This document shows, one piece after another, positions 1 to 64,000 of a DNA stretch of 64,000 nucleotides. This DNA comes from Oscillospiraceae bacterium. GTDB lineage: Bacteria; Bacillota; Clostridia; Oscillospirales; Oscillospiraceae. The stretch is taken from NCBI GenBank assembly GCA_021769865.1, contig JAETSB010000002.1:62001-126000 (forward strand), written 5' to 3'. The notes below the pieces were generated by a model. That model made no database searches and was not told the DNA's origin. It worked only from the letters and a program-made list of their open reading frames with translations. Numbering within the stretch: the stretch's first letter is position 1; every line of letters starts with the position of its first letter. The translations under genes were made by a program, and so were the position numbers.

Positions 1-1020
1 CCGCTCCTCGGGATGCTCGAACCACCAGTCGATCTTCTCCGCCAGGGCCCCGGCGTCCCCGGCGGGGAACAGGCTCCGCCCGTCCAGGGCGAACTGGGGC
101 GTGGCGGACCGGGGGGAGTCCGCGATGACGGGCACCAGCCCGCAGGCGAAAGCCTCCATGCAGCTCATGGCCTCGATCTCCGCGTCGGAGGTGTGGACGT
201 ACAGGTCCGCCATGTGGAGGATCTCCAGCAGGCGGCTGGGCTCGTAGAACTCCATGACGATGGGATTGGGGAGCTTTTGCGCCAGGCGGCGGTACTTCTT
301 CTCCAGGGGCCCCTTGCCTGCCAGGATGACCTGGATGTCATCCTTGTGGCGGCACCGGGCGCAGGCGTCGATCAGCACGTCCTGCCGCTTTTCCCCGGCG
401 TAGCGGCCCACCATCAGCACGTTGAACTTCCCCCGCATCCAGTCCTCCTGGGGATTGCGCCCGTAAGTGTACTGGGGGCTGATGCCGTTGGAGATGACGT
501 GGAGCCGGGCGGTGTAGCCGTGCTGGCGGAGCTGGTTTGCGATCATGCTGCTGGGACAGTGGATGTGAGTAAAGCGGTTGAAGAAGGTGTCCCGGAACTT
601 GGTGTAGACGAAGTCGTTCACCCGCTTGCTGTTGCCCAGGTGGAGGGTGAAGGTGATGTTCTCCGGCTGGCAGTGGAAGGCCGCCGTGTGGGGGATGCCC
701 AGGCGCTCCACGTGCTTGAGGCCCATGACGGCCAGGGGAGAGGGCATCATGAAGTGCACCACGTCCGCCCAGGCCGCCGCCTTCTCAAAGACGTGCTTGT
801 TGGGGATGGCCAGGCGCATCCCCTGGCTGGTGATGAGGTGCTCCACGATGGGGAGGAATCTCATCTGCCGCACGGCGTATTTGTAATCCGTGGGCTTGCC
901 GGTGGCGATGACCCGGACCTCGTTGCCGTGCTCCTTCAGGGCCGTGGCGAAGCGGCGGGCGCTGATGGTGGTGCCGTTGTTGGCGTCGTCGAACTGGTCG
1001 ATGACCAAGACGATTTTCAT
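1..1020 (-). CDS. GT4-family glycosyltransferase, C-terminus cut by window edge
   Basis: Reads from ATG at 1020 to the left edge without a stop, about 340 residues seen. The N-terminus MKIVLVIDQFDDANNG and the donor-domain segment FNVLMVGRYAGEKRQDVLI fit a two-Rossmann (GT-B) retaining glycosyltransferase. A GT4 E-x7-E motif is present as EIEAMSCMEAFACG. Such cytosolic or membrane-associated enzymes transfer a sugar from a nucleotide donor to lipid or glycan acceptors; the acceptor cannot be told. It follows the TSCPD gene by 17 bases and probably shares its transcript. Family assignment is firm, substrate unknown. Confidence 0.85.
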   Translation of the reverse strand, partial: MKIVLVIDQFDDANNGTTISARRFATALKEHGNEVRVIATGKPTDYKYAVRQMRFLPIVEHLITSQGMRLAIPNKHVFEKAAAWADVVHFMMPSPLAVMGLKHVERLGIPHTAAFHCQPENITFTLHLGNSKRVNDFVYTKFRDTFFNRFTHIHCPSSMIANQLRQHGYTARLHVISNGISPQYTYGRNPQEDWMRGKFNVLMVGRYAGEKRQDVLIDACARCRHKDDIQVILAGKGPLEKKYRRLAQKLPNPIVMEFYEPSRLLEILHMADLYVHTSDAEIEAMSCMEAFACGLVPVIADSPRSATPQFALDGRSLFPAGDAGALAEKIDWWFEHPEER

Positions 1021-1037
1021 ACCTCTCGCCGACCCTC

Positions 1038-1295
1038 TCAGCCCTGGCCCAGGACCTGCTCCAGCCCCAGAGCCAGCTGGTCCGGGCAGGAGGTGCTCTT
1101 GGGTCCGCAGTGGATGCCTTTCAAACGGCGAATAGCCTCTTGGGCGGACATGCCCTTCACCAGGGAGGCGATGCCCTGGAGGTTGCCGCTGCACCCGCCG
1201 GTGACCCGAAGGGCCTGAATGACGTTCTGATCGTCCAGATCCACCTGCATTTCCCGGGAGCAGACCCCCCGGGGCTGGAAGGTATAAGTTTTCAT
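1038..1295 (-). CDS. TSCPD domain protein (small, 85 aa)
   Basis: A complete 85-residue protein carrying the signature STSCPDQLA near its C-terminus, plus cysteines in GVCSRE, GGCSGN and HCGPK. This is the stand-alone TSCPD family (TIGR03905-like), related to a C-terminal module of some ribonucleotide reductases; the biochemical role of the stand-alone form is not established, and metal binding by the cysteines is inference. ATG start has a good upstream AAAAAGGAG. It is the first gene before the glycosyltransferase, and the terminator of spoIIQ lies just upstream, so it must have its own promoter in 1300-1370, where only weak -10-like sequences are seen. Confidence 0.8.
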   Translation of the reverse strand: MKTYTFQPRGVCSREMQVDLDDQNVIQALRVTGGCSGNLQGIASLVKGMSAQEAIRRLKGIHCGPKSTSCPDQLALGLEQVLGQG

Positions 1296-1378
1296 ATCGC
1301 GCGCACTCCTTTTTTAGCCGCCGGAACGGGCGGGCCGTTGTCTAATTACCATACCATAGCATAAAACCAAAAAAAAGG

Positions 1379-1417
1379 CAAGCCCCGCTTCCGGCCTGAA
1401 CGGCGGGGCGGGGCTTG
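1379..1417 (-). terminator. Rho-independent terminator of spoIIQ
   Basis: On the minus strand, stem CGGGGCTTG... pairs across a GC-rich loop and is followed by eight U residues (A run at 1369-1376 on the plus strand). It lies 5 bases beyond the spoIIQ stop. Confidence 0.85.
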
Positions 1418-1421
1418 GCAG

Positions 1422-2141
1422 TCAGCTCTTCAAAAACTCGCTGGGGTCCACCGCCTCCCCGTCCCGGGTGACGGAGAAATGGAGGTGGGGGCTCTGAGCG
1501 GCCTCGGCGGCGGCGGTGGTCCCCACCGCGCCGATGATCTGCCCGGCGGTGACCAGGTCCCCGGGCTCCACCGTGGGCTTGGACTGGAGATTCGAATAAG
1601 TGGTGGTGTAGCCTCCCTGGTGGTCGATGACCACGGTGGTTCCCATCAGGGGGTGGTCCTCCACCGAGGCGACGGTGCCCGCCGTGGCCGCCAGCACCGT
1701 GGTTCCGGGCTTGGCGGAGATGTCCACGCCGTCATGGGTCCGCCAGTCCGCCAGCGTGGGGCTGTAGACCAGCTGGTCCACGGAGAAGGCCATCAGCACC
1801 TCGCCCTTCAGCGGCTCCACGATCAGATGGGGGGGCTCCGCCATCACCGGGGTGTCGTCTACCTGCACCTCCGGCATGGTGGGGACGATCTCCACCTCCA
1901 CCGGGGCGGAGGCTTCCACCGGGGGCTCGTCCTCCTCCGGCTCCGGTTCCGGTGCGGGCGCGGGGACATAGACGTCCCGGGCCGGGGCGCTGACCGCCTC
2001 TGTGGGCGGCGCGTCCTCCACGGCGGGCTTGTCCGCGGCGAAAAGCAGATACCAGCCGCTTACCGCCGCCGCGATCAGGCAGACGGCCAGCAGGAGGTAA
2101 AAGCCCGTGCCGCTGAGGACGGATTTCAGTTTGTGTTCCAT
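1422..2141 (-). CDS. spoIIQ: SpoIIQ-like M23 peptidase, forespore engulfment protein
   Basis: 239 residues: one N-terminal transmembrane helix (about 13-34), a Pro/Glu-rich linker (38-90) and a C-terminal LytM/M23 domain. The zinc-binding motifs are intact: H136-x3-D140 (THDGVD) and H219-x-H221 (HLHF). In Bacilli SpoIIQ is anchored in the forespore membrane and reaches SpoIIIAH to form the channel apparatus; clostridial SpoIIQ usually keeps the metal ligands that B. subtilis has partly lost, as here. The length, single TM and linker fit SpoIIQ better than a secreted endopeptidase. A prespore-sigma-like promoter lies upstream. A generic M23 cell-wall hydrolase is the alternative. Confidence 0.8.
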   Translation of the reverse strand: MEHKLKSVLSGTGFYLLLAVCLIAAAVSGWYLLFAADKPAVEDAPPTEAVSAPARDVYVPAPAPEPEPEEDEPPVEASAPVEVEIVPTMPEVQVDDTPVMAEPPHLIVEPLKGEVLMAFSVDQLVYSPTLADWRTHDGVDISAKPGTTVLAATAGTVASVEDHPLMGTTVVIDHQGGYTTTYSNLQSKPTVEPGDLVTAGQIIGAVGTTAAAEAAQSPHLHFSVTRDGEAVDPSEFLKS

Positions 2142-2177
2142 GCAAGAGTTCCTCCCTCATATAAGATAGTCTGAGGG

Positions 2178-2207
2178 AAGTATGGACGGGGGCAGGGAAA
2201 ATTATAC
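2178..2207 (-). promoter_or_regulatory. Possible sigma-F/G promoter of spoIIQ
   Basis: Minus-strand AGTATA at 2203-2208 and CATACTT at 2178-2184 are separated by about 17-18 bases, resembling the prespore consensus (TGNATA - CATACTA). It lies about 40 bases before the spoIIQ ATG. Inference from consensus only. Confidence 0.4.
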
Positions 2208-2230
2208 TGCCCCTCCCGCCGGGAACACGT

Positions 2231-3067
2231 TTATTTTCGCCCCTCCAAGGCGGCGGCATAGAGGGCGTTCCGGCTGAGGCCCGTGTGCTCCGCCACTTCC
2301 TTGGCGGCGTCCTTCAACCGGGCCCCGGACTCCACCAGAGCCAGCACCTGGGCGGCGCCCTCCTCCAGGGTGAGGGCGGCGGTGGTCTCCGGCTCCGTCC
2401 CGGCCACCACCAGGACGTATTCCCCCCGGGGGTCGTGGTCCCGGTAGTACTCCGCCGCCTCGCCCAGGGTGCAGCGGCGGGTCTCCTCGTGGAGCTTGGT
2501 CAGCTCCCGGCAGAGGGCAATCCGACGGTCCGGGCCGAAAGCCTCGCACAGGTCCGCCAGGGTGGGCCGAAGCTTGTGGGGGGCCTCGTGGAAGATCATG
2601 GTCCGGGTCTCGCCCCGGAGGCTCTCCAGGTGCTCCCGGCGGCTCTTCTTGTTGACGGACAGGAAGCCCTCGAAGGTGAACCGCCCCGTGGGCAGGCCGC
2701 TGACCGCCAGGGCGTTCACCGCCGCGCAGCAGCCGGGGATGGCCGTCACCGTCACGCCGTTCTCCCCGCAGAGGCGGACCAGGGCCTCCCCCGGGTCCGA
2801 GATGGCGGGGGTGCCCGCGTCGGTGACCAGGGCGCAGTCCTCCCCCGCCAGGAGGCGGCTGAGGACCGCCTGCCCGGCGGAGGCGGCGTTGTGCTCGTGA
2901 TAGCTCACCAGGGGCTTTTTGATCTGGAAGTGGTTCAGCAGCTTCAACGACACCCGGGTGTCCTCCGCCGCGATGAAGTCCACCGCCGCCAAGGTCTCCA
3001 CCGCCCTGGGGGACAGGTCCCCCAGGTTGCCGATGGGCGTGGCCACCAGGTACAGCGTTCCGCTCAT
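2231..3067 (-). CDS. rsmI: 16S rRNA (cytidine1402-2'-O)-methyltransferase RsmI
   Basis: 278 residues beginning GTLYLVATPIGNLGDLSPRA, the invariant N-terminus of RsmI, followed by AAEDTRVSLKLLNHF and LVSYHEHN and the GTPAISDPG loop that forms the SAM site in the tetrapyrrole-methylase-like fold. The enzyme 2'-O-methylates C1402 of 16S rRNA in the decoding centre using SAM. Its ATG overlaps the stop of the preceding methyltransferase gene by four bases, indicating translational coupling. Full family length; assignment is firm. Confidence 0.96.
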   Translation of the reverse strand: MSGTLYLVATPIGNLGDLSPRAVETLAAVDFIAAEDTRVSLKLLNHFQIKKPLVSYHEHNAASAGQAVLSRLLAGEDCALVTDAGTPAISDPGEALVRLCGENGVTVTAIPGCCAAVNALAVSGLPTGRFTFEGFLSVNKKSRREHLESLRGETRTMIFHEAPHKLRPTLADLCEAFGPDRRIALCRELTKLHEETRRCTLGEAAEYYRDHDPRGEYVLVVAGTEPETTAALTLEEGAAQVLALVESGARLKDAAKEVAEHTGLSRNALYAAALEGRK

Positions 3068-3795
3068 AGCGGGGCCTCCTCTCGAAAGTAAATGCGACTT
3101 AGCTCCGCCGTGGGGGAGCCGTCGGGGTTCTCCAGAATCAGCGGCGGTTCCACTTGAAGGCCCGGCCGCCCGCCTCGTCGGGCCTCCAGCAGAAGGAGGG
3201 AGGGGGCCTTTTCCGGCCGGGCGCAGACCAGCCGGAGGCGCTTGGGCTCCAGGCCGCTGCCCCGCAGGGCGCAGAGCAGGTCCGTCAGCCGCTCCGGCTT
3301 GTGGACCAGGCAGAGGCTCCCGCCCCAGCGCAGCAGCCGGGCTGCTGCCCGGCAGACGTCCTCCAGGGTGCAGGACTCCTCCGTCCGGGCGGTCCGGCGG
3401 GACTCCCCCTCCGGCAGGGGCCCGCTGGAGGGGGGAAAATAGGGTGGATTGCAGACCGCCAGGTCAAAGCTCCCGGCGGGCAGGTCCGTCTCCCGCAGGT
3501 CCTCCCGCCGGAAAGTCAATCGGTCCTGCAAGCCGTTCCCAGTTGCCGCCAGCCGGGCCAGGCGGACGGCCTCCGGCTGGATGTCCAGGCCCGTCACCGT
3601 CAGCTCTCGCTGCCGCTGGAGCAGCAGGATGCTCAAAACCCCCGTGCCGCAGCCCAGGTCGCAGACTCGCATTCCCGGCTTCAGCTTCGGCATGGAGGAG
3701 AGAAGGAAGCTGTCCAGCCCCGGCGGGAACTGTCCGTTTCCATACAAAAAGCGGAGGCCGCCGGGGCACAGCTCCTCCCAGCGCGCCGCGTCCAT
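3064..3795 (-). CDS. TrmN6/YabB-type tRNA1(Val) N6-adenine methyltransferase
   Basis: 243 residues with SAM-binding motif I VCDLGCGTGVLSILL, motif II acidic end TVTGLDIQPEAV and the amino-methyltransferase catalytic motif NPPYFPPSSG. In Firmicutes this protein (YabB) is encoded directly before rsmI (YabC/YraL), as here. It is expected to methylate N6 of A37 in tRNA1(Val), by homology with E. coli TrmN6. The start overlaps the Nudix stop (TGATG) and the stop overlaps the rsmI start, so the three genes are coupled. Confidence 0.85.
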   Translation of the reverse strand: MDAARWEELCPGGLRFLYGNGQFPPGLDSFLLSSMPKLKPGMRVCDLGCGTGVLSILLLQRQRELTVTGLDIQPEAVRLARLAATGNGLQDRLTFRREDLRETDLPAGSFDLAVCNPPYFPPSSGPLPEGESRRTARTEESCTLEDVCRAAARLLRWGGSLCLVHKPERLTDLLCALRGSGLEPKRLRLVCARPEKAPSLLLLEARRGGRPGLQVEPPLILENPDGSPTAELSRIYFREEAPL

Positions 3796-4364
3796 CAGCG
3801 CACCGGCGGAAAGCCCGCCAGCTTGGCGTTCAGCTTGGAGTAGACGCGGGCCTGAAACCAGGGCTCCGTAGAAGCGGCAATCGCCTCCTCCAGCCCGAAC
3901 CAGCCCACCCGGCTGTTCTCGTCGGGCTTGCAGCGAATGGAGGCGACGGGGTCCGCCTCCAGGAGAAAGGTGACGTTCAAATGGAGGTGGGAGGAGACGT
4001 ACCGCCCCCGCTTCTCGTGGCCGTCCACCGTCAGAATCTCCACCGAGTAGACGTCCGGGGACACGGGCCGGACGTCCTCCAGCCCGCTTTCCTCCCGGAT
4101 CTCCCGCAGGGCCACGGACAGCAACTCCCGCTCTCCGTCGGCGTGGCCCCCCAGCCAGGCCCAGGAGTTATAGAGGTTGTGGTAGGCCAGCAGCACCTGC
4201 TTCCGGTCCGGGCTGACCACCCAGGCGGAAGCCGTCAGATGGGCCGGGTCCTCCCGGCCATAGGGAGCCTGTCCGAGCTCCAAAAGGCGGAGCAGCGCGT
4301 CCCGGTCCCGCGCCTCCTGTTCGTTCCAGGGCCGGAAGGCCCGCAGCTGAGCAGTCAGGTCCAT
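3795..4364 (-). CDS. Nudix hydrolase
   Basis: 189 residues. The Nudix box is clear in LGGHADGERELLSVALREI followed by REESG; the catalytic REUxEExG half is intact, while the first box Glu is Arg between two Glu, as in the GGHADG-type clostridial subgroup. These enzymes hydrolyse nucleoside diphosphates linked to another moiety with Mg2+; the substrate cannot be predicted. A C-terminal segment FPPVR and N-terminal MDLTAQLRAF extend the core. First gene of the Nudix-trmN6-rsmI transcript. Confidence 0.88.
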   Translation of the reverse strand: MDLTAQLRAFRPWNEQEARDRDALLRLLELGQAPYGREDPAHLTASAWVVSPDRKQVLLAYHNLYNSWAWLGGHADGERELLSVALREIREESGLEDVRPVSPDVYSVEILTVDGHEKRGRYVSSHLHLNVTFLLEADPVASIRCKPDENSRVGWFGLEEAIAASTEPWFQARVYSKLNAKLAGFPPVR

Positions 4365-4546
4365 AGAGGTCCCCCTTTTCGTCTGAAATAACAGCCTCTA
4401 TGATAGCACAGTTTGCCGAAAAGGGAAAGCGGCAAAATGCAAAGCGCCGTCCATCCTCCATTTTTTGCCCCCTGCGGTGGTAGAAGATGCTCGAAAAATG
4501 CAAAAAATGCACAATATATGGGGTTTGCGCTGGGAAACCAGAATTA

Positions 4547-4553
4547 TGTCGAA
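4547..4553 (+). promoter_or_regulatory. 0A box upstream of spo0A
   Basis: TGTCGAA at 4547-4553 is an exact core 0A box (TGNCGAA), the binding site of phosphorylated Spo0A, located about 36 bases before the predicted -35. Autoregulation of spo0A is known in Bacilli; here it is inferred from the site. Confidence 0.6.
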
Positions 4554-4582
4554 GAAAACTTCATATTTTTTGTAATCCCATC

Positions 4583-4611
4583 TTGAAAAATCTGGAAATT
4601 TATGCTATTTT
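4583..4611 (+). promoter_or_regulatory. Sigma-A-like extended -10 promoter of spo0A
   Basis: -35 TTGAAA (4583-4588), 17-base spacer, -10 TATTTT (4606-4611) with a TGC extended -10 at 4603-4605. Predicted transcription start near 4618, giving a leader of about 60 bases. Confidence 0.55.
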
Positions 4612-4630
4612 ATAGAAAACGAGCTGAGAG

Positions 4631-4648
4631 TGTCAGGACGCTCTGACA
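4631..4648 (+). repeat. 6-bp inverted repeat in spo0A leader
   Basis: TGTCAG (4631-4636) and CTGACA (4643-4648) flank a 6-base loop just downstream of the predicted start. It could be an operator or a leader hairpin; function unknown. Confidence 0.5.
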
Positions 4649-4679
4649 GCCGAACAAGAAGGAAAGGTTTGGAATCATC

Positions 4680-5465
4680 ATGGAGAATCAAAGGACTGTG
4701 CTTCTGGCGGACGCCAGCGAGGAATTCCGCGCCATGCTGCAGGAGGCCATCGAGCAGGCCGGTGAGTTTACCGTGGCGGCTTCCACCGGAGACGGACGGG
4801 AGGCATTGCGGCTGATTGAGGAGCGGAGGCCGGACCTCCTGCTGACAGACGTGGCCCTGCCGGGGCTGGACGGGCTGGGTTTGCTGAAAACGCTGAGGGA
4901 TCAGGACGGCTACTGCCCCAAGACCATCATCGTCTCCGCCTTCTGCGGTCATCAGGCCCTGACGGAGGCGGAGAAGCTGGGCGTGTGCTACTATCTGCCC
5001 AAGCCCTGCGAGCCCGCCTCCCTGATGGAGCGGATGCGCGGCATTTTTGAGAGCGCCGCGTCCCCCGACACGCGGGTGCAGGACCTGCGGATCCGTGATC
5101 TGCGGAACACCGTCACCAATGTGATCCATGAGATCGGCGTGCCCGCCCACATCAAGGGCTACCAGTACCTGCGGGAGGCCATCATCATCGCGGTGAACGA
5201 TATGGAGGTCATCAACGCCGTCACCAAGGTGCTGTACCCAGCCGTGGCCAAGCGGTTCGGGACCACGCCCTCCCGGGTGGAGCGGGCCATCCGCCACGCC
5301 ATTGAGGTGGCCTGGGACCGGGGAGATCTGGAGACGCTGCAAAAATACTTCGGCTACACCGTGTCCAACACCAAGGGCAAGCCCACCAACTCGGAGTTCA
5401 TCGCCATGATCGCCGACCGGCTGATGCTCAGCGGGGACAGCTGGGTGCTGCGGGACCAGGGCTGA
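4680..5465 (+). CDS. spo0A: Spo0A, master regulator of sporulation
   Basis: 261 residues. The N-terminal receiver has phospho-acceptor D57 ([10 protein letters not shown]) and conserved K108 (YYLPKPCEP). The C-terminal DNA-binding domain carries the Spo0A-specific helices: [20 protein letters not shown], then ITxxLYPxVA-like [13 protein letters not shown] and the recognition segment [15 protein letters not shown]. Phosphorylated Spo0A binds 0A boxes and commits the cell to sporulation. AGGAAAGG lies 11-12 bases before the ATG. Monocistronic: own promoter, strong terminator 14 bases after the stop. Confidence 0.98.
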
Positions 5466-5478
5466 GACTGTTAAAGAA

Positions 5479-5511
5479 GAGGAGAGGCCAGGGGGGCCTC
5501 TCCTCCTTTTT
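5479..5511 (+). terminator. Terminator of spo0A
   Basis: Perfect 11-bp stem GAGGAGAGGCC / GGCCTCTCCTC with a 5-base loop followed by CTTTTT. It also lies at the 3' end of the convergent DUF2812 gene. Confidence 0.9.
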
Positions 5512-6934
5512 ATGTCTCCGGGCCCAGGCGGGCGGCGATGAGGGTCTTTTGGGCCTCCGTGGGGGACCAGTCCAGGGACAGACCCACGACCCGGCCCGGC
5601 CAGAAAAGGAGCCAGCTGTCCGTGGCGTCGCCGTCCAGACGGTAGTACTGCCGGTAAACAGCCTCCGCGTCCCAGGGGGAGGGGTCTTCCTGTCGGTAGC
5701 TTTTGGAAAACTCGGGGATATCAGGGTCGTCGTCATCGGCCAGGAGGTCCTTTGTCAGCGCGTCGTAAAGCCACTGGGTCCTGGGCTCGTAGATGGTGTA
5801 GCTGAGCCGGAGGGACCCGGGCCAGGCGTTTTCGGATTCGTCCTCCGTGTTTTGGAGGGCGTACTCCCGGTAGGACCGCTCCGGCAGGAAGAAGGAGCCC
5901 TCGGTCCGCTTTTCCCGGCTGTCGTGCCGGTAGGTCTCGCCGGTCAAATCGGTGAGGGTCAGGGGCAGGTCCTCCCGGGGGTGTACGTCGAATTTGATAT
6001 GCTGATAGGCGTAGGTCTCCCCGCTGCCGCCGGTGAACCAGTCGAAGCGGATGCCGGCCCAGACCAGCCCGCCGATCATGGCGAAGACCAGCACCACGTC
6101 CGCCGCCAGGGTGCCCGCGATGTTCCAGCCCTTGGAAACCTTTCGTGTTCGGAGGAAGGCCGTGGTGCCCCGGATCAGGGCGACCACCACGGAAAACAGG
6201 GCCAGATACGCCGCCAAGAACACCGCGTGTCTCTCGCCGCCGTTGATGAGCTCTGTCAGCAGCCACACCGCTACGAAGAGTCCCACCAGGACCAGCCCCG
6301 CCCGGTTCAGCCGCTGATAGGCCCTGGTGTTGATGGGGGCGCAGGGCCCGCCCTCCTCAATGGAGCGCCGGGAGCGCCTCCGCCAGCCGTAGTAATGGCA
6401 GAGGGTGTAAATTTCCAGCAGGGTCACCAGGACGAACAGCGGTCCGAAACAGAGGCTGGCGCTGCTCTCCAGAACGCGGAGAGGCTTGACAAACAGCGTG
6501 CCCAGGAAGGCGAAGGACATGACGAGCCCCAGAAGAAGCAGGATAAGGTTCGTCAGCAGGAAATGTTTCCCCAGGGAGCGGTGGATGTTTTGAAGCCGCA
6601 GGGCCTCGTCCGTCTCCAGGGGAACCGCGTCCGGGTCCTCCGTGGAGAAAATCTGCATCTGGAACCAGTCGCAGACCTTCTCCCACCCGGCGGCGGCGCA
6701 GAGCTCGGCCAGGGATTCCTGGCCCTCCGTGGGGCAGGGGTTGAACTGGGAGGCCCCGGCGCTGTAGGTGACGGCGTAGCGGACCTGGGCTGGGTCCGCC
6801 CGGCGGTACCTCCAAAGGGTGTTCCCCGCCTTTTCCAGCCGCCAGCCCCGGGCGGCCATGGCGGAGAGGTGCTTCTCTACGCCCCGGTAGTCGTAGAGGC
6901 AGAGGGTGTTCCAGCGGTATTTGATATCCTTCAT
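5510..6934 (-). CDS. DUF2812 membrane protein, third paralogue
   Basis: 474 residues. The N-terminal DUF2812 domain starts YRWNTLCLYDYRGVEKHLSA and includes GWRLEKAGNTLWRYRRADP; it is followed by about four to six hydrophobic helices (around residues 125-300) and a C-terminal extracytoplasmic or cytoplasmic domain ending in a WLLFWPGRVVGLSLDWSPT segment shared by its two neighbours. Function of DUF2812 is unknown; it is commonly encoded beside PadR regulators. The start overlaps the upstream paralogue's stop by four bases. Last gene of padR-DUF2812-DUF2812-DUF2812. Confidence 0.85.
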   Translation of the reverse strand: MKDIKYRWNTLCLYDYRGVEKHLSAMAARGWRLEKAGNTLWRYRRADPAQVRYAVTYSAGASQFNPCPTEGQESLAELCAAAGWEKVCDWFQMQIFSTEDPDAVPLETDEALRLQNIHRSLGKHFLLTNLILLLLGLVMSFAFLGTLFVKPLRVLESSASLCFGPLFVLVTLLEIYTLCHYYGWRRRSRRSIEEGGPCAPINTRAYQRLNRAGLVLVGLFVAVWLLTELINGGERHAVFLAAYLALFSVVVALIRGTTAFLRTRKVSKGWNIAGTLAADVVLVFAMIGGLVWAGIRFDWFTGGSGETYAYQHIKFDVHPREDLPLTLTDLTGETYRHDSREKRTEGSFFLPERSYREYALQNTEDESENAWPGSLRLSYTIYEPRTQWLYDALTKDLLADDDDPDIPEFSKSYRQEDPSPWDAEAVYRQYYRLDGDATDSWLLFWPGRVVGLSLDWSPTEAQKTLIAARLGPET

Positions 6935-8358
6935 CGGATTTCCTCCTTCCCGTTCTCCGGGGCCAGCCGGGCGGAGATGAGGGTTTTCTGTTCCTCCGTG
7001 GGGGTCTCGTCCAGGCTCACCACCGCCACCCGGCCCGGCCAGACCAGCAGCCAGCTGTTGTTGGGGTCCTCGTCATAGTAACGCCGGTAGGCCGCCTCCG
7101 CGTCCCAGGGGGCCGGGTCCTCCGGGACATAGCGCAGGGTAGTGAGGAGCATGCTCCGGAATTTGATGGGGTCGTCCTCCAGAAGGTCCTCCAGCAGGGA
7201 CTCCCGGAGGGCGGGGGAGGAGAGCTCCCAGAGGGTGTAGCCCAGCTCACAGACCTTGGGGCCATCTCCCAGGAGGGCCGTCTCCCGGTAGTTCCGCCGG
7301 GGGATGAAGACGGAGCCCAGGTCCTCCGCCTCCCGGCGGACGTGGCTGTACTCCTCCCCGGTGAGCTCCGCCAGGGTCAGGGGGAAGTCCTGCCGGGGGG
7401 AGATGTCCCAATCCTGATCCCGGTACTCGTAGGTTTCCCCCGCGGGGCCTTTGTCGGAGAACCAGTCGGTTTCATAGCGGCTCCAGATCAGCCCGCCGAT
7501 GAGGGCGAAGCACAGGACCACATCCACCGCCAGGGTCCAGGTGATGTTGGAGGTTTTGGAGACGTTCCTCTTCCGCAGCAGGGCCGTGGTTCCCCGGACC
7601 AGAACGCCGATGAGGTTGAACAGGATGATATACACAACAAGGTACAGCGCCGCGCCCCGGTGCCCCCGGTCCAGCTCCGACAGCAGGAACACCGCCAACA
7701 GCAGGACCAGCAGGACCCACAGGCCCAGGTTGGCCCACCGGCTCCCGCGGCCCGCCGGGAGGCAGGTTCCGCCCTCCTCCACGGAGCGGCGGGACCGCCG
7801 CCGCCAGAGGAAATAACCGGCCAGAAGGTAAACCTGGAGCAGCGCCGCCGCCAGGAACAAGGCCCCGGAGATGAGTATGGCGTTGCTGTTCAGCATGCCG
7901 TAGAGGTCCCAGGTCACCAGGGCCAGGAAGAAGTCCCGGCCGAGGAAGAGCGTCAGCAGCAATAGGACGAGATTGGCGGGGAGGAAGCTCCTCCACATGC
8001 AGCGGTGGATGTTTTGGAGGCGCAGGGCCTCGTCGGTCTCCAGGGGGACGGCGTTTGGGTCCTCTGTGGAATAAATCTGCATCTGGAGGCAGCCGGAGAC
8101 CCTGGTCCACCCGGCGGCGGCGCAGAGCTCCTCCAGAGACTGCTCTTCCTCCGTAGGGCCCGGCTCGAACCGGGAGGCGCTGCCGCTGTAGGTGACGGCG
8201 TAGCGGAGGTTCGCGGGCTCGGCCCGGCGGTATTTCCACAGGGCGCTCCCTGCCTTTTCCAGCCGCCAGCCCTTGGCCGCCATGGCGGCGAGGTGCGCCT
8301 CCACGCCCCGGCAGTCATAGAGCTGGAAGGTGTTCCAGCGGTATTTCGTATCCTTCAT
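6931..8358 (-). CDS. DUF2812 membrane protein, second paralogue
   Basis: 475 residues from ATG at 8358 (KDTKYRWNTFQLYDCRGVE). Same architecture as its neighbours: DUF2812 domain, paired hydrophobic segments around residues 125-185 and 210-300, and a C-terminal domain ending NSWLLVWPGRVAVVSLDETP. The start was chosen because it aligns with the paralogues and overlaps the stop of the preceding gene by four bases; longer open frame upstream lies inside that gene. Sequence divergence among the three suggests old duplications. Function unknown. Confidence 0.85.
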   Translation of the reverse strand: MKDTKYRWNTFQLYDCRGVEAHLAAMAAKGWRLEKAGSALWKYRRAEPANLRYAVTYSGSASRFEPGPTEEEQSLEELCAAAGWTRVSGCLQMQIYSTEDPNAVPLETDEALRLQNIHRCMWRSFLPANLVLLLLTLFLGRDFFLALVTWDLYGMLNSNAILISGALFLAAALLQVYLLAGYFLWRRRSRRSVEEGGTCLPAGRGSRWANLGLWVLLVLLLAVFLLSELDRGHRGAALYLVVYIILFNLIGVLVRGTTALLRKRNVSKTSNITWTLAVDVVLCFALIGGLIWSRYETDWFSDKGPAGETYEYRDQDWDISPRQDFPLTLAELTGEEYSHVRREAEDLGSVFIPRRNYRETALLGDGPKVCELGYTLWELSSPALRESLLEDLLEDDPIKFRSMLLTTLRYVPEDPAPWDAEAAYRRYYDEDPNNSWLLVWPGRVAVVSLDETPTEEQKTLISARLAPENGKEEIR

Positions 8359-9722
8359 CTCGTTCCCTCCTTCCGGCCCTCCGGCGCCAGGCGCGTGCCG
8401 GTGACGGCTTTTTGTTCCGGCGTGAGGTCCAACCCCTCGGCGCGGAACGCCGCGATGCGTCCCGGCCACTGGACCAGCCATTCGCCGGTCGTCCTGCCGT
8501 CCGGGTACTCCAGCCGCCAGGCCGTCTCCGCGCCCCAGGGGGCGGGATCTTCGGATTGGTATTGGAGGAACGAGGGCCCGGTACGAATCTCGTCCAAGAC
8601 GGCGCGGCAGAGCCGGTCGCTGGGAATGTCCGTGATGACATAATGGAGATAAGCTCTTGTGCCGTCCGCCCGGGCGGCGGCTTCTGTATATCTGATCTCG
8701 GAGGCAAAGAGCGTACGGCCCTCGGCGCGGGCGGTCCGCCGGACATGGGGCCACGTCCGGCCCGTCAGGTCCTCCGCCGTGAGGGGAATTTCTTGGGGCT
8801 CCCGGTCCCAGACCTGCCCCTGCCAGAGGTACTCGTCCACCTCCGGCTCCGGCGTCTCCGGGGCCGGTCCGGGATAGGAATCCCACTCGATGAAGGGCAG
8901 GGCCAGAACAAACACGCACACCAGCGCGAGGACGGCCTGGTTTTCCCGGCTCATGGTCCGGCCCTTGAGGTATCGGTTCAGGCCCAGCGCCAGCCCGACG
9001 GCCATCAGCGTCCCCAGCAGCGCCCACGCCCCCGTCCGTATACTTTGGGGCGTCCCGCAGGCCAGCTCCAGGAGGACCGGCGGCAGGAGCAGGAATATCC
9101 AGAGGTCATAGACCCGGCTCAGGGCCCGGAACCAGCCGGGGAGGGGGGCCAGGTCCCCGCCCTCCTCCACGGACCGGAGGGATCGGCGGTACCAAAACCA
9201 GTACCCGGCGGAACAGCTCCCGTGGAGCAGAAGCAGGAGCAGGGCGGACAGGAACATGCCGATGGAGAGATTGCTGAGGAAGAAGCGACGGGGGCTGCCC
9301 AACCCGGCGCGCAGGACCCAAAACGCGGCGAAGACCATCTGTCCCAGGTGGCTGCGGAGATACCCGCTTTTCATGGACCGGTGGACCCGCTCCAGGAACA
9401 GACCCGGGTCCGTCTCCAGGGGCGTGGGGTCCTCTCGTTCCGAGGTGTAGATCTGCATTCCGGCCCAATCCGCCGCCTTCTCCCAGCCGGCGGAGGCGCA
9501 CAGGTCCTGGAAAAACAGGCGGTCGGGGGTTTCCTCTTCCCCTTCCGGGGGACAGGTCACGGCGCAGCGGACCCGGGCGGGTTCCGCCCGGCGGTAGCTC
9601 CAGAGGCTCCCGCCGGCCTTTTCCAGCCGCCAGCCCTTCGCCGCCATGGCGGACAGGTGCTTCTCCACGCCCTGGAAGTCAAAGGGGGCAAAGCACGCAA
9701 ACCGGAACGTCTTGTTCTTCAT
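8355..9722 (-). CDS. DUF2812 membrane protein, first paralogue
   Basis: 455 residues from ATG at 9722 (KNKTFRFACFAPFDFQGVEK). The DUF2812 signature GWRLEKAGGSLWSYRRAEP is present, then hydrophobic segments near residues 135-260 and a C-terminal domain ending GEWLVQWPGRIAAFRAEGLD. It is the most divergent of the three (CFAPFDF in place of the RWNTxxLYD start). The start overlaps the padR stop. PadR-controlled membrane partners of this kind are often transport or stress related, but no function is known here. Confidence 0.83.
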   Translation of the reverse strand: MKNKTFRFACFAPFDFQGVEKHLSAMAAKGWRLEKAGGSLWSYRRAEPARVRCAVTCPPEGEEETPDRLFFQDLCASAGWEKAADWAGMQIYTSEREDPTPLETDPGLFLERVHRSMKSGYLRSHLGQMVFAAFWVLRAGLGSPRRFFLSNLSIGMFLSALLLLLLHGSCSAGYWFWYRRSLRSVEEGGDLAPLPGWFRALSRVYDLWIFLLLPPVLLELACGTPQSIRTGAWALLGTLMAVGLALGLNRYLKGRTMSRENQAVLALVCVFVLALPFIEWDSYPGPAPETPEPEVDEYLWQGQVWDREPQEIPLTAEDLTGRTWPHVRRTARAEGRTLFASEIRYTEAAARADGTRAYLHYVITDIPSDRLCRAVLDEIRTGPSFLQYQSEDPAPWGAETAWRLEYPDGRTTGEWLVQWPGRIAAFRAEGLDLTPEQKAVTGTRLAPEGRKEGTR

Positions 9723-10042
9723 GGTGTTTCCTCCTCTCCCGCACAGGCTTTGTAATCCTCCGTCAGCGCAAGCAATCGGCGGTACTCCGCCCGCAGGGTC
9801 TCCCGGCCCTTGTCCGTAATGAGGTAGCTCCGCTTCCGGCCCTCTACGGCGGTCTCCCGGATCATCCCCGCCTGGAGAAAGCTGTCCAGCAGGTTGTACA
9901 GGGTCCCGGGCCCGATGGAGACCCGGCCCTGGGTCCGCTCCGCTACCCAGGCCATGATATCGGCGCCGCAGCACTCCTCCCGGAGGGAGAGGAGAATGTA
10001 GAACATGGGCTCCGTCAGGGTTTGAAACTTCTCTCGTGCCAC
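9719..10042 (-). CDS. PadR family transcriptional regulator
   Basis: 107 residues with the PadR winged helix: LTEPMFYILLSLREECCG, the IGPGTLYNLLDSFLQAGMI recognition region and the wing GRKRSYLITDKGRETL. Start is GTG at 10042. It heads a four-gene transcript in which every junction is a four-base ATGA overlap. Its promoter contains a 19-bp palindrome exactly between -35 and -10, so autorepression, relieved by an unknown ligand, is the likely mode. Confidence 0.92.
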   Translation of the reverse strand: MAREKFQTLTEPMFYILLSLREECCGADIMAWVAERTQGRVSIGPGTLYNLLDSFLQAGMIRETAVEGRKRSYLITDKGRETLRAEYRRLLALTEDYKACAGEEETP

Positions 10043-10055
10043 GCCGCCGCCCCCT

Positions 10056-10074
10056 AATATCGAATATCGTTATT
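10056..10074 (-). promoter_or_regulatory. Second PadR-type operator
   Basis: AATATCGAATATCGTTATT is a near-perfect palindrome of the same type as the primary operator (AATATCG half sites) and sits around the predicted transcription start, 33 bases from the first. Confidence 0.65.
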
Positions 10075-10083
10075 GCTGGCTAC

Positions 10084-10112
10084 AGTATAATATCGAACAT
10101 CGATATTGTCAA
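10084..10112 (-). promoter_or_regulatory. padR operon promoter with embedded operator
   Basis: Minus-strand -35 TTGACA (10107-10112), 17-base spacer, -10 TATACT (10084-10089). The perfect 19-bp palindrome AATATCGAACATCGATATT (10089-10107) fills the spacer, so a bound repressor would occlude RNA polymerase. Confidence 0.85.
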
Positions 10113-10163
10113 GGGGAGGCGCGAAAAAAGGCGGCTGACTACAGGTCAGCCGCCTTCGGAGCG

Positions 10164-12047
10164 TTATGCCAATTCCGCCAGGCCCGTATAGAGCTGGTAA
10201 TACCGCCCCTTCTGCGACAGGAGGTCGTCGTGATCCCCCCGCTCGATGATCTCCCCCTGCTCCAGGACCATAATGGCCTTGGCGTTACGGACGGTGGAGA
10301 GCCGGTGGGCGATGACGAACACCGTCCGGCCCGCCATGAGGCGGTCCATGCCCTTTTCAATGAGCTTCTCCGTCCGGGTGTCGATGGAGCTGGTGGCCTC
10401 GTCCAGAATCAGCACCGGGGGATTGGCGCAGGCCGCTCGGGCGATGTTGAGAAGCTGCCGCTCCCCCTGGCTGAGGCTGCCGCCGTCGCCGGAGAGGACG
10501 GTCTGGTAGCCCTGGGGCAGGTGGCGGATGAAGCCGTCGGCTCCCGCCAGCTTCGCCGCGGCCTTCACCTCTTCGTCGGTGGCCTCCAGCCGTCCGTAGC
10601 GGATGTTGTCCGCCACGGTGCCGGTGAAGAGGTGGGTATCCTGGAGCACCACGCCCAGGGACCGGCGGAGGGACTCCTTGGCGATGTCCTTTACGTCCAG
10701 CCCGTCGTAGGTGATGGTCCCGCCTTGAATCTCATAGAAGCGGTTGATGAGGCTGGTGATGGTGGTTTTCCCCGCGCCGGTGGAGCCCACAAAGGCGATC
10801 TTCTGCCCGGGCTTGGCGAAGAGGCTCACGTCGTGGAGAATGGTCCGGTCCTCGTCGTAGCCGAAGACCACGTGGTCGAAGCGCACGTCCCCCCGGAGGG
10901 GTACCAGGGTCCCGTCGGGCTTCAGCCAGGCCCAGGCATTCGTGTCCCGGTGGACCCGGGTGAGGGTCCCGCTTTCGTCCTCCGCCGCCCGGACCAGGCG
11001 GATCTTGCCCTCGTCGGTCTCCGGCGGGGTCTCCATGACCGCGAAGATCCGCTCCGCGCCGGCCACGGCGGAGAGGAGGGTGTTTACCTGCTGAGAGATC
11101 TGGGTGATGGGCTGGCCCACCTGCCGGGAGTACTGGAGAAAGGCCGCCAGGCCCCCCAGATCGCCGCTGCGGATAGCCAGGAGCCCGCCCACGCAGCAGG
11201 TGACGGCGTAGTTGACATAGTTCAGGTTTCCCATGGCGGGCATCATCATGCCGGAGAAGATCTGGGCACGGGTGGCCGCGTCCCGGTAGGCCGTGTTCCG
11301 CTGCTGGAAGCCCGCCTGGGCCTCCCGCTCGTGGTTGAAGACCTTGATGACCTTCTGGCCCTCGATCATCTCCTCGATGTAGCCGTTGACCTCGCCCAAA
11401 GCCTTCTGCTGGTCGGCGAAGTAACGCCGGGAGCGGGAGCCGATGGTCTTCACCACCCCCAGCATCACCAGAAGGGTTCCAAAGGTGATGAGGGTCAGGG
11501 CGGGGCTGAGGATCAGCATCATGACGATGGTGCCGGTGAAGTTCAGCGTGCAGGAGATCAGGCTTCCGAAGCTGTTGTTCAGAGCCTCGGAGACCGTCTC
11601 GATGTCGTTGGTGTAGTGGCTCATCAGCTCGCCGTGGGTGTGGGTGTCGAAGAATTTCAGGGGCAGGTCCTGCATCCGGCTGAACAGGTCCTCCCGGATG
11701 TTGGCCACGGTGGTCTGGGAGACGTGGACCATGATGCGGCTGTAGCCGAAGGAGCAGGCCGCGCCCGCCACGTAGACCGCCGCCATGACGCACAGCATCC
11801 TGGCGAGGCCCGGGAAGTCGCCGGGGAGGATATAGTCGTTGATGAGGGGGCGGATCAGGTAGGACCCGCCCACGGTGCAGGCGGAGCTGACCACCAGCAG
11901 CGCCGCCACCAGGGCCAGGTGGAGCTTGTAGCGGCCAAGATATCGCATCAGCTTGCCCAGGGTGCCCCGGATGTTCTTGGGCTTGCGGAAGCCGCCGCCG
12001 GGGCCGCCGGGGCCGTGGGGGCCCGGCCCGTGTCCGTGCTTAGCCAT
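10164..12047 (-). CDS. ABC exporter half-transporter, catalytic subunit
   Basis: 627 residues: Gly/Pro-rich N-terminus, six TM helices (about 40-330) and an ATPase domain with Walker A FVGSTGAGKTT, signature SLSQGERQL, Walker B LILDEATSSID and H-loop FVIAHRLSTV, all catalytic residues intact. An insertion (DTNAWAWLKPDGTLVPL) precedes the nucleotide-binding domain, as in other clostridial heterodimeric exporters. It pairs with the next gene upstream, which has a degenerate site, giving a BmrCD/TM287-288-like drug or lipid exporter. Overlaps its partner by eight bases. Confidence 0.9.
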   Translation of the reverse strand: MAKHGHGPGPHGPGGPGGGFRKPKNIRGTLGKLMRYLGRYKLHLALVAALLVVSSACTVGGSYLIRPLINDYILPGDFPGLARMLCVMAAVYVAGAACSFGYSRIMVHVSQTTVANIREDLFSRMQDLPLKFFDTHTHGELMSHYTNDIETVSEALNNSFGSLISCTLNFTGTIVMMLILSPALTLITFGTLLVMLGVVKTIGSRSRRYFADQQKALGEVNGYIEEMIEGQKVIKVFNHEREAQAGFQQRNTAYRDAATRAQIFSGMMMPAMGNLNYVNYAVTCCVGGLLAIRSGDLGGLAAFLQYSRQVGQPITQISQQVNTLLSAVAGAERIFAVMETPPETDEGKIRLVRAAEDESGTLTRVHRDTNAWAWLKPDGTLVPLRGDVRFDHVVFGYDEDRTILHDVSLFAKPGQKIAFVGSTGAGKTTITSLINRFYEIQGGTITYDGLDVKDIAKESLRRSLGVVLQDTHLFTGTVADNIRYGRLEATDEEVKAAAKLAGADGFIRHLPQGYQTVLSGDGGSLSQGERQLLNIARAACANPPVLILDEATSSIDTRTEKLIEKGMDRLMAGRTVFVIAHRLSTVRNAKAIMVLEQGEIIERGDHDDLLSQKGRYYQLYTGLAELA

Positions 12048-13773
12048 CGATGCTTCCTCCTTCCTGCTGGGACTGGTAGACCTCCCGGTAGATGGAACAG
12101 GTCTTCATCAATTCCTCATGGGTCCCCTGGGCGATGATGCGCCCGCCGTCCATCACCAGAATCCGGTCCGCCTCCCGGACGGAGGCCACCCGCTGGGCGA
12201 TGATGAGCTTCGTCGCGTCCTTCAGCTCATGGGCAAACGCCGCCCGGATCTTCGCGTCCGTGGCGGTGTCCACGGCGCTGGTGGAGTCGTCCAGAATGAG
12301 GACCTTGGGCTTCTTCAAAATGGCCCGGGCGATGCAGAGCCGCTGCTTCTGCCCACCGGAGACGTTGACGCCCCCCTGGCCCAGGTCCGTATCCAAGCCG
12401 CCGGGCATTCGCTCCAGAAACTCGTCGGCGCAGGCCGCCCGGCAGGCGGCCCAGAGCTCTTCCTCTGTGGCCTGCGGATCGCCCCAGAGGAGGTTCTCCC
12501 GGATGGTGCCGGTGAACAGGGTGTTTTTTTGCAGCACCATGCTGACGGACTCCCGGAGGTGCTCCATGGTGTAGGCGGCCACGGGCTTTCCGCCGACCAG
12601 CACCGTGCCCCGGTCCGCCTCGTAGAGCCGGGGGATTAGGGAGACCAGGGAGGTCTTGCCGCTGCCGGTGCCTCCCAGAATGCCCACGGTGGAGCCGGAG
12701 GGAATGTGGAGGCTCACGTCCTCCAGAATCCACTCGGGGCTCTCGGCGCTGTACTTGAAATACACGTGGTCAAAGTCAATGGAGCCGTCGCCCACGGAGA
12801 GGGGGAGGCTTTCGTCGTCGGTGATGGCGGGAGTCTCGCTGAGGACCTCCGACACCCGCTTGGCGCAGGCCACGGTGCGGGTCAGCATCATGAAGATCAT
12901 GGAGACCATCATCAGGGACATCATGATTTGGGTGATATAGGTGAAGTAAGTGATGAGCTTTCCCGCCTCCAGGGTTCCGGCGTAGACCATCTGTCCGCCG
13001 AACCACATGACGGCGATGATGGTGCCGTAGACGATCAGCATCATCAGGGGCATGTTGATGACCACCTTGCCGAAGGCCCGGAGGGAGGTGTTCTTCAGGT
13101 CGTTGTTGCGCTCCTGGAACTTCTCCCGCTCGTGGTCCCCACGGACGAAGGATTTCACCACCCGGATGCCCGCTAGGTTCTCCTGGACCACCAGGTTCAG
13201 CGCGTCGGTCTTCTCCTGGAGGGAGCGGAAGAGCGGCCCGGTGGTCGCCAGCAGGATGGACACCACCACCAGCAGCAAGGGCAGGGCCACCAGGAAGACG
13301 TTGCTGAGCCGGTAGCTGATGCGGATGGAAAAAAACAGGGCGGAAACCAACATCACCGGGGCCCGGACCATCAGGCGCATGGACATCATCAGGGACATCT
13401 GCAAATTGTGCACGTCGTTGGTCAGCCGGGTCACCAGGGAGGCGGTGGAGAACCGCTCGATGTTGGAGAAGGCGAAGGTCTGGATATGGTCATACTCCGC
13501 CCGGCGGAGGTTGGCGCCGAAGCCCATGCCGGCAACAGACGAGGTCACCGCCGCCCCTAGGCCGAAGCAGAGGGAGGCCACCGCCAGGGCGACCATCAGT
13601 CCCCCCTTGCGCAGAATATAGGACTGGTCCCCATTGGCGATGCCGACGTCCACAATGTCGCTCATCACCAGGGGGATCAGCAGTTCAAAGACGGCCTCCA
13701 TGGCGCTGCACGCCACGCCCGCGAGAATCCACAGGGCGTAGGGCCGGGCGTGGGGCCAGAGTTGATGTCTCAT
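12040..13773 (-). CDS. ABC exporter half-transporter, degenerate-site subunit
   Basis: 577 residues from ATG at 13773 (RHQLWPHARPYALW), six TM helices and an ATPase domain with Walker A ILGGTGSGKTS and signature NVSGGQKQR. The catalytic Glu of Walker B is Asp (LILDDSTSAVD) and the H-loop His is Gln (IIAQRVAS), the usual pattern of the non-canonical site in heterodimeric exporters. The start overlaps the marR stop by four bases. Export of toxic compounds sensed by MarR is the natural reading; substrate unknown. Confidence 0.9.
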   Translation of the reverse strand: MRHQLWPHARPYALWILAGVACSAMEAVFELLIPLVMSDIVDVGIANGDQSYILRKGGLMVALAVASLCFGLGAAVTSSVAGMGFGANLRRAEYDHIQTFAFSNIERFSTASLVTRLTNDVHNLQMSLMMSMRLMVRAPVMLVSALFFSIRISYRLSNVFLVALPLLLVVVSILLATTGPLFRSLQEKTDALNLVVQENLAGIRVVKSFVRGDHEREKFQERNNDLKNTSLRAFGKVVINMPLMMLIVYGTIIAVMWFGGQMVYAGTLEAGKLITYFTYITQIMMSLMMVSMIFMMLTRTVACAKRVSEVLSETPAITDDESLPLSVGDGSIDFDHVYFKYSAESPEWILEDVSLHIPSGSTVGILGGTGSGKTSLVSLIPRLYEADRGTVLVGGKPVAAYTMEHLRESVSMVLQKNTLFTGTIRENLLWGDPQATEEELWAACRAACADEFLERMPGGLDTDLGQGGVNVSGGQKQRLCIARAILKKPKVLILDDSTSAVDTATDAKIRAAFAHELKDATKLIIAQRVASVREADRILVMDGGRIIAQGTHEELMKTCSIYREVYQSQQEGGSIDG

Positions 13774-14210
13774 GCTTCGGAATCCTCCTTGAGATTTTGG
13801 ATCACGCGGTTCAACAGGGACAGCAGGGCCTCCCGCTCCTCCTGGGAGAAGCCCCGGACCATGGCCTCCTCCGCGTCCAGGAAGCTCTGCTGAAAGAGGG
13901 CCTGCTGTTCGGCCCCCTTCTCCGTCAGGGTGATGAGGCGGCGGCGGGCGTCGGCGCCGTTGACGGAGCGGCGGACCAGGCCCTTTTCCTCCATCCGGTC
14001 CAGCACGCCGCCCACGGTAGAGGGCTTTACCCGAAGGTAGCCCGCCAGCTCGTGCTGGGGGACCTGCCCGCCGTGCCGCTGAAGGTAGAGGAGAACATGG
14101 GTCTGGGCCGGGGTCACGTCGTACCGGGAGACCCGGGCGTCCATGGCGGCCTTGGACATCTGCGCCGCCCAGCCCAGGGTGGGGCCCAGGCAGTGGAGGC
14201 AATCGTTCAT
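13770..14210 (-). CDS. MarR family repressor
   Basis: 146 residues from ATG at 14210 (NDCLHCLGPTLGWAAQM), chosen over an upstream ATG because the operators and promoter lie there. Winged-helix core: TPAQTHVLLYLQRHGGQVPQ, VKPSTVGGVLDRMEEKGLV and wing GADARRRLITLTEKG. It is the first gene of marR-ABC-ABC and is likely to autorepress through TTAGTG-NN-CTAA sites upstream. Three cysteine residues near the N-terminus (C4, C7) could be redox or metal responsive; that is speculation. Confidence 0.9.
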   Translation of the reverse strand: MNDCLHCLGPTLGWAAQMSKAAMDARVSRYDVTPAQTHVLLYLQRHGGQVPQHELAGYLRVKPSTVGGVLDRMEEKGLVRRSVNGADARRRLITLTEKGAEQQALFQQSFLDAEEAMVRGFSQEEREALLSLLNRVIQNLKEDSEA

Positions 14211-14248
14211 CGTCAAGCTCCTTCCGTATCCCCAGGGGGACAAGGCTG

Positions 14249-14292
14249 TTAGTGTGCTAAATGTTAGTGCGCTAAATATTAGCACAGTCTAA
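14249..14292 (-). promoter_or_regulatory. MarR operators
   Basis: TTAGTGTGCTAA (14249-14260) and TTAGTGCGCTAA (14264-14275) are near-identical palindromic sites 15 bases apart on one DNA face and a half turn; a third degenerate site TTAGCACAGTCTAA (14279-14292) overlaps the promoter spacer. Confidence 0.75.
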
Positions 14293-14304
14293 CAGCGCTG
14301 TCAA
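14276..14304 (-). promoter_or_regulatory. marR operon promoter
   Basis: Minus-strand -35 TTGACA (14299-14304), 17-base spacer, -10 TAATAT (14276-14281). The MarR operators cover the start site, so binding would block initiation. Confidence 0.75.
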
Positions 14305-14397
14305 GGGCAGGATCTGGATAATTTTTGAACGATCTGTAAATAAAAGGGATCAAAATTTGTCGGATGTAAACAAAGTGTGAAGGTTCGGGGAAAGCCG

Positions 14398-14426
14398 TTG
14401 ACATTTTGGGAAGCTGCCGCTATGAT
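14398..14426 (+). promoter_or_regulatory. Strong promoter in front of sRNA candidate
   Basis: TTGACA (14398-14403), 17-base spacer, TATGAT (14421-14426). No coding frame with a ribosome site follows before the terminator at 14491. Confidence 0.7.
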
Positions 14427-14431
14427 AAACC

Positions 14432-14536
14432 CAACAAGCGGAAACCGCTTGCTGACCCCACCATTTTCCCTCTCCTTTCTCTATACCATACAGGAAAGCG
14501 GGCCGTCCGGAAGGACGGCCCGCTTTCCTGCTTTTT
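14432..14536 (+). ncRNA. Candidate small non-coding RNA, about 105 nt
   Basis: Bounded by a near-consensus promoter and an 18-bp perfect terminator stem. The predicted RNA starts with a small hairpin AAGCGGAAACCGCTT (about 14438-14452), followed by an unpaired pyrimidine-rich stretch (about 14456-14484, CCCTCTCCTTTCTC) complementary to GGAGG-type ribosome sites, then the terminator. That architecture fits a trans-acting or ribosome-site-sequestering sRNA. Small open frames overlap but lack a ribosome site. Expression is not shown by sequence. Confidence 0.55.
14491..14536 (+). terminator. Intrinsic terminator of sRNA candidate
   Basis: 18-bp perfect stem (14491-14508 with 14513-14530), GGAA loop, then CTTTTT. 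One of the strongest terminators in the window although no protein gene ends here. Confidence 0.9.
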
Positions 14537-14559
14537 GGGGAAGGCCAGAGGTCCCGGGA

Positions 14560-14589
14560 GGAATGGCCTGACCAGGGGTCAGGCCCCAC
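14560..14589. repeat. Dispersed palindromic repeat, copy 1
   Basis: GGAATGGCCTGACC followed by GGGGTCAGGCCCCAC forms a GGCCTGACC/GGTCAGGCC hairpin. A copy differing by a single inserted base lies at 28626-28656, at the centre of the arcA-arcB element. Confidence 0.8.
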
Positions 14590-14606
14590 CAAGAGACTTT
14601 TGCTCC

Positions 14607-14650
14607 TATTGCTTTGCCGATTATTAATTTATTTTTATCGAAAAACAATA
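14607..14650. repeat. Imperfect AT-rich inverted repeat before DUF2975 operon
   Basis: TATTGCTTTGCCGAT (14607-14621) and ATCGAAAAACAATA (14637-14650) are partly complementary and lie just upstream of the -35. A plausible operator for the XRE regulator encoded downstream; inference. Confidence 0.45.
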
Positions 14651-14658
14651 AAAACTTA

Positions 14659-14687
14659 TTGACAATCAACCGGACCCGTGGTAGGAT
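14659..14687 (+). promoter_or_regulatory. Promoter of the DUF2975/XRE/DUF4173 operon
   Basis: TTGACA (14659-14664), 17-base spacer, TAGGAT (14682-14687); start near 14694, followed by AAAAGGAGGCGG before the first ATG. Confidence 0.7.
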
Positions 14688-14711
14688 ACCAGAAAAAGGA
14701 GGCGGTTTGCC

Positions 14712-14891
14712 ATGAGCTTGACGATGATTTTGCTGCCCGCCGCGCTGGCGCTGGCCCTTTGGGGCGGCGTCATGGCCGTCAGCGGCCTCCGGCAGAGGGA
14801 CAGGCTGAAGCTGTTTTCCGCCGCCGGAGCTTTCACCCTGCTGGGGGTGGGCATGACCGTGCTGATGGAGTTCATCACAAGACCGCTGTGA
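14712..14891 (+). CDS. Small membrane protein, 59 aa
   Basis: ATG at 14712 preceded by AAAAGGAGGCGG. The product (SLTMILLPAALALALWGG..., ending EFITRPL) has two hydrophobic helices (about 3-22 and 35-52) separated by a basic loop SGLRQRDRLK. It is too short for usual gene callers but has a promoter, a perfect ribosome site and a 14-base gap to the DUF2975 gene. Family not recognised; probably a partner or regulator of the downstream membrane proteins. Confidence 0.75.
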   Translation: MSLTMILLPAALALALWGGVMAVSGLRQRDRLKLFSAAGAFTLLGVGMTVLMEFITRPL

Positions 14892-14905
14892 GAGGGGGAA
14901 GGACG

Positions 14906-15505
14906 ATGGAAAAAATCCCGGTTCAGAAAATCGCCCGGGTGTTGTACATCCTGGTGCTGGTTGCCCTGGTGTGCAATGTGATCGCACTATACCTGGTGCC
15001 GGAGGTCGTGTGGCACGGCAGGATCGGCCTGCCTGACGGTATGCAGATCTACGTGAATGGAAATGCACTCATGGGCGAGATCGGGAAGCACAGACTCCTG
15101 ACCTACTTCGCGGGGGGCGCGGCGCTCTGGATAGTGGGCTGGTGGAGCTTTTTCGATATCTACCAGATCGTGCTGACCCTGTTCCTTCTTTTCTCCGGCT
15201 GCTGCACCGCTGTCATCCTCTGGCAGGCCCGGCGGGTGCTGAACACCATCCTCCGGGGGGAGCCCTTCTCCACGGAGAACGCTGTCAGCCTCAGGCGGGC
15301 CGCTTGGGCCTGCTTCCTCATTGCCGGGGCGGCGATGGCCCGGGTGCTGTTCAGCGTGTGCTATTACCAATCCCCCCGGCCCCTGGCCACCTATAACGCC
15401 CTCTTTGTGCCCATGTTCGCCATGGGGGGGCTTCTCTGTCTCGTCATGTCCGCCCTCTTCCGCCAGGCGGCGGAGCTGAAGGCGGAGAACGATCTGACCA
15501 TTTGA
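14906..15505 (+). CDS. DUF2975 membrane protein
   Basis: 199 residues from ATG at 14906 with GGGGGAAGG upstream. Four hydrophobic helices (about 10-32, 70-100, 130-150, 165-187) and the family segment RRVLNTILRGEPFSTENAVSLRR typical of DUF2975. Genes of this family are almost always followed by a small XRE regulator (YozG type), as here. Function unknown. Stop is 10 bases before the regulator's ATG. Confidence 0.85.
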   Translation: MEKIPVQKIARVLYILVLVALVCNVIALYLVPEVVWHGRIGLPDGMQIYVNGNALMGEIGKHRLLTYFAGGAALWIVGWWSFFDIYQIVLTLFLLFSGCCTAVILWQARRVLNTILRGEPFSTENAVSLRRAAWACFLIAGAAMARVLFSVCYYQSPRPLATYNALFVPMFAMGGLLCLVMSALFRQAAELKAENDLTI

Positions 15506-15515
15506 GGTGGCCGCC

Positions 15516-15737
15516 ATGATCGTTGTGAATCTGGACGTGATGATGGCGAGGCGGAAAATGAGCCTCTCCCAGCTTTCGGAAAAGGTGGACATCACCCTGG
15601 CAAACCTGTCGGTGCTGAAAAACAACAAGGCCAAGGCAATCCGCTTTTCCACCCTGGAGGCGGTCTGCGCCGCGCTGGACTGCCAGCCGGGGGACCTTCT
15701 GGAGTACGTCCCCGACGAGGCCGGGGACGCCGAATAA
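15516..15737 (+). CDS. YozG-type XRE (Cro/CI) regulator, 73 aa
   Basis: From ATG at 15516 (MIVVNLDVMMARRKMSL), chosen because GAGGTGG lies 5-6 bases upstream; a GTG three codons earlier overlaps that site. One helix-turn-helix: MSLSQLSEKVDITLANLSVL, then KAIRFSTLEAVCAALDCQP, GDLLEYV. Small DNA-binding protein expected to control its own operon. Confidence 0.9.
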   Translation: MIVVNLDVMMARRKMSLSQLSEKVDITLANLSVLKNNKAKAIRFSTLEAVCAALDCQPGDLLEYVPDEAGDAE

Positions 15738-15746
15738 AAACAAAAC

Positions 15747-15768
15747 TGTCCGCATGAGGTGGACAGGT
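15747..15768 (+). repeat. Intercistronic hairpin
   Basis: CTGTCC and GGACAG form a 6-bp stem in the 48 bases between the XRE and DUF4173 genes. No U tract follows, so it may be an RNA processing or partial attenuation signal rather than a terminator. Confidence 0.5.
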
Positions 15769-15785
15769 GAATAGGAGAATTTCAT

Positions 15786-17318
15786 ATGAGTGAAGAGATC
15801 AAAGCCCTCCCGCCGGAAGGGCCCACGAAGTGCACCCAAAAACGGGACTTGACGGGGGAAACCATGGGACGCTACCGGCTCTTCCTGGCCTTAACGCTGG
15901 GATTTTGTCTTCTGCTGGTGGACGGCTTCCTGTGGCACGGCCCCTGCGCCGGGCTGACGGCTACGGTGTTCGCCTGGTACGCCCTGGTCCTGGCCTGGAC
16001 GGGCCGGGGGATGTTTGAGAGCCGTTCCAGCCAGGTGCTGCTGGCGGCGAACCTGTTTCTGGCGGCGGCCATGGCCCTGGGCTCCAACTGGTATTTCCGT
16101 ATCTGGAACCTGCTGGCCCTGATGGTTTTGATCCCCGTCCACGCCATGGCGGGCCTCGCCGGCCGTCCCTGGTGGGACCCGTGGATGCTGGGAGAGCGAT
16201 TCAAGCTCCTGTTCCAGGGGCTGTTTGGGAATCTGTGGGCCTGTTTTGCGGCGGCGGCCCCCGACAAACGGGCCCGGGAGAAGCCCAAGCGGACCATGGC
16301 GGTGGTGCTGGGACTCTGCGGGGCGGTGGCCCTGGTGTCCATTTTGCTGCCGGTGCTGGCATCGGCGGACGCCCTGTTTGCCGCGTCGCTGGAGGCGCTG
16401 AACTGGGATATTTCCGCGCTCCGCTTCGGCGACGGGCTCCAGCGTCTGTTTTGGGCCCTGGTGTTCACGCCCTTTGTGTTCAGCCTGCTGTACGCCCTGG
16501 CCCATCCGAGGCTGCTGTGCCCGCCGGAGGAGAAGAAGGACCTTCAAGTGGACGCCCTGGGCTTCGTGCTGGCGCTGGTAGCGGTGGACGGGCTGTATGT
16601 GGCCTTCTTGGCGGTGCAGTCGGCGGGGCTCTTCGGCGGGCCGGAGTATGTGGAGAGCCTGGGGGTGAGCTACGCCGACTGGGCCCGGAGCGGCTTCTTC
16701 CAGATGGTAGGGGTGACGGTGGTGAACCTGACCCTGACCCTGGCGTCCCTGTGCCTCTCCCGGCGGGAGGGACGGGCGTGGAGGGTCCTGCGGCGGCTGT
16801 GCGCGCTGCTGGCGGGGGAGAGCCTGGTGCTGCTGGCCTCCGCCGCCTGGAAAATGACGCTGTACGTTTCCGCCTACGGCTTGAGCTTCAAACGGTGCAT
16901 GACCTATTGGGGCATGGGGATGATGGCCCTGTTTCTCCTGGCGGGGCTGTGGAAGGCCAAACAGCCAAACTTCCGGTTTTGTAAGTGGGCGTTCCCGGTG
17001 GCCATGGCGGGGTGGTTGATCATTAACTGCGTGCCGGTGGATTATCTGGTGGCGAAGGACCAGGTGGACCGCTATCTTGACGGAGAGAGCCCCACGGTGA
17101 GCGTCTACTATCTGGCCTATAGCCTCTCCTTTGACACGCTGTCCCAATTAGAGCGTCTGGACGGGGGAAAAGCGGTAACCGAATATGACGGAAATGGCGG
17201 AGGCGGGGCGACCTTGGCGGAGCTGCTGGCGCGCCGTCGGAGTGACGCGGAGAATCAGTGCCGGAATTGGCGCACCTGGTCGCTTTCCGCCTGTCTGGCG
17301 GCAGGGAGGGAGAAATAA
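15786..17318 (+). CDS. DUF4173/DUF4153 multi-spanning membrane protein
   Basis: 510 residues with roughly ten to twelve hydrophobic helices between residues 30 and 430. The C-terminal segment VDYLVAKDQVDRYLDG...VSVYYLAYSLSFDTLSQLE matches the end of DUF4153/DUF4173 proteins. AGGAG precedes the ATG at the right spacing. Last gene of the operon, ended by a strong hairpin. The family is often next to transcription factors or two-component systems in Clostridia; no function is established. Confidence 0.8.
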   Translation: MSEEIKALPPEGPTKCTQKRDLTGETMGRYRLFLALTLGFCLLLVDGFLWHGPCAGLTATVFAWYALVLAWTGRGMFESRSSQVLLAANLFLAAAMALGSNWYFRIWNLLALMVLIPVHAMAGLAGRPWWDPWMLGERFKLLFQGLFGNLWACFAAAAPDKRAREKPKRTMAVVLGLCGAVALVSILLPVLASADALFAASLEALNWDISALRFGDGLQRLFWALVFTPFVFSLLYALAHPRLLCPPEEKKDLQVDALGFVLALVAVDGLYVAFLAVQSAGLFGGPEYVESLGVSYADWARSGFFQMVGVTVVNLTLTLASLCLSRREGRAWRVLRRLCALLAGESLVLLASAAWKMTLYVSAYGLSFKRCMTYWGMGMMALFLLAGLWKAKQPNFRFCKWAFPVAMAGWLIINCVPVDYLVAKDQVDRYLDGESPTVSVYYLAYSLSFDTLSQLERLDGGKAVTEYDGNGGGGATLAELLARRRSDAENQCRNWRTWSLSACLAAGREK

Positions 17319-17327
17319 GGCAAAACC

Positions 17328-17363
17328 AAGGGCCAGCCTGGTGGAGAGGCTGGCCCTTGTCTT
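17328..17363 (+). terminator. Terminator of the DUF4173 operon
   Basis: 12-bp perfect stem AAGGGCCAGCCT / AGGCTGGCCCTT followed by GTCTTC; weak U tract. Confidence 0.75.
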
Positions 17364-17431
17364 CACAGTCCCCCGGCGCGGGTTGGAAGATCCTCGCGGA
17401 CATCCACACCGGGATCGGACGGAGAAGCAAA

Positions 17432-18649
17432 TTATTTGAGTACGGAGGCGGCGATGGTGTCGGCCAGCGCGTCGATCTCCGACTCGTTTTGCGGCTGGAG
17501 AGAGGACGTGACGGTCATCTCGTCGTCCAGAATCTCCATGTGCTTGAGCTGCTCGATTTCTTCCCGCATCAGCGCCCCGGACCGGGGAGCCCAGGAGCCG
17601 CTGCCCATGATGGCCACGGTGCGCTTCTGGAGATTCAGCGCCTTCATGTCCATCAGGAAATTGTGCATCGGCGGGAAGATGCCGAGATTATAGGTGACGG
17701 AAGCCAGCACCAGATGGCTGTACTTGAAGAGGTCCGAAATCAGGTAGCTGACGTGGGTGCTGGACACGTCGTAGAGCCTTGTATTGGTCACGCCCCGGGC
17801 CGTCAGCTTGGCGGCCAGCACCTCGGCGGCGGCCTCGGTGTTGCCGTACATGGAGGCGTAGACGATCATGACGCCCTTCTCCTCCGGCTCGTAGGTGGCC
17901 CAGTGGGTGTACTTGTCGATGATATAGCCCAGGTCCTTCCGCCAGATGGGTCCGTGGAGGGGGCAGAGCATCTTGATATTGTCCAGGCCCACGATGGTGG
18001 CCGCCTTGTTTAAAAGGGCCACCACCTGGGGGCCGTACTTGCCCACGATGTTGGTGTAGTAGCGCCGGGCATCGTCGATCCACTCGTGGGCGAAGTCCAC
18101 CTCGTCGGCGAACAGCTTCCCGTCCAGGGACCGGAAGGAGCCGAAGGCGTCGGCGGAGAAGAGAACGCCGTTGGTGGTGTCGAAAGTCACCATGGCCTCC
18201 GGCCAGTGGACCATGGGGGCCATCACGAAGGCCACGGTGTGCTTGCCGAAGCACTTGGTGTCGCCTTCCTTGACCTCTTCTACCAGGTTGGGGTCCAGGG
18301 CGTAGCCGAACTGGTTGAGGAGCGTCACCGCCTTGGGGGTGGTGATGATCTTCACCTTGGGCCAGCGGAGGAGGATCTCCTCGATGGAGGCGGCGTGGTC
18401 CGGCTCCACGTGGTTGATGACCAGATAGTCCAGGGGGCGGCCCGCCAGGACCGCCTTCACGTTGGCGATGAACTGCCGGCCCACCGCCCAGTCGGCGGTG
18501 TCGAAGAGGACGGTCTTCTCGTCCGTGAGGACATAGGCGTTGTAGGAAACGCCGTGATACAGGGGATGGATATTCTCAAAGAGGGCCAGACGGTGCTCGT
18601 CCGCGCCTACCCAGTAGAGGTCGTCGGTGACTTGGCGGTAATTATACAT
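17432..18649 (-). CDS. Flavodiiron protein (oxygen/NO reductase)
   Basis: 405 residues. The beta-lactamase-like domain holds all diiron ligands: H80-x-E82-x-D84-H85 (HVEPDH), H147, D166 and H231 (PLHGPIW). The C-terminal flavodoxin domain has the FMN loop VYASMYGNTEAA. Class A flavodiiron proteins reduce O2 to water or NO to N2O, taking electrons from rubredoxin. The gene immediately upstream encodes a protein ending in a rubredoxin domain, 33 bases away, which makes that protein the obvious electron donor. Expected in the cytosol as a head-to-tail dimer. Confidence 0.95.
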   Translation of the reverse strand: MYNYRQVTDDLYWVGADEHRLALFENIHPLYHGVSYNAYVLTDEKTVLFDTADWAVGRQFIANVKAVLAGRPLDYLVINHVEPDHAASIEEILLRWPKVKIITTPKAVTLLNQFGYALDPNLVEEVKEGDTKCFGKHTVAFVMAPMVHWPEAMVTFDTTNGVLFSADAFGSFRSLDGKLFADEVDFAHEWIDDARRYYTNIVGKYGPQVVALLNKAATIVGLDNIKMLCPLHGPIWRKDLGYIIDKYTHWATYEPEEKGVMIVYASMYGNTEAAAEVLAAKLTARGVTNTRLYDVSSTHVSYLISDLFKYSHLVLASVTYNLGIFPPMHNFLMDMKALNLQKRTVAIMGSGSWAPRSGALMREEIEQLKHMEILDDEMTVTSSLQPQNESEIDALADTIAASVLK

Positions 18650-18682
18650 TGCGTAGCCTCCTTATTTTCATGTCTGGAGCGG

Positions 18683-20593
18683 TTAAACTTCAATCTCGAT
18701 GAACGCGTCCACGCCCTCGCCGCAGTGGGGGCAGGTCCAGCCTTCCGGCAGGTCCTTGAAGGCGGTGCCGGGCTTGACGTCATTCTCCGGGTCCCCGGCA
18801 AGCACGTCGTACTCATGGCCGCAGCCGTTGCAAATATAGAGCTTCCGGGGCGGGGTGACCTTCTTGGGCACCATCCGCTTCATCTTCACCATGGGCGGCG
18901 CGGGCTGCTTCTCCCCGGTGTCCAGGGCGGCGGTGAGCAGGGGCAGAATCTCCATCACGTCCCCCACGATGCCGTAGTCGCAGTTCTTGAAGATTTTCGC
19001 GTTGGGATTTTTATTGATGGCCACAATGCAGGAGGCGTCCTTGATGCCCTTCAAATGCTGGATCGCGCCGGAGATGCCGCAGGCAATGTAGAGATTACCC
19101 TTGAACTTCTGGCCGGACATGCCCACGTAGCGGTTCAGGGGCACGTATTTCAGCGTCTCCGCCACAGGGCGGCTGGAGCCGACGGCGGCGCCGGCGGCCT
19201 TCGCCAGGTCCTCGATGAGCTTCATGTTCTTCTTCTCGCCGATGCCCTGCCCGGCGGAAACCACCCGCTCCGCCTGGGTGATGGGCGTGTCGATGGGGAT
19301 GCCCACGGTGAAGTCGTGACCGTCCTTCTTGAGGCTGGCCACCAGGGCTTCCACCTTCTCCTGGGCGGTGCCGTCCTTCCAAATCTGGCGCTTCCGGGCG
19401 CCGGTCTCCGGGCCCCGCTGCTGGGCGGGGGCGGCGGAGGCCTCCTTGGCGGCCTTGCCCAGGATGTGGGAGGCAATCACCACCCGCTGGATCTCGTTGG
19501 TGCCCTCGTAGATGGTGGTGATCTTGGCGTCCCGGTAGAACCGCTCCACCTCCATGCCCTTGAGGTAGCCGCAGCCGCCGAAGATCTGGAGGGCGTCGTT
19601 GGTGACCTCCAGGGCGATGTCGGAGGCGTACTGCTTGGCCATGGCGGACTCCATGCCGTAGGGCACATGGGCCTGTTTCAGCTCGGCGGCGCTGTAGACC
19701 AGGAAGCGGGCGCAGCGGAGCTTCGTCGCCATGTCGGCGATTTTAAAGGCGATGTTCTGCTGCTGGCAGATGGGCTTTCCGAACTGGACCCGGTCCTTGG
19801 AGTACTCCACGGCGGCCTCATAGGCCCCCTGGGCGATGCCCAGGGCCTGGGCCGCGATGCCGATGCGCCCGCCGTCCAGGGTGGACATGGCGATCTTGAA
19901 GCCCTGGCCCTCCTTGCCCAGCAGGTTCTCCTTGGGGACCTTGACGTTGTTGAAGTTCAGCTGGCAGGTGGCGGAGGAGCGGATGCCCATTTTGTCGTAG
20001 TGCTCCTCGAAGGTGAAGCCCTCCCAGCCCTTTTCCACGATGAAGGCGCTGATGCCCCGGGTGCCGATGCCGGGGGTGGTGACGGCGAAGACGACGTAGG
20101 TACTGGCCTCGCCGCCGTTGGTGATGAAGATTTTCTCTCCATTTAAGAGGTAGTGGTCCCCCATGTCCTCGGCGGTGGTCTCGGTGCCGCCGGCGTCGGA
20201 CCCGGCGTTGGGCTCCGTCAGGCCGAAGGCGCCGATCTTTCGGCCGGAGCACAGGTCGGGGAGGTATTTCTTCTTCTGCTCCTCATTGCCGAAGGCGTAG
20301 ATCGGATAGGTGCCCAGGGACGTGTGGGCGGAGAGGATGACCCCCGCGCCGCCGTCCACCCGGGCCAGTTCCTCCACGGCGATGGCGTAGCTGAGGGCGT
20401 CGGCTCCCGCGCCCTCGTACTCCGTGTCGTAGGGCAGGCCCATCAGGCCCAGCTCGCCCATCTTCTTCACGGCCTCCGTGGGGAAGCGGTTCTCCTTGTC
20501 CAGCAGGAAGGCGATGGGTTTGATCTCGGCCTCCGCAAATTCCCGGACTTTAGCCCGGAGGTCTTCGTGGGCCTGCGTGGTTTGATACAGCAT
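18683..20593 (-). CDS. Acyl-CoA dehydrogenase fused to EtfA FAD domain and rubredoxin
   Basis: 636 residues from ATG at 20593 ([15 protein letters not shown]), with AAAAGGAGG upstream. Residues 1-380 are a short-chain acyl-CoA dehydrogenase with catalytic base E363 ([11 protein letters not shown]). Residues about 440-565 are the FAD-binding C-terminal domain of ETF alpha ([37 protein letters not shown]). Residues 585-636 are rubredoxin with C588/C591 and C621/C624. No ETF beta or EtfA N-terminal domain is present. The order suggests electrons flow from acyl-CoA through two FADs to the Fe centre, then to the flavodiiron protein. In the EtfA segment the usual GGRG reads AGQG, losing an Arg that contacts FAD in canonical ETF. 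Confidence 0.93.
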
Positions 20594-20657
20594 GTGTGTG
20601 CCTCCTTTTCCCGGTATGGTCAGTTGTGGCATATAAAACGGATAAAACCCGGATACG

Positions 20658-21050
20658 CTAGAAAATATCGCTCAGGGGCATGCGCTGGAGCTCCCGGTCC
20701 AGGGCCTTCTGGATGCGGCAGAGCTCGCGGCAGACGCCGCAGCCGCCCTGGGGGAAGTTTTCGCACTGGTAGCCCTCCCGCTGGCAGCGGTTGAGGAGGG
20801 GCGGGTCACCGATGGACTGGAAGACGTCGTAAATGCTCAGGTCCTCACAGCGGCGCTTGAGGAAATACCCTCCGCTGACGCCCCGGCGGCTCTCCACGAT
20901 GCCGGCGGCCAGGAGGCGGTTCAGCAGCTTCAGGGTGATGGCCTTTTGCATGTGCTCCTGCCGGGCCACGGCGGCGGCGGAGAGCTGCCCCTCCTGGTGC
21001 AGGGCCCGGAGGATGCGCAGGGCGTAATCCATTTCTCTTGTGACCAGCAA
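20658..21050 (-). CDS. Rrf2 family regulator, probable Fe-S sensor
   Basis: 130 residues with the Rrf2 winged helix ([44 protein letters not shown]) and an unusual run of cysteines at 68, 89, 96, 104, 107 and 111. C89-x6-C96-x7-C104 resembles the three Fe-S ligands of IscR/NsrR. Located 64 bases upstream of the ACAD fusion gene in the same direction, with its own promoter; control of the O2/NO pathway by a labile cluster is the likely role (inference). Confidence 0.9.
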
Positions 21051-21094
21051 AAAACCACCTCGATCGATCTCATGGAATCAGCGGAATGACAATG

Positions 21095-21124
21095 TGTACA
21101 GGCCGCCCCACTATATATTGTACA
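21095..21124 (-). promoter_or_regulatory. Paired TGTACA half sites
   Basis: TGTACA occurs at 21095-21100 and 21119-21124, between the promoter and the Rrf2 start. Possible operator for the Rrf2 protein. Confidence 0.4.
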
Positions 21125-21134
21125 TTTTTCGTTA

Positions 21135-21162
21135 ATTATACCAGATGTGATGAAAAAGTCAA
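21135..21162 (-). promoter_or_regulatory. Promoter of the Rrf2/ACAD/flavodiiron operon
   Basis: Minus-strand -35 TTGACT (21157-21162), 16-base spacer, -10 TATAAT (21135-21140). Confidence 0.75.
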
Positions 21163-21203
21163 CGTACCGGAAGAAAGAGCGGGAAAAATTGGCAAGTGTA
21201 ACA

Positions 21204-21244
21204 AAAAGCGCCCGGCGGTTTCAGCGAAACCGCCGGGCGCTTTT
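21204..21244 (-). terminator. Bidirectional-looking terminator of folD
   Basis: 19-bp stem (21204-21222 with 21226-21244), AGC loop, rich in GCGCCCGGCGG with terminal A/U pairs on both sides. It lies 9 bases beyond the folD stop and upstream of the Rrf2 promoter. Confidence 0.9.
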
Positions 21245-21252
21245 GCGACTCC

Positions 21253-22095
21253 TTAACGCCGCCTCCGGAGCCGGGCGGCCCGGAGAACGTTTTGCAGCAG
21301 ACAGGCCCGGGTCATAGGGCCCACGCCGCCGGGAACCGGGGTGAGGGAGCCCGCCACGGGCTCCACCGCGGGGAAGTCCACGTCCCCGGTGAGCTTCCCG
21401 CCGGGCGCGCGGTTCATGGCCACGTCGACGACCGCCGCGCCGGGCTTCACCATGTCCGCCGTGACCAGTCCGGCGCGGCCCGCGGCGGAGACCAGGATGT
21501 CCGCCTGCCGGGTGAGGGCGGGGAGGTCTTGGGTCCGGGAGTGGCAGAGAGTGACGGTGCCGTCCCGGGCGGTGAAGAGCTGGGCCAGAGGACGGCCCAC
21601 CAGGTGGCTTCGCCCGATGATCACGCAGTGCCGTCCCCGAATGGGGATGTCATAGGCGTCCAGCAGCTCCAGAACCCCGGCGGGGGTGCAGGGGAGGAAC
21701 CGGGGTTCCCCCAGGGCCAGCAGCCCGGCGTTCAGGGGGTGGAAGCAGTCCACGTCCTTCTCCGGGGCGAGGGCGCGGAGGACGGGCCGGAAGTCCAGGC
21801 CCTCCGGTAAGGGGAGCTGGACCAGGATGCCGTCCACGTCCTCATCCCGGTTCAGACGGTCGATGAGGGACAGGAGCTCCTCCTGGGAGACCGCCGCCGG
21901 GAGGCGGTGAGTCTGGGTGCGGATGCCGCACTCGGCGCAGTCCCGCTCCTTGCCCCGGACGTAAATTTGGGAGGGGGGGTCCTCCCCCGCCAGCACCACC
22001 GCCAGCATGGGGGGCCGGGTCAGGGCGGCGGCCTCCTCCCGGATTTGGGCTTTCAGTTTAACAGCCAAAGCCGCGCCGTCAAGCTTGACCGCCAT
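21253..22095 (-). CDS. folD: FolD, methylenetetrahydrofolate dehydrogenase/cyclohydrolase
   Basis: 280 residues with FolD signatures: YVRGKERDCAECGI (catalytic Lys), VDGILVQLPLPEG, LPCTPAGVLELL, the NADP loop IIGRSHLVGRPLA and GGVGPMTRACLL. It interconverts 5,10-methylene- and 10-formyl-tetrahydrofolate in the cytosol. The canonical KDVDG motif reads KDVDCFHPLN. The start overlaps the end of lgt by 17 bases. Confidence 0.96.
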   Translation of the reverse strand: MAVKLDGAALAVKLKAQIREEAAALTRPPMLAVVLAGEDPPSQIYVRGKERDCAECGIRTQTHRLPAAVSQEELLSLIDRLNRDEDVDGILVQLPLPEGLDFRPVLRALAPEKDVDCFHPLNAGLLALGEPRFLPCTPAGVLELLDAYDIPIRGRHCVIIGRSHLVGRPLAQLFTARDGTVTLCHSRTQDLPALTRQADILVSAAGRAGLVTADMVKPGAAVVDVAMNRAPGGKLTGDVDFPAVEPVAGSLTPVPGGVGPMTRACLLQNVLRAARLRRRR

Positions 22096-23044
22096 CGCCG
22101 CCTCCTTCCGCCTCCTGGGAGGCTTCCTCCTCCGCCTGGGCGGCGGCCTCGGCGGCCCGGCGGTTTACCAGCAGGTCCTCCGGGGAGTGCCGCTTGATCT
22201 TAATCTCATAGAACAGCGCCAGGGCGGCGGCGGCCGCCATGACCGCGCTCAGGGCCTGGGAGACCCGGATGGGCTGGCCGAAGAGGGTCCAGTCGAAGAG
22301 ATACAGGCTGTCCGTCCGCAGCCCCTCGATCCAGGCCCGGCCCAGGCCGTACCAGAGGAAGTAAAACCAGGTGTTCTCCCCGTCGAACCGGCGGCCCTTG
22401 GAGACCACGAAGAGGATGAGGAGCAGGCCGATGAGGTTCCACAGGCTCTCATAGAAAAAGGTGGGATGGACCTCCACGTACTCATAGGCGCTGGTCCACA
22501 CCCGCATCCGCCAGGGCAGGTCCGTCAATCCGCCAAAGGCCTCCCGGTTGATGAAGTTGGCCCAGCGGCCGATAATCTGGCCCAGGAGCAGCCCCATAAC
22601 CGACAGGTCCGCCATGGCGCCGAAGGGGATCTTTTTCAGCCGGGTGAAGAGGAGGGCCACCAGGGCCCCGGCGATGACGGTGCCGTAGATGGCGATGCCG
22701 CCGTCCCAGATGGCGATGATCCGGCTCCAGTCCAGGGCGCCGCCGGCGTCCCGGTAGAGGTCCAGGTAGAAGATGACGTAATAGATGCGGGAGCCCAGGA
22801 TGCAGCAGGGCACCGCCCAGAGGACGAAGTCCAGCACGTGGTCCTCCGTCAGGCCGTAGCGCTTGGCCTGCTTCATGCACAGCAGCAGCCCCGCCAGAAA
22901 GCCCAGGGCCAGGATGATGCCGTACCAGTAGACGCCGTGGCCGATGTGAATGGCGATGGGGTCCGGGTTGAACTCCCAGTCCCCGAAGAGGCCGGGAAAG
23001 CTGATGGGCATGTTTTTCAGCGCGGTCAGTTCAGGAGCGGACAT
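22079..23044 (-). CDS. lgt: Prolipoprotein diacylglyceryl transferase
   Basis: 321 residues with about seven TM helices and the Lgt signature GRWANFINREAFGG. Other conserved pieces are HIGHGVYWYGIILALGF and IWDGGIAIYG. It moves diacylglycerol from phosphatidylglycerol to the lipobox Cys of prolipoproteins in the membrane; at least two lipoproteins (33258 and 61018 genes) are encoded in this window. A charged Ala/Glu tail of about 35 residues extends beyond the family core. One base separates it from the upstream M16 gene. Confidence 0.96.
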   Translation of the reverse strand: MSAPELTALKNMPISFPGLFGDWEFNPDPIAIHIGHGVYWYGIILALGFLAGLLLCMKQAKRYGLTEDHVLDFVLWAVPCCILGSRIYYVIFYLDLYRDAGGALDWSRIIAIWDGGIAIYGTVIAGALVALLFTRLKKIPFGAMADLSVMGLLLGQIIGRWANFINREAFGGLTDLPWRMRVWTSAYEYVEVHPTFFYESLWNLIGLLLILFVVSKGRRFDGENTWFYFLWYGLGRAWIEGLRTDSLYLFDWTLFGQPIRVSQALSAVMAAAAALALFYEIKIKRHSPEDLLVNRRAAEAAAQAEEEASQEAEGGGDGGQA

Positions 23045-23045
23045 A

Positions 23046-24317
23046 TCAAGCCTCCTTGGGGACGATCTCGCTGAGGGCCGACCGCTCCACCGTCACGTTG
23101 TCCCGGAGGAAGTCCAGCACGTCCCGCTGGGTGATGGCGTCGAAGACCTCCGGGAAGCGGAAGGGGTCGTAGCCGCCGAAGTACCCCTCGGTGAGGGAGA
23201 CGGCGATGTTTTCAAAGGAGTTCAGCCCCCGGAGGCTGGAGCCGAAGCTGGCCCGGAGGGTCCGCTGGAAGAAGTCCGCGTCCACGCCCTCCCGGACCAG
23301 ACGGTCCGCCTCCTTTTGAAGCTCGGCGGCCACGGTCCGGGGCTCCTTGCTCTCGCCGCCGGCGTAGAGATAGGCCACGCCGGGCATCAGCTCGAAGGCC
23401 CCGCCGAAGCTGGAGTTGATGAGCCCCTGGCTGTAGAGCCGCTGGTAGAGGGGGCTGGACTCGCCGAAGAGCAGGTCGCAGGCCAGGTCCCCCAGCACCA
23501 TGCGGCGGAGGCGGTCCTCCCCCTCGGGAACCGGGCGGCATTTCCAGCCCGTCAGGAACTGGGGACTGGAGACCTCCATGGCCAGGCGGGTCTCCCGCTC
23601 CGCCAGGGCTTCGGGTTCGTCGCCGTAGTCCCGGGGGATCACGGGGCCGCCCTCCTTGGGAAGCACCCGGCGGGCCAGGCCGGAGACCTCTCCGGGGTCC
23701 ACATTGCCCACCACCGTCAGGATCATGTTGGAGGGGGTGTAAAAGGCCTTGTGGCAGTCGTAGAGGGTCTCCGCCGTGATGTGGGAGATGCTCTCCACCG
23801 TGCCCGCGATGGAGGTCCGGGCGGTGTGGGCGCGGTAGAGGGCCCGCAGCAGCCGGGCGTAGATCTGCCAGTCGGGGTTGTCCTCGATCATCCGAATCTC
23901 CTGGCTGATGATGCCCTGCTCCTTGGCCACGCTCTCCTCAGTGAAGTAGGGGATGGAGACGAAGGAGAGCAGGATCTCCAGATTCTCGGCGAAGTGGTCC
24001 GTAGAGTCGAAGTAGTAGCCGGTCATGGCGTTGGAGGTGAAGGCGTTGGGCTCCGCGCCGTTCTTGGCCAGCTCCTGGAGGGCGTTGCCCTCCTTGGTGT
24101 CGAACATCTTGTGCTCCAGATAGTGGGCGATGCCGGCGGGGGTGTCCAGCCACTTGCCGTTCAGCTGGAAGCGGGTGTCCATGCCGCCGTAGCGGGTGGC
24201 GAAGAAGGCGTATTTTTTCACATGATCCGGCTTGGGGACCACCCGGATCTCCAGGCCGTTGGGCAGGGTCTCGCGATAGACGGTTTCGCCCAGGCGCTCA
24301 TAGCGGACGGGTGTCAT
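23046..24317 (-). CDS. M16 zinc peptidase, active subunit (YmfH-like)
   Basis: 423 residues from ATG at 24317 (TPVRYERLGETVYRE). The inverted zinc motif is H65-x-x-E68-H69 (AHYLEHKMFD), with the distal Glu in EQGIISQEIRM (E140). Together with the next gene it forms the YmfF/YmfH type pair found in Firmicutes, in which only one member carries the zinc site. Substrate unknown. Start overlaps the partner's stop by four bases. Confidence 0.9.
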   Translation of the reverse strand: MTPVRYERLGETVYRETLPNGLEIRVVPKPDHVKKYAFFATRYGGMDTRFQLNGKWLDTPAGIAHYLEHKMFDTKEGNALQELAKNGAEPNAFTSNAMTGYYFDSTDHFAENLEILLSFVSIPYFTEESVAKEQGIISQEIRMIEDNPDWQIYARLLRALYRAHTARTSIAGTVESISHITAETLYDCHKAFYTPSNMILTVVGNVDPGEVSGLARRVLPKEGGPVIPRDYGDEPEALAERETRLAMEVSSPQFLTGWKCRPVPEGEDRLRRMVLGDLACDLLFGESSPLYQRLYSQGLINSSFGGAFELMPGVAYLYAGGESKEPRTVAAELQKEADRLVREGVDADFFQRTLRASFGSSLRGLNSFENIAVSLTEGYFGGYDPFRFPEVFDAITQRDVLDFLRDNVTVERSALSEIVPKEA

Positions 24318-25576
24318 GCCTCCGCCTCCTTTCCCTGTAAAAAGTATACGGTGTCCAGCTTCACCGTGCCCATGGCCTCGAAGATGCGCTCCGGGGTGAC
24401 GGCGCGGACCTGGTCCGCCAGGTCCTCCGGGGACTCGTCCCGGCCGGTGGCGGCCTGGCCCAGGAAGAAGTTTTCCAGCTTCCCCTGGGAGTCGCCCATG
24501 GAGGCGTAGGCGTTCAGCAGAGTGCTCCGGGCGGCCTCCAGCTCCCAATCCTCCAATTGGCCCTTCCGGACGGCCTCCAGCTGGGCCATAATCTCGTCAT
24601 AGGCCCGCTGGTAATTCTCGAACTCGATGCCGGAGGAGACGGTAATGAGGCCCTTCTGCCGGTGGTAGAGGGAGGAGGCGTAGTAGCAGAGGGACAGCTT
24701 TTCCCGGACGTTCAGGAAGAGCTTGGAGTTGCTGCTGCCGCCAAACAAGGTATTGCCCATCAGCAGGGCGGCGGAGTCCTTGCTGCCGCAGGAGAAGCCC
24801 ATGCCCAGCTTGCCCTGGGTCACGTCCAGACGCTCCGAGACGGTGCGGGGCTCCTCCGGCAAAACGTGGGGAACCAGCTCCGGCGGGGGCTCGACGTCTG
24901 CCCGGGGCAGGTCCGCCAGGGCGGCGCGGAGGGCGTCCTCCACCCGGGACCGCTCGGCGCTGCCGCTGTAGAAAATCTCCAGGCGGGAAGAGGTGATCAG
25001 CTCCCGGTAGGCGTCAAAGAGCAATTGCGGGTGGAGGGCGGCGGTGATCTGCTCGTTGCCCAGCCTCGGTACGCCGTAGGGCTCGCCGGTGCACATCTCC
25101 TGGAGGAGGCGGCTGTCGGCGTAGGCCCGTTTGTCGTTCAGGATGCTGCGGATGGCGTCGATGAGGTTGGTTTTCTCGCTCTCGAAATACTCCTCCAGGA
25201 AAAGGCCGTCCCGGGTGACGGGATGGCAGATCAGCTCTCCCAGGAGGGCGGCGGCGGGCTCCAGCAGGCGCTCCTCGCCGGGGGCGAAGCAGTCGTCGAT
25301 GAGGCTGGCCACGAAGCCCACGCACTGGGCCTCCCCCTTCTTGCGGATGGTGACGTCAATCCGGGCGCCATAGAGCTCGTCCAGCCGCCGGGACAGGGCG
25401 CCCATGTCCGGGAAGGAAGCGGCGCCCCGGCGGAGGATGGCGGCAATCAGGGCGTTGGCGGAGGCGGTCTCCCACCGCAGGGGGACGACGAACTGGGCGG
25501 AGAGGAGGCTTGTCTTGAATTTCTTCGCCGGGAGGTATGTGAGGAACACGCCGCCGGCGAGTTGAGTTCTTGTCAC
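24314..25576 (-). CDS. M16 family protein without zinc site (YmfF-like)
   Basis: 420 residues from GTG at 25576 (TRTQLAGGVFLTYLPAKKFK), chosen for AGGAG about ten bases upstream; the open frame extends further but into the promoter region. The M16 fold is recognisable (FGGSSNSKLFLNVREKLSLCYYASS), but no HxxEH is present, so it is expected to be the non-catalytic half of the heterodimer. First gene of M16-M16-lgt-folD. Confidence 0.88.
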   Translation of the reverse strand: MTRTQLAGGVFLTYLPAKKFKTSLLSAQFVVPLRWETASANALIAAILRRGAASFPDMGALSRRLDELYGARIDVTIRKKGEAQCVGFVASLIDDCFAPGEERLLEPAAALLGELICHPVTRDGLFLEEYFESEKTNLIDAIRSILNDKRAYADSRLLQEMCTGEPYGVPRLGNEQITAALHPQLLFDAYRELITSSRLEIFYSGSAERSRVEDALRAALADLPRADVEPPPELVPHVLPEEPRTVSERLDVTQGKLGMGFSCGSKDSAALLMGNTLFGGSSNSKLFLNVREKLSLCYYASSLYHRQKGLITVSSGIEFENYQRAYDEIMAQLEAVRKGQLEDWELEAARSTLLNAYASMGDSQGKLENFFLGQAATGRDESPEDLADQVRAVTPERIFEAMGTVKLDTVYFLQGKEAEA

Positions 25577-25630
25577 GAGGTTCAGCTCCTTTTGTGGAAT
25601 CGGTTTTACTAAGAATGTGATTTCTTTCCA

Positions 25631-25659
25631 AGTATATACTGAATGGAACGGGATTGCAA
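25631..25659 (-). promoter_or_regulatory. Promoter of the M16-lgt-folD operon
   Basis: Minus-strand -35 TTGCAA (25654-25659), 17-base spacer, -10 TATACT (25631-25636). Confidence 0.7.
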
Positions 25660-25664
25660 GACTG

Positions 25665-25693
25665 ACATATTTCCGAACCGATGGACATAGGTT
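25665..25693 (+). promoter_or_regulatory. Possible sigma-E promoter of spoIIP
   Basis: ACATATT (25665-25671), 14-base spacer, CATAGGTT (25686-25693) resemble the sigma-E consensus (KMATATT, CATACANT). spoIIP is sigma-E dependent in B. subtilis; match is partial. Confidence 0.45.
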
Positions 25694-25712
25694 GTCCCAG
25701 AGGTGAGCGGAT

Positions 25713-26957
25713 ATGAAACAAAAGAAAACTCTGGCAAATGTCCTCCGGCGGGTGGAGGCGGTGCTTCTGGCGGCGGGGACGCTGTGGGCGGCCGCCGTCA
25801 CCGCCGGCAGCGACACGGCGGCGGCGGCGGTCTCGGCCCTGGCGGAGGCCCTCCCGGAGCGGGCCCTCCGCTGGGAGCTGGGAGACCTGCGGCCCGGGGA
25901 CGGCCTGTCTCCGGCGGCGGCGCTGACCATCGGGGAGTCGCCGCTGCTGCTGGCGGCCCGGGAGGGTGTGGCGGAGCTCCAGGCCCTGGAGCGGCAGGAG
26001 CCCCCGGAGGAGGACGGCGAGACCCGGGCCCCCGTCGTGATGCCGGTGGAGGAGACCCCGGTGGAGCCCGCCGCCCCCCTGGCGGCGGACAACGGCGTCC
26101 CCGCCAAGACGCTGATCCCCACGGACCCCAGCGGCTACACCGTCTGTGGGCGGGTGTACATCAGCAACTCCACCAGCCACGAGCTGTCCGTCCAGGAGCT
26201 CCAGAAGCCCTTCGCGGCGGCCCTGGGGAAGGAGGAGCCCCAGGTGCTGATCTTACATACCCACGGCAGCGAGGCCTATACCCCCGTCCCGGGGACGGAG
26301 GGAATCGTCTGGTCCGGGGACTACCGGACCACGGATTACCGCTATAACGTGGTGAAGGTGGGGGACGAGATGGCGGAGGTCCTGGGGGAGGCGGGCGTCT
26401 CCGTCCTTCACGACCGGACGCTGTACGACTATCCCAACTACACCGGGGCCTATGACCGGGCCCTGGCCGCCATCCGGAAGTACCTGGAGCGGTACCCCTC
26501 CATCTGTTTTGTCCTGGACGTCCACCGGGACGCCATTGAGGACGGACAGGGGAACCAGTACAAGGCGGTGTCGGAGGTGGAGGGCGCGGGGGTGTCGGCC
26601 CAGATGTCCCTGGTCATCGGCAGCGACGGCAGCGGATTGGAGCACCCGGATTGGCTGGAGAACCTGCGCCTTGCGGCGGCGGTGCAGCAGGACGTCCTGG
26701 AGCGCTATCCCACGCTGATGCGGCCGGTGCTGCTGCGGAACTCCCGGTATAACCAGCACGCCACCACCGGGTCGCTGCTGCTGGAGGTGGGGGCCGCCGG
26801 GAACTCCCCGGAGGAGGCCGTCCTGGCCGGGCGGCTGTTCGCGGAGCGGTTTGCGGCGGTGCTGAAAGAGAAGGCGGCGGAGGGCGCGGAGGCCGTGGAA
26901 AGCGCGGGAAACGGGGAAAGCCCGGAAGAGGAGAAGGACCGGGAGGCGGCTTCGTAA
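25713..26957 (+). CDS. spoIIP: SpoIIP, sporulation amidase/endopeptidase
   Basis: 414 residues: N-terminal membrane segment (about 13-35), acidic linker (100-130) and the SpoIIP catalytic domain with VLILHTHGSEAYTP, FVLDVHRDAIED and GSLLLEVGAAGNSPEEA, which carry the zinc-binding His and Glu residues. SpoIIP acts with SpoIID and SpoIIM in the mother cell to degrade septal and peripheral peptidoglycan during engulfment. GAGGTGA precedes the ATG. No gpr lies beside it, unlike in Bacilli. Confidence 0.95.
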   Translation: MKQKKTLANVLRRVEAVLLAAGTLWAAAVTAGSDTAAAAVSALAEALPERALRWELGDLRPGDGLSPAAALTIGESPLLLAAREGVAELQALERQEPPEEDGETRAPVVMPVEETPVEPAAPLAADNGVPAKTLIPTDPSGYTVCGRVYISNSTSHELSVQELQKPFAAALGKEEPQVLILHTHGSEAYTPVPGTEGIVWSGDYRTTDYRYNVVKVGDEMAEVLGEAGVSVLHDRTLYDYPNYTGAYDRALAAIRKYLERYPSICFVLDVHRDAIEDGQGNQYKAVSEVEGAGVSAQMSLVIGSDGSGLEHPDWLENLRLAAAVQQDVLERYPTLMRPVLLRNSRYNQHATTGSLLLEVGAAGNSPEEAVLAGRLFAERFAAVLKEKAAEGAEAVESAGNGESPEEEKDREAAS

Positions 26958-26973
26958 GGAGCCGCCTCTTTTT
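26944..26973 (+). terminator. Terminator of spoIIP
   Basis: AGGCGGCT / AGCCGCCT stem overlapping the stop codon, followed by CTTTTTG. Confidence 0.85.
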
Positions 26974-27059
26974 GTAATTTTTTCCGCCGCGCATGAAACG
27001 GTCAAAACCAGGGACCCTAACATCACCCAACGATTTGAACGCAAAAGGAGTGAGCCCAT

Positions 27060-28286
27060 TTGGAAACGGGAATCCATAACACCTCCGAGATCGGGCGGCT
27101 GAAAAAGGTCCTGCTCCACCGGCCCGGGCAGGAGCTGGAAAACCTGATGCCGGAGTATCTGGACCGGCTGCTGTTTGACGACATCCCCTATCTCCGGGAG
27201 GCCCAGAAGGAGCACGACGCCTTCGCCGACTGCCTCCGCCAGCAGGGCGTGGAGGTGGTGTACCTCACGGACCTGGTGGTAAATTCCATCACCTCCGACG
27301 AGGTGCGCAAGGAGCTGGTGGTCCAGTTCCTGAACGAAGCGGGCATCAAGGAGCAGAGGAGCCGGGTGCTTCTGGGGGAGTACCTGGGGAAGATGCCGGA
27401 CAAGCAGATGGTTTCCACCATGATGGCCGGCGTGCGGAAGAACGAGCTCCAGGGGGAGAGCGAAAAGCTGGCGGACCTTCTGTCCGCCGCCGAGGACGGG
27501 TATCCCTTCGTAGTGGACCCCATGCCGAACCTCTATTTTACCCGGGACCCCTTTGCCACCATCGGCACCGGCGTGTCCATCCACAAGATGCTGACGGAGA
27601 CCCGGAACCGGGAGACCCTGTTCGGCAAGTTCATCTTTGAGCACAACCCGGAGTATAAGCACGCCCCCCGGTGGTACGACCGGGGTGAGACCTCCTCCCT
27701 GGAGGGCGGGGACATCCTGATTTTGAGCCCCCAGGTGCTGGGGGTGGGCATCTCCCAGCGGACCAAGGGGGACTCCATCGACACCCTGGCGGAGACGGTG
27801 CTGACCTACAGCCGGACCAGCTTCAAGAAGATCCTGGCCTTCAACATCCCCAAGAGCCGGTCCTTCATGCACCTGGACACGGTGTTCACCATGGTGGACC
27901 GGGACAAGTTCACGGTGCATCCGAACATTCTCTCCAGCATCACGGTGTTCGTCATGGAGCTGGACGAGAACAAAAAGATGAAGATCACCCAGGAGGACGG
28001 CCGCCTGGAGGACATTTTGAAGGAGCACCTGGGATTGGACCACGTGACGCTCATCGAGTGCGGACGGGGCAGCGAGGTGGACGCGGCCCGGGAGCAGTGG
28101 AACGACGGCAGCAACACCCTGGCCATCGCCCCCGGCGAGGTGGTGGTCTACTCCCGGAACTACGTGACCAACCGCTCTCTGGAGGAAGCGGGGGTCAAGG
28201 TCCACACCATTCCCAGCGCGGAGCTGAGCCGCGGACGCGGCGGGCCCCGGTGCATGAGCATGCCGCTCTGGCGGGAGGACCCTTGA
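27060..28286 (+). CDS. arcA: Arginine deiminase
   Basis: 408 residues from TTG at 27060, with AAAGGAG 9 bases upstream. Active-site features of ADI are all present: [31 protein letters not shown] and catalytic C398 in [10 protein letters not shown]. It converts arginine to citrulline and ammonia in the cytosol. arcB and a YfcC-type carrier follow, forming an arginine-fermentation cluster, but a 709-base non-coding element separates arcA from arcB. Confidence 0.97.
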
Positions 28287-28305
28287 ATGAGCCCCTTTGC
28301 AGGGG

Positions 28306-28955
28306 GGCTTATGCGCGCCCTGACGGGCGGGGGAGTCAACAGCTAGGATGCTAGCTGGTGCAATGCACCCCCCATTCTCTCTTTTTCTTCCCGAAGAAAA
28401 AGAGAGAATGCGCCGTGCACGGTGGAAGAGAGAAAAAGACGGGGACGCGTTACGGGGGCGCGGCAAAGCGGGGACTGTTGAACACGCAAGTCTCTGCCCG
28501 CGGCGTGGTGCGAGCGGGGGTTTTGGAGGTTGATGCAAGGACTGTCCGTCTTTCCTCGCTGCCGCTAACCCGGCGCTTCCGTCAAAGCTGCGCCTACCGC
28601 TTTCTCTTTCAGATAGAACCTTGGTGGAATGGCCTGACCAAGGGGTCAGGCCCCACAGTCCAGTACCAGTTCAGCACCAGGGCAGCGGCAGCGGAAAGCG
28701 ACGCTGGTCCATTCGACCAGCACCAAAATCCCCGCTAACTCTACGCCGCGGGCAGAAGACATTCGTAGAAATCGGAAGCACGCCTTACGCGTCCCCCGTT
28801 TCCCGTCCCCCGCAGGGCATTACTTCTTTTTCTCTTTTGGACCGTGCACGGCCCGTTTTCTCTTTTTCTTCTGGAAGAAAAAGAGAAAATGGGGGGTGCA
28901 ATGAACCAGCCATCATCATGGCTGTGATCCACCCCGCCCGCAAGGGCGAGCAAAA
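28306..28955. repeat. 650-bp fold-back (inverted repeat) element
   Basis: Long imperfect palindrome centred near 28630. Paired blocks: GCCC...GGGC 28317-28328 with 28937-28948; an oligopyrimidine/oligopurine hairpin 28374-28409 with 28856-28889; GCCGTGCACGGT 28412-28423 with 28841-28852; CTGCCCGCGGCGT 28494-28506 with 28743-28755; CGCTGCCGCT 28557-28566 with 28684-28693. Each arm also has its own perfect 16-17 bp hairpin. The centre is a copy of the repeat at 14560. No transposase, no clear target-site duplication. Non-autonomous MITE-like element or giant structured RNA. Confidence 0.8.
28626..28656. repeat. Dispersed palindromic repeat, copy 2
   Basis: Differs from 14560-14589 by one extra A in the loop (GGCCTGACC AAG GGGTCAGGCC). 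It occupies the loop end of the fold-back element. Confidence 0.8.
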
Positions 28956-28995
28956 TCCCATCAATGTGAAAAATTGAAAAGGAAGGTAATTCACC

Positions 28996-29994
28996 ATGGC
29001 ATTGAACCTAAAAGGCCGCAGCTTTTTAACTCTTGAGGACTTCACCCCCGGTGAAATCCGGTATCTTCTAGACCTGGGTCACGATTTGAAGGCCAAGCGC
29101 CGCGCCGGGGTCTGCGAGCCCGCCCTGAAGGGCAAGCACATCGTCCTGCTCTTTGAGAAGACCTCCACCCGGACTCGGTGCTCCTTTGAGGTGGCCGCCA
29201 CTCAGGAGGGCGCCCACGTCACCTACCTGGATGCGGGCAGCTCCCAGATGGGCAAGAAGGAGTCCCTGGAGGACTCCGCCAAGGTCCTGGGCCGCTTCTT
29301 CGACGGCATCGAGTACCGGGGCTACCAGCAGCAGGTGGTGGAGGACCTGGCCAAGTGGTCCGGCGTGCCCGTGTGGAACGGCCTCACCGACTGGGACCAC
29401 CCCACCCAGATCCTCGCCGACATGATGACCCTGGAGGAGCACTGCGCCAAACCCCTGAACAAGATGAAGGTGGTCTTCCCCGGCGACGTGCGGAACAACA
29501 TGTGTTACGCTTGGATGATCGGCGCGGCCAAGATGGGCATGCACTTCGTGGGTCTTGGCCCCCAGGAGCTGGCTCAGCAGATGGACCAGGAGCTTGTCAA
29601 GCGGGTCTTCGCCGAGGCACGGAAAAACGGCGGCCTCATTGAGATCACCGACGACATGGGTTCCCTCAAGGGCGCCGACATGATCTACGGCGACATCTGG
29701 GCCTCCATGGGCGAGGAGGACCTGATCCCCAAACGGGCGGAGCTGCTGTCCCCCTTCCGGGTGACGGAGGAGACCATAAAGGCCACCGGGAACCCGGACG
29801 TGCTCTATATGCACTGTCTGCCCTCCTTCCACGACTTCGAGACAAAACTGGCCAAGGAGTGGAAGGACAAGGGCGTGGATATCCGGGAGGTCACCGACGA
29901 GGTGTTCCGGGGCCGCCACAGCGTGGTGTTCGACGAGGCGGAGAACCGGATGCACTCCATCAAGGCCGTCCTGGTGGCCACCATCGGAAAATAA
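28996..29994 (+). CDS. arcB: Catabolic ornithine carbamoyltransferase
   Basis: 332 residues with the carbamoyl-phosphate site STRTRCSFE, HPTQILADMMT, and the ornithine-binding HCLP motif (YMHCLPSF). In the arginine deiminase pathway it phosphorolyses citrulline to ornithine and carbamoyl phosphate. GGAAGGT precedes the ATG. No promoter is obvious right upstream, so transcription must read through or begin within the fold-back element. 15 bases separate it from the carrier gene. Confidence 0.96.
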   Translation: MALNLKGRSFLTLEDFTPGEIRYLLDLGHDLKAKRRAGVCEPALKGKHIVLLFEKTSTRTRCSFEVAATQEGAHVTYLDAGSSQMGKKESLEDSAKVLGRFFDGIEYRGYQQQVVEDLAKWSGVPVWNGLTDWDHPTQILADMMTLEEHCAKPLNKMKVVFPGDVRNNMCYAWMIGAAKMGMHFVGLGPQELAQQMDQELVKRVFAEARKNGGLIEITDDMGSLKGADMIYGDIWASMGEEDLIPKRAELLSPFRVTEETIKATGNPDVLYMHCLPSFHDFETKLAKEWKDKGVDIREVTDEVFRGRHSVVFDEAENRMHSIKAVLVATIGK

Positions 29995-30009
29995 AGGGGG
30001 GAGGTCCCT

Positions 30010-31398
30010 TTGGAACGCGCGAGATTCCGTATGCCGACGGCATACACCATTTTGTTCCTGCTCATCATTTTCGTGGCCCTGTGCACCTGGCTGGTGCCGG
30101 CGGGGGCCTATCAATACGTGAACGAGGCCCCGGTAGCCGGAACCTATCACGCTGTGGCCCAGACCCCCCAGGGGGCTGGGGCGGTGCTGAAGGCCGCCTT
30201 CTCCGGGTTCTACGACGCGGTGGACGTGTGCCTGTTCATTCTGATGGTGGGCGGCTTCCTGGGGGTGGTCATGAAGACCGGAGCGGTGGACGCCGGCGTG
30301 GGCCGGATCATCCAGCGCCTGGGCGGAAAAGAGAAATGGCTTATCCCCATTCTGATGATCGCCTTCGGCCTGGGCGGCACCACCTACGGCATGTGGGAGG
30401 AGACCATGGCCTTCTACCCCCTGCTGATTCCCGTCTTTCTGGCGGCGGGCTATGACGCGGTGGTGGGCATCTCCGTCATCCTCCTGGGGGCGGGAGCGGG
30501 CATCATCAGCTCCACCGTCAATCCCTTCGCCACGGGCATCGCGGCGGGCTTCGCCGGGGTGTCCCTGGGGGAGGGCATCCTCCTGCGGGCCATTCAATGG
30601 ATCGTCTTCGAGGGGGCGGCCATCTGGTTCGTCATGGCCTACGCCGCCCGGGTGAAGAAGGACCCCTCCCGGTCTGTGGTGGGCGTGGGCGCTGGAAAGC
30701 TCCAGGCCAATATGGAGGAGACGGTGGAGTTCACGCCGAAGCGGAAGGTCATTATGGCGGTGTTTACCCTGACCTTCCTGATTATGATCTACGGCGTTAT
30801 TCCCTTTGACGAGATGGGCCTGCCCCTGCCGGCCTTAGGATGGTGGTTTCCGGAGCTCAGCGCCCTGTTCCTGGTGTCCGGCGTCATCATCGGCCTCATC
30901 GACCGCATGGGGGAGGAGGCCATCGCCGAGACCTATGTGGCGGGCTGCGCGGACCTGCTGGGCGTGGCCCTGATCATCGGCATCAGCCGGGGCATCACCG
31001 TGCTGATGAACGACGGGCAGATCACGGGCACCATCCTCCACTGGGGGGAGCAGGCCCTCTCCGGGGCGGGGCCCGTCCGCTTCGTGCTGCTGGTGTACCT
31101 GTTGTACCTGCCCCTGACGGTGCTGATCCCCTCCTCCTCCGGCCTGGCGACCCTGTCGGTGCCCGTCATGGCCCCTCTGGGGCGCTTCGCCGGAGTGGGG
31201 GGCGATTTGGTGGTGACGGCCTTTCAGTCCGCCTCCGGCCTGGTGAACATCATCACCCCCACGGCGGCGGTGGTGATGGGGGCCCTGGCCCTGGGGCACG
31301 TGCCTTACGACAAGTGGGTAAAATACGTGTGGAAGCTGATTTTGTATTTCTTTTTGCTGACGCTGGCGTTTTTGATCGCGGGCGTCGCGCTTGGCTGA
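30010..31398 (+). CDS. YfcC-type amino-acid carrier, likely arginine/ornithine exchanger
   Basis: 462 residues from TTG at 30010 with GGGGGGAGG upstream; about twelve TM helices. Conserved stretches of the YfcC/DcuC-like family are present: FGLGGTTYGMWEETMAFYPL, STVNPFATGIA and LIPSSSGLATLSVPVMAPL. The family is annotated as basic amino-acid antiporters when next to arcA/arcB, so exchange of external arginine for ornithine is inferred from position. Not the APC-superfamily ArcD of lactobacilli. No arcC follows. Confidence 0.88.
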   Translation: MERARFRMPTAYTILFLLIIFVALCTWLVPAGAYQYVNEAPVAGTYHAVAQTPQGAGAVLKAAFSGFYDAVDVCLFILMVGGFLGVVMKTGAVDAGVGRIIQRLGGKEKWLIPILMIAFGLGGTTYGMWEETMAFYPLLIPVFLAAGYDAVVGISVILLGAGAGIISSTVNPFATGIAAGFAGVSLGEGILLRAIQWIVFEGAAIWFVMAYAARVKKDPSRSVVGVGAGKLQANMEETVEFTPKRKVIMAVFTLTFLIMIYGVIPFDEMGLPLPALGWWFPELSALFLVSGVIIGLIDRMGEEAIAETYVAGCADLLGVALIIGISRGITVLMNDGQITGTILHWGEQALSGAGPVRFVLLVYLLYLPLTVLIPSSSGLATLSVPVMAPLGRFAGVGGDLVVTAFQSASGLVNIITPTAAVVMGALALGHVPYDKWVKYVWKLILYFFLLTLAFLIAGVALG

Positions 31399-31402
31399 GA
31401 GA

Positions 31403-31436
31403 AAAAACCACCGGCTCTTTGGAGTCGGTGGTTTTT
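31403..31436. terminator. Bidirectional terminator between arc cluster and VOC gene
   Basis: AAAAACCACCG / CGGTGGTTTTT stem with a 12-base loop; U tracts on both strands, serving both convergent transcripts. Confidence 0.9.
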
Positions 31437-31441
31437 CGCTG

Positions 31442-31801
31442 TCAGGGGATAATCTCAATCCAGTACCCGTCCGGGTCGGAGATGAAGTAAATGCCCATGG
31501 CGGGGTTCTCGAAGCAGACGCAGCCCATTTCCTTGTGCTTAGCGTGGGCCGCCTCGTAGTCTGGGGCTTTCAGGGCCAGGTGGAACTCGCACTCGCCCAG
31601 GTCGTACTTCTGGGGATGGTCCCGCAGCCAGGTGAGCTCCAGGCGGAAGGTGGTTTTCCGGTCCCCCAGAAAGACGATGACGTAGCTGCCGTCCTCCGCC
31701 TCCTTTCGGCGGACCGGAGAGAGGCCCAGGGCCTCTTTGTAGAAGTTCAGGGAGCGGTCCAGGTCGGTGACGTTGAAATTGAAGTGGTTGAAGGTAAACA
31801 T
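31442..31801 (-). CDS. VOC-superfamily protein, glyoxalase I-like
   Basis: 119 residues, one VOC domain made of two beta-alpha-beta-beta-beta units: FNHFNFNVTDLDRSLNFYKE and CEFHLALKAPDYEAAHAKH, ending ISDPDGYWIEIIP. Candidate metal ligands His5/Glu54/His74/Glu117-type positions are present, as in lactoylglutathione lyase. Could be a methylglyoxal-detoxifying enzyme or another VOC activity. The upstream HAD gene ends one base before its ATG, so the two are coupled. Confidence 0.85.
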   Translation of the reverse strand: MFTFNHFNFNVTDLDRSLNFYKEALGLSPVRRKEAEDGSYVIVFLGDRKTTFRLELTWLRDHPQKYDLGECEFHLALKAPDYEAAHAKHKEMGCVCFENPAMGIYFISDPDGYWIEIIP

Positions 31802-31802
31802 A

Positions 31803-32564
31803 TTAGACCGCCTTTCTGTCCGCCTGTTCCCGCAAAATGGTGTAGACCTCGTAAATGTCCTGGATGGTATAGGTGGGCCGGACCTCCTTGGGAACGTCGC
31901 CGTCCCGGGACTGGGTCAGGAAGGAGTGAATGTGGAAGGTGGCCCCAAAGCCCAGGTTCTGAGGGCCGATCACGTCCCGGGAGTAGGTGTCGCCCACATA
32001 GGCGCAGGTCTTGGGATCGGAACGGACCTGATTCAGGGAGACCAGGAAGATGTTGGGGTCTGGCTTTCGGTAGCCGGTGACGGAGGAGAGGGTCACGTCC
32101 TGAAAGTAATCCCGGATGCCGTACTCCTCCAGGGTGCGGAAGACCTGGTAGAGGGCGGCGGTGTTGCTGATAACGCCCAGCTTCATGCCGAGACCCTTTA
32201 ACCCCTCCAACATTTCTTTTACATGGGGACGGAGCTTGCGGTGGTAGTGGGTGACCTCCCACATGTGGGCCAGCTCCTCGGCAAAGGGCTTTACGGCGTC
32301 AAAGTCCAGGCCCAGCTCCGTCAGGATATAGTTGCCCCAGATCTCCTCGGGCTTCAGTTCCCGGTTCGTGGGGCCCCGGTAGGCGGCGTAGCGGTCCCAG
32401 CCGCCGGCAAAAGCCTGGATGGCGGCAGGGATGTCCAGGGACAGGGGGTGGCCGTGGGCCGCCAGGATGCGGAGAACGCCCTCGGCGGAGGCGATCTTGC
32501 TGGCCTCGTCGATGCAGATGTCCTCCAGGGTCCCGCCCATGTCAAACAATACGGTATCGATCAT
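31803..32564 (-). CDS. HAD-family hydrolase
   Basis: 253 residues from ATG at 32564 (IDTVLFDMGGTLEDI); the longer open frame overlaps the next gene. HAD motifs: nucleophile D8 (FDMGGT), Thr/Ser motif LGVISNTAA, Lys in GYRKPDPNIF and YVGDTYSRDVIGPQ. The usual acid-base Asp two residues after the nucleophile is Gly, as in several subgroups whose activity is not a simple phosphatase. Substrate unknown. Confidence 0.85.
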   Translation of the reverse strand: MIDTVLFDMGGTLEDICIDEASKIASAEGVLRILAAHGHPLSLDIPAAIQAFAGGWDRYAAYRGPTNRELKPEEIWGNYILTELGLDFDAVKPFAEELAHMWEVTHYHRKLRPHVKEMLEGLKGLGMKLGVISNTAALYQVFRTLEEYGIRDYFQDVTLSSVTGYRKPDPNIFLVSLNQVRSDPKTCAYVGDTYSRDVIGPQNLGFGATFHIHSFLTQSRDGDVPKEVRPTYTIQDIYEVYTILREQADRKAV

Positions 32565-32569
32565 AATTC

Positions 32570-33103
32570 TCACTGCCTTTTCCAAGGCCGTGCCGGATCT
32601 TCGGCAGGGGGCCTTTTTTTCCAAGATAAATAGTACACCAGGAGGGAGGTCCCCAGGCCCAGTGCCAGGGGAGCCAGGGTGAACATTCCGAAGAATTGGA
32701 GGATCAGTCCCGCGCTCTCCCAGCCCATGAGGATCATCAGCCCGATGAGGCAGGCCAGCAGCAGCAGGGCCAGCCAGATATAGGCGGCGGGCAGCAGGCG
32801 CTTGTCGCCGGGCAGCAGCCACACCAGAGAGGCGGCCGCCGTTCCCGCAACGGCGGGAACCAGGGCCTCCACCAGGTTGATCAGCCCCACGGGCGCGCCC
32901 TGGAGCAGGCCGTCCAGCCAGGGGCTGAACAGGGCGAAGCAGCCGCCGTACAGGGCCAGCAGGACCCAGCAGAGGCAGAAGGAGTAGAGCAGGAGCGTGC
33001 TCTTCACCCTGCCGTTCTCCGTCATCTGAAACGCGCCCCAGAATTTGTCGGCGAATTTGCCGACCTGCTCGTCGATCTCTTTTTGCCGGATGGGATTTGC
33101 CAT
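32570..33103 (-). CDS. Four-helix membrane protein, unknown
   Basis: 177 residues with hydrophilic N-terminus (ANPIRQKEIDEQVGKFADK) and four hydrophobic helices (about 38-62, 72-98, 105-127, 134-158), basic C-terminus. The N-terminal pattern QVGKFADKFWG is not assigned to a family by eye. Five bases before the HAD gene, first gene of a three-gene transcript. Confidence 0.7.
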   Translation of the reverse strand: MANPIRQKEIDEQVGKFADKFWGAFQMTENGRVKSTLLLYSFCLCWVLLALYGGCFALFSPWLDGLLQGAPVGLINLVEALVPAVAGTAAASLVWLLPGDKRLLPAAYIWLALLLLACLIGLMILMGWESAGLILQFFGMFTLAPLALGLGTSLLVYYLSWKKRPPAEDPARPWKRQ

Positions 33104-33124
33104 GGAAGTCCTCCTTCACCATTC

Positions 33125-33183
33125 AGAAGCCGTATTCACAGGCGGGAAGCCTGTGTCGATTCTCGGCTGTGAATACAGCTTCT
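33125..33183. repeat. Inverted repeat with competing inner hairpin
   Basis: Arms 33125-33141 and 33167-33183 match at 16 of 17 positions (GTATTCACAG core). An inner hairpin ACAGGC/GCCTGT (33138-33154) shares bases with the left arm, so the two folds exclude each other. Lies upstream of the membrane-protein gene. Confidence 0.6.
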
Positions 33184-33185
33184 TA

Positions 33186-33221
33186 GAAAACGGGCGGGCG
33201 GCCGTCCGGCCGCCCGCCCAG
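33186..33221 (-). terminator. Terminator of the ABC importer operon
   Basis: GGGCGGGCGGCC / GGCCGCCCGCCC stem with GTCC-side loop followed on the minus strand by GTTTTC. Confidence 0.85.
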
Positions 33222-33257
33222 CTCAGCTGTGATACGCGGCGATGGCAGGGGGAGGGA

Positions 33258-34589
33258 TTACTGGTTCAGCCAGTACATCCACATATCCTGCACGTCGGGA
33301 TAGATGTTGTAGATGGAGACCAGGTCGTTGGCCCGGGCGCCCAGCTCGGAGAGCTTGGCGGGGTTCTTCTCGTCGACGAAGTCGTCCCGCAGGGGCCAGT
33401 TGCCCATCTTGGTGAAGGGCTTCAGGCCGCCGCTCTGGCAGTCGGCGCCGCCGGTGATGTAGCGGATGAAGAGGCGGGCGCCGGCGGGGCTGTTGCAGCC
33501 GCTGACGACCATCATGGACTCGGTGTTCAGCAGGGCGGTGTAGGGAGTCAGGTTGATGCACCAGGCGATGTTGTAGCCGGACTCCTCCTGGTTCTCGATC
33601 TTGCCGGCGGAGGCCAGGGCCAGGGCGGGACGGTCCTTGGTGGAGTTGTGGACGGCCAGCACCAGCTCGTCGCCGTCGCCGATGAAGGTCATCTCCGCCT
33701 GGGTGAAGCGCCACAGGTACTCCACGCCGGCGTTGTTCTCGGGGACCTCGAAGGCGAAGCTGGAGGCGTCATAGGTGTACTCCAGGTCCTCGCCGTAAAT
33801 GTCCTTGTAGGACTGAGCCATCTCGTCGGCGTTGATGATGAAGCTGGCGAACAGGGAGAGGTACGCGGTCTCCTGGCCGATCTCCTTGGTGTACAGGGCG
33901 TACTTCTGGCTGCCGTCGTCGTTCTTCTCGATGATCTGCCACCAGCTGGTGATGGGCTGGCCGTCCGGGAACGCCTCGGTGTTGTAGTACCAGAACGCCT
34001 GAGAGGAGTACAGGGGATAGCTGTACTTCAGGTTCTCCTCGGAGATGTGGGAGCAGATGTCCCGGGGATAGAAGGGCTCAATGACGCCGTTGGCATAGTA
34101 CTCGTGGAACACTTCGCCGTTGACGTCCTTGGTCTGGAGCACGTCGGCGGTAATGTTGTTGGTTTCGTTTTCGATCTGGGCCTTGCTCAGGACCTCGTCG
34201 GAGTCCAGGTCGGCCACCACCAGGTCCAGGCCGGGATACATCTCCTCAAAGGGCTCCTCCGCTTTCAGCATCTTGGAGGAGGTGGCGTAGACGGTGATGG
34301 TGGTGTCTTCACCCTTGGCCATTTCGTAGAGCTCCTCGTCGGTCATGTCGCTCCACTCGTCATAGTAGGGGCCGTAGTAGTTGGTGTCGGTGTTCAGGTC
34401 GTAGCCGAGATTGAGGTGGTCGCCGCCGGCATCGGCGTCGGAGCTGCCGGAATCGGCGGGCTGCTGGGTGCCGGTAGAGCTGCCGGAGTCGGCGGGCTGC
34501 TGGGTGTCGCCGCCCTTATCGCCGCCGCAGGCAGCCAGGCTGAGGACCATCACGAGGGCCATCAGCAGGGCAAAGAGTTTCTTCTTCAT
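33258..34589 (-). CDS. ABC importer substrate-binding lipoprotein
   Basis: 443 residues. Signal peptide with lipobox LSLAACGG (Cys21), then a Gly/Ser/Pro linker containing two copies of QQPADSGSS, then a class II periplasmic-binding fold with ITVYATSSKMLKAEEPFEEMY. The fold resembles Fe3+/thiamine/polyamine binders (AfuA/IdiA group). Ligand cannot be fixed from sequence. Third gene of the permease-ATPase-SBP operon, which is an unusual order; a 142-base gap with a hairpin precedes it. Confidence 0.85.
   Translation of the reverse strand: MKKKLFALLMALVMVLSLAACGGDKGGDTQQPADSGSSTGTQQPADSGSSDADAGGDHLNLGYDLNTDTNYYGPYYDEWSDMTDEELYEMAKGEDTTITVYATSSKMLKAEEPFEEMYPGLDLVVADLDSDEVLSKAQIENETNNITADVLQTKDVNGEVFHEYYANGVIEPFYPRDICSHISEENLKYSYPLYSSQAFWYYNTEAFPDGQPITSWWQIIEKNDDGSQKYALYTKEIGQETAYLSLFASFIINADEMAQSYKDIYGEDLEYTYDASSFAFEVPENNAGVEYLWRFTQAEMTFIGDGDELVLAVHNSTKDRPALALASAGKIENQEESGYNIAWCINLTPYTALLNTESMMVVSGCNSPAGARLFIRYITGGADCQSGGLKPFTKMGNWPLRDDFVDEKNPAKLSELGARANDLVSIYNIYPDVQDMWMYWLNQ
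34434..34512. repeat. Imperfect tandem repeat in SBP linker
   Basis: Two in-frame copies of about 39 bases encode QQPADSGSS plus spacer in the flexible linker after the lipobox. Confidence 0.7.
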
Positions 34590-34674
34590 CAGATCTTCTC
34601 CTTTCGTTTTTGGGGAATGGTAATGCTGGAATATGTATAGTCAAAGGGACACGAAACGGGAGGTTTGCCCGTTC

Positions 34675-34695
34675 CCCGGCGGCGGGTCCGCCGGG
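34675..34695 (-). repeat. Intercistronic GC hairpin
   Basis: 8-bp stem CCCGGCGG/CCGCCGGG with a 5-base loop between the ATPase and SBP genes, no U tract. Likely stabilises or processes mRNA ends to raise SBP level. Confidence 0.55.
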
Positions 34696-34731
34696 TGCGC
34701 CTCTTTGTCTATCAGGAAGGGATGAGGGAAC

Positions 34732-35853
<1,122 letters not shown>

Positions 35854-35896
35854 AGGGCACGTTTCCTTTCTGATCTTGAAATGAAATCCGCGGGGC

Positions 35897-37744
35897 TCAC
35901 CAACTTTTTCCGATATCCGCGCCGGCAACCTTGTTGGCGAAGATGTAGCAGAAGAGGATGAACAGCAGCACACACACGGAGATGGCGTCGGACATCTGGG
36001 CGTAGCCCTCCTGGGAGTAGGTGAAGGCCAGGTAGGACATGGTCCGGGTGGTGGGGGTCATCATGATGATGATGAGGTCCAGCTCTTTGGCGATGGAGAT
36101 GAACACCAGCATCAAGCCGGAGATGAAGCCGTTCTTCGCCAGGGGGACGATGATGGAGGCCATCCGTTTCCAGAAGCTGGCGCCGGCAATGTCCGCGGCC
36201 TCCTCCAGCTCCACGCTGATGGAGAGCATGTTGGCAGTGCCGGAACGGCTGGCGAAGGGGAAGTGCTTGACCACGGACGTGAGAACGATCAGGGTGAAGG
36301 TGCCGTACAGAGAGGGGATCAGCCCGCCGAAGTGGGGTACGCTGAACATGGAGAAGTACATGGTGGAGAAGGCCACGCCGCTCATCAGGTAGGGCACGAA
36401 CACCAGCTGCTCGGTGAGGTTGCCGTACCACTTGCCCCGGCCCCGGGAGCTGATGTAGCCCAGGAACTGGCCGCAGAAGGCGGTGATGAGGGAGGTGATG
36501 ATGGTCAGGCGGATGGTGTTCCACAGGGCGTTGAAGAATTCCTTGTTGCGGAAGATGCCCTCGTAGTTGGTATAGACCTCCGCCTCGCCGGCCTGGCCGA
36601 TCCAGTTATAGAGGGTCAGGTTCTCGGGACCATAGCCCGCGCCGGTGGTGACCTGGAAGGTCTCCATAATCAGCACGAAGAAGGGCATGACCATGGCCAG
36701 GAACAGGAACACGCCCAGGAACGCCATCATGGGCTTCTTCGCTGCGCCCAGAGGCATCAGGGTGCTGCGGCCGCCCTTGCCGCCCACGGTGGCATAGGAC
36801 TTGCGGACGCCGATGGCCTTCTGGTTGCTCATCAGGATCAGAGCCGCCAGGCCCACCAGGACGATGCTCATGGCGTAGCCCACGCCCCGGGGACCCTGGT
36901 CAATGTAGACGCGCATGCGGGTGGCCAGGGTGTAGTAGCCGATGCGGTTGCCCAGGTTGGCCGCCACGCCGTAGGTGCCGATGGACTTGGAGACGGTCAT
37001 GACCAGGGCGGAGAGTACGGAGGGAAGGATCAGCGGCAGGGTGATGTAGCGGAGGATCTGGGTCTTGTTGGCGCCCTGAATCTCGCCCATCTCCTCCAGC
37101 TCCGAGTTGATGGAGCGGAGGGCGCCGGAGACCTGGATGTAGGAGAAGGCGTAGTAGTGCATGGACATGCACAGCACGATGGCCGTGGGCCCGTAGGCCA
37201 GCCAGTCGGGAATCGGTATGCCCATGCCCGTCAGGAAACCGTTTGCGCCGCTGGTGGGCGTTCGGAACACCGCCAGCCAGGCGATGGCTTTCGTCCAGGA
37301 GGGGATCATGTAGGGCACGGTGATCAGAATGCCCAGGACCTTCTTGCCGGGGAGGTCCGTGCGGATCATCAGCCAGGCCAGCACCGAGCCCAGGGGTACG
37401 GAGATCAGCGTGGTGAAGAAGCCGCAGACGAAGGAGTGCAGCAAGGGCTCCCACAGCACGGCCTTGGACATGTTGCTGGCAATCATATACTGCCAATAGT
37501 AAAGCGTGAAGTCGCCTATGTGGCCGCCCTTTACCCGGCGCAGCTCGCCCTGAGCCAGGGTGAAGGTGGACTTGATCATGGTCAGCAGGGGAATGACGAT
37601 CAGGCAGAACAACACGATCAGGCTGACCAGCACGACCATGTTGAAGGGATTCTTGAGCACGTTCAGGATCAGGTTCTTCAGCCGACGTGCCGTCAGCTTC
37701 TTTCTGGGGGGTCTTTCTTTGGTCACGGTTACTGCATTTGACAC
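35897..37744 (-). CDS. ABC importer permease, fused double domain
   Basis: 615 residues from GTG at 37744 (SNAVTVTKERPPRKKL), with AAAGAGGTG upstream. About twelve TM helices in two homologous halves, each with an EAA-type loop (ELEEMGEIQGANKTQILRYI and ELEEAADIAGASFWKRM). A single chain with both permease domains is typical of FbpB/AfuB iron(III) importers. First gene of the operon. Confidence 0.92.
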   Translation of the reverse strand: MSNAVTVTKERPPRKKLTARRLKNLILNVLKNPFNMVVLVSLIVLFCLIVIPLLTMIKSTFTLAQGELRRVKGGHIGDFTLYYWQYMIASNMSKAVLWEPLLHSFVCGFFTTLISVPLGSVLAWLMIRTDLPGKKVLGILITVPYMIPSWTKAIAWLAVFRTPTSGANGFLTGMGIPIPDWLAYGPTAIVLCMSMHYYAFSYIQVSGALRSINSELEEMGEIQGANKTQILRYITLPLILPSVLSALVMTVSKSIGTYGVAANLGNRIGYYTLATRMRVYIDQGPRGVGYAMSIVLVGLAALILMSNQKAIGVRKSYATVGGKGGRSTLMPLGAAKKPMMAFLGVFLFLAMVMPFFVLIMETFQVTTGAGYGPENLTLYNWIGQAGEAEVYTNYEGIFRNKEFFNALWNTIRLTIITSLITAFCGQFLGYISSRGRGKWYGNLTEQLVFVPYLMSGVAFSTMYFSMFSVPHFGGLIPSLYGTFTLIVLTSVVKHFPFASRSGTANMLSISVELEEAADIAGASFWKRMASIIVPLAKNGFISGLMLVFISIAKELDLIIIMMTPTTRTMSYLAFTYSQEGYAQMSDAISVCVLLFILFCYIFANKVAGADIGKSW

Positions 37745-37834
37745 GATAACACCTCTTTCTGATAACTGCCGGGGACCTCCTGAGCGATCGAGTCCTCCCA
37801 TCCGGTCACGCTCAAGACCGTCCGCGCCTGGCGG

Positions 37835-37872
37835 AAACGGGCTCGCTTTGCGCAAACGGGCTCGCTTTGCGC
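37835..37872. repeat. Two perfect 19-bp tandem repeats
   Basis: AAACGGGCTCGCTTTGCGC at 37835-37853 and 37854-37872, directly abutting the AAACGTTTGCG operator, so that three AAACG-type half sites follow each other. Confidence 0.85.
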
Positions 37873-37883
37873 AAACGTTTGCG
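37870..37883. promoter_or_regulatory. Palindromic LacI-type operator, copy 1
   Basis: CGCAAACGTTTGCG is a perfect 14-bp palindrome with a central CG, the pattern recognised by LacI/GalR-family repressors. Centre lies about 20 bases downstream of the -10. Confidence 0.7.
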
Positions 37884-37896
37884 ATTTCCTGTGTTC

Positions 37897-37926
37897 ATTA
37901 TAAAGAATCCAAAGCGGGTTTGTCAA
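37897..37926 (-). promoter_or_regulatory. Promoter of the ABC importer operon
   Basis: Minus-strand -35 TTGACA (37921-37926), 18-base spacer, -10 TATAAT (37897-37902): full consensus hexamers. Confidence 0.85.
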
Positions 37927-37930
37927 TTGT

Positions 37931-37958
37931 CAGCCTCCCGATTTTGAGGGAGCTTTTT
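37931..37958 (+). terminator. Plus-strand terminator-like hairpin
   Basis: AGCCTCCC ... GGGAGCT with one bulge, followed by six T on the plus strand. No plus-strand gene precedes it within this region. Confidence 0.45.
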
Positions 37959-38083
37959 TGTTCGTTTTCACGGTTTGTTTACAGTTTAGACAAAGAAAGA
38001 CGGCGCGCTTTTGCTATTTTGCCAATAGAGATTTTTGGAAACCCTAAAAATTGCGGATACGTTTTCGCCGGGTCTGTCCTTGT

Positions 38084-39814
38084 TTACGATTGAAATTGAG
38101 CGGCGTAGAGCTGGGCGTAGACGCCCCCGGCGGCCAGCAGCTCCCCATGGGTCCCCTGTTCCGCCGCGCCGCCTTGATCCAGCACCAGGATGCGGTCCGC
38201 CCCCCGGACGGTGGCCAGCCGGTGGGCGATGACGAAGCAGGTCCGCCCCTGGCGGAGGCGCTCCATGGCCAGGCTGATCTCCCCCTCGGTCTCCGTGTCC
38301 ACGTTGCTGGTGGCCTCGTCCAGAATGACCACGTCCGCGTCGGTGAGGAGGCAGCGGGCAATGGCGAGAAGCTGCTTCTGGCCCTTGGAAATGCCCTCGT
38401 CGGTGAGGACGGTGTCGTAGCCCTGGGGAAGAGAGGAGATGAAACGGTGAATGCGGGCGGCCTTGGCGGCCTCGATGATCTGTTCCCGGCTGGCCTCCGG
38501 AGCGCCGTAGGCGATGTTCTCCGCGATGGTGCCGCCGAAGAGCCAGGTATCCTGGAGCACCAGGGCCAGGCGGCGCCGGAGGCCGTCCCGGCTGTAGGCG
38601 TCCAGGGGCACGCCGTCCACAGTGATGGTCCCGCTCTGGGGCCGGTAAAACCGGAGGAGCAGGGAGACCAGGGTGGTCTTTCCCGCCCCGGTGGGGCCCA
38701 CGACGGCGGCCAGGCTCCCCGCCGGGATGTGGGCGGTGAAGTCCCGGAGGACGGGGCGGGCGGGGTCGTAGCCGAAGGTCACGTGGTCAAAGCGGATGTC
38801 GCCCCTCAAATGCTCCACGGGAAGGGCCCCGGCCGGGTCCGCCGCCTCCGGCTCCTGGTCCAGCAGGTCCAGTACCCGCTCCGCGGCGGCGGCGCTGGCC
38901 TGAAGCTCCGCCAAAAGGTTCGCCGCCTCCCGGATGGGGCCGGAGAACTTCCGGGAGTAGAGAACGAAGGAGGAGAGGCTCCCCAGGGACAGTCCGCCGC
39001 CCAGGTACAGCAGGGCTCCGAAAACGCTTACGAAGGTGAGGGAAATGTTGTTGACAAAGTTCACCGAGGGCCCCAGGGCCGCGCTGGCTCGGTCCGCGTC
39101 GTAGTAAGCCCTGGAGGCGGCGTCGTTGCGTTGGTCGAAGAGGTTCAGGTCCTCCTTCTCCACGCCGTAGGTCCGAATGGACCGGCGGCAGCCCATCCGC
39201 TCTTCGGCGAAGCCGTTCAGGGCTCCCAGCTCCCGGGAGCGGAGGCGGAAGAGGGGGTGGATGCGCTTCATCTGAAAGCGGGTCAGCGCCGCCGACAGGG
39301 GGACGGTGACCAGGAACACCAGCGTCAGCCGGGGGGAGAGGAGCAGCAGCATCAGGAAGGACCCGGCTACGGTGAACACGCTGGTGCCCAATTGCAGGAG
39401 GTCCGTGGAGAGGGTGGCGTTGACCGTGTCCACGTCGTAGCAGATCCGGCTGATGAGGTCCCCGGAGGGGTGAGTATCGAAGTAGTCCACCGGCAGCTCG
39501 CTCATGCGGTCGAAGGCGGCCTTGCGGAGATCGTGGGAGACCGCCTGGGCCGTTCGGAGGAGGCGGGAGGAGACGAGATAACTTAATAAGGAGGACAGGG
39601 CATAGCAGCCCAGCATCCCGGCGCAGTTCCGGAGCACGCCGGGGAAGTCCACGCCCCCGGCCCGGATGCCCACGGCGTCCACCGCCCGGCCGGAGAGCAG
39701 GGGGGCCGCCAGAGACAGCAGGTTTCCCGCCAGCAGCAGGACCAGCAGGAGCAGGAATTGGAAGCCGTAGGGCCGGAGGAAACGGCCCAGGCGGACCAGA
39801 ACGGTTTGTTTCAT
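38084..39814 (-). CDS. ABC exporter half-transporter, catalytic subunit
   Basis: 576 residues from ATG at 39814 (KQTVLVRLGRFLRPYGFQF). Six TM helices and an ATPase domain with Walker A VVGPTGAGKTT, signature GISKGQKQL, Walker B VVILDEATSNVD and H-loop FVIAHRLATV; catalytic Glu and His intact. Partner of the next upstream gene, with which it overlaps by four bases. Second heterodimeric exporter of the window, only moderately similar to the 10164-13773 pair. Confidence 0.9.
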   Translation of the reverse strand: MKQTVLVRLGRFLRPYGFQFLLLLVLLLAGNLLSLAAPLLSGRAVDAVGIRAGGVDFPGVLRNCAGMLGCYALSSLLSYLVSSRLLRTAQAVSHDLRKAAFDRMSELPVDYFDTHPSGDLISRICYDVDTVNATLSTDLLQLGTSVFTVAGSFLMLLLLSPRLTLVFLVTVPLSAALTRFQMKRIHPLFRLRSRELGALNGFAEERMGCRRSIRTYGVEKEDLNLFDQRNDAASRAYYDADRASAALGPSVNFVNNISLTFVSVFGALLYLGGGLSLGSLSSFVLYSRKFSGPIREAANLLAELQASAAAAERVLDLLDQEPEAADPAGALPVEHLRGDIRFDHVTFGYDPARPVLRDFTAHIPAGSLAAVVGPTGAGKTTLVSLLLRFYRPQSGTITVDGVPLDAYSRDGLRRRLALVLQDTWLFGGTIAENIAYGAPEASREQIIEAAKAARIHRFISSLPQGYDTVLTDEGISKGQKQLLAIARCLLTDADVVILDEATSNVDTETEGEISLAMERLRQGRTCFVIAHRLATVRGADRILVLDQGGAAEQGTHGELLAAGGVYAQLYAAQFQS

Positions 39815-41517
39815 GTCAGCCCTCCCATCTGGAGCTCCGCCATGCGGCGGTAGCGCCCGCAGGTCTCCAGGAGCTCGCCGTGGGTCCCCTGGGCGGCGAT
39901 CACGCCGTCCTCCAGCACCAGGATGCGGTCCGCGTCCCGGAGGGAGGCCACCCGCTCGGAGATAACCACCAGGGTCACGCCGGGACAGTCCCGCCGGACG
40001 GCGGCGTGAAGGGCGGCGGCGGTGCGGTAGTCCAGGGCACTGTCGGCGCTGTCCAGGATCAAAATGCCGGGCCGGGCCGCTAAGGCCCGGGCAATCAGCA
40101 GCCGCTGGCGCTGGCCCCCGGAGAGATTGGCGCCGCGGATATCCAGCCGGGCGTCCAGCCCCTCGGGCAGGGCTTCGATGAACGCCCACGCCTGGGCGGT
40201 TCTGGCGGCGGCGGTCACGTCCTCCCGGGAGAGCCCCCGGAGGAAGGAGATGTTTTCGTAAACGCTGTCGTTCAGCAGGGCCTCATTCTGGAACACCACG
40301 CCGAAGCGGCCCCGGAGGTCCTCCCGGCTGAGGGCGGACACGTCCCGGCTGCCCACCCAGACCACGCCGCTGTCCGCGTCATAGAGCCGGAGGAGCAGGG
40401 AGATCAGGGTGGTCTTTCCGGACCCGGTGGGCCCCAGGACGCCCAAAGTTTCTCCTTTATTTAAGGAGAACGACGCGCCGTCCAGGTCCTTTTCCACCCC
40501 CAGGTAGGAGAAGGATGCGTTTTCCATGCCCAGCTCCGGGCCCGGCGCCTCCCCGGGGACGCGGACCTGCTGATCCTCCGGGGCCAGGAGGACCTCCTCG
40601 ATCCGCCGGGCGGAGGCCACGCCCTTGCTGTATTTGACGAAGAGCTTGGCCAGGCCCAGGGTAGCGGTTTGGATCAGGGTGAAATAGGAGAGGAAGGCCA
40701 CGATCTGCCCGGAGGCCATCCGTCCCCGATCCACCAGTGCCGCGCCCGCCAGCACCACCAGCACCAGGCCCAGGTTCAGCAGGAAGTCCGACAGGGGATT
40801 GGCGGCGGCCATGACACAGCCGGCGGCTTCCTCCGCCTCCTTGGAGGCCCGGCTGGCGGCGGCGAAGCGGTCCCGCTCCCGCCCCTGGCAGACCAGGGCC
40901 TTGACGACGCGGACTCCGGCGGCGTTCTCCTGGAGGATGCGGACCACGGTGTCCACGGCCTCCTGGGCCCGGGTATACCGGGGAATGCCCCGGCGGGTCA
41001 CCAGCCAGATGGCGAAAAACGTGGCGGAGCAGACCCCCAGCTGCACCAGGGCCAGGGGAGGGGCCTGGAAAAAGGTCAGCGCCAGCCCGCCCAGCACCAG
41101 CATGGGGGCCCGGATGCCGCCACGCTGGATCTTGTCGAACATCTGATGGACGTTGTAGGTGTCGTTGGTCAGTCGGGAGACGATGGAGGACACGGAGAAG
41201 CGGTCCAGCTGGGCCTGGGAGAGGAGCAGCGTCCGCTGGTAGAGGTCCCGGCGGAGCTGCCGGGTCATGTCCATGGACACCCAGGCCGCCATGCGGTTGG
41301 CCGTGATGTTGCAGAAGGCCGCTCCGAAGGCCATGAGCAGCATCAAGCCCCCCGCCCGGAAGACGCCGGGCAGGTCCCGGGCGGGAACGCAGTCGTCGAT
41401 GATGTGGGCCAGCAGCAGGGGCAGCAGCAGCTCCAGCACGGCGGCGGTGAACTTCACCGTCACTCCCACCGCCACCCGGGGGGCATGGGGGCGAAGATAG
41501 CCGAGGATGGTCTTCAC
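39811..41517 (-). CDS. ABC exporter half-transporter with heavily degenerate ATPase site
   Basis: 568 residues from GTG at 41517 (KTILGYLRPHAPRVAV), preferred over ATG at 41538 because AAAGGAGG lies 6 bases upstream and the ATG has no ribosome site. Six TM helices; Walker A VLGPTGSGKTT and signature NLSGGQRQR are normal, but Walker B reads LILDSADSALD (Glu to Ser) and the H-loop reads VISERVAS (His to Glu). Both losses go beyond the usual Glu-to-Asp and His-to-Gln pattern of heterodimeric exporters. Confidence 0.9.
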   Translation of the reverse strand: MKTILGYLRPHAPRVAVGVTVKFTAAVLELLLPLLLAHIIDDCVPARDLPGVFRAGGLMLLMAFGAAFCNITANRMAAWVSMDMTRQLRRDLYQRTLLLSQAQLDRFSVSSIVSRLTNDTYNVHQMFDKIQRGGIRAPMLVLGGLALTFFQAPPLALVQLGVCSATFFAIWLVTRRGIPRYTRAQEAVDTVVRILQENAAGVRVVKALVCQGRERDRFAAASRASKEAEEAAGCVMAAANPLSDFLLNLGLVLVVLAGAALVDRGRMASGQIVAFLSYFTLIQTATLGLAKLFVKYSKGVASARRIEEVLLAPEDQQVRVPGEAPGPELGMENASFSYLGVEKDLDGASFSLNKGETLGVLGPTGSGKTTLISLLLRLYDADSGVVWVGSRDVSALSREDLRGRFGVVFQNEALLNDSVYENISFLRGLSREDVTAAARTAQAWAFIEALPEGLDARLDIRGANLSGGQRQRLLIARALAARPGILILDSADSALDYRTAAALHAAVRRDCPGVTLVVISERVASLRDADRILVLEDGVIAAQGTHGELLETCGRYRRMAELQMGGLT

Positions 41518-41545
41518 GCCGGGCCTCCTTTCGCGCATGCGCGCT

Positions 41546-41555
41546 CAAACGTTTG
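41546..41555. promoter_or_regulatory. Palindromic LacI-type operator, copy 2
   Basis: CAAACGTTTG, followed by CG as in copy 1, lies about 21 bases downstream of the exporter -10, the same placement as in the importer operon. Confidence 0.65.
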
Positions 41556-41571
41556 CGGAATTACTGTATGT

Positions 41572-41601
41572 ATCATACTACGTTCTCCGGCGGCAAGTCA
41601 A
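41572..41601 (-). promoter_or_regulatory. Promoter of the second ABC exporter
   Basis: Minus-strand -35 TTGACT (41596-41601), 18-base spacer, -10 TATGAT (41572-41577). Confidence 0.7.
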
Positions 41602-41651
41602 TCCGCATTTTTGCGGGATGCCGGAGCCGCCCCGGCGCTGTTCCAGGAGCC

Positions 41652-41699
41652 GTCAAAGATTTTGACACTTTTTATAATAATGTCAAAAATCGCTTTGAC
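41652..41699. repeat. Two GTCAAA/TTTGAC palindromes
   Basis: GTCAAAGATTTTGAC (41652-41666) and GTCAAAAATCGCTTTGAC (41682-41699) also pair with each other as one longer palindrome around TTTTTATAATAA. Likely binding sites of a regulator. Confidence 0.6.
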
Positions 41700-41887
41700 G
41701 GGAGAGAGGGGAAAGAACGGCACTTTGAAGTTACATATATATAATAAAATACATATTAAAATAGAAAACAATAAGCATGGGAAAATACTGGATTAATTGG
41801 CAAATTTTTCTCCAATTATCGAAAAAATAGCAGGTTGGGAACCACAGGATGCTTTGTTACTGTTATGTTACAACTATGAATATCATA

Positions 41888-41916
41888 TTGATTTTCAAAA
41901 AGCGCTGTGCTATATT
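41888..41916 (+). promoter_or_regulatory. Promoter of the SLH protein gene
   Basis: TTGATT (41888-41893), 17-base spacer, TATATT (41911-41916) with TGC extended -10. Confidence 0.6.
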
Positions 41917-41922
41917 CATCAT

Positions 41923-42061
41923 GCGGCACGGATGAGGCGGCAGTCCCGGGGTAGATACGGGCACGGCTAGCCACTGTATGTGCGCCGGAAAAGCCGACGC
42001 GTCCCGGCCCGCAAATAACGGCGGTGAACTTCCCGCTGCAAAACAAGGAGGATGAAAATCC
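41923..42061 (+). other. Structured 139-nt 5' leader of SLH protein mRNA
   Basis: Strikingly GC-rich after an AT-rich upstream region. Possible helices: CCCG/CGGG (41953-41970), GCAC/GTGC around GGCTAGCC (about 41970-41992), GCCGG/CCGGC (about 41991-42012). AAGGAGG stands about 10 bases before the ATG. May stabilise this abundant mRNA; contains GCCACTGT but not a full cobalamin riboswitch. Confidence 0.4.
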
Positions 42062-45000
42062 ATGAAGAAGTTCTTATCCCTGGTCCTCGCGCTGGTCATG
42101 ACCATGTCTCTGGCCACCATCAGCGCCGGGGCCACCGAGTACAAGGACCTCACCGATAAGGATGAGATCCAGTACGAGGAAGCCGTTGCCGTCCTGAACC
42201 GGATCGGCATTATCACCGGCTATGAGGACGGCAGCTTCCGTCCCGAGACGGAGCTGACCCGCGGCGCGGCCGCCAAGATCATCGTCTCCCTGATGATCGG
42301 CCCCGAGGCCGCCGGCAACCTCTCCAACAGCACCAGCCCCTATCCCGACGTTCCCGCCGGCCACACCTTCGCGGGCGTCATCAGCTACTGCAAGACCGCC
42401 GGCTACATCAGCGGCTACGGCGACGGCACCTTCAAGCCCGCCAACTCCCTGACCGGCTACGCCTTCGCCAAGATGCTGCTGGGCGCCATCGGCTACAAGA
42501 GCGAGCTCGAAGGCTTCACCGGCACCGGCTGGACCATGAACGTGGCCCGTCTGGGCAACATCGCCGGTCTGTTCAACCGCCTGAGCTTCCAGGGCGCTGA
42601 CGCCGTCAACCGTGAGGAAGCCTGCCAGCTGGCTCTGAACACCCTGAAGGCCACCATGGTGGAGTACACCGGCGGCTTCACCATCACCACCGGCGACGCC
42701 GCCATTGTTGGCGATAAGACCCGTACTTATGTGACCAGCAACCAGCAGTACGCCACCAACATCAGCAACCGGAAAGCCAACAACAGCGAGACCGGCAACG
42801 CCAAGGACGACCACTACACCGTGGAGTTCGGCGAGGAGCACTTCAAGGATCTGCGCCTGGACGACGAGCATCAGGCTGCGAAGGACGATTTCGGCCGTCC
42901 CTCCAACGTCTGGAGCTACAAGAAGGTCACCATCGGCACCTTCCCCGTCGCCCCTGACTTCACCTTCGACAAGCAGGCGGCTTACGCCGACAAGTCCGAC
43001 GCCGTGAAGAACCGGGCCACCGGCCTGGGCGGCTACACCCTGGAGTCCGACGAGAGCAATGTCTACACCAAGTTCTGGGTCAACGGCACGGAGTACAGCC
43101 TCACCAAGTCCGGCAATGACGTCGTGTGGGGTGCGAGCTGCCCTGAGACCAACAACGCCGACGCGATCCGCTCCGGCAAGGACGCGAAGATCTCCAACAT
43201 CTCCGATCTGACCGACAACGGCACCGTCGTTGAGGTCTATGTCTCCGAGGACGAGGCCGACTTCATCACCGACGTGGTGGTGGTCAAGAGCCAGCTGATG
43301 GAGGTCAAGAAGGTCGGTTCCGACTATGTCTCCCTGGAGAAGAAGGACCCCGACGACAGCAACAAGAACTTCCCCGGCTTCAACCAGAACCCCATCGACG
43401 TGAAGGTCGGCAACGTCCAGGCTGAGGACGGCGCCTACTCCGTCCTGAAGGACCTGAAGGCCGAGGACAGCGTGGTCGTCATCCCCGTGGACGCCGATCA
43501 TGACGGCAAGGACTTCGAGGTCTTCGAGGCTTACGTGCCCGAGACCGTGTCCGGCGCCCTGACCGCCGTGCGGGATTACGGCCCCACCAACGACGAGAAG
43601 AATGCCATTGCCCTGACCGTGGGCGGCACCGAGTACGGCATCTCCCTGTGGAACAAGGATATGTCTGAGATCGACGGCGACAAGATCAAGGTCACCAAGA
43701 AAGACGTCAGCCTGACCCTCGACAAGCACGGCTATGCCCTGCTGGCTGAGGACGTGGGCGCCACCTCCGAGTGGATGGTCATCGGTTCCTTCCGCTCCGC
43801 CGTGGAGAACGGCCGCATCGTCACCATCGTCACCGGCTGGGATATCTCCGGCGAGGCCATCGAGCTGAACATCGGGCCCGCGTACACCGGGACGGAGTTC
43901 AAGCCCGGCGACCTGGTGAAGTATGAGAGCAACGGCTCCAGCAACATCCGCGACTGGGATATCAAGAGCACCGGCGTTTACAATGTTTACACCGGCAAGG
44001 ACGCGAACACCGACGCTGCTTACCGCATTAAGGCCAGCAACGTCAAGGTTGACCTGCTGGACTATGCCAGCGATGATGCTCTGTACATCGACAAGGGCGT
44101 GAAGTTCATCTATGTGACCTTCGACGTCGACGGCGAGGTGGAGTCCATCGAGGTTAAGAAGGGTGTTCAGGCCGTCGAGAACGACGAGCTGCGCACCACC
44201 GCCAAGGGCAAGGTCGACTATGAGGCGGACGGCAAGACCGCTTACCACATCGACAACTACAACTCCGCTCAGGCTGCCGTGACCGATAAGGGCGCCATCA
44301 AGGCCGTGGTCATCAAGCAGGAGAGCAACGACGCCGACAGCGCCTCCATGCTGTATGTCCGCGACATGCCCGGCGGCGCCGAGTATGACAAGAACGGCAA
44401 GATGGTGTACACCTACACCGTGGCCATGAACGGCAAGGACGGCCTCGTCGACGACGAGATGACCATCTACTCCTATGACCGGCTGTACAGAGGCGACTTC
44501 GCTTCCTACGCCGAGATGGAGAACGCCGACTACGACAAGTCTCCCTTCTACAGCCTGCGCACCCGCAATAACTTCCTCCAGCGCACCACCTCCACCTTCC
44601 AGGCCGACATCATGGACATCGTGAATGTCAACCAGAGCCTGGTGGAGCTGGCCAACTACAGCAAGGTTGGTTCCGGTGACAAGCACACCCCGTTCGACCT
44701 GGTTGACGGCGTGCGCCCCACCACCAACATCTCTCAGGACCTGAAGTCCACTCTGGGCATCGGCGACGAGGCGAACATTGTCAGCCTGGCCAACGCCGTG
44801 TTCATTGACCTGACCAAGCACGACATCGACAGCTTCGACGACCTGAAGGACTTCATGTACACCAAGGGTGACACGGAGTACAAGTGGCGCATGAACACCG
44901 TCGAGGTCCAGCTGGTGGTCAACGACAATGCCAACAATGACGGATTCCGCAAGGCCTCCATGGTCGTTGTCACGGACTGGAATGAGTCCCCCAGCGACAA

Positions 45001-46207
45001 GAAGGACGCGGCGAACCTGACGGGCGCAACCATTGGCGGCCTGAAGGCTCCCGACGACTTTGCGATTCCCGCCGCCTCCGGCAATACGAACATTGCCACC
45101 CTGACCGAGAAGGCCGCGAAGAACGCCAAAATCAGCTTTGCCTATGAGGGCGCGAAGATCAAGGTGGAGCTGAACAGCAGCGAGATCACCAACGGTTCCT
45201 CTCACGAGCTGAAGGAAACCGACGTGATCAAGGTTACCGTGAGCCCGGCCGACAGCACTTCCCCCGAGAAGGTCTACACCTTCACCATCGGCGCGCTGGT
45301 TCCCGCCAGCTACCAGAACAGCATTGCTCTGGCCCATGCGAGTGCCACCGGCTATACCGGGACTGAGTGGGACGATACGGTTGCCAGCCAGGTCAGCCTG
45401 AGCGGCCTTGACTTCGACTTCCCGTTCCTCCAGACCGGCGTGCGGGCCGATACGAAGACTCAGCTTGAAGAGGCGATTGCCTACTACAACGAGACCAATC
45501 CCGGCGAGAATCCTCTGGGTACGCCCGTCTATGTCAACAACGGCATCTGGGGCATCCCCATGGGTACGCTTACCGTGACCTTCGACGAGTCCGCTGCCGC
45601 TAACACCAAGGTCCTCATCAAGATTGATGACGGCACCAACGTTACGGAGAAGATTGTCGCGGCGAATGCCACCATCACCAGCGGTACTTCCCTGACTCAG
45701 ATCGTTAGGGAGACCGAGGCTGACGGCACTACCGTGAACTACATTGAGACCTCCGGTCTGGGCGGCACTGTGAAGCCCGGCGCGACCTACAAGGGCGCTT
45801 GCGCCGCTAAGGTTACTCTCGGTAATGTGACCGACGCTGGCAGCCTGTTTACCGTGACCTACAAGGATGCTGACGGCAACACCGTGGCTGCTGGCGACTA
45901 CCTTGAGAAGGACGATGTCATCACCGTGACCCTGACGGCCAAGGCTGACATTGATCTGAGTGGTAATACCACCGCTCTGGACGTGGCTCTGGGCTCCGCC
46001 GCCGACGCGGCCCTGGTGTGCTCTGACACCACCAACGTGGACGGCACTCCCACCACCCAGAAGCTCACCTTCACGAAGGGTACTGCGAATGCGAAGCTGC
46101 TGCAGGGTGCGACCATCACCTTCACGGTGACCGTTGCTTCCACTCACGTTGCGACCGGCACTGCTACGATTGCCACTCCCACCATCACGGTTACCGCGGC
46201 TGCCTAA
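42062..46207 (+). CDS. SLH-domain surface (S-layer-like) protein, 1381 aa
   Basis: Signal peptide (KKFLSLVLALVMTMSLATISAGA). Residues about 27-200 hold three SLH domains: YKDLTDKDEIQYEEAVAVLN with ITGYEDGSFRPETELTRG, then YPDVPAGHTFAGVISY with ISGYGDGTFKPANSLTG, then a degenerate third. SLH domains bind pyruvylated wall polymer. The rest (200-1381) is acidic, Lys/Asp/Thr-rich, with beta-sandwich-like repeats towards the end (VTFDESAAANTKVLIKI, VTYKDADGNTVAAGDY). Codon use is strongly biased to C/G-ending codons, as expected for a highly expressed gene. No catalytic domain is seen; main surface layer protein is the best guess. Confidence 0.9.
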   Translation: MKKFLSLVLALVMTMSLATISAGATEYKDLTDKDEIQYEEAVAVLNRIGIITGYEDGSFRPETELTRGAAAKIIVSLMIGPEAAGNLSNSTSPYPDVPAGHTFAGVISYCKTAGYISGYGDGTFKPANSLTGYAFAKMLLGAIGYKSELEGFTGTGWTMNVARLGNIAGLFNRLSFQGADAVNREEACQLALNTLKATMVEYTGGFTITTGDAAIVGDKTRTYVTSNQQYATNISNRKANNSETGNAKDDHYTVEFGEEHFKDLRLDDEHQAAKDDFGRPSNVWSYKKVTIGTFPVAPDFTFDKQAAYADKSDAVKNRATGLGGYTLESDESNVYTKFWVNGTEYSLTKSGNDVVWGASCPETNNADAIRSGKDAKISNISDLTDNGTVVEVYVSEDEADFITDVVVVKSQLMEVKKVGSDYVSLEKKDPDDSNKNFPGFNQNPIDVKVGNVQAEDGAYSVLKDLKAEDSVVVIPVDADHDGKDFEVFEAYVPETVSGALTAVRDYGPTNDEKNAIALTVGGTEYGISLWNKDMSEIDGDKIKVTKKDVSLTLDKHGYALLAEDVGATSEWMVIGSFRSAVENGRIVTIVTGWDISGEAIELNIGPAYTGTEFKPGDLVKYESNGSSNIRDWDIKSTGVYNVYTGKDANTDAAYRIKASNVKVDLLDYASDDALYIDKGVKFIYVTFDVDGEVESIEVKKGVQAVENDELRTTAKGKVDYEADGKTAYHIDNYNSAQAAVTDKGAIKAVVIKQESNDADSASMLYVRDMPGGAEYDKNGKMVYTYTVAMNGKDGLVDDEMTIYSYDRLYRGDFASYAEMENADYDKSPFYSLRTRNNFLQRTTSTFQADIMDIVNVNQSLVELANYSKVGSGDKHTPFDLVDGVRPTTNISQDLKSTLGIGDEANIVSLANAVFIDLTKHDIDSFDDLKDFMYTKGDTEYKWRMNTVEVQLVVNDNANNDGFRKASMVVVTDWNESPSDKKDAANLTGATIGGLKAPDDFAIPAASGNTNIATLTEKAAKNAKISFAYEGAKIKVELNSSEITNGSSHELKETDVIKVTVSPADSTSPEKVYTFTIGALVPASYQNSIALAHASATGYTGTEWDDTVASQVSLSGLDFDFPFLQTGVRADTKTQLEEAIAYYNETNPGENPLGTPVYVNNGIWGIPMGTLTVTFDESAAANTKVLIKIDDGTNVTEKIVAANATITSGTSLTQIVRETEADGTTVNYIETSGLGGTVKPGATYKGACAAKVTLGNVTDAGSLFTVTYKDADGNTVAAGDYLEKDDVITVTLTAKADIDLSGNTTALDVALGSAADAALVCSDTTNVDGTPTTQKLTFTKGTANAKLLQGATITFTVTVASTHVATGTATIATPTITVTAAA

Positions 46208-46239
46208 TTTCCAGCAGATTCAAAGCAATCCCACACACA

Positions 46240-46273
46240 AAGAAGACCCGCCCCTTTTGGGGTGGGTCTTCTT
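46240..46273 (+). terminator. Terminator of SLH protein gene
   Basis: AAGAAGACCCGCCCC / GGGGTGGGTCTTCTT stem with TTTT loop; followed by a short pyrimidine tract. Confidence 0.8.
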
Positions 46274-46312
46274 CCTGTCTGGGGAAAGATGGAATCTTCC
46301 CGCAAGTCATGC

Positions 46313-46341
46313 GTGACAAACCGTCACAAATATGCTATGAT
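46313..46341 (+). promoter_or_regulatory. Promoter of hybrid sensor gene with overlapping palindrome
   Basis: -35 GTGACA (46313-46318), 17-base spacer, -10 TATGAT (46336-46341) with TGC extension. GTGACAAACCGTCAC (46313-46327) is a palindrome overlapping the -35, a plausible operator. Confidence 0.6.
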
Positions 46342-46371
46342 AAGGAAAAACCCGGAAGGGAGGACCGCTCT

Positions 46372-48504
46372 GTGATCGAAAACCACGGCCTGATTGAATA
46401 CCTCCTGACCTCCGGCGGCGACCTCTCGGACCGGGAGAGCCTCACCGCCCGGCAGATCAAGCGCTTCACCGACGAGATGCCCGGCGGCTTCTTCATCTAC
46501 CGGGATGACAATGACCGGATCCTCTACGTCAACCGCGCCGTGCTCCAGATGTTCGGCTGCGAGACGGAGGAGGAGTTTCTGGCCCTTACCGGCGGCACCT
46601 TCCGGGGTATGGTCCACCCCGAGGACGCGGACGACGTGGAGGACAGCATCAAGGAGCAGATCGCCGAGAACAGCTTCGATCTGGACTACGTGGAGTACCG
46701 CATCATCCGAAAGGACGGCGTGGTCTGCTGGGTGGAGGACTTCGGCCACTTTATCGAGACCGAAGCCCTGGGAGGCGTGTTCTACGTCTTTCTGGCGGAT
46801 GTCACGGAGCGCCGCCGCCGCCGGGCCGCGGAGCGGGCCGCCATCATGGAGGAGAAGCTCCAGAAGGAGCGGGAGCTCCAGGAGCAGGCGGACCAGACCC
46901 TGGAGTTTCTGGAGCAGATGAACGACGAGCTGGTCCGCCGTCTGGAGCTGATCGAGGGCCTCAGCGCGGACTATGAGACGGTGCTTCACGCGGATCTGGA
47001 GGCGGACGTCATCCAGCCCTACCGGGTCAGCGGCCGGGAGGGCTTCCAGTTTGGCCGGGACCTGCAGGTTCGGCCCTTCACCGGCTTTGCCGAGGGCTAC
47101 GCGAGACGCTGGGTCCATCCGGAGGACCGGGAGCGCTTCCGCCGGGAGGTGGACCCGTCCTATATCCGGGAGACTCTGAAAAAGCGGAAATCCTATCATA
47201 TCAATTACCGCATCCTCCGCCGGGGAGAGCCGGAGTATGTCCAGGCGTTTATCGTCAACGTCAGCCCCGACGCGGAGGGGACCCAGATCATGTTCGCCTG
47301 CCGGACGGTGGACGAGGAGGTCCGCCGGGAGCGGGAGCGTTCCGCCATTCTGGAGGAGGCCCTGGCCCGGGCGAAGCTGGCCGGGGAGGCCCGAAATACG
47401 TTCCTCTCCAACATCTCCCACGACATGCGCACGCCCATGAACGCCATTGTGGGTTTCACCGCCCTGGCGAAGCGCCACCTTGACCAGCCGGATCGGTTGA
47501 AGCGGGAGCTGGAGCAGATCGAGGCGTCCAGCGCCCAGCTGCTGGGCCTTTTGAACAACGTGCTGGAGTTGAGCTGGCTGGAATCCGGCCAGATTCACAT
47601 AGAGGAAGCCGCCTGCGCTCTGCCGGAGCTGGCCCGGGAGGTCTGGGAAGAGGTGCTTCCCCAGGCGAGGGAGCGGGGCGTGGAGCTGGCGCTGTCTGCC
47701 CTGGAGACGGAGCATCCCAAGGTCTGGTGCGACCGGCAAAAGCTGCGCCAGTCCCTGGAGCGACTGGCCATGGGGGCCGTGCGCCGGGCGGAGCCCGGCG
47801 GGCGGGTGGAGCTGTTCCTCCAGGAGCGGAGCGCCACCCGGGCGTATGGGTCCTATCACTTTACCGCCCGCTGCTCCGCAACGGTTTCGCCCCTCAGCGA
47901 CCAGGTCTTCGCAGCGTTCTCCCGCCAGGAGATCACCGCCGCCGCCGACGCGGCGGGGGCGGACCTGGGATTGCCCATCGCGAAGCACGTCATGGAGCTG
48001 ATGGGGGGAACGGTGGCGGCCCAGGCCCTGCCGGACGGCGGCGGCTGCCTGACGGCGTCGCTGAACCTGCGGCTCCAGGAGGAGGCCGAGGCCCGGACCA
48101 GTCCCCGCTCCGAGGGAGTCCGCCGGGTGCTGGTGGTGGAGGACAACGAGCTGAACCGGGAGATTGCCGTGGACCTGCTGGAGGAGGCGGGTTTTCTGGT
48201 GGAGACCGCCGGGGACGGCGCGGAGGCCGTGGAGAAGGTGAGGAACTCCACCCCCGGCTATTACGCCCTGGTGCTGATGGACCTGCGGATGCCGGTGATG
48301 GACGGCCACAGCGCCGCCCGGGCCATCCGGGCCCTGGAGGACCCGGAGTTGGCCAACGTGCCCATCGTGGCTCTGTCCGCCAACACCTTCGACGAGGACC
48401 GGAAGCAGTCCGCGGAGTGCGGCATGAACGCCCACCTGGCCAAGCCCCTGGACGTTGACCGCCTGCTGGAGCTGATCGACGGCATGACCGGCCGGGGAGT
48501 ATAA
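46372..48504 (+). CDS. Hybrid PAS sensor histidine kinase with degenerate ATP domain and intact receiver
   Basis: 710 residues from GTG at 46372; GGGAGG lies about 9 bases upstream and the promoter excludes the earlier ATG. Layout: PAS (about 35-150), coiled coil (150-200), second PAS (200-320), HisKA with H350 (SNISHDMRTPMNAIVGF), HATPase (430-570), receiver with D637 (LVLMDLRMPVMDG) and K691. In the HATPase domain the N-box Asn is gone (ERLAMGAVRRAEPGG) and the G1 DxGxG loop reads RCSATVSPL; only the G2-like GADLGLPIAKHVMELMGG remains. No signal or TM segment, so cytosolic. Kinase activity is doubtful. Confidence 0.88.
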   Translation: MIENHGLIEYLLTSGGDLSDRESLTARQIKRFTDEMPGGFFIYRDDNDRILYVNRAVLQMFGCETEEEFLALTGGTFRGMVHPEDADDVEDSIKEQIAENSFDLDYVEYRIIRKDGVVCWVEDFGHFIETEALGGVFYVFLADVTERRRRRAAERAAIMEEKLQKERELQEQADQTLEFLEQMNDELVRRLELIEGLSADYETVLHADLEADVIQPYRVSGREGFQFGRDLQVRPFTGFAEGYARRWVHPEDRERFRREVDPSYIRETLKKRKSYHINYRILRRGEPEYVQAFIVNVSPDAEGTQIMFACRTVDEEVRRERERSAILEEALARAKLAGEARNTFLSNISHDMRTPMNAIVGFTALAKRHLDQPDRLKRELEQIEASSAQLLGLLNNVLELSWLESGQIHIEEAACALPELAREVWEEVLPQARERGVELALSALETEHPKVWCDRQKLRQSLERLAMGAVRRAEPGGRVELFLQERSATRAYGSYHFTARCSATVSPLSDQVFAAFSRQEITAAADAAGADLGLPIAKHVMELMGGTVAAQALPDGGGCLTASLNLRLQEEAEARTSPRSEGVRRVLVVEDNELNREIAVDLLEEAGFLVETAGDGAEAVEKVRNSTPGYYALVLMDLRMPVMDGHSAARAIRALEDPELANVPIVALSANTFDEDRKQSAECGMNAHLAKPLDVDRLLELIDGMTGRGV

Positions 48505-48506
48505 GG

Positions 48507-48538
48507 AAACCACCGTGAGGCGTCACGGTGGTTTTTTT
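48507..48538. terminator. Terminator shared by convergent genes
   Basis: 12-bp stem AAACCACCGTGA / TCACGGTGGTTT with T7 on the plus strand; overlaps the end of the minus-strand GH18-like gene. Confidence 0.88.
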
Positions 48539-49314
48539 CCGCCCCGCCAGGGCGCGAACAGCCGGGAGGCGATGTCCCGGACCTCCGGCCACATGAGGAA
48601 GGCGGCCTGGAACCCCATACCCGCCCCCAGTCGGAGTTTTTGGTTCAGGGTGTCCGCGTCGTCGAAGAGGACGAAATGAGCCTCTCCGTCCCGGCTGTAG
48701 GTGAAGTACCGGGCGCAGAGGTCCTGGGAAAAGAAGACGGCGGGCCGCTCCCGCTCCATCAGCTTTCTCAGCGCCTCTCCGGTGAGAGGCGCGCCCTCCC
48801 CGGACCGGGCGGGGAGGCGGAAGTCCATGCGCAGCCGCTGAACGTCCAGGGCCAGCCGCCCGGCCCCGCCGGCCTGGGCGACGGCCTCCTGAAGGTACTG
48901 GGAGAAGCTGCCCCCGGAGACGGCGGTGCACAGGAGGACCACCGCCCCCGGGGCGGCGGCGGCGCAGGACTCCGGCAGGTACAGCGTCCGCCGGGAGGCG
49001 GACAGCGCCGGGGCCAGGACGGACACAAAGGCGGTCCGGTCCCGCCGGGGGGCTTCCTCAAAGTCCAGCAGCACGCCGGAGTAGCTCCGCCGCCCGCACT
49101 CCCGCAGCACCGCGTCCCGCAGGTCCTCCGGGCTGTCGATGAAGGGGGCCTCCCGGTCGCTGACGGATAAAAGGCCCCCCTTGGTCTGCAAAAGCAGGCT
49201 CTGGCGCAGCAGCGCCGAGCCGGGACCGATGCGGTAGGCCACGTGAGCCAGGTTCCGGCAATGGCCCTGGGCCTCCTGGGACGCCTCCGGCGTCACGGCC
49301 AGATAGATCTGCAA
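48523..49314 (-). CDS. GH18-like (chitinase-fold) protein
   Basis: 263 residues from TTG at 49314 (QIYLAVTPEASQEAQG), with GGGGGAG 7 bases upstream; the frame stays open further but into the divergent yqeG. A GH18-type strand with acidic residues is visible in YSGVLLDFEEAPR (D84, E86), and a terminal Trp strand in AAFLMWPEVRDIA. The fold resembles YaaH/SleL-like sporulation or cell-wall hydrolases, but lysin repeats and signal peptide are missing, so cytoplasmic or forespore role and activity are uncertain. Confidence 0.55.
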   Translation of the reverse strand: MQIYLAVTPEASQEAQGHCRNLAHVAYRIGPGSALLRQSLLLQTKGGLLSVSDREAPFIDSPEDLRDAVLRECGRRSYSGVLLDFEEAPRRDRTAFVSVLAPALSASRRTLYLPESCAAAAPGAVVLLCTAVSGGSFSQYLQEAVAQAGGAGRLALDVQRLRMDFRLPARSGEGAPLTGEALRKLMERERPAVFFSQDLCARYFTYSRDGEAHFVLFDDADTLNQKLRLGAGMGFQAAFLMWPEVRDIASRLFAPWRGGKKPP

Positions 49315-49327
49315 ATTCCACTCCCCC

Positions 49328-49356
49328 TTGCGTCCCGGTTTGAAAGCTGGTATACT
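49328..49356 (+). promoter_or_regulatory. Promoter of yqeG
   Basis: TTGCGT (49328-49333), 17-base spacer, TATACT (49351-49356). Confidence 0.55.
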
Positions 49357-49398
49357 GGAAACGACTTCAAATGATTCTATGCGAGGAGGCCGCCGCCT

Positions 49399-49911
49399 AT
49401 GCCCCTTTCCCTGATCCCCAGCCGTTTGTTTGAACGTTTCCAGGAGGTGACGCCGGAGCTCTTGCGCGGCGGCGGCGTGACGCTGCTGCTCAGCGACCTG
49501 GATTTCACCCTGGCGCCCAAGTCCGTCCGCCGCCCGGACCCGGCCCTCCGGGAATGGATCGCGGCGATGAAGGCCGCGGGAATCCAGGTGATGATCGTCT
49601 CCAACAACCGCTCCGGGACCCGGGTGACGGAGTTCTGCGCGGACCTGGGGATTCCCTATCAGGGCCGCGCCGGGAAGCCCTCTACCAGGGGGCTGGAGGC
49701 CGCCATGGCCCGGGCGGGAACGGACCGGGCCCACACCGCCATGCTGGGGGATAAGCTGCTGACGGACGTGCTGGCGGCCAACCGGGCCGGGGTGCCGGCG
49801 CTGATGGTGGAGCCATTGGGAGGAGCGGTCACCCTCTGGCAGAAGGTGCTCCACGCCCTCCAGGCCCCCTTCAAGGCGGCCTGCCGCCGCCGGGAGAGAA
49901 ACCGGAACTAG
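49399..49911 (+). CDS. YqeG family HAD phosphatase
   Basis: 170 residues with HAD IIIA motifs: LLLSDLDFTLAP (DxDxT intact), MIVSNNRSG, and GDKLLTDVLAANRAG. YqeG is conserved in Firmicutes and usually precedes genes for YqeH, shikimate and leader-less translation factors; here it precedes efp. Related to phosphatidylglycerophosphate phosphatases of the Gep4 group, so PGP phosphatase is possible. GAGGAGG precedes the ATG. Confidence 0.92.
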   Translation: MPLSLIPSRLFERFQEVTPELLRGGGVTLLLSDLDFTLAPKSVRRPDPALREWIAAMKAAGIQVMIVSNNRSGTRVTEFCADLGIPYQGRAGKPSTRGLEAAMARAGTDRAHTAMLGDKLLTDVLAANRAGVPALMVEPLGGAVTLWQKVLHALQAPFKAACRRRERNRN

Positions 49912-49962
49912 AAGCCGTCCAAAATATTTTTGCATGGTCCCGGACAATTGGCGGAAAAATAC

Positions 49963-49991
49963 TTGCAATCACCGCCGGGATGGGATAAAAT
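49963..49991 (+). promoter_or_regulatory. Promoter of efp
   Basis: TTGCAA (49963-49968), 17-base spacer, TAAAAT (49986-49991); leader of about 87 bases. Confidence 0.65.
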
Positions 49992-50084
49992 AGCTACGGC
50001 TATAATGGAAGAACCATGAAAAGAGAGAAAATGCCCTCCCACGGGTCGTTTTCTCGGATAAAGATTTGTGAGGAGGATTTTATT

Positions 50085-50654
50085 ATGCCGACAATTTCCG
50101 CAGGCGAGTTTCGCAAGGGAATGATTTTTGAGATGGAAGGCAAGCCCATGCTGGTGGTGGACTTCCAGCACGTGAAGCCCGGCAAGGGCGCGGCCTTCGT
50201 GCGCACCAAGTACAAGAATGTCATCACCGGGGCCATCCGGGAGGAGTCCTTCAACCCCACCGCCAAGTTCGAGCAGGCCAGCGTGGAGCGGAAGGACGCC
50301 GAATACAGCTACAACGACGGCGACCTGTACTACTTCATGGACCCCGAGACCTACGACATGACCCCGCTGAACCGGGAGGTCCTGGGCGACGCGTTTAAGT
50401 TCATGAAGGAGAACACCGTCTGCAAGCTGGTGAGCTATAAGGGCAGCGTCTTTACCGTGGAGGTTCCCAACTTCATGGACCTGGAGGTCACCGAGACCGA
50501 GCCCGGCGTCAAGGGCGACACGGCAACCAACGTGACGAAGAAGGCCACCCTGGAGACCGGCGCGGTGATCCAGGTGCCCCTGTTCATCAACGAGGGCGAG
50601 AAGATCCAGGTGGACACCCGCACCGGCGAGTATCTGGGCCGCTGCAAGGAGTGA
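50085..50654 (+). CDS. efp: Elongation factor P
   Basis: 189 residues from ATG at 50085, with GAGGAGG upstream. Three beta-barrel domains; start [19 protein letters not shown], tip loop [10 protein letters not shown] with K34 as the possible modification site, and C-terminal [23 protein letters not shown] relieves ribosome stalling at polyproline stretches. Standard length. Confidence 0.97.
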
Positions 50655-50661
50655 GATCGCT

Positions 50662-50688
50662 CAAAGGGGGGACGATGTCCCCCCTTTG
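50662..50688 (+). repeat. Hairpin after efp
   Basis: 12-bp perfect stem CAAAGGGGGGAC / GTCCCCCCTTTG with GAT loop, but no U tract. Probably an mRNA 3'-end stabiliser or a partial terminator before the 57-aa gene. Confidence 0.6.
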
Positions 50689-50736
50689 GATTCCCCCCCT
50701 GTTTGGAGAGAGACGCCTGATAGGAGGTAGAAAGGA

Positions 50737-50910
50737 ATGGACGAACGCATGACGGAAAAAGAACAGGCCACCGCCTTGATCGACGAGTACACGCGTTTGC
50801 AAAGGATCAAAGCCGCGCAGGACCGGGACGAGGAAATCAACTATCAGATCAAGACAACAAAAGCAAAGCTGGAGGCTCTCGGAATTATGACTGAGGACCT
50901 GGATAAATAG
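50737..50910 (+). CDS. Small coiled-coil protein, 57 aa
   Basis: ATG at 50737, preceded by TAGGAGGTAGAAAGGA. The product is highly charged and helical (TEKEQATALIDEYTRLQRIK, then KAKLEALGIMTEDLDK) with no Cys and no TM segment. Sits between efp and the CD1247-like gene, 23 bases from the latter. Short charged proteins at this position are seen in Clostridia, but no function is known. Confidence 0.75.
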   Translation: MDERMTEKEQATALIDEYTRLQRIKAAQDRDEEINYQIKTTKAKLEALGIMTEDLDK

Positions 50911-50933
50911 TTTCAAAAAGGAGGTTATTAACC

Positions 50934-51368
50934 ATGGAAATCACCGAGAAGGTCGCGTACCTGAAGGGCTTGGCGGAGGGCATGGAGCTGAACGCCGAGA
51001 AGAAGGAGGGCAAGCTGCTGCTGGCCATCATCGACGTGCTGGAGGACATTGCCCTGGAGCTTAACGACATCGAGGACGCCCAGGAGGAGCTGGGCGAGGG
51101 CCTGGACGCCGTCAGCGACGATCTGGAGGACGTGGAGGACCTGCTCTACGGCGAGGACGACGAGGATGACGAGCCCGAGTACGAGCTGGACGACCTGGGG
51201 GAGGACGAGGACTGCTACGCCACCACCTGCCCCACCTGCGAGGAGACCATCTACTTCGACGAGTCCGTCCTGGAGGACGGCGAGGTCATCTGCCCCAACT
51301 GCGGCGAAAAGCTGGAGTTCGACCTGGAGAGCCTGGACGAGGACGAGGCGGACGACGGCGAGGAATAA
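50934..51368 (+). CDS. CD1247-like acidic zinc-ribbon protein
   Basis: 144 residues. N-terminal helical domain (EITEKVAYLKGLAEGMELN) typical of the CD1247 N-terminal family, an extremely acidic middle, and a zinc ribbon CPTCEETIYFD...CPNCGEKLEF. AAGGAGG precedes the ATG. Function unknown; conserved in spore-forming Clostridia. Confidence 0.85.
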   Translation: MEITEKVAYLKGLAEGMELNAEKKEGKLLLAIIDVLEDIALELNDIEDAQEELGEGLDAVSDDLEDVEDLLYGEDDEDDEPEYELDDLGEDEDCYATTCPTCEETIYFDESVLEDGEVICPNCGEKLEFDLESLDEDEADDGEE

Positions 51369-51382
51369 GTAAGACGCATGTC

Positions 51383-51415
51383 AAGGCCGGGCGCCCGAAG
51401 GCGGCCCGGCCTTTT
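51383..51415 (+). terminator. Terminator after CD1247-like gene
   Basis: AAGGCCGGGC / GCCCGGCCTT stem followed by TTTTC. Confidence 0.85.
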
Positions 51416-51431
51416 CAAAGGAGCCTGACCC

Positions 51432-52820
51432 ATGATTCGAGAGAAGACCTTCTATCGCGCCTTTTTTGCCCTCACCCTGTCCCTGGCCCTGCAGAACCTG
51501 CTGACCTTCGGCGTGAACCTGATGGACACGGTAATGCTGGGCCGCTACAGCCAGGAGGCCATGAGCGGCGTGAGCCTGTGCAATCAGATCCAGTTCCTGC
51601 TTCAAATGCTGGTGGGCGGCGCGGGAGAGGGGGCCGTGGTGCTGGGGTCCCAGTATTGGGGGAAGAACAAGCTGGAGCCCATCCCCCACATCATCGGCGT
51701 GGCCCTGCGCTTTGGGGCGGTCCTCTCCGCGGCGCTGTTCGGGGCGGTGCTGCTGTTCCCCACGCAGCTGCTGGGTCTGCTCAGCAACGACGCGGGGGTC
51801 ATCGCCCAGGGAGCGGCCTATTTTCAGATCATCTGCTTTTCCTATGTCATTTTCACGGTCACCAACATTCTGGTGGCCTCTCTCCGGTCCATCGGCGTGG
51901 TGAAGATCGGCTACGCCATCTCCTTCTCCACGCTGTGCATCAACGTCACTCTGAACTACCTGCTGATCTACGGCAATCTCGGCTGTCCGGAGCTGGGGGT
52001 CCGGGGGGCGGCTGTCGCCACCCTGGTCTCCCGTTGCGTGGAGCTGCTGATTGTAGTCTACTATTTAAAATACCGGGAGAAGCGGCTGAACCTGACCCTG
52101 AAAAAGCTCCTCTTCATCGACGGCAGCTATGTAAAGGACTATAACCGGGTCTCCGCCCCGGTGCTGGTGAACCAGGCCCTCTGGGGCGTGGCGCAGATGG
52201 TGCAGACCGGCATTCTGGGCCACTTGGGGGGCGACGTGACGGCGGCCAACGCCATTGCCGTACAGGTCTACCAGGTCCTCTCCGTGGTGGCCTACGGCGC
52301 GGCCTCCGCCTCCGGCATCGTGGTGGGGCGGAGCATCGGAGAAGGGCGGAAGAACGCCCTCCGCCCCCTGGTGGCCACCCTGCAGGTCCTGTTCATCGCC
52401 ATCGGCGTGGTCTCCGGCGGGCTGATTTTCCTGGCCCGGAATCCCATACTGGCGATCTTCGGCGGCACACTGACGGAGCGGGCCCGGGGACTGGCCGTCC
52501 AGTTCATGGCGGTGATCGCCGTCACCACGGTGGGGACCTCCTACCAGATGGCCTGTGACACGGGCATCATCCGGGGCGGGGGAGACACGGCCTTCAGCGC
52601 AAGGATGAACCTCATCAGCATGTGGGGCGTCGTGGTGCCCTTCTCCGCCATGGCGGCGTTCTGGTGGAAGAGCCCCCCGGCGGTGGTGTTCTTCCTCTTG
52701 AAATGGGATCAGATTTACAAAATTATTCCCGTAGCCCTCCGGCTTCACAGCTGGAAGTGGGTGCGGAGCGTCACCCGGCCCGACGAGGCGGAAAAGGAGG
52801 AACTCCATGTCGAAACCTAA
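51432..52820 (+). CDS. MATE family efflux transporter
   Basis: 462 residues, twelve TM helices. MATE features: ALTLSLALQNLLTFGVNLMD, GAGEGAVVLGSQYWGK, and the second half starting VSAPVLVNQALWGVAQMVQ with AVQVYQVLSVVAYGAA. Expected Na+ or H+ coupled export of cationic compounds. The stop region overlaps the next small gene by 14 bases, so the two are coupled. Confidence 0.93.
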   Translation: MIREKTFYRAFFALTLSLALQNLLTFGVNLMDTVMLGRYSQEAMSGVSLCNQIQFLLQMLVGGAGEGAVVLGSQYWGKNKLEPIPHIIGVALRFGAVLSAALFGAVLLFPTQLLGLLSNDAGVIAQGAAYFQIICFSYVIFTVTNILVASLRSIGVVKIGYAISFSTLCINVTLNYLLIYGNLGCPELGVRGAAVATLVSRCVELLIVVYYLKYREKRLNLTLKKLLFIDGSYVKDYNRVSAPVLVNQALWGVAQMVQTGILGHLGGDVTAANAIAVQVYQVLSVVAYGAASASGIVVGRSIGEGRKNALRPLVATLQVLFIAIGVVSGGLIFLARNPILAIFGGTLTERARGLAVQFMAVIAVTTVGTSYQMACDTGIIRGGGDTAFSARMNLISMWGVVVPFSAMAAFWWKSPPAVVFFLLKWDQIYKIIPVALRLHSWKWVRSVTRPDEAEKEELHVET

Positions 52821-53142
52821 GGCCCCCAAGGGGCCCATCAACCCCAGAGTCCGCGCCAATGTCTATGCCCTGGCGGCGCTGTACCTGGTTTATCTCTTCT
52901 ATCAGATGGCCAAGCCCTACCTGACCCACGACCCGTATGACAGCCCCACCACCTTCCAATTCGTTTTGGGCGCGGTGGTGCTGGGCGGCGGCGCGGCAGC
53001 CCTGGGCTTCCTGGCCTGGAGGATGTTCAAGGCCCCCCTGCCGGAGGAGCCGGAGGAAGAGGATTCCGCCCTGCGGTCAGAGGCCGAGGGGGAAGAAGAC
53101 GAGCCCTTGCCGGAGGAAGCCGAAGAGGACGAAGAAGCTTGA
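52807..53142 (+). CDS. Small two-helix membrane protein with acidic tail
   Basis: 111 residues: basic N-terminus (SKPKAPKGPINPRVR), two hydrophobic helices (about 19-36 and 51-75) and a Glu/Asp-rich C-terminus. Family not recognised. Overlap with the MATE gene suggests an accessory role or just co-expression. Confidence 0.7.
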   Translation: MSKPKAPKGPINPRVRANVYALAALYLVYLFYQMAKPYLTHDPYDSPTTFQFVLGAVVLGGGAAALGFLAWRMFKAPLPEEPEEEDSALRSEAEGEEDEPLPEEAEEDEEA

Positions 53143-53145
53143 AAA

Positions 53146-53178
53146 AGCGGGACCCGCGGAAACCGGGTCCCGCTCTTC
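53146..53178. terminator. Terminator between convergent genes
   Basis: AGCGGGACCC / GGGTCCCGCT stem with 9-base loop; weak T tract on both strands. Confidence 0.8.
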
Positions 53179-53184
53179 TTATGC

Positions 53185-54096
53185 TCAAACCGTCGTACCT
53201 TCCGGAAACCGTTCCCGGAGCAGTCTTTGCATGTCCTCCGGCAGGGGGGCGGAGACCTCCACCCGTTCCCCGGTGACGGGGTGGTCCAGCGTCACCCGGT
53301 AGGAGTGCAGGGCAGGCCGGGGGATGAGCCCCGGGTCTTCCACGCCGTAGAGCCAGTCCCCCGCCAGGGGACAGCCCAAATGGGCCATGTGGACCCGCAG
53401 CTGGTGGGTCCGTCCGGTCTCCGGCCGGAGGGCCAGCAGGCTGAAGCCGTTCCCCTTGACCAGGACCTCGTAGTGAGACACGGCGGGGGCCCCGTCGGGA
53501 CGGACCTTCCGGGCCACGGCGGAGGTCGCGTCCCGCCCGATGGGGGCGTCCACCGTCCCCCGCTCCGGCTGGGGACAGCCCAGGCAGAGGGCCCGGTACT
53601 CCCGCCGGAACGCCTCCGTGTGCAGCCTCCGCCGGAGCAGGTCGTGGACATAGCCGCTCTTGGCAATGACCATCAGCCCGGTGGTGCCCTTGTCCAGGCG
53701 GTTTACCGGGTGGAAGATGAAGTCCGCTCCCCGCCGCCAGGCCAGGGCCCCCGCCACCGTGGGGGTGTCCGGCAGAAAATTGGAGGCGTGGGCCGTCATG
53801 CCCGCGGGCTTGTCCACAATGAGCAGATGCCCGTCCTCCCAGGCCACCGGCAGGGGCCAGTTCCCGGGAGTGACGGCGGTCCTGGGCGGGCGGCGGTCCT
53901 CCGTCTCCACTGTCAGGGTATCCCCGGCCCGAAGGATGTGAGGCGTGTGGACCGGCTTCCCGTTGACGAAAATGCACTCGCCCCCGTGGGCCAGCCGGGA
54001 GACGGCGTGGGAGGAAAAATGGAGCTTGGCCCGGAGGATGTGCCGCACCGCGGCTCCGTCCTCCTCCGGCGGAATGACCCTCGTAAGGATCGCCAT
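53185..54096 (-). CDS. RluA-family pseudouridine synthase
   Basis: 303 residues from ATG at 54096 (AILTRVIPPEEDGAAVR). S4-like N-terminal RNA-binding segment (HAVSRLAHGGECIFVNGKPV), catalytic D135 in NRLDKGTTGL and later RPETGRTHQLRVHMAHLG, PLAGDWLYG. Converts U to pseudouridine in 23S rRNA or tRNA; target not predictable. Starts one base into the stop of the sensor kinase gene, so it is co-transcribed with the two-component system. Confidence 0.93.
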   Translation of the reverse strand: MAILTRVIPPEEDGAAVRHILRAKLHFSSHAVSRLAHGGECIFVNGKPVHTPHILRAGDTLTVETEDRRPPRTAVTPGNWPLPVAWEDGHLLIVDKPAGMTAHASNFLPDTPTVAGALAWRRGADFIFHPVNRLDKGTTGLMVIAKSGYVHDLLRRRLHTEAFRREYRALCLGCPQPERGTVDAPIGRDATSAVARKVRPDGAPAVSHYEVLVKGNGFSLLALRPETGRTHQLRVHMAHLGCPLAGDWLYGVEDPGLIPRPALHSYRVTLDHPVTGERVEVSAPLPEDMQRLLRERFPEGTTV

Positions 54097-55076
54097 TATT
54101 CCACCCCCCGGCTTTGCCGGCTCAGGTCCAGCCGCACCAGGGTTCCCTGGCCGGGGCGGGAGGTAATGGAGACGCCGTGGTTCAGCCGGTCCAGCACCTG
54201 ACGGCAGAGGTAGAGCCCGATGCCGGTAGACTTCTTGTCCTCCCGGCCGTTGAAGCCGGTGAAGCCCTTTTCGAAGACCCGGGGCAGGTCCTCCGGCCGG
54301 ATGCCGATGCCGTTGTCGGCGATGACCAGGGTCTCCCCGTCGCCGTAAATGCGGACGCGGCCGCCCTCCGGGGTGTATTTCACCGCGTTGGACAGCAGCT
54401 GTTCGATGACAAACGAGAGCCACTTCTCGTCGGTCAGCACCGTTTTCCCCGTCTCCTGGAAATCCAGGGAGATTTTTTTCAGGATGAACAGCCGGGCGTA
54501 CTTCCGCACGGACTGGCGGACCAGCGCGTCCAGCTCACAGTTCCGGAACACATAGTCCGTGGAGTCGCTGCCCAGGCGGAGATAGCCCAGGACCATCTCC
54601 ACGTACTGCTCGATTTTCAAAAGCTCCCCCTCCAGCTCCGGCCGGGACTCCTCCTGGAGCAGCAGCCGCATGGCGGCGATGGGAGTCTTGATTTGGTGGG
54701 CCCAGAGGGTGTAGTAGTCCGTCATGTCCTGGAGCCGATTCCGGTCCTCCAGGGCCAGGGCGGCCCGCTCCGCGGCCAGGGCCTGGCACAGGGACTGATA
54801 GTCCTCCTCCAGCAGCCCCTTGGGGGGCGGCAGGGGTAGGACCCGCTCCCGGACCTGGACCAAAAGCCGTTCCAGCTCCCGGTGCCGCCGGAGGAACTGG
54901 ACGTATCCGACGGCGAACAGGACCAGCCCCAGGGCAAAGCACAGCACGAAGGCGTAGCCCACCGATTCCAGAGGCAGGCCGTAGAGATCAAACACGGCGG
55001 AACAGATGCCCAGGGACCCTCCCAGCAGAAAAAGCAGCTTCCAGTGCCGCGAAAGATACGCGCCCAGGACCTTCAT
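54096..55076 (-). CDS. BceS/GraS-like intramembrane-sensing histidine kinase
   Basis: 326 residues from ATG at 55076. Two TM helices (about 12-30 and 38-60) joined by a very short loop, which is the hallmark of intramembrane-sensing kinases. H127 (WAHQIKTPIAAMR), N-box LLSNAVKYTPEGG, G1 IADNGIGI, G2 STGIGLYL are intact. Such kinases usually sense through a BceAB-type ABC transporter; none is next to it here. Start overlaps the regulator's stop. Confidence 0.92.
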   Translation of the reverse strand: MKVLGAYLSRHWKLLFLLGGSLGICSAVFDLYGLPLESVGYAFVLCFALGLVLFAVGYVQFLRRHRELERLLVQVRERVLPLPPPKGLLEEDYQSLCQALAAERAALALEDRNRLQDMTDYYTLWAHQIKTPIAAMRLLLQEESRPELEGELLKIEQYVEMVLGYLRLGSDSTDYVFRNCELDALVRQSVRKYARLFILKKISLDFQETGKTVLTDEKWLSFVIEQLLSNAVKYTPEGGRVRIYGDGETLVIADNGIGIRPEDLPRVFEKGFTGFNGREDKKSTGIGLYLCRQVLDRLNHGVSITSRPGQGTLVRLDLSRQSRGVE

Positions 55077-55756
55077 GATTCGCTCTCCTCCACCAGATAG
55101 CCCGCGCCCTTTTTCGTGCGGATAAAGTCCGGCAGTCCCGCCGCCTCCAGCTTCCGCCGGAGGCGGTTCACGTTGACGGACAGGGTGTTCTCGTCCACGA
55201 AGCTGTCCGACTCCCACAGGGTGGTCATCATGGCGTCCCGGCTGACGATCTGGCCCTTTTTCTCCAGCAGGAGCTGGAGGAGCTTTCCCTCGTTCCTCGT
55301 CAGCTCCACCCGCTGGCCGTTTACCGTGACCGTCCCGTTGGCGGGATTCAGCGCGGCTCCGCCGCAGGCGAGCAGCGCCGGGGCCGTTGCGAAGTCATAG
55401 GCTCGCCGCAGCATGGCTTGAACCTTGGCGGAGAGGACCTGGAGGTCGAAGGGCTTGGCCAGCAGGTCGTCCCCGCCCATCTGCATGGCCATTACCAGAT
55501 TCACGTTATCCGAGGCGGAAGTCAGAAAGAGGATGGGGACCTTGGAGACCCTGCGGATGTCCTGACACCAGTGGTAGCCGTTGAAGAAGGGGAGGGAGAC
55601 GTCCAACAGCACCAGCTGCGGGTCGAACTCCAGAAACTCCGCCAGCACGGCGTCGAACCGCCGGGCGCAGGCCACCTGATAGCCCCAGCTCTCCAGATGC
55701 CGCGCCACGGCCCCGGCGATGACGCCGTCGTCCTCCACGATAAAAATACGGTACAA
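55073..55756 (-). CDS. OmpR-family response regulator, BceR-like
   Basis: 227 residues: receiver with D52 (LVLLDVSLPFFNGYHW) and K101, then a winged-helix C-terminal domain (LTRNEGKLLQLLLEKKGQIV, FVDENTLSVNVNRLRRKLEA, RTKKGAGYLV). Partner of the following kinase. Transcribed from the mirrored promoter at 55818-55846. Confidence 0.94.
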   Translation of the reverse strand: MYRIFIVEDDGVIAGAVARHLESWGYQVACARRFDAVLAEFLEFDPQLVLLDVSLPFFNGYHWCQDIRRVSKVPILFLTSASDNVNLVMAMQMGGDDLLAKPFDLQVLSAKVQAMLRRAYDFATAPALLACGGAALNPANGTVTVNGQRVELTRNEGKLLQLLLEKKGQIVSRDAMMTTLWESDSFVDENTLSVNVNRLRRKLEAAGLPDFIRTKKGAGYLVEESES

Positions 55757-55817
55757 ACCGGTCGCCTCCTTCTCTTTGCGAACCCCCCGCCGCGCCCGGC
55801 GGAGACGGTTTTCCTGT

Positions 55818-55846
55818 AGTATAGCATAGGCGTCCCGGCAAGTCGA
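55818..55846 (-). promoter_or_regulatory. Minus-strand half of the mirrored promoters
   Basis: -35 TCGACT (55841-55846), 17-base spacer, -10 TATACT (55818-55823), TGC extended -10. Drives the response regulator, kinase and rluA genes. Confidence 0.65.
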
Positions 55847-55900
55847 GAGGGATTTTCGAGAGCATTGTCCCGCATGAAAAATCCCTCTCGACTTGCCGGG
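55834..55900. repeat. 23-bp perfect inverted repeat carrying both -35 elements
   Basis: 55834-55856 and 55878-55900 are exact inverted copies (TCGAGAGGGATTTT end towards the centre), with a 21-base spacer. Each contains one -35 hexamer. Confidence 0.9.
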
Positions 55901-55916
55901 CGGGATGTGCTATACT
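55888..55916 (+). promoter_or_regulatory. Plus-strand half of the mirrored promoters
   Basis: -35 TCGACT (55888-55893), 17-base spacer, -10 TATACT (55911-55916), TGC extended -10. Drives the GH13 glucosidase and HAD genes. Confidence 0.65.
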
Positions 55917-55980
55917 GTACCGGAATTTTAGACCCCGGCGGGCCCGGCGTCCCGGGCCGCAATCCGGCGACAGGCGGTGT

Positions 55981-57684
55981 ATGTTTATGAATAAAACCTC
56001 GTTTCCCTGGTGGCAGAATAAAGCCGCGTATCAAATCTACCCCAAGAGCTTCCTGGACGGCAATGGGGACGGGATCGGGGACCTGCCCGGCGTCCTCTCC
56101 AAGTTGGATTACTTGAAGGACCTGGGGGTGGACATCCTCTGGCTCTCCCCGGTCTATCCCTCTCCCATGGTGGACCAGGGCTACGACATCTCTGATTACT
56201 ATGGAATCGACCCCCGCTTTGGCACCATGGAGGACCTGGACGCCCTGATCCGGGAGCTGAAGCGCCGGGACATGTACCTGGTGATGGACCTGGTGGTCAG
56301 CCACTGCTCCGACCGGCACCGCTGGTTCCAGGAGGCCGTCCGGGACCCGGCGGGCAAATACGGGCAATATTTCTACTTAAAGCCAGGGCGGAACGGCGGC
56401 CCGCCCAACAACTGGCGGGCGGAGTTCGGCGGAAGCTGCTGGGACAAGCTGCCCGGCTCGGACCTCTACTACTTCCACACCTTCGCCAAGGAGCAGCCGG
56501 ACCTGAACTGGGAGAACCCGGAGGTCCGGCGGGAGATCTGCGATATGGTGAACTGGTGGCTGGACAAGGGGGTCTCCGGCTTCCGGCTGGACGCCATCAT
56601 CAATTTGAAAAAAGACCTGAGCTTCCGGGACGGCCCCGCCGACAGCCCCGACGGCACCTGCGCCGTGTCCAGGATGCTGCCCCAGACCACGGAGATCGGT
56701 GCGTTTTTGAACCAGCTGAAGGAGGAGTGCTTCCTTCCCCACGACGCCTTCACCGTGGGCGAGGTGTACAGCATCACCCAGGAGCGGGTGAGCGAGTTCG
56801 GCGGGCCGGAGGGCTATTTCTCCACCCTCTTCGACTTCGCACATTTTCTGGCCGACCACCGGGGGGCCTTCTGGTATCAGCACAAGCCCTTCGACTTCCG
56901 GTCCTGGCGGGACGCGATTTTCCGTTCCCAGGAGAACGAGTCCGTCTTCCTGGCCAACGTCCTGGAGAACCACGACCGTCCCCGGAGCCCCGGCATCTTC
57001 CTGCCGGAGGGGGACGAGGGCTATGAGGCCATTACCGCCATGGCGGCGCTGTCCGTCCTGCTGCGGGGCATTCCCTTCCTCTACCAGGGCCAGGAGATCG
57101 GCATGCGGAACGGGGACTTCCGTACGGTGGAGGACTTCGAGGACCTGAACACCCATGACCAGTATCAGGCCGCCCGGGCCGCCGGGCTGACGGAGGAGGA
57201 GGCCATGGCGGTTTGCCGCCGCCACAGCCGGGACAACGCCCGGACCCCCATGCAGTGGACCGGCGGCGAACACGCCGGGTTCACTGCCGGCACGCCCTGG
57301 TTCCCGGTGAACCCCAACTACCGGGCGCTGAATGTGGAGGCCGACGCCGCCTCGGCGCGGTCCGTCCGGGGGTGGTACCGGCGGCTGCTGGCCCTGCGGA
57401 AGGACCCGGAGTGGGAGGACGTGCTGGTCCGGGGCGGCTTCCGCCCCGCCTTCCGGGAAGAGCCGGAGATCTTCGCCTACTGGCGGACCGGGGAGGAATC
57501 CGGGAAGCGGATTCTGGTCCTGTGCCACTATGGCCGGGGGGCGGTTTCCGTTCCTTTTGCGGAGCCCTTCCGGGTGCTGCTGAACAATTACGACGGCCTG
57601 GAGAACCGGGAGGGCCGCCTCCGTCTGGATGCGTATCAAGTCGTGGTGCTGGCCTGCGGGGCCGGAGAACAGGAGGAAGTATGA
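55981..57684 (+). CDS. GH13 alpha-glucosidase (oligo-1,6-glucosidase type)
   Basis: 567 residues. (beta/alpha)8 catalytic domain with nucleophile D204 (GFRLDAIINLK), acid-base E261 (FTVGEVYS) and transition-state D332 (VLENHDRPR); insert domain B with DLYYFHTFAKEQPDLNWENP typical of GH13_31 exo-glucosidases (oligo-1,6-glucosidase, trehalose-6-phosphate hydrolase, sucrose isomerase). No signal peptide, so cytosolic hydrolysis of imported oligosaccharides. A second ATG two codons later is an alternative start. Overlaps the HAD gene by four bases. Confidence 0.92.
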   Translation: MFMNKTSFPWWQNKAAYQIYPKSFLDGNGDGIGDLPGVLSKLDYLKDLGVDILWLSPVYPSPMVDQGYDISDYYGIDPRFGTMEDLDALIRELKRRDMYLVMDLVVSHCSDRHRWFQEAVRDPAGKYGQYFYLKPGRNGGPPNNWRAEFGGSCWDKLPGSDLYYFHTFAKEQPDLNWENPEVRREICDMVNWWLDKGVSGFRLDAIINLKKDLSFRDGPADSPDGTCAVSRMLPQTTEIGAFLNQLKEECFLPHDAFTVGEVYSITQERVSEFGGPEGYFSTLFDFAHFLADHRGAFWYQHKPFDFRSWRDAIFRSQENESVFLANVLENHDRPRSPGIFLPEGDEGYEAITAMAALSVLLRGIPFLYQGQEIGMRNGDFRTVEDFEDLNTHDQYQAARAAGLTEEEAMAVCRRHSRDNARTPMQWTGGEHAGFTAGTPWFPVNPNYRALNVEADAASARSVRGWYRRLLALRKDPEWEDVLVRGGFRPAFREEPEIFAYWRTGEESGKRILVLCHYGRGAVSVPFAEPFRVLLNNYDGLENREGRLRLDAYQVVVLACGAGEQEEV

Positions 57685-58298
57685 TCCGCAATATCGTTTT
57701 CGACATGGGCAACGTGCTGATCCAATGGAAACCCCAGCTGTTCGTGGAGCGCCTGGGCGTCCCGGAGGAGGACCGGGCCCTGCTTCTGCGGGAGGTCTTC
57801 GGCTCCGTGGAGTGGATTCAGATGGACCGGGGGACCCTCTCCATGGAAGACGGGCTGACAGCCGTTTGCCGTCGCCTGCCGGAGCGCCTCCGCGGCCCTG
57901 CCCGGGAGCTGACCCTGAACTGGTGGCGGCGGTGGCTGCTGCCCGTGGAGGGTATGGCAGACCTGGTGCGGGAATTGAAGGACCTGGGCTATGGCATTTA
58001 CCTGCTGTCCAACGCCAAGGAGGACCTGCCTGAGTACTTCCCTCTGATTCCCGGGAGCGAGTGCTTTGACGATGGGATCATCTCCGCCAGATGGAAGCTG
58101 CTGAAGCCCCAGCCGGAGATTTACGAGACCCTGCTCCGGGAGTACGGCCTCCGGGCGGAGGAGTGCTTCTTCATCGACGACCTGAACATCAACATCGAGG
58201 GGGCCTGGTTCGTGGGGATGGACGGCGCCATCTTCGACGGGGACCTGGCCCGCCTGCGCCGGGACCTGAATGCCGCCGGCGTTCCCGTGAAGCCCTGA
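57681..58298 (+). CDS. HAD-family phosphatase, YihX-like
   Basis: 205 residues from ATG at 57681, with AGGAGG upstream. Starts IRNIVFDMGNVLIQWKP, as in the YihX group (alpha-glucose-1-phosphatase in E. coli); further motifs YLLSNAKED, LKPQPEIYETLL and FFIDDLNINIEGA. Translational coupling to the glucosidase suggests a sugar-phosphate substrate, which is inference. Confidence 0.88.
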   Translation: MIRNIVFDMGNVLIQWKPQLFVERLGVPEEDRALLLREVFGSVEWIQMDRGTLSMEDGLTAVCRRLPERLRGPARELTLNWWRRWLLPVEGMADLVRELKDLGYGIYLLSNAKEDLPEYFPLIPGSECFDDGIISARWKLLKPQPEIYETLLREYGLRAEECFFIDDLNINIEGAWFVGMDGAIFDGDLARLRRDLNAAGVPVKP

Positions 58299-58308
58299 CA
58301 GACAAAGC

Positions 58309-58345
58309 CGCCGCCCGGAGCGTTTCGCTCCGGGCGGCTCTGTTT
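58309..58345. terminator. Terminator between convergent HAD and XRE genes
   Basis: CCGCCCGGAGCG / CGCTCCGGGCGG stem with TTT loop followed by CTGTTTATT. Confidence 0.8.
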
Positions 58346-59234
58346 ATTCCTCCTTGGGTCCCAGAGCCACGGCGGCCACGCCGCAGAGCACGCCGCCCAC
58401 GGCGAAGACCCACCAGGCTTTCCCCCACAGGTTCAGCGCCAGGCCCAGCCCGACGTAAATGGCCGCGGCCAGCAGCATGATGACGGCGCAGGCGGTGCTG
58501 ACCAGGGCGTTCCGCCGCCTGGCCTCCGGGGAGGGATCGTTGGTCCGGTTGTACTTGGCAATGTCGTATTTGTCATGCTGAATGCCTCCGTAGATGAAGG
58601 ACCAGGCGGCCCCGGCCACGAGGAGCATGAACACACCGACACTCCAGTTGTCCCAGGGCGGCTCCTCGCCGAAGGCGCTCTCCATCATCATCATGAGCAC
58701 CAGGCCGAACAGGATCGCGCCCACGCCCCCGGCGATGTACCAGACGAACTTCTGCCGGAAGGCATCCTTCTGCTCCTGGGTGTAGAAGTCGGCGACGACG
58801 GGCCAGCGCTTGCAGAAGTTCTCGTGCTGGATGCCGGTGACCACCAGCACCACCACGCAGACGCTGACGACGGCCAGGAACAGCACGCCCAGCGGCATTT
58901 CCGGAAGGCCGGCGCCCTCCAGCAGGCCGGTGAGCCCGACGCCGGCGACGATGCCGCCGACCGCCCCGGCGATGCGCCGGGAAAAGCGGTTCATAAAGGC
59001 GTCGTACCGGGCGGTGTCGCTGACGCGGCTCTCCTCCACGCTGCCCCGGAGGAGCAGGTCCAGGTTTACGTCGTACAGGTCGCAGAGCTTCAATAGGGTA
59101 TCCATCTCGGGAAAGCTCTGGCCGCCCTCCCACTTGCTGACGGACTGGCGGCTGACATCCAGCTGTTCCGCCAGCTGCTCCTGGGTGACCCCGGCTTGGG
59201 CCCGGATGAACTGCAGGTTTTCGGAAAATGACAT
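58344..59234 (-). CDS. Membrane-anchored XRE regulator
   Basis: 296 residues. N-terminal helix-turn-helix (FSENLQFIRAQAGVTQEQLAE, VSRQSVSKWEGGQSFPEMDT) followed by about six hydrophobic helices (residues 88-295). Such fusions combine DNA binding with a membrane sensor domain. AAGGAGG precedes the ATG. Monocistronic; target unknown. Confidence 0.88.
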   Translation of the reverse strand: MSFSENLQFIRAQAGVTQEQLAEQLDVSRQSVSKWEGGQSFPEMDTLLKLCDLYDVNLDLLLRGSVEESRVSDTARYDAFMNRFSRRIAGAVGGIVAGVGLTGLLEGAGLPEMPLGVLFLAVVSVCVVVLVVTGIQHENFCKRWPVVADFYTQEQKDAFRQKFVWYIAGGVGAILFGLVLMMMMESAFGEEPPWDNWSVGVFMLLVAGAAWSFIYGGIQHDKYDIAKYNRTNDPSPEARRRNALVSTACAVIMLLAAAIYVGLGLALNLWGKAWWVFAVGGVLCGVAAVALGPKEE

Positions 59235-59386
59235 TTGGGTGATCCTCCTTGAAGTTGGTGCCCCTATTCTGCCGGAACGGGCGGCGCAAGGCCAGCGATT
59301 TGATGTTGCGTTTGAAGAAATTCGTGTAAACTTTGAGTTGCGTCCCCCATTTTAGCGGCTTTTCCGGGCAAATGCAAGGTTCCCGA

Positions 59387-59415
59387 TTGCGTTCCCGCCG
59401 GAAACCCGCTATAAT
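59387..59415 (+). promoter_or_regulatory. Promoter of nnr
   Basis: TTGCGT (59387-59392), 17-base spacer, TATAAT (59410-59415). Confidence 0.7.
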
Positions 59416-59453
59416 GAGAACACCAGATTTCGACACGCGGGAGGTACGGGAAC

Positions 59454-61004
59454 ATGAAGCTGGCGACGGCGGTGCAAATGCGGGAGCTGGACCGAAAGGC
59501 CATCGAGGAGCGGAAAATCCCCTCCATCGACCTGATGGAGCGGGCGGCGGCAGAGGTAGCCCAGGCGGCCCTGGACGCCCTGCCCGACAAGCCCTCGAAA
59601 TGCCGGGCGGCGGTGTTCTGCGGCGCGGGGAACAACGGCGGGGACGGCATCGGCGCGGCGCGGCTCCTCTTCCTGATGGGTCTCAAGGTCCGGGTCTTCC
59701 TGGTGGGGGACTACGGCCGCCTCACCCCCGACGCCATGGAGGAGACGGGCCGCCTCAGCGAGTGCGGCGTGGAGCTGGAGGACTTCGACCCCGAGGACGT
59801 TTCCCAGGCCGCCTGGGCCCGGGGGTGCCAGGTGGTGATCGACGCGGTGTTCGGCGTGGGCCTCTCCCGGGACATCGCCCCGGGCTCCAAGTTTGCCGCC
59901 GCCCTGGACCTCATCAATGCCTGCAGGGGCACGGTGATCTCCGCCGACATCGCCAGCGGCGTGGAGACGGACACGGGGCGGGTCCTGGGCCGGGCCGTCC
60001 GGGCGGACCGGACCGTCACCTTCTCCCTGCCCAAGATCGGCCAGTACGCCGGAGACGGGGCCCTCCTCTCCGGAAAGGTGACCGTGCACGACATCGGCGT
60101 CCCCGCCGCCCTGGTCCGGGAGGTCTCCTGCCCTGTCCAGACGGTGGAGGCGGACTTCGCCCGGGCCGCCGTCCCGCCCCGGAGGCCCGACGGCCACAAG
60201 GGGGACTTCGGCAAGGTCCTGGTGGTGGGCGGGGCCGTGGGCTACACCGGCGCGCCTTATCTCACGGCTTCGGCGGCGGTGCAGTCCGGCTGCGGGCTGG
60301 TGTACCTGGGGATCCCGGAGAGCATCTGGGAGATTGAGACGGTCCGCTGTGTCTCCGCCATGCCATTCCCCCTGGCGGACCGGCGCGGGCGGCTGAGCCG
60401 GCATGCCCTGCCGGGGCTCCTGGAGCGGCTGGAGGGCTGCGACGTGCTGGCCCTGGGGCCGGGCCTGGGGCGGGGGGAGTCCACCCGCCAGCTGGTGTTG
60501 GAGGTCCTCCGGCAGACGGAAAAGCCCGTGGTCCTGGATGCCGACGGCATAAACGCGCTGGAGGGACATATAGATAGTTTGGACAGCCGCCGGGGCCGGG
60601 TGACGATCCTGACCCCCCACGGCGGAGAGTTTGCCCGCATCGGGGAACGCCTTGCCGGGGACCCGGTAGGCACGGCCCGGACCTTCGCCCGGGAGCACGG
60701 CTGCGTCCTGGTCCTCAAGGGCCACCGCACCGTCACCGCCGGGCCGGAGGGGAATGTGCTGGTGAACACCACCGGCAATTCGGGCCTGGCCAAGGGGGGC
60801 AGCGGCGACGTGCTGACGGGGCTCGTCGCCTCATTGCTTGCCCAGGGGGCCAGCCCGGTGATGGCGGCGGCGGGGGCCGTGTGGATCCATGGCCGGGCCG
60901 GAGACCTGGCGGCGGCGGCGCTGACGGAATACTGCGTGACGCCGGAGGACGTGATCGCCGCGTTCCCCAGGGTCTTTTCCGAACTGCAAGGAAATCAAAG
61001 ATAA
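59454..61004 (+). CDS. nnr: Bifunctional NAD(P)H-hydrate epimerase/dehydratase
   Basis: 516 residues. N-terminal epimerase (YjeF_N) with FCGAGNNGGDGIGAARLL and VIDAVFGVGLSR; C-terminal ADP-dependent dehydratase (carbohydrate-kinase fold) with GHKGDFGKVLVVGG, LALGPGLGRG, DADGINAL, TPHGGEFARI and NSGLAKGGSGDVLTG. Repairs hydrated NAD(P)H. In many Firmicutes it is grouped with acpS, a YdcC-type lipoprotein, alr and mazEF; here lipoprotein and mazF follow but alr and mazE do not. Confidence 0.97.
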   Translation: MKLATAVQMRELDRKAIEERKIPSIDLMERAAAEVAQAALDALPDKPSKCRAAVFCGAGNNGGDGIGAARLLFLMGLKVRVFLVGDYGRLTPDAMEETGRLSECGVELEDFDPEDVSQAAWARGCQVVIDAVFGVGLSRDIAPGSKFAAALDLINACRGTVISADIASGVETDTGRVLGRAVRADRTVTFSLPKIGQYAGDGALLSGKVTVHDIGVPAALVREVSCPVQTVEADFARAAVPPRRPDGHKGDFGKVLVVGGAVGYTGAPYLTASAAVQSGCGLVYLGIPESIWEIETVRCVSAMPFPLADRRGRLSRHALPGLLERLEGCDVLALGPGLGRGESTRQLVLEVLRQTEKPVVLDADGINALEGHIDSLDSRRGRVTILTPHGGEFARIGERLAGDPVGTARTFAREHGCVLVLKGHRTVTAGPEGNVLVNTTGNSGLAKGGSGDVLTGLVASLLAQGASPVMAAAGAVWIHGRAGDLAAAALTEYCVTPEDVIAAFPRVFSELQGNQR

Positions 61005-61017
61005 GGGAGGTTTTCCG

Positions 61018-61632
61018 GTGCGCCTTTGGAAGTGCGTACCAATGATGACCCTGCTCTTGCTGCTGGCGGCCTGCGGCGGCCAGGGCGGCGGGGACGGAGA
61101 AGCGCGGACAGCGGACCTGCGGGACCGCTATCACGACATGGCGGGCTGCGCCATGGAGGCCAGCGTCTCCTGTGATCAGGAGGGCCTGGCCTGGGAGGCG
61201 GAGCTCCGCTGCGCGTACGTCCCCGGCGGGGAGAGCACGGTGGAGGTTCTGTCCCCGGAGACCATCGCCGGGGTGAGGGCCGTGCTGAACGACACGGACT
61301 GGCGGCTGGAGTACGAGGGCGACAGCCTCAACGCGGGAACTCTCAGCGATGAGGAGATCAGCCCCGCCGCCTGCCTTCCCCGGCTGATGAGCGCCCTCCG
61401 GGACGGCTGGCTGCTGGAGGAAAACGAGGAGGAGTGGAACGGCGTGCCCTGCCTCCGTCTCACGGTGGACCAGACGGGGGTGAAGGACGGAAAGATCCTC
61501 TCCACGGTCTGGCTGAATCTGGCGGACGGCGCCCCGGTCCGGGGGGAAATCGCCGTGGATGGGGAGATCATTTTGACGGCGGACTTTACGAGCTTCTCTT
61601 TTTATGATACAATGACAGAATACGGCGCTTGA
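61018..61632 (+). CDS. LolA-like lipoprotein, possible YdcC/GerS homologue
   Basis: 204 residues from GTG at 61018 with GGGAGG upstream. Lipobox LLLLAACGG (Cys19). The mature part is rich in beta strands with LRCAYVPGGESTVEVLSPE, GVPCLRLTVDQ and STVWLNLADGAPVRGEIAVDG, resembling the LolA/LppX fold. Position between nnr and mazF matches B. subtilis ydcC and, by fold, C. difficile gerS (spore germination lipoprotein). The homology is inferred from context and pattern. Confidence 0.6.
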   Translation: MRLWKCVPMMTLLLLLAACGGQGGGDGEARTADLRDRYHDMAGCAMEASVSCDQEGLAWEAELRCAYVPGGESTVEVLSPETIAGVRAVLNDTDWRLEYEGDSLNAGTLSDEEISPAACLPRLMSALRDGWLLEENEEEWNGVPCLRLTVDQTGVKDGKILSTVWLNLADGAPVRGEIAVDGEIILTADFTSFSFYDTMTEYGA

Positions 61633-61685
61633 CGCTTCGCACGGCCGCCCGCCGCCCCGCATAGGATGACGTGGGGCGAGGACGC

Positions 61686-61759
61686 CGGAATTTGTCCCTC
61701 CCACGGCTTGTTCGCAAGATTCCCGGAAGAGGCGTATAAATTCCGAAACTGCGTGGGAG
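61686..61759 (+). ncRNA. Predicted H-type pseudoknot leader before mazF
   Basis: CGGAATTT (61686-61693) pairs with AAATTCCG (61738-61745), and CTCCCACG (61698-61705) pairs with CGTGGGAG (61752-61759); the helices interleave. A small hairpin CTTG-TTCG-CAAG (61707-61718) sits in the long loop. Could be a cis-regulatory RNA. Confidence 0.45.
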
Positions 61760-61839
61760 AATGAAAGTGGCCTCACCGAGGAGGAGGAACCCCTTTCCTC
61801 CCCGATGGCGGGTACTTCTTTCGGCGGAGTGTGAACTTT

Positions 61840-62208
61840 GTGGATACGAGTGTCAAGCGTGGCGATATTTACTATGCCGATCTCTCCCCGGTGGTGGGCA
61901 GCGAGCAGGGCGGCGTCCGGCCGGTTCTGATCATTCAGAACGACACGGGCAACCGCTACAGTCCCACCGTGATCGCGGCGGCCATTACTTCCCAGACCGG
62001 GAAGACCCGGCTGCCCACACATATCGACCTTCCCGTGGACCAGAGCTGCGGCCTGAGCCGGGATTCTGTGGTCCTGCTGGAGCAGGTGCGGACCCTGGAC
62101 AAGAAACGGCTCCGGGAGCGCATGGGCCATGTGGAGGAAGCGGTGATGAACAAGGTGGACACGGCGATCGCGGTCAGCTTCGGGCTGCCCCACGACCAGT
62201 TGGTTTGA
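61840..62208 (+). CDS. MazF/EndoA-type mRNA endoribonuclease toxin
   Basis: 122 residues from GTG at 61840; GTG at 61831 is an alternative but sits right against GGCGGAG. Sequence is close to B. subtilis Endo[50 protein letters not shown]. Cleaves mRNA at specific short sites. No MazE/EndoAI antitoxin gene precedes it; upstream is a structured leader and the lipoprotein gene. Confidence 0.94.
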
Positions 62209-62265
62209 GGTTCCCTCCCGGCGGAGGCCCATGCCCCGCCGGGAGGGCGTACAGAGGAGGTACAT

Positions 62266-62748
62266 ATGAAAAAAGACAGATGGCTGCTGCGGGCCGTGGT
62301 GCTGCTGGTTCTCAGCGCCGGGCTGATGACCACCGCGTCCCTGGCGGCGGAGGCCGGGTCCTCCGGCGACCCCTTGGTGACCCTCAGCTATTTGAACGAC
62401 ACCTTTTTCAACACCATCATGCAGCGGGTGGACCAGAAGATCGCGGAGCGGACGGGACAAGCCGTCTCCGGAGGAACCTCCTCCGCCTCCTTCGTGGTGG
62501 TGACCCTCAGCGAGGGACAGACCCTCACCGGGGGGATCGGCTGCGAGGTGATGCTCCGGGTGGGCAGTGCCGTCTGCGTCTCCCCCTCGGACCCGGGGCT
62601 CATCGACGAGACCACCGCCTCCACCCTGGCGGACGGCGCGGCCCTAGTCCAGAACCACCTGTACATGATGACCATTGAGGGCCGGGGCGTCCGGGCGACG
62701 GCCGCCACCACCAAGGTCCTGGCCCGGGGAAGCTACACCGTCGCCTGA
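62266..62748 (+). CDS. Secreted protein, unknown
   Basis: 160 residues with a signal peptide (KKDRWLLRAVVLLVLSAGLMTTASLAAEA). The mature part is Gly/Thr/Val-rich with TLSEGQTLTGGIGCEVMLRVGSA... and a C-terminal LYMMTIEGRGVRATAATTKVL. Small beta-rich fold; family not recognised. AGAGGAGG precedes the ATG. Confidence 0.75.
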   Translation: MKKDRWLLRAVVLLVLSAGLMTTASLAAEAGSSGDPLVTLSYLNDTFFNTIMQRVDQKIAERTGQAVSGGTSSASFVVVTLSEGQTLTGGIGCEVMLRVGSAVCVSPSDPGLIDETTASTLADGAALVQNHLYMMTIEGRGVRATAATTKVLARGSYTVA

Positions 62749-62760
62749 ACCACATAACCG

Positions 62761-62805
62761 GACCCGTCCGCGCATAAGATAGCGCAGACGGGTCTCTATA
62801 TTTTT
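62761..62805 (+). terminator. Terminator after secreted protein gene
   Basis: GACCCGTCCGCGC / GCGCAGACGGGTC stem (one bulge), followed by TCTATATTTTT. Confidence 0.85.
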
Positions 62806-62826
62806 AAGGCGGGAGGGACGGCGGAT

Positions 62827-63345
62827 ATGGACAAATTCCCCTTATTGCTGGAGGGCAGGCCCGCCGGAGAGCTGACGGCGGAGCGGGAGGGCCTGTACAC
62901 CTGGTTTTCCGCCCGCTGCCCCCTGCCGCCGGGCCTCTGGTGCGCCTGGGCCGTGGGGGACCAGTCTGAGCTCCGGCTGGGGGTGCTGGAACCGGAGGGG
63001 AGCCAGGGGATCATCCGCCGCCGCTTCTCCGGGCGGCTCACCGCCCCCCTGGGCCGCCTTCTCCGGGGGGAGGTCCGCCCGGCGGGGGCAAAGGAACCGG
63101 AGCTCTGGGAGCCCGCCCCCGCCCCGGAGCAGCTCTTCCGGGCCCCCTGGCTCCGCCAGAGGCTGAAGGGGGTCCAGGGGGCCCGGACCCGGCGGGCAGG
63201 GGAGACCCGGTATCTGGCCCTGCCCTACGACAAGGCGAAGCCCTTCCCCCTGACCACCCTGTTCTGCTTTGCCCGCCTCCGCGGCCTCGGCGAGGGGACC
63301 TATGTGGTCTACGCCTTCGACGGGCAGGACCGGCCGGTCTTTTAA
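62827..63345 (+). CDS. Unknown cytosolic protein, 172 aa
   Basis: Starts DKFPLLLEGRPAGELTAEREG and has an Arg/Pro/Gly-rich composition with ends LALPYDKAKPFPLTTLFCF and TYVVYAFDGQDRPVF. No TM segment, no signal peptide, no recognised motif. GGGAGGGACGGCGGAT upstream gives a ribosome site. Follows a terminator, so it needs its own promoter, not obvious in the short gap. Confidence 0.65.
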   Translation: MDKFPLLLEGRPAGELTAEREGLYTWFSARCPLPPGLWCAWAVGDQSELRLGVLEPEGSQGIIRRRFSGRLTAPLGRLLRGEVRPAGAKEPELWEPAPAPEQLFRAPWLRQRLKGVQGARTRRAGETRYLALPYDKAKPFPLTTLFCFARLRGLGEGTYVVYAFDGQDRPVF

Positions 63346-63411
63346 ATTTCCAAAAACAGGGAAAATTTTTCAAAAAGATTTGACAAAATTCTATCTATTT
63401 TGAAATTCTCA

Positions 63412-63420
63412 TGATATAAT
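63412..63420 (+). promoter_or_regulatory. Extended -10 promoter of nrdR
   Basis: TGATATAAT (63412-63420); no good -35 at 17 bases, so initiation would rely on the TGn extension. A GC hairpin (CCGCCGG/CCGGCGG, about 63496-63514) follows in the leader. Confidence 0.5.
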
Positions 63421-63530
63421 ACTGCCGAACGTTCCCGGGACATCCCCGTAACGCCTTGGGAAGTACCAAAGGTACCCGTAGGTACGGACGCGGGCCGCCG
63501 GAAATCCGGCGGTGGATCAGGAGGTCCCTT

Positions 63531-63995
63531 ATGAAATGTCCCTATTGCGGCTTCAATGAGAGCAAGGTCATCGACTCCCGGCCGGCCGATGAGAACAACA
63601 GCATCCGCCGCCGGAGAGAGTGCCTTTCCTGCGCCCGGCGCTTCACCACCTATGAGACGGTGGAGAGCCTCCCGGTAGTGGTGGTAAAGAAGGACGGCAG
63701 CCGCCAGAGCTTCGACCGGGGAAAGGTCCTGGGCGGCATGATCCGGGCCTGTGAGAAGCGGCCCGTCCCCATGGCCCGGCTGGAGAAGGTGGCCGCGGAG
63801 ATCGAGCAGGAGCTCCAGAGCTCCATGGAGCGGGAGATCAGCACGGAGGTCATCGGCGAGCGGGTCATGGAGAACCTGCGGGCCATTGACCAGGTGGCCT
63901 ATGTCCGCTTCGCCTCGGTCTACCGGCAGTTCCAGGACATCGACAGCTTCATGGAGGAGTTGTCCAAGCTGCTGGCGGAGCAGAACCAGCGGTAA
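63531..63995 (+). CDS. nrdR: NrdR, repressor of ribonucleotide reductase genes
   Basis: 154 residues from ATG at 63531, with AGGAGG upstream. Zinc finger C3/C6 and C31/C34 ([31 protein letters not shown]) followed by the ATP-cone ([20 protein letters not shown]). Binds ATP/dATP and represses nrd operons through NrdR boxes. No nrd gene lies in this window. Full family length. Confidence 0.97.
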
Positions 63996-64000
63996 GCGCC

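Follow-up and report, generated by a model that had tools for sequence, protein, structure and literature searches.

The butyryl-CoA oxygen oxidoreductase (BOOR) of Fusobacterium nucleatum consists of a fusion protein (BCR) and a flavodiiron protein (FDP), encoded by FN1424-FN1423 (Bystrom & Wolthers 2024, as summarised in a 2025 review by the same authors; locus numbers as given in a later paper). According to that summary, the two proteins form an alpha4-beta4 complex with butyryl-CoA:O2 activity, which reduces O2 to water and showed no NO reductase activity. A 2026 preprint (PMC13404960) connects a regulator of the Rrf2 family with the BOOR of gut Clostridia, Oscillospiraceae among them; the linked protein C0FN14 is described there with the Asp8 that serves as cluster ligand in NsrR and with a recognition helix resembling those of NsrR and RisR. 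Both the enzyme pair and its link to an Rrf2 protein are already described in these sources, and a categorically new enzyme was rejected as a reading of the present locus since BOOR has been published.

The window, the whole stretch of 64,000 nucleotides of Oscillospiraceae DNA that was analysed, carries an operon that very probably encodes BOOR together with its own Rrf2 repressor. The genes, their domains, conserved ligands and order, a promoter-like site and a candidate operator were observed. All features lie on the minus strand, where one promoter is followed by the gene of an Rrf2-family regulator (20658..21050, 130 aa, TTG start), the BCR fusion gene (18683..20593, 636 aa) and the gene of a class A FDP (17432..18649, 405 aa). 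Residues of the fusion are numbered from the ATG at 20593 (an upstream ATG at 20632 would add 13); with this start, the gaps are 33 bases between FDP and fusion and 64 bases between fusion and Rrf2. The sigma-70-type promoter TTGACT-16-TATAAT (21135..21162) agrees with the consensus at 11 of 12 positions and has a TG before the -10 box, and an intrinsic terminator-like hairpin of 13 pairs (17327..17359) is located beyond the FDP gene. The same scan gave two promoter-like sites against 0.9 in shuffled sequences and five terminator-like sites against 3.3, numbers that alone prove little.

In a single open frame, the fusion combines the N, M and C domains of Acyl-CoA_dh (a short-chain acyl-CoA dehydrogenase part, to about residue 377), the FAD domain of ETF_alpha (about 438-518) and Rubredoxin (about 586-631), all over the curated Pfam cut-offs; Pfam found neither EtfB nor the N-terminal domain of EtfA in it. 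The rubredoxin cysteines C588, C591, C621 and C624, as well as E363 and the GMSGQ loop at 491-495, are invariant among 30 aligned proteins (the window and 29 of 37 fetched relatives). An AlphaFold model of the fusion was of middling quality (mean pLDDT 77.9, pTM 0.62). The FDP contains only the ODP/Lactamase_B and Flavodoxin_1 domains, and its diiron ligands H80, E82, D84, H85, H148, D167 and H232 are invariant in all 17 aligned FDPs. The preliminary description, which had named three minus-strand genes with these gaps behind one promoter, a dehydrogenase/EtfA FAD/rubredoxin fusion and a class A FDP with all diiron ligands, was borne out on each point by the reading frames, the Pfam domains, the promoter scan and the FDP alignment.

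The locus agrees with F. nucleatum BOOR in the domain order Bcd/EtfA C-terminal domain/rubredoxin and in the adjoining class A-type FDP, as far as that system is described in the sources above. It differs in the Rrf2 gene 64 bases in front and in its gut Oscillospiraceae host. Of the 53 named loci, spread over Bacillota, Fusobacteria, Brachyspira and a Synergistaceae bin, 52 have the FDP gene following the fusion gene, as do 36 of the 37 loci of the same family. F. nucleatum itself was absent from the 80 loci returned, among which the pair of F. gastrosuis (L104) has the same order and matches that of the window at 74% for the fusion (residues 1-633) and 66% for the FDP (1-405). As the full-length fusion architecture and the gene order recur in many genomes, chance or an assembly artefact was rejected. 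The order of all three genes, for which a search in related genomes had been proposed, was kept in part: the fusion-FDP pair is nearly constant, but a linked Rrf2 gene stands in front in only 18 of the 53 named loci. No Rrf2 of this kind was found in front in the other 35 named loci and in 25 of the 37 family loci, some of which have too little upstream sequence; the loci L034, L035 and L036 of the window's genus are counted here. At locus L126, a dehydrogenase-EtfA fusion lacking rubredoxin adjoins an FDP, so the built-in rubredoxin is not indispensable everywhere.

We infer that this copy acts as BOOR in the following order. At its dehydrogenase FAD, BCR would oxidize butyryl-CoA to crotonyl-CoA; the electrons would then pass to the FAD in the fused EtfA domain, the iron of the built-in rubredoxin, the FMN of the FDP and finally its diiron centre, where O2 would be reduced to water. 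Butyryl-CoA would be remade by the separate Bcd-EtfAB of the cell. Such a supply is plausible because the genome has, on another contig, a run of genes for 3-hydroxyacyl-CoA dehydrogenase, bcd, etfB and etfA, and also one RnfD/NqrB-type gene. The bifurcating clostridial Bcd-EtfAB likewise joins an acyl-CoA dehydrogenase with an EtfA FAD domain, whereas the fusion lacks EtfB and the EtfA N-terminal domain, and its electrons should reach rubredoxin rather than ferredoxin or flavodoxin. In Desulfovibrio ROO and Moorella FprA-Hrb a rubredoxin centre also feeds the FDP, the electron source of the ROO system being presumably NAD(P)H. For FprA-Hrb the 2025 review gives NAD(P)H, in contrast to butyryl-CoA acting through a built-in chain as proposed here. 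The path from acyl-CoA, here probably butyryl-CoA, through EtfA FAD, rubredoxin and FDP to O2 with no EtfB, as originally suggested from the sequence, is supported by the F. nucleatum enzyme; the suggestion that NO may serve as acceptor is unlikely to hold, given the lack of NO reductase activity in that complex.

It is improbable that the dehydrogenase part takes another acyl-CoA (branched or longer) or works as an acryloyl-CoA reductase, with the FDP as a minor partner. The best NCBIfam match of the fusion is indeed the acryloyl-CoA reductase AcrC, at 481 bits below the cut-off of 640, and the separate EtfB on contig C27 scores over the cut-off for acryloyl-CoA reductase EtfB (495 against 475). 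However, among solved structures the fusion is closest in sequence to short-chain acyl-CoA dehydrogenases, first of all to 5ol2, which we take to be a clostridial Bcd; moreover, the pairing with the FDP is constant among the loci, and the genome holds a separate bcd with ETF genes. A role of the pair chiefly as NO reductase, with the same electron path and NO as physiological acceptor, would fit an NsrR-like Rrf2, and the best PDB match of the FDP, 1ycf (presumably Moorella FprA), was deposited as a nitric oxide reductase; the next matches are flavorubredoxin entries under the name anaerobic nitric oxide reductase. The Asp8 and the NsrR/RisR-like recognition helix described for C0FN14 (PMC13404960), of which Asp8 is present in the Rrf2 of the window, point the same way, but the signal of a regulator need not equal the substrate of the enzyme, and the Fusobacterium complex was inactive with NO according to the 2025 review, which makes this reading very improbable.

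The Rrf2 protein of the window scores 79.9 bits with Pfam Rrf2 (cut-off 30) and just below the cut-off of the NCBIfam superfamily model TIGR00738 (72.4 against 73.3), and it falls under the NCBIfam equivalog cut-offs for NsrR (27.3 against 182) and IscR (32.8 against 207.55 and 24.3 against 275). It has the six cysteines first reported for it, but only C89, C96 and C104 are invariant among 12 aligned Rrf2 proteins, and the idea that all six matter was rejected. Asp8, which is Glu in L033, is present. With these residues, the protein is most likely a holder of an Fe-S cluster; three Fe-S cysteines, Asp8 and a position beside BCR and FDP are shared with the UniRef50_C0FN14 protein as described in the preprint. 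It differs from the linked Rrf2 proteins of relatives (C0FN14 itself being known by description) in its candidate operator and in forming a divergent, well-supported subclade of its own, with 29-39% identity to the 10 aligned linked proteins outside this subclade. In this tree the rows L203-L230 were labelled unlinked regardless of their neighbours, and the near-copies L049, L056, L058, L075 and L086 and the partial L100 were left out. The regulator would repress its own promoter, bound just after the -10 box, and be released once O2 or NO damages its Fe-S cluster.

A candidate Rrf2 operator, AC-N-AAAA-NN-GTAC (21120..21132), is located just downstream of the -10 box. The comparison covered six regions of the window's subclade (five distinct), 23 regions of other linked Rrf2 genes and 52 regions counted as having no Rrf2 in front. 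The pattern was found just after the -10 box in all five distinct promoters of the subclade and in none of the 23 or the 52, and its longer form has one exact match in the whole assembly. In 18 of 22 distinct regions in front of other linked Rrf2 genes, another dyad, TTGAC-N8-TC(C/A/T)A, overlaps the -35 box. TTGAC occurs in 19 of these 22, the exceptions being L087, L093 and L104, and only L098 has it lacking the dyad; for L103 a second site was listed, and this row is part of the dyad consensus table. Among the 52 regions TTGAC occurs in 30 and the dyad at exact spacing in none (Fisher p 1.6e-12, ignoring relatedness and post hoc choice). At looser spacing the dyad was found in 19 of 23 linked regions (0.85 expected from shuffles) and in two of the 52, L066 and L091 (1.97 expected). 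Since TTGAC is the -35 box itself, shuffles understate chance, and the 30 unlinked promoters with TTGAC are the fairer control. Among the 23 are L104, with an Rrf2 that has a very long branch in the tree, and L087, whose region lies inside the gene; the 52 include two loci with an adjacent Rrf2, L058 (overlapping frames) and L066 (divergent); L092 and L100 were dropped, their contigs starting within the Rrf2 gene. Both patterns were written after the sequences had been viewed and many loci are related, and they are proposed here as candidate operators.

What seems new here is limited to details of the Rrf2 switch and its probable DNA site. A Fur/PerR-like box was found in nine of the 52 operons counted as having no Rrf2. 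The case is evenly balanced for a wider model in which different stress regulators can take each other's place at the BOOR operons of gut anaerobes: the main lineage of Rrf2 proteins acting at the dyad across -35, the window's subclade acting after -10 (this operon being perhaps its sole target), and Fur/PerR-like boxes in some of the Rrf2-less operons. The enzyme would then stay constant, while the O2/NO sensor is swapped or re-targeted.

These results add an Oscillibacter-like gut lineage to the carriers of a characterised O2-scavenging enzyme fuelled by the central intermediate of butyrate fermentation. The candidate DNA sites make the control of BOOR in strict anaerobes testable. Diversion of butyryl-CoA to BOOR under O2 has been suggested for Fusobacterium in the 2025 review. 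If butyrate producers do the same, the control of BOOR would bear on butyrate yield in the inflamed gut.

The window carries a single three-gene unit on the minus strand, consisting of an Rrf2 regulator gene (20658-21050), a fusion gene (BCR, 18683-20593) and a flavodiiron protein (FDP) gene (17432-18649), spaced by 64 and 33 bases, respectively. A promoter-like site that agrees with the consensus at 11 of 12 positions (21162-21135, minus strand) and a terminator-like hairpin with a 13-pair stem (17359-17327, minus strand) came from a scan whose totals barely exceed those of its shuffles. According to Pfam, the fusion has all three domains of an acyl-CoA dehydrogenase, the FAD domain of EtfA (PF00766) and rubredoxin, all above cut-off, and lacks the N-terminal ETF domain PF01012. 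The FDP is of class A, its only domains being beta-lactamase-like and flavodoxin. The observation in the preliminary description is upheld. Among the best 60 of 202 PDB sequences, no best-matching stretch passed residue 404 of the 649 query residues, so these stretches leave the EtfA-rubredoxin part uncovered.

Within the family, 38 of 300 genomes, the window's own counted, contain a match that spans almost all of the EtfA-rubredoxin query, with an identity of at least 63%. The flanks of the 37 other loci were retrieved for gene-order comparison, and the fusion is followed by an FDP gene in 36; the exception (L070) stops at a contig end. A scan of named genomes, covering the best 80 of 594 loci, gave 53 (L073-L125) that match nearly the whole query. 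Among these best loci a same-strand FDP gene follows within 0.9 kb in 52 of the 53, and the remaining one (L081) also stops at a contig end. Contig ends truncate the fusion in four of the named loci (L076, L107, L118, L119) and the FDP in L110, while the best tblastn segment aligns the fusion only in part in L087, L094 and L106; the named and same-family sets overlap (e.g. L086/L044, L075/L033, L121/L065). Across 30 aligned fusions (the window and 29 of 37) there is no variation in the rubredoxin cysteines, in E363 or in the GMSGQ loop of EtfA, and there is none in the diiron ligands across 17 aligned FDPs (the window and 16 of 36); we take these residues to be catalytic or ligands.

A 278 aa open frame separates fusion from FDP in a close relative (L077:5640-6476), and the gap in L076 is similar in size. 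A Tissierellia bin (L126:89-3097) encodes a dehydrogenase-EtfA fusion that stops short of rubredoxin, followed by an FDP gene, perhaps a variant relying on a separate rubredoxin. Dehydrogenase-EtfA fusions without rubredoxin also occur at L067:3479-5176 and L068:3474-5159, with no FDP on the retrieved stretch, L068 lying near a contig end.

A review (PMC12288474) describes in F. nucleatum a fusion of butyryl-CoA dehydrogenase, the EtfA C-terminus and rubredoxin with an adjoining FDP, named butyryl-CoA oxygen oxidoreductase (BOOR) by its authors, and states that BOOR is encoded by many Firmicutes that are obligate anaerobes, among them dominant butyrate-forming bacteria of the gut. The pair of F. 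gastrosuis (L104) shows identical gene order and 74% (residues 1-633 of 636) and 66% (1-405) identity to the window's fusion and FDP. The primary BOOR paper is reportedly that of Bystrom & Wolthers 2024. The nearest named locus among the best 80 of 594, an uncultured Oscillibacter sp. bin (L073), reaches 98 and 97%, respectively. The fusion and FDP of the window are very likely the BOOR enzyme.

The assembly (G000; 2.13 Mb, 39 contigs, 81% complete) bears the window on contig C28. The absence of ETF beta noted in the preliminary description holds for the operon; ETF-beta is present elsewhere in the genome. Contig C27 carries a 3-hydroxyacyl-CoA dehydrogenase gene, whose top model is 3-hydroxybutyryl-CoA dehydrogenase, below cut-off (376.5 vs 408). 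Behind it come bcd, etfB and an etfA that is cut by the contig end; this EtfB scores above the cut-off set for the EtfB model of acryloyl-CoA reductase. A second bcd (G000:C13:22216-23265) precedes an ETF gene judged EtfB-type by its missing EtfA FAD domain, and no second separate etfA to match scored over cut-off in the incomplete assembly. The genome also encodes a separate rubredoxin, a second flavodiiron-type ODP domain above cut-off (G000:C25:56134-56721) and one RnfD/NqrB-type protein. Because these separate genes are present, the fusion is a dedicated extra enzyme, and its supply with butyryl-CoA is plausible.

An Rrf2 adjoining BOOR has been described in gut Clostridia, including Oscillospiraceae, in a preprint (PMC13404960), where 149 neighbourhoods of close homologues of the Rrf2 protein C0FN14 include 123 with BCR and 115 with FDP. 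Here, a same-strand Rrf2 of this kind lies upstream in 18 of the 53 named loci (among the best 80 of 594), a count that omits the distant Rrf2 of L104; six of the others (L076, L088, L107, L118, L119, L121) have fewer than 600 bases upstream. In the same-family set it is upstream in 12 of 37 loci, four (L061, L065, L069, L071) having fewer than 600 bases there; in L066 it is divergent. C89, C96 and C104 are invariant across 12 aligned proteins. A tree of 76 Rrf2 proteins, built on few columns, rooted for drawing only and with bootstrap not yet settled, places the window protein in a five-member clade with a long stem (support 100/99), which joins a group of 29 rows, 21 BOOR-linked and eight without known link (95/91). 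It is the sole Rrf2 above the family cut-off in the incomplete assembly, with four more matches below. A window-genus genome has an Rrf2 gene directly behind the FDP and not before the fusion (L036:3321-3896), which falls among the IscR-like rows.

All operator patterns were first spotted by eye, and related genomes among the regions are not independent. Directly after the -10 box, AC-N-AAAA-NN-GTAC is present in all five distinct window-clade promoters (window, L033, L073, L074, L077), in none of 23 other linked regions and in none of 52 counted as unlinked; by eye, these promoters have diverged apart from this pattern and the promoter boxes. A longer form has its single match in the assembly at the window promoter, and the reversed control has none. 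In the other linked promoters, TC(C/A/T)A follows TTGAC at fixed spacing in 18 of 22 distinct regions, and in none of the 52 unlinked regions, though TTGAC is present in 30 of these. Between the divergent fusion and Rrf2 genes of L066 (6940-7236) there are two near-perfect inverted repeats of CTTGATAAAATTTATCAAG type, resembling this dyad; the second could alternatively be a terminator, since a T run comes after it. PerR control of flavodiiron proteins has precedent in clostridia. Within 200 bases upstream of the fusion, a Fur/PerR-like box (at most 5 mismatches to the consensus) was found in 9 of the 52 regions counted as unlinked (L037, L038, L039, L041, L042, L045, L051, L069, L120), against 0.78 expected from shuffles. 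Control of the window promoter by Rrf2 is well favoured, and AC-N-AAAA-NN-GTAC is a reasonable candidate for the exact operator.

Neither the enzyme nor its Rrf2 link is new; the modest addition made here consists of the divergent Rrf2 subclade and the candidate operator sites. The accessible literature on BOOR gave no operator description, which is a weak sign of novelty because the search was not aimed at operators by name. In anoxia the operon would most likely be held down by Rrf2. Damage to the Rrf2 cluster by O2 or NO would then lead to production of BCR and FDP, which would spend butyryl-CoA electrons to clear O2, while butyryl-CoA would be regenerated by Bcd-EtfAB.
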